Source: a virus
DNA length: 20,987 nt
Strand: one strand, 5' to 3'
Virus record (IMG/VR): IMGVR_UViG_3300010883_000625
Span: 1-20,987 of that record
The notes beneath the pieces are model-generated. The model ran no database searches. It was not told where the DNA came from and was given only the letters and a program-made list of their open reading frames with translations. Below are positions 1-20,987 of this stretch, piece after piece (the first letter of the stretch is position 1; every line of letters starts with the position of its first letter). Position numbers and translations under genes: made by a program.

Positions 1-17
1 GTTTCTAAATGGTTCAT
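1..17 (-). CDS. 5' end of a small gene cut by the window edge
   Basis: An ATG at 17-15 is preceded on the minus strand by AAAAGGA and a short A-rich spacer, a good ribosome binding site, and opens a frame MNHLE... that runs off the window. The same leader and the same first three residues (MNH) precede the 57-aa gene at 220-47, so this is probably a related small gene. Nothing more can be said from five codons. Confidence 0.5.
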
Positions 18-51
18 GATGTTTTTTCCTTTTGTTTACGTTTAGATTACT
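11..51. repeat. Direct repeat copy 1: gene leader with RBS and start codon
   Basis: Positions 11-22 and 28-51 are identical to 214-225 and 228-251; the only difference is a 5-nt versus 2-nt spacer between the two blocks. On the minus strand the unit carries the ribosome binding site, the ATG and the codons for MNH. This copy also contains the stop codon (47-49) of the upstream 57-aa gene. Confidence 0.9.
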
Positions 52-220
52 TAATGATTGTGAATAATGGGTAATATAAAGTGATAATTAAGAACATACC
101 ACTAAACATGAATAAGCTAAATGATAAACCTATCAAGCCTATTGATGCGATATAAATAGATAAAGGTAATGAGATAATAAAGATAATCATTGCGATTATA
201 AGAGTAGTTGTATGGTTCAT
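47..220 (-). CDS. 57-aa hydrophobic membrane protein, unknown function
   Basis: The frame is 58 codons with ATG at 220-218 and TAA at 49-47, preceded by AAAGGTGAC about 7 nt upstream. The product starts MNHTTTLIIA and is almost entirely Ile, Leu, Phe and Ser, with two likely transmembrane stretches (about residues 7-31 and 33-54) and a short tail ending in IIK. It is the first gene after the long noncoding region and the two sigma70-like promoters at 319-346 and 270-299, so it would sit at the start of the early region. I do not recognise the family. A small inner-membrane host-takeover or exclusion protein is possible, but that is a guess from position and hydrophobicity. Confidence 0.65.
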   Translation of the reverse strand: MNHTTTLIIAMIIFIISLPLSIYIASIGLIGLSFSLFMFSGMFLIITLYYPLFTIIK

Positions 221-251
221 GATGTCACCTTTTGTTTACGTTTAGATTACT
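214..251. repeat. Direct repeat copy 2: gene leader with RBS and start codon
   Basis: This is the second copy of the unit at 11-51 and lies directly in front of the 57-aa gene. The 24-nt block 228-251 and the 12-nt block 214-225 are exact matches to copy 1. The two copies are about 200 bp apart, which suggests tandem duplication of a leader-plus-small-gene unit or recombination at a conserved leader. Confidence 0.9.
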
Positions 252-269
252 ATTGTTTTCTTATTAAGA

Positions 270-299
270 ACCCTACCACGATATATATTTTTATGTCAA
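270..299 (-). promoter_or_regulatory. Sigma70-like promoter with extended -10
   Basis: On the minus strand a perfect TTGACA (299-294) is followed after 18 nt by TAGGGT (275-270), immediately preceded by TGG, which fits an extended -10 (TGN). The spacer is A/T-rich (AAAAATATATAT). The site lies about 50 nt upstream of the 57-aa gene. The -10 hexamer matches consensus at only 3 of 6 positions, so the call rests on the perfect -35, the TGN extension and the location. Confidence 0.5.
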
Positions 300-318
300 G
301 CAATTTGAAAAAAACAGT

Positions 319-346
319 ATTACAAGGGTTCACGTCCGTGTTCCAA
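319..346 (-). promoter_or_regulatory. Second sigma70-like promoter with a dyad in its spacer
   Basis: On the minus strand TTGGAA (346-341) and TGTAAT (324-319) are separated by 16 nt, matching consensus at 4/6 and 5/6 positions. An imperfect dyad GGAACACG-GA-CGTGAACC (344-327) covers the spacer and the edge of the -35, where an operator could sit. It is upstream of the other promoter and points the same way. Confidence 0.35.
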
Positions 347-377
347 TTATTTCAAATCGCATAGCATCGCATGGTTC

Positions 378-431
378 AACGTATTGATCTAGAACCCTAA
401 TCATATCGCATCAATTTGTAATCAATACGTT
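378..431. repeat. Perfect 11-bp inverted repeat, 32-nt spacer
   Basis: AACGTATTGAT at 378-388 is the exact reverse complement of 421-431. The spacer contains AGAACCCTA (391-399), which also occurs at 267-275 over the -10 of the downstream promoter candidate. It could be a paired protein-binding site or a long-loop hairpin. There is no T-run at either edge to make it a simple terminator. Confidence 0.7.
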
Positions 432-443
432 TTCTCACAGAGG

Positions 444-468
444 AAAAACTGGCCTATGCGCCCGGCAG
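444..468 (-). terminator. Possible rho-independent terminator
   Basis: Read on the minus strand, CTGCC pairs with GG-CAG across a 9-nt loop with one bulged C (468-449), followed directly by TTTTT (448-444). It lies downstream of all late genes and upstream of the early promoter candidates, where a terminator would be sensible. The stem is short and bulged. Confidence 0.35.
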
Positions 469-473
469 CAATC

Positions 474-510
474 GGGGGTGGCACGGGGGGATTCTAAATG
501 TAGCTGGGGG
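474..510 (+). other. Cluster of three long G-runs
   Basis: The plus strand carries G5 (474-478), G6 (485-490) and G5 (506-510) within 37 nt, unlike the A/T-rich DNA on either side. Three runs are one short of a standard four-run intramolecular quadruplex. The minus-strand transcript would be correspondingly C-rich. Confidence 0.7.
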
Positions 511-560
511 CAGACATCACCTTACGAATCTTAGGCAATTTTTGAAGACGCGTATAGACA

Positions 561-624
561 CGTACAGAGGCGATAAGCATAACGGAGAGTAACACTCCGC
601 ATCATTGCTTAAAGTCTCTGTACG
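561..624 (-). other. 64-nt nested hairpin downstream of the endolysin gene
   Basis: Three coaxial stems are visible: 561-571 with 614-624 (11 pairs, one G-U), 574-579 with 606-611 (6 pairs) and 583-587 with 595-599 (5 pairs, 7-nt loop). They are separated by a 2x2 internal loop and a small asymmetric loop. There is no T-run after it on either strand, so it is not a typical intrinsic terminator. A structured 3' UTR, processing site, packaging or replication signal, or small RNA are all possible. Confidence 0.6.
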
Positions 625-651
625 AGCCTTACAGACGCTCTTAACGTCTAG

Positions 652-1056
652 TTATGACTTACTATCAAAGCTAACTTTAGGATACTCATTCCACGGTAGT
701 TGAAAGTGTGGCCCATCAGGAAAAGACTTCCATCCACCACCCCACTCAACGGGAATTCCTAACTCTTCAGACGCTGATTTGAAAGCGTCGTGTATCTTCT
801 CGTACAATGGCATCTCCCATCGGGCGATACCGCCGACATACGCGAAGACATCTACTGCATGACCTGAGAGGTGTCTACTATTTAACGTAGTAGTGACCCC
901 TTTAGCGAGATACTCTTTCTGAGTCTCTAGAGATCGTAGTCCTTCAGACACTCCAAAGTCTATTTCTGTAGTTTGGATCGCCCTATAGACAATCTTTACG
1001 AGATCGGTGTGTACTCCTATGAGTTTGTCACATGATCGGTCACTTAGTTGGTACAT
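652..1056 (-). CDS. Endolysin, M15-type zinc peptidase (L-Ala-D-Glu or D,D-peptidase)
   Basis: The 134-aa product carries the M15 zinc signature SxHxxGxAxD (S60, H62, G65, A67, D69) and a second ligand motif PHFQL (H117), preceded by E104 in EWGGGW, the usual position of the catalytic glutamate. The N-terminal part contains SEGLRS, matching the (S)EGxRS motif of VanY/Ply-type peptidases. Members of this family cut peptide bonds in peptidoglycan and serve as phage endolysins. No signal peptide is visible, so release would need a holin, probably the product of 4789-4403. The start at 1056 has GGGAG about 5 nt upstream. The gene is downstream of the large terminase, apart from the other lysis candidates. 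T7 instead uses an amidase (gp3.5) encoded elsewhere. Bond specificity cannot be read from sequence. Confidence 0.88.
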   Translation of the reverse strand: MYQLSDRSCDKLIGVHTDLVKIVYRAIQTTEIDFGVSEGLRSLETQKEYLAKGVTTTLNSRHLSGHAVDVFAYVGGIARWEMPLYEKIHDAFKSASEELGIPVEWGGGWKSFPDGPHFQLPWNEYPKVSFDSKS

Positions 1057-1105
1057 TACTTCTCCCTATTATTTCTAACGCTCTTACGTAGATCATTCCT
1101 ATCAT
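1040..1105 (-). CDS. Possible 21-codon leader ORF overlapping the endolysin start
   Basis: Just after the large-terminase stop there is a strong ribosome binding site (AAGGAGACATAT, T7 gene-10-like) and an ATG at 1105-1103. The frame is MIGMIYVRALEIIGRSNVPTK, ending at TGA 1042-1040, 17 nt into the endolysin gene in another frame. The endolysin has its own GGGAG. The mini-ORF could couple translation of the endolysin to the terminase, or the strong site may be a remnant of a lost gene. The peptide is too short to judge by composition. Confidence 0.35.
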   Translation of the reverse strand: MIGMIYVRALEIIGRSNVPTK

Positions 1106-1121
1106 ATATGTCTCCTTCTGG

Positions 1122-2981
1122 TTATAAACTAGTGCGATCAGACATCCATACTTCCGTATGAACCCCATCTCTACTGCGACCACGTAGTCCAAGCTTACCG
1201 CCTGACTCGTGCCAATTCACAAAGTCTTCCATTTCTTCGTCAAGACGTTGTTGAACCACTCCACGTGCAGCCTCATGTACATCCTGACCCATAGATCGCT
1301 GATAATGAGCAACTGCTCCAGCTAATGCATCTAATCGGTCATCGTGTTTTAACGATCCCCGGTCTCTGGTGACGTGGGATAGTTGATATAGTAGAGAGAA
1401 TCGATGATCTTCAGCGCGTGACTCACGTCTCGCTAAGTCCTCATCGATAACTAAACGATGTTGAGCCATTACGGGTTCTAATGTGTCAATGATACGTAGT
1501 TCCTTTTGACCTTTCGCCCATTCCGATTCCTTAACAGTACAACCACCCGCCCATACTTTAGATAAGATAGGTTGAAACGCGGTAACCCACATGCCTTGTC
1601 CAAAGTTCGGCTCGACTTCAATGGTCTGTACGTCATACTTCTTAGCATCTAAAGCAATCTGTGTCATAGCTTGCGCCGGGTCGGCAGCAAAGCCACCAAC
1701 GTGCAGTAGATACATGATACCGTTCAGTACACCAAGGATTGCCCATGCCGTTTCATCAGCACCGCGACCCGCTGGATCAACAAAGAGGACTTTTGACTCA
1801 TACTTTTCCCATTCGCTATCTAAAAAGAGCGGACGTAAGAAGTGATCGCCGGAGAACCCTAAGTTTGGTATGTCTTTGACGTAGTTGTTCTTGTCGTTGT
1901 GTCTTCCCCATTGCACAGTTAGTGGTGCTTTTAATGGATTGCATGACATAACGATCAGGTCGTGTTGTTTCAATGGGTAACGCTCTGCATCACTCAACGA
2001 TGTATCCAACATGTACTGCAACGCGAACGATGCTCGACCTTTAGATTCAATTTTCAGTAACTCTTGCTCACCAAAACGACTGTCAGTAGTTTGACCATAG
2101 GACGTTTCCTCTTTGTCAAACATTTGACGTAAGTATGGTGCAAGAATGTTCACCTCTTCACCCGTTTGAGTGTCGGTGATTATGTAATTCTTTAACTTAT
2201 CAACGGTGGGATATCTAACCGGTATTGTAAAACACCTAAAGCCCATCTCTGATACTAGTTTGTTGTACACAGACTCTTCCGTCTGTGGTGTTCCTAAGAG
2301 AATAATGTCTCCCTTACCATGTTCTGTTTTAGTAATAGGTACAAAGTCAGACTGAATGATACGTACAATCCTACTACGTGCCTCTTCAGTTAAACTATTA
2401 CGTTCAACTTCGATATCATCCGCAACTAATAGAGTCGCACGTGATCCCGTGATCTGCCCGGTGATACCTCTGGCTGCTACACTATATGATTGTGACAATG
2501 AACCACCGGCTACATCGAATTGATCAGCCATGTCACGTCGTGTTGCTCCGGACTCACGTTTACCATCCAACAACCATTGGACAATCTCCATAGATTCTAA
2601 GATACCTTTGGTCTGAGCAACGAACTCTTTAGCTTTAGAACCCGTAGCAGACACAACGAGTATCTTCTCGTCCCTAGGATTACGCATTAGACGCCATATA
2701 GCGTACGCTGACGTGATGTAAGACTTACCTAGTGAACGGAAACACCTAATGATGTCTTCACGTGGCTGGTAAGGGTCTATGGTCTTCTTATCTTCTGATG
2801 TATCTACACCGAATTGTAGTCGATGTGCTATTTGATATTGTGCCGGAGTCGGGTCAGGTAGACCTAGATGTTTCCATGCGATAAACAAGAAGTTTCTAAA
2901 GTCTTCAAATGCCCCATGAACTTCTACCGGGAACGTTTGTACCCAATGAGGTTCTCCCTCTAACATTAAAGGTTTTAACAT
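1122..2981 (-). CDS. Terminase large subunit (T7 gp19-like DNA maturase B)
   Basis: The 619-aa product is the DNA-packaging motor ATPase and nuclease. Walker A is RSLGKS (residues 82-87 within CFRSLGKSYIT), Walker B is LLVADDIE (184-191), and LLGTPQ (228-233) is the coupling motif. The RNase H-like nuclease half shows VDPAGRG (D402), VEPNFGQG (E456) and HDDRLDAL (D547, D548, D551). T7 gp19 is 586 aa, so length and motif order fit. I place the start at 2981, where AGGAG lies about 6 nt upstream. A longer frame begins at 3068, but its ATG lies inside the tRNA-Pro gene and its extra 29 residues have no family character. The small terminase lies upstream, separated by an 87-aa gene and two tRNA genes. 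The C-terminal tail after about residue 565 is variable and acidic. Confidence 0.95.
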   Translation of the reverse strand: MLKPLMLEGEPHWVQTFPVEVHGAFEDFRNFLFIAWKHLGLPDPTPAQYQIAHRLQFGVDTSEDKKTIDPYQPREDIIRCFRSLGKSYITSAYAIWRLMRNPRDEKILVVSATGSKAKEFVAQTKGILESMEIVQWLLDGKRESGATRRDMADQFDVAGGSLSQSYSVAARGITGQITGSRATLLVADDIEVERNSLTEEARSRIVRIIQSDFVPITKTEHGKGDIILLGTPQTEESVYNKLVSEMGFRCFTIPVRYPTVDKLKNYIITDTQTGEEVNILAPYLRQMFDKEETSYGQTTDSRFGEQELLKIESKGRASFALQYMLDTSLSDAERYPLKQHDLIVMSCNPLKAPLTVQWGRHNDKNNYVKDIPNLGFSGDHFLRPLFLDSEWEKYESKVLFVDPAGRGADETAWAILGVLNGIMYLLHVGGFAADPAQAMTQIALDAKKYDVQTIEVEPNFGQGMWVTAFQPILSKVWAGGCTVKESEWAKGQKELRIIDTLEPVMAQHRLVIDEDLARRESRAEDHRFSLLYQLSHVTRDRGSLKHDDRLDALAGAVAHYQRSMGQDVHEAARGVVQQRLDEEMEDFVNWHESGGKLGLRGRSRDGVHTEVWMSDRTSL

Positions 2982-3041
2982 ATCGTCTCCTATACGTATA
3001 GTATATACAAAGGGGGGGTCTGGGCATAAGCACCCTCTAAT

Positions 3042-3118
3042 TGGTCGGAGATGCTGGATTCGAACCAACGACCCTTCGCTCCCAAAGCGAATGCGCTACC
3101 AGACTGCGCCAATCTCCG
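3042..3118 (-). tRNA. tRNA-Pro (anticodon TGG), CCA encoded
   Basis: The full 77-nt cloverleaf can be folded by eye: acceptor CGGAGAT/ATCTCCG, D stem GCGC/GCGC, anticodon stem TTCGC/GCGAA with loop TTTGGGA (anticodon TGG), 5-nt variable loop, T stem GTTGG/CCAGC (one G-U) with loop TTCGAAT, discriminator A, and an encoded 3' CCA. It follows tRNA-Arg after only 3 nt, so both are presumably processed from one transcript. No separate promoter is visible. Confidence 0.97.
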
Positions 3119-3121
3119 TTT

Positions 3122-3198
3122 TGGTGCGCCCGAAGAGATTCGAACTCCTGACATCTAGTTTCGTAGACTAGCACTCTATCCGGCTGAGTTACGGGCGC
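3122..3198 (-). tRNA. tRNA-Arg (anticodon ACG), CCA encoded
   Basis: The 77-nt cloverleaf folds as acceptor GCGCCCG/CGGGCGC, D stem ACTC/GAGT, anticodon stem CTAGT/ACTAG with loop CTACGAA (anticodon ACG, normally A34 to inosine), T stem AGGAG/CTCTT (one G-U) with loop TTCGAAT, discriminator A, and encoded CCA. It begins 5 nt after the stop codon of the 87-aa gene, so the pair sits inside the packaging-gene transcript. Confidence 0.97.
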
Positions 3199-3203
3199 AT
3201 TGT

Positions 3204-3467
3204 TTAAGTGTATTGGCGTTTGCCTATCCGTAAATAACCTTCGATGCTTGTCTTAGGGTCAGGAGCGTCTGATTGCAACATACTTGCTGCACTATCAATT
3301 TTCATTTTTGTTTTCATCTTTTTCTTTTTCTGCTGAGAAATTTGTTTTGCAGTTAAAAGTAAATCACTTTTTGCTTTAGCTGCAGCCTCAACTTTAAGTG
3401 GATCAGTTGGTCGCCTCATTGTGTTAGGCGTTGATTGAGAATTTGCTAATCCAGATGTTATTGCCAT
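3204..3467 (-). CDS. 87-aa lysine-rich protein of unknown function
   Basis: The gene has AGGAG about 8 nt before the ATG at 3467, and its first 10 nt overlap the end of the small terminase, so translation is probably coupled. The product has a polar N-terminus with Ser, Asn and Thr, an alanine/lysine-rich probable helix (about residues 26-45), a very basic stretch QQKKKKMKTKMK (about 45-56) and a C-terminus GYLRIGKRQYT. I see no membrane segment and no known domain. Its place between the two terminase genes suggests a packaging or nucleic-acid-binding accessory, but this is inference from position and charge only. Confidence 0.75.
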   Translation of the reverse strand: MAITSGLANSQSTPNTMRRPTDPLKVEAAAKAKSDLLLTAKQISQQKKKKMKTKMKIDSAASMLQSDAPDPKTSIEGYLRIGKRQYT

Positions 3468-3697
3468 TTATCATTCTCCTTTGTCGGTACTTCAAAAGGC
3501 ATCACCTTTCCATATTTTTCCAAGCTTGCTGAAATTTTCTTAGCGGTTGGGAGGTCTTCAACTTCTTCAAACGGTGGAAATGTTTTTAAGAAATTAGTTA
3601 CTGCGGACACCATTGATGGCGATAGTTCATCATCATTGATAATAATTTTTTTTAGACGTTTGTATAACTCGTCTCTTAATTCAGCGGTATCTTTCAT
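3458..3697 (-). CDS. Terminase small subunit (T7 gp18-like DNA maturase A)
   Basis: The 79-aa product (T7 gp18 is 89 aa) is small and helical, with ELRDELYKRLKKI followed by DDELSPSMVSAVTNFLKTFPP. That resembles T7 gp18, where a DDERRSPQLYNAINKLL helix follows an N-terminal helix. This subunit recognises concatemer DNA and works with the large terminase. I chose ATG 3697, one nucleotide after the upstream stop and with AAAGGG about 7 nt upstream. A frame extending to 3754 adds 19 residues (MQKQKQVNQ...), but these overlap the C-terminus of the 38-aa gene and look like an out-of-frame reading of it. The assignment rests on length, this short similarity and gene order. Confidence 0.75.
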   Translation of the reverse strand: MKDTAELRDELYKRLKKIIINDDELSPSMVSAVTNFLKTFPPFEEVEDLPTAKKISASLEKYGKVMPFEVPTKENDKWQ

Positions 3698-3698
3698 T

Positions 3699-3815
3699 TT
3701 AATACCCTTTTTTCTTTGTAGTTGGTTTTGATTTACTTGCTTTTGCTTTTGCAATTTTAGCTTGGGCTTTCCCTTTTGGCGTATAAGGATACGCTTTACT
3801 TCCCACTTTTGGCAT
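3699..3815 (-). CDS. 38-aa basic protein (PKVG...YTPKGKA type)
   Basis: The frame starts at ATG 3815 with AGGAG 8 nt upstream and ends at TAA 3701-3699. The product begins MPKVGSKAYPYTPKGKA, continues with alternating Lys and Ala (KIAKAKASKSK) and ends TTKKKGY. Tiny proteins with the same PKVG-x-K-x-YPYTxKGKA opening are, from memory, common in marine podoviruses and cyanophages; their function is unknown to me. Lysine richness suggests DNA or RNA binding. Its start overlaps the 41-aa membrane-protein gene by 20 nt, and its final AAAAAAGGG codons serve as the ribosome binding site of the small terminase one nucleotide downstream. Confidence 0.8.
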   Translation of the reverse strand: MPKVGSKAYPYTPKGKAQAKIAKAKASKSKPTTKKKGY

Positions 3816-3921
3816 CTTGATTTCTCCTATAAACAATATTAATTGCGGTATTCATAAACACGGCAATCATGGTTAATGTCTGCATAAACAGACCAATGAT
3901 TCCAATTACTTCTAAATCCAT
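3796..3921 (-). CDS. 41-aa single-pass membrane protein
   Basis: The frame from ATG 3921 to TAA 3798-3796 encodes MDLEVIGIIGLFMQTLTMIAVF followed by NTAINIVYRRNQDAKSGK. Residues 5-30 form one hydrophobic segment followed by an Arg/Lys-rich tail, as in an N-out/C-in membrane peptide. The ribosome binding site is weak: GGAG is about 15 nt upstream and GAAG about 4 nt. Expression may therefore depend on coupling to the DUF1289 gene, which ends 6 nt earlier. Its 3' end overlaps the 38-aa gene and contains that gene's AGGAG. It could be a small lysis or envelope protein; the family is unknown. Confidence 0.6.
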   Translation of the reverse strand: MDLEVIGIIGLFMQTLTMIAVFMNTAINIVYRRNQDAKSGK

Positions 3922-3927
3922 TCGACT

Positions 3928-4086
3928 TCAACTTACTCCTTTAGTTTTAATTTCGCCATACAATTTTTGCCATTCTTTAGTGGTGTCTTTGTTGTACGCG
4001 TCTTTGATCTGCTGGATAGTCCGAAAACACCCTAGGCATATCCCTTGGTCGTTGAGACGACAAATGCCTACACAAGGTGTGTTCAT
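3928..4086 (-). CDS. DUF1289-family small cysteine protein
   Basis: The 52-aa product opens MNTPCVGICRLNDQGICLGC. The four cysteines (C5, C9, C17, C20; C-x3-C-x7-C-x2-C), the PCVGICRL opening and the following FRTIQQI are the hallmark of DUF1289, a family of short proteins of unknown function in proteobacteria with a presumed metal or Fe-S cluster site. The family's usual later Trp is present (W39 in KEWQKL). The ATG at 4086 directly abuts the stop codon (4089-4087) of the upstream 43-aa gene in the same frame. The upstream G-rich tail AAGGGGGC supplies the ribosome binding site. In a phage this is likely acquired from a bacterial host. No function is assigned. Confidence 0.85.
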   Translation of the reverse strand: MNTPCVGICRLNDQGICLGCFRTIQQIKDAYNKDTTKEWQKLYGEIKTKGVS

Positions 4087-4218
4087 CTATGCCCCCTTTT
4101 TTTTCTTCGGGAAACCCGCTTTCATATTTGAATAAGCCTTCTTAGTAACTGTTGACTTTGCTTTAGTACGAGATGTCCCCGCCTTCTTTCGTGCATTAAT
4201 ATTTTTATAAAGACTCAT
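4087..4218 (-). CDS. 43-aa basic protein (MSLY...INARKKAGTSR type)
   Basis: The frame from ATG 4218 to TAG 4089-4087 encodes MSLYKNINARKKAGTSRTKA, then KSTVTKKAYSNMKAGFPKKKKGA. Small proteins with the pattern MSLYxNINxRKKAGTSRxK...STVxxKAYxNMKxGF recur, from memory, in marine phages near lysis and packaging genes, but have no assigned role. The protein is strongly basic with no membrane segment. It begins 2 nt after the 60-aa gene. Its own last codons (AAA AAA AAG GGG) are the ribosome binding site for the DUF1289 gene. Confidence 0.8.
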   Translation of the reverse strand: MSLYKNINARKKAGTSRTKAKSTVTKKAYSNMKAGFPKKKKGA

Positions 4219-4220
4219 AC

Positions 4221-4403
4221 TTATCCCTTTTTTCTTGGTTTACAATACGCGGTTATTTGTAAATTTGCACCTTCTTTTTGTGGTATAGAAGGTTGTTTAT
4301 TTAATCGTTCAGCAAAGTACAAACATCTATCGATGTCTTCAAAAGTTTGTGTTTGATCTATGACACGTAATCCCATCATAAACACAAGCACAAATTCAAT
4401 CAT
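4221..4403 (-). CDS. 60-aa protein with hydrophobic N-terminus, unknown function
   Basis: The product starts MIEFVLVFMMGLRVIDQTQT, a short hydrophobic helix or signal-like segment, and continues FEDIDRCLYFAERLNKQP, then ITAYCKPRKKG. Two cysteines (C27, C54) could form a disulphide if it is exported. The ATG at 4403 shares one base with the stop of the upstream holin-like gene (TAATG), so expression is translationally coupled. I recall near-identical small proteins in marine podoviruses but no function for them. Its last codons AGA AAA AAG GGA form both a ribosome binding site for the next gene and an A-AAA-AAG slippery heptamer in phase. Confidence 0.8.
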   Translation of the reverse strand: MIEFVLVFMMGLRVIDQTQTFEDIDRCLYFAERLNKQPSIPQKEGANLQITAYCKPRKKG

Positions 4404-4789
4404 TACCCTTTCCTTCCAAACATTTTAGTTGCACCTTTGATTCCAAACGATGCAGAAACAATTACTCCTAAAGTATATTTATACCAATCAGGAGTTAATG
4501 CCAAAGCTTGGAAGCCTCTCTCAACGTACTCAACAGTAAAAGGAATAAAGCATAGTAAAAGTGGAATGCTGAACAAAATTGTTAAATATTCGTCCTTCCA
4601 ACTTTCGCGAGAACCTTTAACGGCTTCCACGTCCCAAGCAATCTCCCCGGTAATTTGTTTTTCCATGACAGAAGTTTCAGCTTCAATCTTCACCAAAGCT
4701 TGTTTAGCTTTAGCTTTCTTAGTGTCTACGTAGCCCTCAATGGCACTACTTGCGACACCGAATAAACCTTTCAGTACTAAGCCAATCAT
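4403..4789 (-). CDS. Probable holin, 3-TM type (GTA_holin_3TM-like)
   Basis: The 128-aa product has three hydrophobic segments: residues 1-18, 68-86 (YLTILFSIPLLLCFIPFTV) and 104-118. Between the first and second lies a charged helix with EAVKGSRESWKDEYLT. The SW-x-DEY-x-T...SIPL...FIPF...P-x-WY layout is what I associate with the 3-TM holin family first described in gene-transfer agents. Holins permeabilise the inner membrane at a set time and release the endolysin, here presumably the M15 peptidase at 1056-652. AAGGAG lies about 7 nt before the ATG. The gene is 9 nt from the 155-aa gene and overlaps the 60-aa gene by one base. The holin call is by motif memory and context. Confidence 0.7.
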   Translation of the reverse strand: MIGLVLKGLFGVASSAIEGYVDTKKAKAKQALVKIEAETSVMEKQITGEIAWDVEAVKGSRESWKDEYLTILFSIPLLLCFIPFTVEYVERGFQALALTPDWYKYTLGVIVSASFGIKGATKMFGRKG

Positions 4790-4798
4790 ATCGTCTCC

Positions 4799-5266
4799 TT
4801 AAATATATTGAGTTTTATACCAGACGATGCCCATAAACCCAGCACCACACACAACCGTAAGGACTAAAACCCATAGAATAATTTGACAAATTGTGTCAAC
4901 CATCTTGTCGTGTTCTCGTTGTGCTTTTTTTAAAGCAGTCACTCGCGCAACTCTAGCTTCAGCTTGGAATCGAACCCAATCTTGCCAAAGACCGGGGCGT
5001 CCGGTGTAAATCATTGCTTCTTTTAACTCTGTTTCATGTTGATTTATTTTCTCTAGGGCCATAAACTCCTCCAGATCATTTCCATCCTTACCGCCAACCC
5101 TTGACCAAAATGAATTCTTTTTCCGATTACCTTTTTGTGCTAGTGCATCTTTGGCATTGACGAACTCACCGACTGCTTTTCCACAATCGATGAGTTCTTT
5201 ACCATTTGAGAGGGCGCGTTTAATGATAGAAAAAGCCGCGTTAGCCGCCGCTAGTTCTACTAACAT
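4799..5266 (-). CDS. 155-aa C-terminally membrane-anchored protein, unknown function
   Basis: The first 120 residues are helical and charged: MLVELAAANAAFSIIKRAL, a basic loop GNRKKNSFW, then DLEEFMALEKINQHETELKEA and IYTGRPGLWQDWVRFQAEAR. One strongly hydrophobic segment follows (about 125-149), with a short tail KTQYI. This is a tail-anchored topology with a large cytoplasmic domain. The GRPGLWQDW motif recurs, as I remember it, in proteins next to holin genes in marine podoviruses. The gene lies between two other membrane-protein genes, so a lysis role (holin regulator or inner-membrane spanin-like) is plausible. T7's Rz-like gp18.5 is of similar size but has an N-terminal anchor. No function can be assigned. 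Confidence 0.75.
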   Translation of the reverse strand: MLVELAAANAAFSIIKRALSNGKELIDCGKAVGEFVNAKDALAQKGNRKKNSFWSRVGGKDGNDLEEFMALEKINQHETELKEAMIYTGRPGLWQDWVRFQAEARVARVTALKKAQREHDKMVDTICQIILWVLVLTVVCGAGFMGIVWYKTQYI

Positions 5267-5281
5267 TTTTGCTCCCTATGT

Positions 5282-5488
5282 TTAGACGATTTTACTTACG
5301 ATAACAAATGTCAGCGCGATAAACGCAAGAGTACTCCCCATGATCATAGCTTCGAGACGCCACAAACGTTTATCAAGTGCGGTCAATTTGTCTTCGACGG
5401 ATTGATATCGGATGGCACATTCTTTTTCATGTGCCTCCAATTCTAATTGCACTTTAAGTTGTGCAGTCTGTTCTTGAGATAGCTTCAT
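5282..5488 (-). CDS. 68-aa coiled-coil and transmembrane protein (XhlA-like), lysis candidate
   Basis: The product starts MKLSQEQTAQLKVQLELEAH, has a heptad-like coiled coil (about residues 5-46, including QSVEDKLTALDKRLWRLEAM) and ends with one transmembrane segment (about 48-65) and SKIV. This is the layout of haemolysin XhlA-type phage proteins, small membrane proteins found in lysis cassettes. T7 has its 67-aa holin gp17.5 at the same place, just after the tail-fibre gene, so holin function is an alternative. A GTG two codons upstream (5494) overlaps the AAGGGG ribosome binding site. I therefore use ATG 5488, 5 nt from that site. Confidence 0.75.
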   Translation of the reverse strand: MKLSQEQTAQLKVQLELEAHEKECAIRYQSVEDKLTALDKRLWRLEAMIMGSTLAFIALTFVIVSKIV

Positions 5489-5497
5489 ATACACCCC

Positions 5498-7591
5498 TTA
5501 AAATGCGATTGGCATAAGTGTAGTTGAATACTCATCATCATCATCAGGTAACTGAGATTCACCAGCGTATCCACAACCATACATCGTGCCGTCGGTCATT
5601 TTGACAAACAGACCGCCTTCAGAACCAGAGCCAACTACATAGAAACTTTCCGCTTTCTTACGATGCATTAATACGGGTGTAAACCAATACGTCGTGCTAG
5701 AGGTATTTCCTTGTGCTAGTTGTCCGTTACCGCCATACCCGACAGAGTGCATTGAGCCATCTGCAAGTAACACAATGGTGAATCCATACGATCCCGCCCC
5801 ACCATTTTGAAAATCTACAATTGGAGAACGTCCCGCCAAACCAAATGATTCTAATTCAGCAGTCACATCGTTTCCATTAGGATCAGCAAAACATTCAGTA
5901 AATCCGGTACGTTGTGTTGTATCAGCGCCTACACCTAATTGACCATAGCCATTGTAGCCGGTTGCCCACAATGTGCCATCAAGTTTAAGAGCAAACGTGT
6001 TGTTATAGTCAGGATTTCTCATCCAAACTTTTGACACATTAGAAAGAACAAGAGTCGGTGTATATTGGTTAGTTGTGCCACCATAGCCAAGATTACCATA
6101 ACCATTGTAACCCCATGTGTATAAGTTATTAGCATCATCAATAGCGTATGAAAGACCTGATGTACTACATCCCGTTCCTATGTCTCTTATTGTGATACCA
6201 TTATCGTAGAAATAACTAATCAACGTGGCGGTACTCAAGTTAGTAGTATTTCCTTGTCCTAGTTGACCCGTGTTGTTATAACCCCAAGAATAAACATTAC
6301 CATCACTTTTAAGAGCCAAGAGATGACTATGTTGGCAATCACTTTTAGCAATTTTAGTAATACTTGTTAGTCCACTTACTTGAACAAAGCGATATGAATT
6401 TGTAGTATTCCCATTTCCAATTTGACCATAAGCATTATAACCCGCGGCGTGGACTGTACCGTCACTACACAACACATGATTTGACATGTAATTTCGATTA
6501 CCACCAGCTGCTGCGTATTGTGTGACTATCTTACCGTTAATGGAGTTAGCTGACTCTCCTGAACAATAGTATGGAACATGTGTGTCCGTGACATTACCAC
6601 GACCAACCTCTCCGTAGTCGTTCTGACCCCAAGCCCAGAAGCCACCATCTTCATCAATAGAGACTGATCCGTGATCATACATACCACAAATGTAAGTCAT
6701 CTTTTTTGAGCCAAATGGGAAAGCAACTGCCGTAGGATAACTTCTATCATAGATGTCTACACCACGTCCCGGACACCAGTTTTCACCACGTCCCCAAAAC
6801 CTGATACTTCCGTCGTCCATAAGGGCATTACCTTTACGGTACATTACATTAGACAATGGGTCTTGATGCCCAATCACCCGCATTCCGGCTCGACTATCAC
6901 TAGTTCCCCAATATGGAAACCCATTTGTATCAATCTTTAAAACATCTCCGGGCGCACCTGAACTTAATGAAGTCAATGATGTGCCATTATAATATATAAG
7001 ATCACCGGGATTATTAGTTATATTGTCAACACCTTGAGCCATCAACGCCCAACCCGTGCCATAAGCTACGGTCGAGGATGTGTACTTTACGTTTGCGCGT
7101 CCACCCATTGCAGCGTGAGAAGCACAATAATAAAACAAAGTGTTAGGAGTAGTGGCGCTTGTTACAATTGTAACTGTTGCCCCGATATTACCAGCCGTTC
7201 CCGACGATGTAACACCGGTCACATACGCCACACCACTTCCATGTGTTCCATCAGCCGTAATAGAGAAAGCTAAAGGGTGTCCGGTCATAGTCGAATCAGC
7301 AACATTAAACACATAAGTTCCACCTTTTAACAGATGTAATGTGTCTTGTTGTGTTCCGTCTACAAATAATTTATTATCACCACCAACTACACCGACAGTT
7401 AGAACGTGGTTTGTTGTCGTCGCAACCAATGTCCCCGTTACAGTTGAAGGGTTGACGCCGGTAGTCGCATCAGTATCACACACATATGTGCTTGAGTTAT
7501 ACGAGACTACATCTTGTTTATTATACGTTGTAGCGGGGGCGTAAACACCCTTCCAGCTAAACGCTACTTTACCTAGTGAAATTGTTGCCAT
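5498..7591 (-). CDS. RCC1-repeat beta-propeller tail protein with cupredoxin-like insert, probable receptor-binding protein
   Basis: The 697-aa product opens with a carbohydrate-binding-like module (about residues 8-40: W13, GVYAPATTY, DVVSYNSSTYVC). It is followed by a cupredoxin-like domain (about 58-170) with H105, C156, H159 and M162 in the type 1 copper order (HPL...YYCASHAAMGG). After a linker (DLIYYNGTS...GDVLKI) come RCC1-type repeats from about 255 to the C-terminus. Eight WG/GYNxxGQLGxGNTT-like motifs start near 266, 321, 383, 436, 493, 545, 618 and 673, which suits a seven-bladed propeller with overlapping closure. It lies 11 nt from its 569-aa paralogue, in the place where T7-like phages encode distal fibre parts. 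AAGGA precedes the ATG. Domain calls are by eye; the receptor-binding role is inferred. Confidence 0.85.
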   Translation of the reverse strand: MATISLGKVAFSWKGVYAPATTYNKQDVVSYNSSTYVCDTDATTGVNPSTVTGTLVATTTNHVLTVGVVGGDNKLFVDGTQQDTLHLLKGGTYVFNVADSTMTGHPLAFSITADGTHGSGVAYVTGVTSSGTAGNIGATVTIVTSATTPNTLFYYCASHAAMGGRANVKYTSSTVAYGTGWALMAQGVDNITNNPGDLIYYNGTSLTSLSSGAPGDVLKIDTNGFPYWGTSDSRAGMRVIGHQDPLSNVMYRKGNALMDDGSIRFWGRGENWCPGRGVDIYDRSYPTAVAFPFGSKKMTYICGMYDHGSVSIDEDGGFWAWGQNDYGEVGRGNVTDTHVPYYCSGESANSINGKIVTQYAAAGGNRNYMSNHVLCSDGTVHAAGYNAYGQIGNGNTTNSYRFVQVSGLTSITKIAKSDCQHSHLLALKSDGNVYSWGYNNTGQLGQGNTTNLSTATLISYFYDNGITIRDIGTGCSTSGLSYAIDDANNLYTWGYNGYGNLGYGGTTNQYTPTLVLSNVSKVWMRNPDYNNTFALKLDGTLWATGYNGYGQLGVGADTTQRTGFTECFADPNGNDVTAELESFGLAGRSPIVDFQNGGAGSYGFTIVLLADGSMHSVGYGGNGQLAQGNTSSTTYWFTPVLMHRKKAESFYVVGSGSEGGLFVKMTDGTMYGCGYAGESQLPDDDDEYSTTLMPIAF

Positions 7592-7602
7592 TATTTATTT
7601 CC

Positions 7603-9312
7603 TTAAAATTTAACGGGTGAGGGGGTTGTGCCATACTCTTGCTCATCTTCACGACCAAGTTGACCATAATTATCGTAGCCGGTTGAATAGACGTTTCCAT
7701 CGTATCCTAAACCATACCAAGTGTTGTAGCTTGAGGCTTGTTGACAGTAGCCACCAACGACCCATTCTTTAATGGGTTTATTAAGTCTCATCAAGGTGTC
7801 ATACTCACTACCTCTATAACCACTTAAAATAGTACCGTTGCCACCCACTCCCGTCAGGTTATAACCTCCGACCATGAATGATCCGTTAGTCTTTTCGACC
7901 ATCCAAAAACGACCATAATTAATACCTTGTGTTACAAAATATTTATTATTGTAACCAAATTCGGTTAAGCGTGTCCAGACGTTGGCTATTGAACCGACCG
8001 CTGCGGCAGTCCCGCCCGTTCCCGTTCCCGTCATGTATCCCATGTACCACATTGAGCCATCATTTTTAATGCCCATCATGGTTGAATAGTTACCGTTCCA
8101 ACAACGTATTTGCTTCCAATTGTTTCCATTTGCACGTCCATCGGCAATCATACCACCGGGATGATAAACCTTTGGGGTGACGCCGTATCCACCTTCATTA
8201 CCGCCCCAATGCATTATTTCGCCGTTTTCAAATAATATAACGGCGGTGCGATATTCACCCGTTCCAGACCCGTGAAAGTAAGAACCATGAAACACAAAAT
8301 CTTTTGCGGGGTATACGGCAGTTTGTGAAATTAAAGTATGTTTAGCGGATCGCCAATCAGCCACGGGGTATACGTAATTACCCGCGCTATTGTATTCACC
8401 ACAAATATACATTTTACCGGTCGCGTCTTTCAACACAGTTACCATGTAATCACCACCAGCTAAATAAGCTCTAACCATCGGCACTTCCGCTGATTTAACC
8501 ATCAATGTGGGAGTAGTGATGTTGTAGTCCCCACTATTATTTGTTTGAGTCCCAGCACAAGATTGTCTATTTTTACCCGTATAATACATTCGACCATCGT
8601 CGGTTCTAAAAACTGTAGAATAGGCGGCGGCTTCACCATTGTTCGTATAAACATCAGTTACTTTTGCATCAGCGGGAAGGTCACCTTGTCCATTAATTAG
8701 AACCGGAGTCCATTGATTTGTTGTTCCATTGCGACCAATTTGTCCAAAGTTGTTATAACCCCAACCCCAGACTTTACCTAAATGATCAATCGCATGGCAA
8801 TGGTGTCCTCTTGGATATACATCCACAATACGCCCAGCACCAGCGGGGAAATGAATTTGAGTCGGTCTGTTAGTGTTCTGATCTGCCCGTGTTTTACCAC
8901 CAAGTGCGCCATAAATTGTACGCCCAACTCCCATAACTGTACCATCAGACATAATAAAATACATATTTTGATAACACCCCGTACCAGAGTTGTCTGCATA
9001 GTCCATTTTAGGAAGCTTTGCGACACCTACACGACGAGGGTTGTCGGTTGGGAAAGCAAACTCAGGCGTCCCAAGACCGTTAATTTCAAGAGTTTGGTCT
9101 ACAATACCAGACACTACTGTCGTGTCATCGGGCGTAAGTATCTCACCTTTTGCCGTACCGTTTTGTTGATCTTCTACATGTTTAACCCACGTAGTTCCGT
9201 TGTAAGCGTACATCCCCCCGTCCTTACGAGTAACGTCTCCGTCAACGTAGGTCGTGGTGGAAGAATACTCACCCTTCCAACGGTAGCCGATCTTTGTATA
9301 GTCAATTTGCAT
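7603..9312 (-). CDS. RCC1-repeat beta-propeller tail protein, probable receptor-binding protein
   Basis: The 569-aa product shares its N-terminal module with the downstream protein: KIGYRWKGEYSSTTTYVDGD here, KVAFSWKGVYAPATTYNKQD there. It lacks the cupredoxin insert. Residues about 95-569 carry diverged RCC1-type repeats, clearest at 184 (WGYNNFGQIGRNGTT), 482 (GGYNLTGVGGNGT) and 545 (GYDNYGQLG), with weaker ones near 129, 245, 304, 369 and 425. Each is preceded by a strand-forming segment such as DGRMYYTG or NGEIMHWG. The C-terminus (EDEQEYGTTPSPVKF) matches the paralogue's end. The gene follows the gp17-like anchor by 11 nt, with AAAGGAG before the ATG. RCC1 propellers bind proteins or ligands on one face, so a role in host recognition is reasonable but unproven. 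Confidence 0.82.
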   Translation of the reverse strand: MQIDYTKIGYRWKGEYSSTTTYVDGDVTRKDGGMYAYNGTTWVKHVEDQQNGTAKGEILTPDDTTVVSGIVDQTLEINGLGTPEFAFPTDNPRRVGVAKLPKMDYADNSGTGCYQNMYFIMSDGTVMGVGRTIYGALGGKTRADQNTNRPTQIHFPAGAGRIVDVYPRGHHCHAIDHLGKVWGWGYNNFGQIGRNGTTNQWTPVLINGQGDLPADAKVTDVYTNNGEAAAYSTVFRTDDGRMYYTGKNRQSCAGTQTNNSGDYNITTPTLMVKSAEVPMVRAYLAGGDYMVTVLKDATGKMYICGEYNSAGNYVYPVADWRSAKHTLISQTAVYPAKDFVFHGSYFHGSGTGEYRTAVILFENGEIMHWGGNEGGYGVTPKVYHPGGMIADGRANGNNWKQIRCWNGNYSTMMGIKNDGSMWYMGYMTGTGTGGTAAAVGSIANVWTRLTEFGYNNKYFVTQGINYGRFWMVEKTNGSFMVGGYNLTGVGGNGTILSGYRGSEYDTLMRLNKPIKEWVVGGYCQQASSYNTWYGLGYDGNVYSTGYDNYGQLGREDEQEYGTTPSPVKF

Positions 9313-9323
9313 AATCGTCTCCT

Positions 9324-10229
9324 TTAGATGGTGTATGCTAAGTTATTAGAAGTATCCACACCAAATGCGATATTCTCACCAAGTGTCCAAGTTTTATAAT
9401 CATTTACGTCAGCGTCAATCACACCATAATCTACTATGATTTCTTGACCACTTGTTGACATTTTAAGTCCAAAGAATTGAGGAACTGCTACAGAGTTAAC
9501 AAGATCATAGCCCGTCCCCGCACTATTAATTTTTAAGAAATAATTAGCAGTTAATGTTCCCGGAAGTCCAGCAACAGACAGAGCCGCTTCTGCCGCGACT
9601 TGTGCCGCTTCCGCAGCAACTTTTGCAGCTTCAGCCGCAACTTTGTCCGCAGTAGCACCTGACGAATCACTCGCGTATCCTTCAGCTAGTGTAGCTTGAG
9701 CAGTTGCAATAACTGCTTGAGCGGTTGCAGTTGATACTTGTGTGGCAGTAGCAGAGAGAACGTATGATTTATTAGCAGCGTCGGTGTCGTCCACCGGGGT
9801 TGCCAAGTTAATAATACGAGATGTACCAGCGTCCCAATTGTTAGCAGAGTTACGAGCCATCGCAACTTCTTTAATGTCGTTCGCTTCTTGTGCTAGGTAA
9901 AATCCTTGCAAACTATCTTGGTCGAGAATCTCTTCAGAAAGAACTGATCCCGTCTGATAATCCACAAGTCGTGTTCCCGGAGAAGTCTCACGTTGGAACA
10001 CCATTGAATCACCAATAGCGGCGGGTGTGGTTAGAATGATTCGACTAGATAAAGAAGCGTCAAATTGATAGTCACCTACTACCGAAGCAGTAGATTGTGA
10101 TAATAGTGTACCGTTTTTATAAACGAGAACGTGACCTTGAGCAATGTACGGGAAGGGGATATCGAAGTGCGTCGCATCAGTTCCCGCCAAGCTAGTCACC
10201 GCAACCACTTCACGTGCAAAAGCTGTCAT
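9324..10229 (-). CDS. Short tail fibre with T7 gp17-like tail-attachment domain
   Basis: Residues 1-130 match the N-terminal tail-attachment domain of T7 gp17: FDIPFPYI (22-29), VLVYKNG, then RETSPGTRLVDYQTGSVLSE (80-99) and a QEANDIKE helix. Residues 160-222 are alanine-rich with a repeated K-VAAEAA heptad pattern, a likely trimeric coiled-coil shaft. The end (223-301) is a small domain with GLPGTL and FFGLKM. T7 gp17 is 553 aa. This protein has no long shaft or receptor-binding tip, so it probably acts as an anchor to which the two downstream propeller proteins attach. The ATG at 10229 has AAGGAA upstream. A strong hairpin separates it from the gp16-like gene. Confidence 0.88.
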   Translation of the reverse strand: MTAFAREVVAVTSLAGTDATHFDIPFPYIAQGHVLVYKNGTLLSQSTASVVGDYQFDASLSSRIILTTPAAIGDSMVFQRETSPGTRLVDYQTGSVLSEEILDQDSLQGFYLAQEANDIKEVAMARNSANNWDAGTSRIINLATPVDDTDAANKSYVLSATATQVSTATAQAVIATAQATLAEGYASDSSGATADKVAAEAAKVAAEAAQVAAEAALSVAGLPGTLTANYFLKINSAGTGYDLVNSVAVPQFFGLKMSTSGQEIIVDYGVIDADVNDYKTWTLGENIAFGVDTSNNLAYTI

Positions 10230-10251
10230 TATAATTTCCTTATAAGTAGAA

Positions 10252-10273
10252 GAGGGGGCGCGATGACCCCCTC
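10252..10273 (-). terminator. 7-bp GC hairpin between gp16-like and gp17-like genes
   Basis: GAGGGGG (10252-10258) pairs perfectly with CCCCCTC (10267-10273) across an 8-nt loop. On the minus strand it starts 4 nt after the gp16-like stop codon and is followed by TTCTACTTATAAGG, which is not a full T-run. It could be a weak terminator, an RNA-processing or stability hairpin, or an attenuator setting fibre levels relative to internal virion proteins. Confidence 0.45.
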
Positions 10274-10277
10274 ATTG

Positions 10278-13200
10278 TTAGTTTTCATTACCCATCGCAA
10301 CATTTGCAAGTTGGTAATACAATTTAAATGGCATCAACTTAATCAAGTTATCTTGCATAGCATCAGTATCTCCTCGAACAGAAGCATCTTTCATGTCCAT
10401 AAGGTCTTGAAGTAGACCCCCGGTTGGGCCACCTACTAACGAGAATCTGTTACGCTCACTTGAGTAACGCGATCCAACTCCACCACCCATTATGTTTAAT
10501 TCTTTGGTGATTTGAGCCATAGGTGTCGAGAGCCACATTAAGAATCCTGAACGATCCATAATGTCATAACCCCATTCTGCGGGAGTTCTGTCTTTAATTT
10601 CACCTTTACGTTTAAGATCAGTTGCTGCCACAACGGTGTAGCCTAGTAACGCTTGTATATTGAGTGTCATGAAAGCGTGTAAATCTCCGTATGTTGCCAT
10701 ACGTTGAAATGCCGGTAACATGTATTTTGTCATTGAGACAAACCCATATGTCTGAAACTGTAGTAGAGCCTTACCGAATCCACGAGACATAAAGAAAGGA
10801 GTATCTCCCTTACTTGGTGTCATAATAGCACGTGTAGCGGTGTGATCTAATGCAGTAAACACGGCATCATAAGCCCGTTGACCCTCAAGCCCCTCATTTA
10901 ACCACCTCCCCATTCCAAGTTCATAAACACCTTGATCCAATTCTGGTGGGTGTTTGCTCATCATTTTCTGGATTGATCTTGCTTCATCTCTACCTATACC
11001 CAAAGATGCAAGTTCTGCAATCTGTTGTTCCGCAGAGCCGCCTTTTTGGGCAGAAGCCGTGTCAAAAAGTTTACTATAGTTTTTCATCTTAGCGACAAGA
11101 TTATGTTGCATCTCCATCATAGCTAAAGCTTTCATACGAGTGTTCCACCAGCGCATCCCAGATACCACGTTTGTAGTCTCTGTTAGACCTCCCAAGCTAC
11201 GATCTATAATACTTGTACTGTAGTGTTTCAATGTGCCTTGATCGCCAATGCCTACCTTTGATCCTAAATCTTCAACACCCATCATTTTCATGTTGGAACT
11301 TGAAGACATTAATCTTTCACTATAGATAGCAATTCTAGAAATCTCTGGGCTTCTTAGACCAGCTAGTGCTTTGTTTGATTGCTTAAAGTTTTTCGCAGCA
11401 AACGTTCCCCAACCTGACACAAAAAGAACGTTGGATGCATCAGTTAGTGATGGTATGATAAACCCTGATCCGTAACGAACGTAGTTAAAAGAACGTGCAG
11501 TTTTACCCATCCAAGAAAGCCAACCTTCAGGGTCTATCGGTTTACCGTATTGTCCTAGAAGATTTAGAATACCATTTTCAATATCTGATTTAGCTTCATC
11601 CGCTTTCTTCTGTATCTTATCTCGTTGTATTTTAGATTTACCAGATTTAAGAAGATCAAAATCGCCTTGGACTTCTGCCTTCAAATCTTCAACAATATCT
11701 TTTTCAGACTTATGTCCAAACGTGTCTCTTAGAGCCATACGTGGTGATAAATCTTCAGCACTTCTTCGCATAGCTGACATCAGGTCATCATCTAGGATAC
11801 CTAAACGATAAGCCTCAAGACGTTGTTCATTAGTAAGAACGATTTGACGTTTCTTAGTTCTACCAGAGGCAGCAATAAGTTCTCCGTCCCAGCCACCAAA
11901 TGGATCACGCTTTCCGTCTGATAGTTTTCCTACTAATTCTTCAATGTAGGTGTAAAGTGGAGATCGATTTGCTTGTCTTTTGTAATCTTTCTTTGCTTTC
12001 TTAGCACCTCGTTTGCTTTGTCCAGCTTCTTTATTTTTAAGTTTAAGTTCATCCGATAAAATTTTTCTATTTTTTGTAACACTAGCTTTAGCCATTTTAG
12101 CTGCGGCTAGAGCCACACCAACTTTTTCCAATTGTGGATCAAGTCTAGCTAGTGTGCTATCAATTTTAGAAAGACGTTTATTATGGTTGTTCAAACGTTC
12201 ACGAAGAGTCGCAAGACGTCGCGAAGATACCGGAAGTTTTGCCGCTTTCTCAACCGCTTCTCCCAATGCATCTTCACCTGATCTGGCAAGTTCGTTGTCA
12301 GCTTTAGTGACCATTGTTCGGGAATCAGCAATGTCAGCTTTAGACGCCAACACACCTTCACCCTCGACCATCTTCATCAAAGCTTCAGCTTCTTTAACCT
12401 CTGTGATTCGTTTCTTTTTGATACCACTAGTTCTAGAAGATATCTCATGGTATTGATTCATCCGGGTAATAAGTTCTGCTTCAGCTTCTTTCAATTCAGT
12501 CTGAGTACGTTGTTTTTCTAACTGTACTTTTTCTTTTTCTAAAGTGATTGCATCACGTTGTCCTTGTCGATACTTAATAATCTTCTCGACTTCAGCAACA
12601 GTTGCATTTTTAATGTCGGTGTTGTTTTTACGTAAGTCTCTTGCCGCTAAAACCGCGGCTCTACGTGCTTCATATAATTTTTCTTCAGCTAGAGAAAGTT
12701 TTAATTCCGCTTGTGCTTCTAAACTTCGATCAACATTACCAGACCAATCTTCCAGAACTTCTTGTTTTTTCTCAAAGCCCTTATCAATATCATATTTAAC
12801 TTCTTTGACATTTTTACCAGCTATTATTTGGTCACCTTTAATAGTAACTTCTTCTTTACCTAATTTATTAAACTGATCTTCAGTCATTAAATGATTTTCA
12901 AGAAGAAATTCATCACTTGGCTTCTTAGCAAAAACGCTATGAAAGAATGCAAGTGATTCTGTACGATTCCCTTTAATAGCTTTACTACTCCAAAGTTGCG
13001 CCATGACGTAATCTTGGTCGCCTCTAGTAGCCATACCAAGACCTTCAAGTAAATCTATTTGAGCGTCGTGATAAGCCCTAGTATCATCTGCAAGCTTTCG
13101 AGCGTTTCGCTCAATAACTAGCCAACCATCATCACCGAATCGTGTTTTAAATCCCGCAATCATTTCGTCAGTTAAATTATTAAAATTCATTTCACGGGCA

Positions 13201-14639
13201 ATTGCGATAAATTCAGCATCGTCAAAATTAGTCCCACTACCGCGCTCGACCGGTTGCTTTTTACCAGATTGGTTTTTACCTTTTAATATGTCTTTTCCTA
13301 ATTGACTAGCGCGAGTAGCAGTCTCAGATGCTCTCTGTCCAACGCTTGAGAATGTCTTACCTTTTAACTCAGCCAAATCTATACGAGTCTGAATAATAGT
13401 GTCTTTTGCTCTAAGGGCTACTTGCTCATGACTATCTAATAGACGTTTAGTTTTATCTTCAATAGATGCTTCAGCTTTACCAAATTGCATATGATTCAAT
13501 AAGATACCACCGGTATCATAAAGTTTAGCGGTAATCAAAGCCATCTTACCAGAAGCACTTGTAAGTCCTCTAATCAACGGACTTGTTCCACCAATATATC
13601 TATTCTGTAAAACTTTAACACCACCTCGACCTAAAGCTTTAACGCCAGAACGTAATGCGCCTTGTGCCATAAGTGCAGACGGTTTGACGATTCTACCAGC
13701 TTCAGCAGCGCTTTTAGTTGCCATCGCACCTACAGAACGAGCAACCGGATTTTCAGCTACTACTTCAAATGTGGCTTTACCGCCTTTAAAGATTGGTTTT
13801 AATACTGCACTATTTGCAAGTCCGCTACCAAAATTAGCAACACCCATGTATACGGGGTTTTCAGGATTCATCCAATGATTAGGATTTGACACATGTAGTG
13901 AACTGAGTGGGTCACGGGCAGCTTTCCAGATACCTACACCACCTCCTAGCACACCACCAGCCGCAAGGTTTATCCCGGCTTCCATTGCAGTACGTAAGTC
14001 TTGTCGCATCTGTAGTGCGCCTTCTTGCACTCCTTGGGCAATCATCCCGTTCAACATGTACGTCCCGATTTTCTTTGCAGTTCCCGCCTTTTTAATTACG
14101 TTTACGCCCGGTACAAGTGTTGAAACATCTATAAAAGAAGCTAGACCTCCAACCAACATCCCCATAAAACTACCACCATGTAGTTCATTACGGGCTTTTT
14201 GCATTTGACGAAGACGGTTTACGCGGTCATCAAATTGATTTGGGCCTTGAACATCGTCAAACATTCCATTACGAATCCAGACTTCTGCATCTCTTAGTTC
14301 ATCTTTCGCCTTATCAAAATATTTGTAAGGGTTGAATCTATTTTCAGAATCATAGAATAGTTTTAACTCTGGTGTAACCACGTCGTCGGTATTATAGGGA
14401 CGGGCATACTTATCTTTAATAAACATACCATATCGAAGAGAATCACCAATTATAGTTTCTTGCATGTACGTTTCGTATCCGGTAGCGAAGAATCCAAGTG
14501 GTTCGATAACTTGCTCTGTGGAGTAATACGGTATAGATAAATGCTTAACTGTGTCTGTGTAGTTAGACATGCGATTTTGGTCTTCTACATCAACATCAGC
14601 GTTTAATGGTGTTGCACCATAGGTATATTCTTCAGCCAT
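10278..14639 (-). CDS. Internal virion protein, T7 gp16-like (ejection protein)
   Basis: The 1453-aa product is the longest in the window and sits just before the tail fibre, as T7 gp16 (1318 aa) does. In T7 this protein leaves the head first and forms the trans-envelope channel for DNA entry. Near residues 155-175 there is a hydrophobic, glycine-rich stretch (GMLVGGLASFIDVSTLVPGV) like membrane-active parts of gp16-type proteins. About residues 630-890 form a very long charged coiled coil (KEKVQLEKQRTQTELKEAEA and similar). The C-terminal third contains ALLQFQTYGFVSMTKYMLPA and FSLVGGPTGGLLQDL, which I recognise from podovirus internal core proteins. The lytic domain of T7 gp16 is absent here and is supplied by the preceding gene, 2 nt away. 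The assignment rests on position, size and partial similarity. Confidence 0.82.
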   Translation of the reverse strand: MAEEYTYGATPLNADVDVEDQNRMSNYTDTVKHLSIPYYSTEQVIEPLGFFATGYETYMQETIIGDSLRYGMFIKDKYARPYNTDDVVTPELKLFYDSENRFNPYKYFDKAKDELRDAEVWIRNGMFDDVQGPNQFDDRVNRLRQMQKARNELHGGSFMGMLVGGLASFIDVSTLVPGVNVIKKAGTAKKIGTYMLNGMIAQGVQEGALQMRQDLRTAMEAGINLAAGGVLGGGVGIWKAARDPLSSLHVSNPNHWMNPENPVYMGVANFGSGLANSAVLKPIFKGGKATFEVVAENPVARSVGAMATKSAAEAGRIVKPSALMAQGALRSGVKALGRGGVKVLQNRYIGGTSPLIRGLTSASGKMALITAKLYDTGGILLNHMQFGKAEASIEDKTKRLLDSHEQVALRAKDTIIQTRIDLAELKGKTFSSVGQRASETATRASQLGKDILKGKNQSGKKQPVERGSGTNFDDAEFIAIAREMNFNNLTDEMIAGFKTRFGDDGWLVIERNARKLADDTRAYHDAQIDLLEGLGMATRGDQDYVMAQLWSSKAIKGNRTESLAFFHSVFAKKPSDEFLLENHLMTEDQFNKLGKEEVTIKGDQIIAGKNVKEVKYDIDKGFEKKQEVLEDWSGNVDRSLEAQAELKLSLAEEKLYEARRAAVLAARDLRKNNTDIKNATVAEVEKIIKYRQGQRDAITLEKEKVQLEKQRTQTELKEAEAELITRMNQYHEISSRTSGIKKKRITEVKEAEALMKMVEGEGVLASKADIADSRTMVTKADNELARSGEDALGEAVEKAAKLPVSSRRLATLRERLNNHNKRLSKIDSTLARLDPQLEKVGVALAAAKMAKASVTKNRKILSDELKLKNKEAGQSKRGAKKAKKDYKRQANRSPLYTYIEELVGKLSDGKRDPFGGWDGELIAASGRTKKRQIVLTNEQRLEAYRLGILDDDLMSAMRRSAEDLSPRMALRDTFGHKSEKDIVEDLKAEVQGDFDLLKSGKSKIQRDKIQKKADEAKSDIENGILNLLGQYGKPIDPEGWLSWMGKTARSFNYVRYGSGFIIPSLTDASNVLFVSGWGTFAAKNFKQSNKALAGLRSPEISRIAIYSERLMSSSSNMKMMGVEDLGSKVGIGDQGTLKHYSTSIIDRSLGGLTETTNVVSGMRWWNTRMKALAMMEMQHNLVAKMKNYSKLFDTASAQKGGSAEQQIAELASLGIGRDEARSIQKMMSKHPPELDQGVYELGMGRWLNEGLEGQRAYDAVFTALDHTATRAIMTPSKGDTPFFMSRGFGKALLQFQTYGFVSMTKYMLPAFQRMATYGDLHAFMTLNIQALLGYTVVAATDLKRKGEIKDRTPAEWGYDIMDRSGFLMWLSTPMAQITKELNIMGGGVGSRYSSERNRFSLVGGPTGGLLQDLMDMKDASVRGDTDAMQDNLIKLMPFKLYYQLANVAMGNEN

Positions 14640-14641
14640 TC

Positions 14642-16402
14642 TTATTTACTCCCTAGGTTAACTCTGAATCCAAACTTCGCCGTTTCCCCTTCATCTCCAA
14701 ATAATGATCTAAACCATCGATAGTAATATTTTTCATCTTGTTCCCCATCAGGTAGATCACGAGTTAAGTTCTTTTTAAAATTATAATCATCCATTTCTTT
14801 ATTATCATTCCCAACAATAAGACTTCCATATTCGTCTCTAGTAAAAGTAAATTGACCAATAGTCATTAAAGCTTCCAGACGTGGGTCACGAAAATCACTT
14901 GCCATTCCCGCAAGAGCCGAAACAAAACCAAACATTCCCCCATACGCAGCGTCATGAAGTTTTGAAGCGTTAGGGCGTTCTACAGTCATTCCTTTCTTTC
15001 TTAAAAGTGCTGGAAGTTTATAAAGTCCTCGCTTGAAGTTAACCATTTCAGATGCATACATTCCGTTGACATCCATCTCTCCAAACAATTCATCCCAATC
15101 TTCGTACTGACAAGATTTTTTACCTTTAGATTCGCAGAACTCTGCCATCTGTGTAAGAACGTCTTGGGCTTCAGGACTAAAGAAACTAGCACCATAAGTT
15201 TGTTTTCCAGCGGGACTCCAATTTTTTGTAGAACCTTCCCCAAGAAAAGGATCTAAAATTAGACTACTAGCTTTTTTAATCAAGCCTTCAGTCCCCCAGA
15301 TCATGACCGCACGAACGGGGGCGGGGATGTAATGGTCAGGGGATATACCCCATAAAAATTTATCGACTTTAGATAATGGCACATCAATACCCGGTCTTCC
15401 AAACATCTTTTCAATGGACGCGTTAGTCTCTCGTTTTTCCTTAACCTCTTCCGGCATTGTGGGAGGTACGGGAAATTCTGAAGCTGGTTCAATTTCTTCT
15501 AAAGGTGTTTCTTCTATCTCGAAAGAAAACTTTTCCGCTAGTAATGATAGTTTATCTATAATTGTATCAGTAACTCCTATAGGTGGTGTTACAGACATTT
15601 TAACTTTTGCAAAAGGTTTCAGATCACCCGCTTGCGCTGATGAAATTCCAAGTAGTGATGCAAAATTAAATGAGTCACTTTTTCGGTAGTCTTGTCCTTT
15701 TACAATATTAGCTACTTCTTCATTATTACCAAAGAATTGATCATGTTCTCTTTTACGTCTTGCATCTAAGGCTGATAGTTTATTACCATTACTTAGGTTA
15801 AGTATCTCATAACTGACGGACGCTGCGTCTCCTTTTTTAAGGTGATCAACAAGATTTGGGCCAATAAGGGCGGGTGAATTGTAAGCCATAGATACAAGAG
15901 CGATACGTTGACTAGCATTTAAGGGTACTCCTTCTAATCTATCTTGTACAATTTTCTCAGACTCTTGAACTTTATAATCAAACAATCGACGTGACTGCGC
16001 CTCATCTAAATTGATTTCACCAGCTAGAAGTTTTTTATATTTTTCAGGACTGAACCCTAAGACGTCTTGTACAATTTTAGGGTTAGCTTCAAGATTAGTC
16101 CCATACCCCACATGTTTAATACCCTCGACCATGTGGACTCTACCGTTGTAACCTTCTTCTGTGGTGATGAATTGAAAACGATTTTCACTATACTCACCGG
16201 GCTTCCCAAGACTCGCTGGGCCACTATAAGAAAGCGAGGAGTTAAAAATATTATCATACACATCGGTAGGATTACTTTGGTCAAACTTTTTATAGTGTGC
16301 GGGAACTGTGACGTTCTCCGTTGGGGGTAATTTACCGTCAACAACAAGATCATTGTGTAGAGTTTCATATCCCACTTTTAACTCTTCTTCTAATTCTGGC
16401 AT
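14642..16402 (-). CDS. Internal virion protein with T4-type (GH24) lysozyme domain
   Basis: The 586-aa product has a GH24 lysozyme domain at about residues 76-226. TTEEGYNG (catalytic Glu candidate E83), then KHVGYGTNL corresponding to the GIGH segment of T4 lysozyme, then a helical lobe with SQRIALVSMAYNSPALIG and ALDARRKREHDQFFG. It should cut the glycan strands of the cell wall locally during DNA injection. By eye, the T4 lysozyme Thr26 position is His97 here. The rest has an acidic, proline-rich linker (about 300-330: EIEPASEFPVPPTMPEE) and a C-terminal region of unknown fold. In T7 the muralytic domain is fused to gp16 and has a different (SLT) fold; here it is on its own gene directly before the gp16-like gene. 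AGGAG lies 6 nt before the ATG. Confidence 0.85.
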   Translation of the reverse strand: MPELEEELKVGYETLHNDLVVDGKLPPTENVTVPAHYKKFDQSNPTDVYDNIFNSSLSYSGPASLGKPGEYSENRFQFITTEEGYNGRVHMVEGIKHVGYGTNLEANPKIVQDVLGFSPEKYKKLLAGEINLDEAQSRRLFDYKVQESEKIVQDRLEGVPLNASQRIALVSMAYNSPALIGPNLVDHLKKGDAASVSYEILNLSNGNKLSALDARRKREHDQFFGNNEEVANIVKGQDYRKSDSFNFASLLGISSAQAGDLKPFAKVKMSVTPPIGVTDTIIDKLSLLAEKFSFEIEETPLEEIEPASEFPVPPTMPEEVKEKRETNASIEKMFGRPGIDVPLSKVDKFLWGISPDHYIPAPVRAVMIWGTEGLIKKASSLILDPFLGEGSTKNWSPAGKQTYGASFFSPEAQDVLTQMAEFCESKGKKSCQYEDWDELFGEMDVNGMYASEMVNFKRGLYKLPALLRKKGMTVERPNASKLHDAAYGGMFGFVSALAGMASDFRDPRLEALMTIGQFTFTRDEYGSLIVGNDNKEMDDYNFKKNLTRDLPDGEQDEKYYYRWFRSLFGDEGETAKFGFRVNLGSK

Positions 16403-16411
16403 AATCTACTC

Positions 16412-19072
16412 CTAATTTTGTGGTTTACCGTTTTGAATAAACTTTAACAACATCTCGTTGCTTATAGTTTTCTTATCTTCGTTTTGAAAATGTGGTTGAA
16501 CTCCTAACTCGTAAGATTGAATTTTCCCGCCAACGGCTGAGTATACCGGCATTAAAATAATATAGGGGTTAATATACTTTTGTGCTAGGATTAAGTCTTG
16601 TGAATACACCCCGGTAAATTTTACAGTACCTTCCGATTGCCATTCAGTCCAACCAAAATTACCACCATACGTTCCATCTTCTTTTATTTTTGAAACTTCT
16701 TTTACCGGAATATCTACATTTGTAGACAAACTAATAGGAACACTAGAATTAACTGAATCATAAATTGCAAAACCATGAATGTAATCTGGTGTCATCTCCT
16801 TTTCAAAACCATTTAACACGTTACCCGTTGGGAACATAGCTTTAATTCTAAAGTTCTTATGTGGACGGATCATAATGTCCCCACCAATCGAAAGACCGGG
16901 AAACCCTTCTGTAATATTTGTAGCTACTTCTTGCATATTCATGATGACGTCTTCAGTTCCACCAGAACCATTCCTGACATTATTACCAATAGGAACTCTT
17001 GTGTTTGTTGTATTACTATGCATCACTAGACCCGGCTCTTGTATTGAGGCTTGTCCATTCATAAACACTATTTGGTCTTTTAGTTTAAGTTTAATTTGCT
17101 CTGTGATTATTGCTCGATTTTTATTAGAGTCAGTTTGATTCCATGTACCATTCACTTTCATATCTAATATGATAGGCTCTATGTATCCTTCAATTCTGGC
17201 GGATAGCCTTGATGAAATTGGCATATCGCTAAAACTAAAGAACCCGCCTTCACCAACCATACCTTCCACTTCATCGGATAAAGTTTCAGCCATCCACTTC
17301 TGAAACATAATCTGACGCTCATTTTTAGAATTGTAATCGTCTTTATCATTAGACACTTCACTAGCGTAAAATGCCGGTAGCCATCCGCCTTTATCATCCA
17401 TTTCTTTTTTCATTTGGGCAATTTTGGCGGCATCGATAGTTGGGTCAATATTTGAATTAGCGTTTTTTATTACACCAGCAAGCGATGCTTGAAATTCTAC
17501 GTCACCTTTAAATAGTCCATCTTTCATCTCTGAAAGGTCTTCTGATGGATCAATTTGTTTTAGAAAGTCAAGTGACGCCCTTCTTATATTTTTATCATTT
17601 GACAGAAGACCACTTTTAATTTTCCCTTTTAGGTCATCCCCAATTACATCTACACCATAACGCTTAATAGCCCCTCGAACAACTTGTGCAAAAGCTACGG
17701 AGGATTCATCTCCTTGATAAAAATCCGTAGTCGGACTTAGAGACATTGTAGCAAGGGTTGTTTTAGCATCATCATAAGTTAAACTACCAGACTTACCGCT
17801 AATACCGTTTTGGATAAGGTTGGATCGATTGACTTTAAATGTAGCAGCTTTTATTAGATGTTTATTTATACTCGATCTAAGCGCCTTTATTTGTGGGGTA
17901 GTAACACCATTTGTTGATGCTAACTTTAAATAACCGCCCTCCTCATCTTTCATAAACTTTTGTAGTGCGCTAGTCATAGCGTCTGGATCGTTTTCGGTTG
18001 CTGCAACTATTTGATTAATCTTAGAAGTAGCTAGAGTAACCGCATCTGATCCTTGTTGGGTCATGTAAGATTGGTTTTCTTTATTTATTGTTTTTAACAA
18101 TTCCGACACTTGTGATGGAAAACGTTCTTTGAGAGATTGCATTCTTGCCCCCTCATCCATCGCACCACTATCGTCCGTAGTTGGGAATATACCCTTATTT
18201 AGAAACACTCGAAATCGTTTTAGAGCGTTTGGGTTTAATCTCGCACCTTTAACCATTGCCGAAAGAACACGTGCTGATACTGCACCATTAGTTTGTCCCG
18301 GCATGATTGATTTCATCTTCGCCATACTTTGAGTATAAGCATTATGTAGATCACTCTCCGTTTCAAAAGATGTAACTACGCCATCAGTAATTTGAGTTTC
18401 TATTACCGCTCTATTTCTTTTTATAACTTCAATTTGTTTTTCAGCACTTAGTTTAACAATATTTTTTTGGAAAGCCGCTTGAGCGTGTAGATTTACTGTT
18501 GGGTCTTTAGCGCCATCTGCATAATTATTTTTCCACCATTCACTAGCTTTACTGTCAAAATCTGCTGGATTCCAATCGGCTGATTTAATTAACATATCTG
18601 CATACATATCAGCCCCTAATTGTGAGCCTACTGATTCTTTATATGCTTGGTTATAGTGAAGGTTAGTACTCCCAGATTCTGTTACATCAAAGTTTTTTAG
18701 GCGCTGGGCGTTGGTCGGCTTTGTATCCATAACATTACCGGCAGCGTCGTATTCAGTATTTATAGTTTGACCCATAGCTTTCTTATTTCCAGCTATAGTC
18801 CCTAATTTTTTCTGCTCGTCCGCGAATCTGGTAGCTTCAAGTTTATCAATTTCATGCGCAGATTTTGCCATATTCTGCATGGTGTTCTGCATTGTTCCAA
18901 AGAAGTTATTAAACGCGTTGGATAATGTAGCTTCACCCGCCATGATGTCTGTGCCAACCATAGATGATACGTGCTTTTTAATAGCGTGGTTAACTTTAGC
19001 ACTACCAACTTCTAGTTTGGTATTACCAGAAAGCTGAGACAGAACTGACTTTGTACGGGCTTGTCTAGCCAT
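16412..19072 (-). CDS. Internal virion protein, T7 gp15-like (core/ejection protein)
   Basis: The 886-aa product lies between the gp14-like and lysozyme-domain genes, the position of T7 gp15 (747 aa), which forms the middle of the ejected channel. The N-terminal region is helical with repeated Gln/Asn/Met motifs (FFGTMQNTMQNMAKSAHEID) and LEATRFADEQKKLGTIAGNK, a pattern seen in podovirus core proteins. Most of the rest is mixed helix with no catalytic motif. The C-terminal 200 residues are richer in beta-like and Gly/Asn segments (NVRNGSGGTEDVIMNMQEVA). The ATG at 19072 has AAGGAG about 7 nt upstream. The call is mainly from order and size, since this family diverges quickly. Confidence 0.75.
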   Translation of the reverse strand: MARQARTKSVLSQLSGNTKLEVGSAKVNHAIKKHVSSMVGTDIMAGEATLSNAFNNFFGTMQNTMQNMAKSAHEIDKLEATRFADEQKKLGTIAGNKKAMGQTINTEYDAAGNVMDTKPTNAQRLKNFDVTESGSTNLHYNQAYKESVGSQLGADMYADMLIKSADWNPADFDSKASEWWKNNYADGAKDPTVNLHAQAAFQKNIVKLSAEKQIEVIKRNRAVIETQITDGVVTSFETESDLHNAYTQSMAKMKSIMPGQTNGAVSARVLSAMVKGARLNPNALKRFRVFLNKGIFPTTDDSGAMDEGARMQSLKERFPSQVSELLKTINKENQSYMTQQGSDAVTLATSKINQIVAATENDPDAMTSALQKFMKDEEGGYLKLASTNGVTTPQIKALRSSINKHLIKAATFKVNRSNLIQNGISGKSGSLTYDDAKTTLATMSLSPTTDFYQGDESSVAFAQVVRGAIKRYGVDVIGDDLKGKIKSGLLSNDKNIRRASLDFLKQIDPSEDLSEMKDGLFKGDVEFQASLAGVIKNANSNIDPTIDAAKIAQMKKEMDDKGGWLPAFYASEVSNDKDDYNSKNERQIMFQKWMAETLSDEVEGMVGEGGFFSFSDMPISSRLSARIEGYIEPIILDMKVNGTWNQTDSNKNRAIITEQIKLKLKDQIVFMNGQASIQEPGLVMHSNTTNTRVPIGNNVRNGSGGTEDVIMNMQEVATNITEGFPGLSIGGDIMIRPHKNFRIKAMFPTGNVLNGFEKEMTPDYIHGFAIYDSVNSSVPISLSTNVDIPVKEVSKIKEDGTYGGNFGWTEWQSEGTVKFTGVYSQDLILAQKYINPYIILMPVYSAVGGKIQSYELGVQPHFQNEDKKTISNEMLLKFIQNGKPQN

Positions 19073-19099
19073 TAAGATTCTCCTTCGTTGAATTTTAGA

Positions 19100-19702
19100 T
19101 TATGTAAATAAATCAGTAGTCGCCCACCTTTTAATAGGTGCATCACCTCTTATAGCAGCAAGTTGATCTTGTCTAGCGGTGTATGACTGACCAGCAGATA
19201 GTGATGTACTTGCGAACCCTAAGATAGCACCGGTCTTCTTAGCAGAAGCTTCAGCCATAACGTTCCCAGCTTGATTCTCAGCTTGTGTGGTGACGTTACT
19301 GTAGTTCTGTTCGGACGCTGCTTTATTAGACTCAAGCCCCGCTAATGCTCTTGTGGTGTTTTTGTCAATACGCGTTATGTTTAACGACTCGCCATACAAC
19401 TCCTCAAACATAATTAAACCTAATGAACTGTTAGACAACGACGTCTCTGACGCTTGTAGTGACCCGATGTCTTCATTAGATTGACGAACACGATCTGATT
19501 GTTGATCTAAATTATCTTCTTGTTCTTCAGCAATCTTTCGATTGGCTTCAGCATACTCTGCTTCAGCTTGAAGCTTAGACGCGTCGTATTGTGCTTTTGC
19601 TTGCTTGGCAGCGTTCTGTTCCATACGTTTAGCTTGATCCATAGAAGCCTTGGCTTGCATGGCACTCGAAGCTATCATCATAATTGTAATAGGATCACAC
19701 AT
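19100..19702 (-). CDS. Internal virion protein, T7 gp14-like
   Basis: The 200-aa product (T7 gp14 is 196 aa) begins MCDPITIMMIASSAMQAKAS, the short MC...hydrophobic opening typical of gp14 proteins. It continues as a long alanine/glutamine/glutamate-rich helical region (AKQAKAQYDASKLQAEAEYA) and ends with a glycine/serine-rich segment (GAILGFASTSLSAGQSYTA). In T7, gp14 is ejected and forms the outer-membrane part of the DNA channel. It starts 5 nt after the gp12-like stop, whose last codons supply AGGGG as ribosome binding site, and is followed by the gp15-like gene. Confidence 0.85.
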   Translation of the reverse strand: MCDPITIMMIASSAMQAKASMDQAKRMEQNAAKQAKAQYDASKLQAEAEYAEANRKIAEEQEDNLDQQSDRVRQSNEDIGSLQASETSLSNSSLGLIMFEELYGESLNITRIDKNTTRALAGLESNKAASEQNYSNVTTQAENQAGNVMAEASAKKTGAILGFASTSLSAGQSYTARQDQLAAIRGDAPIKRWATTDLFT

Positions 19703-19707
19703 AATAA

Positions 19708-20987
19708 TTACCCCTGTCTTGTGACTTCATTAAAGAACCCAACGTAATCGATGGATGTTATATTCATTGGTTTTTCGGAATTGTTAAATATACGTATTCC
19801 GACTGTTTTACCATCCGATTTTATGGGAACTCTAAATCCACCTAATGCAGAGATAGCCGCGACGCCAACTTTTGAATCACCTGAACCAACAACACGACCG
19901 TTGAAGGTGTATACATCAGGAGTCCTAAACTCTGGTGTTACTTCACACCTAAAGAACCCCGTCTCTTTGTAGTTACACACAATGTTTCTAATTTGAAAAC
20001 GTCCACCGGTCATTGTTAACTTTTGATTATTAGCGTCTCTTGGAAACAATTTAGACAATGTTACGGAAGATGTATAGGTTTCTCCAAGGATAACTTGACC
20101 CCCGGTATAATCACCAGCAGCAGTAACTGTTGTAGTGGATGGGTAAGAAACGTTCAAAACCTCACCAACTTGTCCCGCTGGGAAATCGGTAGAAAGAACC
20201 ACACGTGTTAGATTATTATGAGCGTATGGTGCAGTCCATGTGGTTAAGTTATTGACGGCGGTATACACACCGGTTGCGGTGGTTTGTCGATCCATAGATA
20301 TTTGATATGGGTGTTTCTCGTCAGACAACTCATATCGTAAGAATGTCTTTTCAAATACTACTGTACCGTTTCGTGACAGAACCATATACATTTCGCCATC
20401 TATAACTGCCATCCACTTTATTTTAGATGAAGTACCGTACGTCCATTTTGACCAAGCGGATTGCGCTTTAGTCTCACCGTCTACATACATCTTATAAATA
20501 TACAACGCTGATCTATCTGTTTTAGATAAAAGCATGATCATATCATTAGTTGAGTCCCCGGTCATTCGGACTAACGGGGCTGGGATATAACCTAAAGCGT
20601 GTAATGTAACATCTTGTGCGATGTTGGAGACGGAGTTATCATCGTATTGATATTCAAAAACGATAGCGTCTCTACCAGACTTCGCGGCAAAGTACAAAGT
20701 GTTACCTAATGTGATTGGCTCACATGAATCCTCTGTCAAATATGATGTAGATAAATCCACAGTAGCGTTTGATGGTGTAAAAGTTGCATCACCAGACACC
20801 TCGAACTGTGCTTTATTTGACGTTAAGAATAATGATTTTCTAAATCCAACGGCGTGTTTCAAATCGTTCACGCTCGACGAAGATGCCACGAGTCCAAACG
20901 CGTCACTATCAAGCGACTGAGTTGAGAAATCAGGCCAGAAGGTAAAATATTGTGACGACTGCGACATAAAAACTGTCTCACCTGAAA
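19708..20987 (-). CDS. Tail tubular protein B / nozzle (T7 gp12-like), N-terminus outside window
   Basis: This is the C-terminal part of the protein; T7 gp12 is 794 aa. The frame stays open through the window edge, and the codons before the internal ATG at 20967 read SGETVF, matching SGENVI in T7 gp12, so that ATG is not the start. Further matches to T7 gp12 are QYFTFWPDF, LKHAVGF, QFEVSG, EDSCEPITLGNTLYFA, the SAWSKW segment, and the end GIRIFNNSEKPMNITSIDYVGF. Gp12 forms the nozzle of the short tail and, with gp11, holds the fibres. The stop is TAA 19710-19708. Confidence 0.93.
   Translation of the reverse strand, partial: SGETVFMSQSSQYFTFWPDFSTQSLDSDAFGLVASSSSVNDLKHAVGFRKSLFLTSNKAQFEVSGDATFTPSNATVDLSTSYLTEDSCEPITLGNTLYFAAKSGRDAIVFEYQYDDNSVSNIAQDVTLHALGYIPAPLVRMTGDSTNDMIMLLSKTDRSALYIYKMYVDGETKAQSAWSKWTYGTSSKIKWMAVIDGEMYMVLSRNGTVVFEKTFLRYELSDEKHPYQISMDRQTTATGVYTAVNNLTTWTAPYAHNNLTRVVLSTDFPAGQVGEVLNVSYPSTTTVTAAGDYTGGQVILGETYTSSVTLSKLFPRDANNQKLTMTGGRFQIRNIVCNYKETGFFRCEVTPEFRTPDVYTFNGRVVGSGDSKVGVAAISALGGFRVPIKSDGKTVGIRIFNNSEKPMNITSIDYVGFFNEVTRQG

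Follow-up and report, generated by a model that had tools for sequence, protein, structure and literature searches.

Propeller heads and RCC1 proteins are both already known from phages. The phrog_4219-like fibres of the T7-like Pseudomonas phages PollyC and Ppr_SeaP1-SeaP4 are fusions in which an RCC1 head follows a gp17-type start, and their genes, as in the window, come after a gp16-type gene; PollyC and SeaP1-SeaP4 align across the entire SeaP3 protein, whereas SeaD1, which has the same host (Pf-5), has residues 1-162 alone in common (65%) and ends in a different head. BFVD labels the PollyC protein as T7 tail-fibre-like. The T7 gp17 itself is a trimer, and K1F is also a T7-like phage. In the branched multi-adhesin tails of other phages, receptor-binding proteins with genes of their own are mounted on an anchor, as we propose here, but the heads are trimeric beta-helix tailspikes. 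Among cellular proteins, the UVR8, HERC and RCC1-type propellers are protein binders. Propellers are also described in the receptor-binding protein of phi11, a homotrimer with five blades (PMC4901313), in the seven-bladed C-terminal domain of phiKZ gp131 (PMC4901313/PMC12632334) and in the active site of the K1F tailspike (PMC12632334); in the available parts of these papers, they are single proteins lacking a conserved pair and adaptor and are not described as RCC1 repeats. The tail-derived fibres of extracellular contractile injection systems include beta-propeller lectins as well, combined with collagen-like shafts, and RCC1 has 0 occurrences in the available part of the source (PMC12923769). 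Finally, RCC1/BLIP-II-type repeats occur in the jumbo phages GAP32 (gp001), 121Q, PBEC04 and phAPEC6. The GAP32 and PBECO4 proteins are stand-alone and 385 aa long; 121Q, PBEC04 and phAPEC6 have many copies, and the accessible portions of their descriptions contain no anchor-adaptor cassette.

The window analyzed here, the whole stretch of 20,987 nucleotides, carries on its minus strand two adjacent genes for RCC1-repeat propeller proteins, A (7603..9312, 569 aa) and B (5498..7591, 697 aa), with exactly the lengths and coordinates given in an earlier sequence-only reading. That reading had recognized RCC1 repeats in both proteins, and a Pfam profile search agreed far better than chance: PF00415 matches six stretches of B (E 7.6e-32) and three of A (E 1.1e-18), scoring 110.1 and 67.9 bits, respectively, against a curated cut-off of 21.7, which makes both members of the family. 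PF25390 matches B at 162.5 bits, above its cut-off of 150, and A at 93.7 bits, below it. The estimate of about eight motifs per protein was likewise upheld, with 8 units found in each by a unit HMM built from the A/B family itself. At a stricter cut-off, eight units were detected in 28/33 A and 29/33 B; A has fewer than eight detectable units in L025, L129 and L144, and in one B, the count of nine is inflated by a spurious unit within the module discussed below.

Structure prediction yielded a propeller for both proteins. The AlphaFold models place an eight-bladed propeller at residues 93-569 of A (7606..9036, minus strand; pLDDT 77.9, pTM 0.77) and, with moderate confidence, at residues 235-697 of B (5501..6889, minus strand; pLDDT 64.5, pTM 0.60), each with eight blade strand pairs. 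The best PDB matches of both models are UVR8 and other RCC1-type propellers (model A: VIA Z 27, 340 residues, 3.8 A; model B: Foldseek E 2e-25, and VIA Z 29 with 326-347 residues at 3.5-4.0 A in the first ten rows), and fucose-binding lectins appear lower in both lists. Thus, A and B are predicted to have the blade fold of the RCC1/UVR8 type. However, the seven-bladed propeller anticipated in the sequence-only reading, which is the canonical form of UVR8, the HERC RLD and RCC1, is not the predicted form of either protein, given the eight blades in the models and eight units in the sequences; the seven-bladed proteins also lack the tail modules. The PollyC and SeaP fibres have about seven units (six detected and one by eye).

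The gene directly upstream of A encodes a 301-aa gp17-type tail anchor (9324..10229, minus strand) that matches many PHROG tail-fibre families. Pfam lists PF03906 (Phage_T7_tail) alone in this protein, at residues 12-159 (E 8.5e-24; 84.5 bits against a cut-off of 25.2), which identifies the gp17 N-terminal domain; by eye, the remainder consists of a coiled-coil-like stretch and the adaptor described below. This domain, PF22530 in the terminase and a T7-type RNA polymerase (PF00940) on 4/4 longer contigs tested, one from the same species and three from relatives, substantiate the earlier view that this is a T7-like phage.

The adaptor occupies residues 243-301 of the anchor (9327..9503, minus strand) and is common to the anchors preceding the RCC1 pair. 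When matches to a segment HMM were accepted down to i-E 0.05, this element of about 59 aa was detected in the ORF upstream of A for 36/37 distinct A genes from IMG/VR, with L121 missed; five of the six phages that supplied the HMM are inside this count, and the A genes were told apart by residues 1-90, with the window's own species (L002) and near pairs counted among them. Conversely, among 15 loci fetched by the anchor alone, ten run on into A, namely, all four of the window's kind (L002, L018-L020) and all six others with the adaptor (L021-L026). Of these six, L023 is almost identical to L024, and L022 ends within A. In L027-L031, where the adaptor-like end is absent or weak, no RCC1 gene was found in the fetched DNA, which reaches the terminase in L029 and L031 only.

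The paralogy of A and B, already suspected from shared terminal motifs, is evident from BLASTP, which aligns the C-termini and gives E 6e-11 for the main match and E 0.002 for a weaker one in the WKG module, from the 153 and 97 bits that the two proteins score against each other's family profile and from the tree, where A and B form two separate clades (support 100/99). By these comparisons, the pair stems from one old duplication predating the whole family. The B gene lies downstream of A at 35/36 loci, and at the 36th (L055) B is present as an overlapping ORF. The two proteins have diversified together: the Mantel r between A and B is 0.91 for the 33 complete pairs in the tree and 0.84 for the 20 pairs that stay below 60% A identity after dereplication, and 0/2000 permutations reached the observed r.

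The anchors, by comparison of their sequences, have been exchanged. BLAST sorts the N-termini of the 37 anchors into 11 clusters; with one that is a truncated ORF call set aside, there are ten types that are unrelated by BLAST. Some 10-11 changes of anchor type are needed on the A and B trees: typing by eye (10 states) gives 11 on either tree, and typing of the first 110 residues by BLAST (nine states, 31 labelled tips; the cut or truncated anchors of L045 and L056 were left unlabelled) gives 10 for A and 11 for B. Some forks of these trees are weakly supported. Siphophage tail genes lie near some cassettes: L043 has a J-type tail protein nearby and L122 a tape-measure protein. The cassette is also present in a lambda-like prophage, L158. 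By sequence, adaptor, A and B constitute a cassette that has come to stand behind many different tail anchors, a paired, anchor-swapping arrangement for which no description was found in the literature searched, as far as its text was accessible. The PollyC and SeaP fibres differ in being one fused protein, with neither separate A and B nor an adaptor. Exchangeable receptor-binding modules help account for host change in phages; here, the unit of exchange appears to be a pair of propellers that crosses tail types together with its own adaptor. The sequence of that adaptor provides a marker for finding such heads in unannotated phages.

We consider it probable that the three genes from 10229 to 5498 (minus strand) code for the end of a T7-like tail that adheres to the host. 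Under this model, the gp17-type N-terminal domain of the anchor, a known family, would fix the device to the tail; A and B would be attached to the adaptor by their N-terminal WKG modules and by short fibre segments; and each of the two would present the predicted eight-bladed propeller as a receptor-binding surface. By sequence, the pair is the product of one old duplication and is inherited together, the adaptor-A-B set has become attached to many anchors, and B carries an optional cupredoxin-like module. Receptor binding by A and B, as predicted heads, is likely. The placement of propeller heads behind a short gp17-type anchor, proposed in the sequence-only reading, is supported by the order of the genes, the co-occurrence of adaptor and pair, the gp17-RCC1 fusions of Pseudomonas phages and the different head of the sister phage SeaD1. 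The K1F tailspike makes propeller heads less foreign to T7-like phages than that proposal claimed. A monomeric assembly is not supported, in view of the fibre-type segments before both propellers, the fusion of the PollyC/SeaP3 head to a gp17-type start and the homotrimeric state of the phi11 protein. Likewise, because the duplication predates the family, the pairing is nearly constant and the trees mirror each other, complementary parts of one device fit better than two host specificities. Points against our model are the absence of a hypervariable face, the moderate confidence of model B and the DNA-organising role proposed for phAPEC6.

Docking of the adaptor onto the WKG modules is suggested by their co-occurrence and by other WKG-module proteins in the same position: in L031, a similar module starts proteins without RCC1 repeats. 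The module of A (residues 1-50; 9163..9312, minus strand), the proposed docking part, is the most conserved region of A across 34 sequences; that of B (residues 1-58; 7418..7591, minus strand) is held in common with A. In B, the propeller is preceded by a fibre-type linker with the motif GxxGDVLKIDxxGxPxW (residues 171-234; 6890..7081, minus strand), which is conserved in the B family; judged by eye, it resembles segments of the anchor and of A.

A possible, although distinctly less probable, arrangement is that one protein alone is the adhesin and the other serves it as a structural connector or assembly factor; the latter would more likely be A, which adjoins the anchor. Except for the role of one protein, this arrangement and our model overlap. 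The fixed order anchor-A-B, the near-obligate pairing, the mirrored trees and the confinement of the cupredoxin-like module to B (19/33, compared to 0/33 A) are all compatible with such a division of labor. Against it, A and B are built alike, from a WKG module, a fibre segment and a propeller of eight units, and in each of them the propeller diverges faster than the N-terminal module. Between the window and L015, pN is 0.047 in residues 1-92 of A vs 0.138 in its propeller, and 0.061 in residues 1-58 of B vs 0.149 in its propeller, with 0.120-0.123 in the intervening stretches. Hypervariable propeller loops, looked for as the sequence-only reading had advised, were not found: in A, loops (pN 0.151) hardly differ from strands (0.121), and all dN/dS values are below 0.25, the highest being 0.236 in the B propeller, so that neither protein has a hypervariable face. 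The protein encoded at 14642-16402 has a pN of 0.195, above those of A (0.124) and B (0.135).

That the propellers are depolymerases, cutting surface polysaccharides rather than simply binding, seems unlikely. The catalytic beta-propeller described for the K1F tailspike (PMC12632334, in the part available) offers a precedent, and the WKG module of B weakly resembles CBM_5_12 (CBM5/12; 17.9 bits, under the cut-off of 26.2). However, the profile matches of A and B include no glycosidase or lyase family, and their nearest solved propellers are of the UVR8, HERC and RCC1 types, with the fucose-binding lectins ranking lower. Least credible by far is a role in organising or condensing DNA or inside the host cell, as suggested by the RCC1 name in PHROGs and proposed by the phAPEC6 authors for phage RCC1 proteins (PMC7247149, available in part), given that A and B stand in tail-fibre gene order after tail anchors and that, according to the part of PMC5259590 available, mass spectrometry found the GAP32 RCC1-type protein (gp001) in the virion, which fits a structural role. 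Under our host-adhesion model, phage genes annotated in PHROGs as 'regulator of chromosome condensation' gain a better-supported candidate role that is testable in cultured Pseudomonas phages.

The cupredoxin-like module of B (residues 59-168; 7088..7417, minus strand), the fold of which is putative, is optional and relocating. Its His and Cys-x2-His-x2-Met motif supplies the type-1 copper ligands (two His, Cys and Met) in order, making a putative copper site; the ligands are invariant in a chosen set of 11 aligned modules, and the full motif is present in 12 of the 19 B modules, including that of the window. Identification as a cupredoxin combines a strong motif with weak profile evidence. 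The profiles PF00127 and PF13473, which do match in control genomes, had no match in the window, and a PDB profile search with the module gave no significant match. By hhalign, five C-x2-H-x2-M cupredoxins gave p 0.006 and 21 PF00127 domains p 0.0075, vs 0.44 for the reversed control and 0.13 for PKD, all with probabilities below 7%. A YYC stretch is the probable source of the antibody matches in the PDB search and of the V-set annotation carried by a cyanophage record. Cupredoxin-like modules occur within other virion, tail or structural proteins of cyanophages and pelagiphages, with 43-55% identity to parts of B residues 65-200 in S-TIM66, a MedDCM phage, HTVC028P and Baldr and 35% in Mosig. 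A bolder version of the host-adhesion model, which we regard as speculative and improbable in its entirety, would have an obligate two-part tail tip made of eight-bladed RCC1 propellers, with adaptor, A and B moving as a unit from podoviral to siphoviral tails or back, and a working type-1 copper site involved in adhesion in the B proteins of some phages.

The source phage is probably marine. None of the 2538 phage records matched by its terminase reaches 60% identity, with 41.4% the highest value among the 20 listed, and close DNA matches to phage records are confined to a tRNA gene. The single genome match, at 27% identity, is to a prophage in a MAG with the label Bacteroidetes.

Both adjacent genes of the window carry RCC1 repeats, with highly significant family matches for A (569 aa, 7603-9312, minus strand) and B (697 aa, 5498-7591, minus strand), and comparison of the two proteins bears out the sequence-only reading of them as paralogues. 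Because database annotations of RCC1 domains in phages already exist in PHROGs and BFVD, including the T7-type fibre of PollyC, the bare RCC1 observation is not new. A cassette like this one, in which paired eight-unit propellers are inherited together and change anchors, was not found among the open-access matches listed for RCC1, propellers and PollyC.

Relatives of A and B were collected as IMG/VR matches with alignments, one set being the best 80 of 244. Among the matches listed, 74 A matches represented 37 distinct A genes. An upstream ORF was present in all 37 and contained the adaptor, the C-terminal segment of the gp17-type anchor (301 aa, 9324-10229, minus strand), in 36; a downstream ORF followed 36 of the sampled A genes and was B in 35. 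As for the exceptions, the adaptor of L121 was missed by the HMM, and B of L055 lies in an overlapping ORF call. The anchor-only search yielded 15 loci, 10 with the adaptor, all running on into A; in the 5 of 15 loci without a clear adaptor, no RCC1 gene was found in the fetched DNA, which reached the terminase in L029 and L031 only. L027 and L029 encode a long gp17 containing a cupredoxin-like module. In L030 and L031, the anchor ends in a weak adaptor-like segment (i-E 0.02 in L031) and is followed by proteins sharing the N-terminal WKG module of A and B: one with a non-RCC1 head in L030, where the locus is cut, and four consecutive ones with differing non-RCC1 ends in L031 (2422-6501), whose anchor is gp17-type. 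Mainly because these two loci pair the module with other heads behind the anchor, we propose that it is the docking part. The A-B pairing has exceptions: L072 (7459-9653) has one B-like RCC1 protein and no A gene behind a weak adaptor-like anchor end (i-E 0.047).

In a tree built from the SeaP3 protein of a Pseudomonas phage and 33 sequences each of A and B, A and B fall on opposite sides (100/99) with matching inner groups; SeaP3, with its long branch, groups with B. The A and B identity matrices are strongly correlated (r 0.91; r 0.84 once dereplicated to 20 pairs). The two-sided tree and the correlated matrices indicate a single old duplication, with joint inheritance of A and B since. BLAST sorts the 37 anchor N-termini into 11 clusters, of which one is artefactual and stems from a truncated ORF, and at least 10 anchor changes are required on the A/B trees. 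Close to the cassette, L043 encodes a J-type tail protein and L122 a tape-measure protein; judged by eye, L158 is a prophage that carries lambda-like genes and is flanked on one side by bacterial genes.

With the unit HMM, A and B of the window each showed eight units, as did 31 of the 34 A sequences; under a stricter cut-off, eight were found in 28/33 A and 29/33 B. The terminal glycine of the unit core occurs at all eight places, each in 29 to 34 of the 34 A sequences. Structure prediction upheld the propeller proposed from the sequence and replaced its seven blades with eight: counted by hand from the listed strands, the models of A (34 sequences, pLDDT 77.9) and B (6 sequences, pLDDT 64.5) each have eight blade strand pairs and a closing strand. 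The closest PDB matches of both models are seven-bladed propellers, with UVR8 chains aligned over 332-350 residues at 3.5-4.2 A and, for the A model, HERC and RPGR chains at 4.6-4.9 A; such fits are to be expected if the propellers have one extra blade. Thus, A and B are predicted to be eight-bladed; no eight-bladed RCC1 propeller was found in the passages of PMC9218822 consulted.

We infer that A and B act in receptor binding, for which cultured Pseudomonas phages provide the strongest outside support. In PollyC and SeaP1-SeaP4, a single protein starts like gp17 and ends in an RCC1 head; the SeaP3 fusion scores 23 bits with PF03906, just below the cut-off of 25.2, and 189.7 bits with PF25390. 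SeaD1, which was isolated on the same host, shares residues 1-162 at 65% and has a different head beyond, with 80-84% identity in the flanking DNA on both sides. As far as the available parts of the sources go, an RCC1/BLIP-II-type protein of the jumbo phage GAP32 was detected by mass spectrometry (PMC5259590), and propellers are used in receptor binding by phi11 (PMC4901313) and the K1F tailspike (PMC12632334). However, the variability comparison of the propeller loops, suggested as a check in the sequence-only reading, counts against this role: no hypervariable surface was found on A or B, and both are under purifying selection throughout.

Residues 59-168 of B (7088-7417, minus strand) form a cupredoxin-like module in which the type-1 copper ligand set is complete. 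The module is also known from tail and structural proteins of cyanophages and pelagiphages. Its position varies among phage proteins; here it lies in a probable tail-tip protein. The module occurs in 19/33 B and 0/33 A, ahead of the propeller in 11 and inside it, after unit 1, in 8. The His, Cys, His, Met set is complete in 12 of the 19; it is incomplete in exactly the seven that share one anchor type (L121, L134, L135, L138, L141, L142 and L145), which come from two distinct B lineages. The C-x2-H-x2-M spacing is that of amicyanin, and profiles weakly support a true cupredoxin. The B module was not found among the open-access matches listed for cupredoxin/plastocyanin-like phage proteins.

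The minus strand of the window (20,987 bases of a virus record) reads as a T7-like structural and packaging region. Family searches identified, all on this strand, the anchor, A, B, small proteins, the terminase, an M15-type endolysin and, in the internal-virion-protein region, a protein of 586 aa that contains a phage lysozyme domain (PF00959; 14642-16402); the minus-strand genes at 10278-14639 and 16412-20967 are designated by position alone. Genes for tRNA-Pro and tRNA-Arg (3042-3198, minus strand) lie ahead of the terminase, the longest ORF of which (TTG start) overlaps tRNA-Pro. Given this overlap, and since alignments to the more distant relatives begin at residue 30, the true terminase start is probably later. 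Amino-acid change in the 586-aa protein exceeds that of A and B, and the 886-aa protein (16412-19072, minus strand) is 47% identical to its counterpart in the relative L015, compared with about 68-86% for neighbouring genes. The otherwise distant L063 (terminase 42%) encodes a 128-aa small protein (10967-11353) 78% identical to that of the window. Finally, two copies of a short sequence surrounding a possible start codon lie ~200 bases apart (10-60 and 212-252) and may be the starts of two small minus-strand genes.
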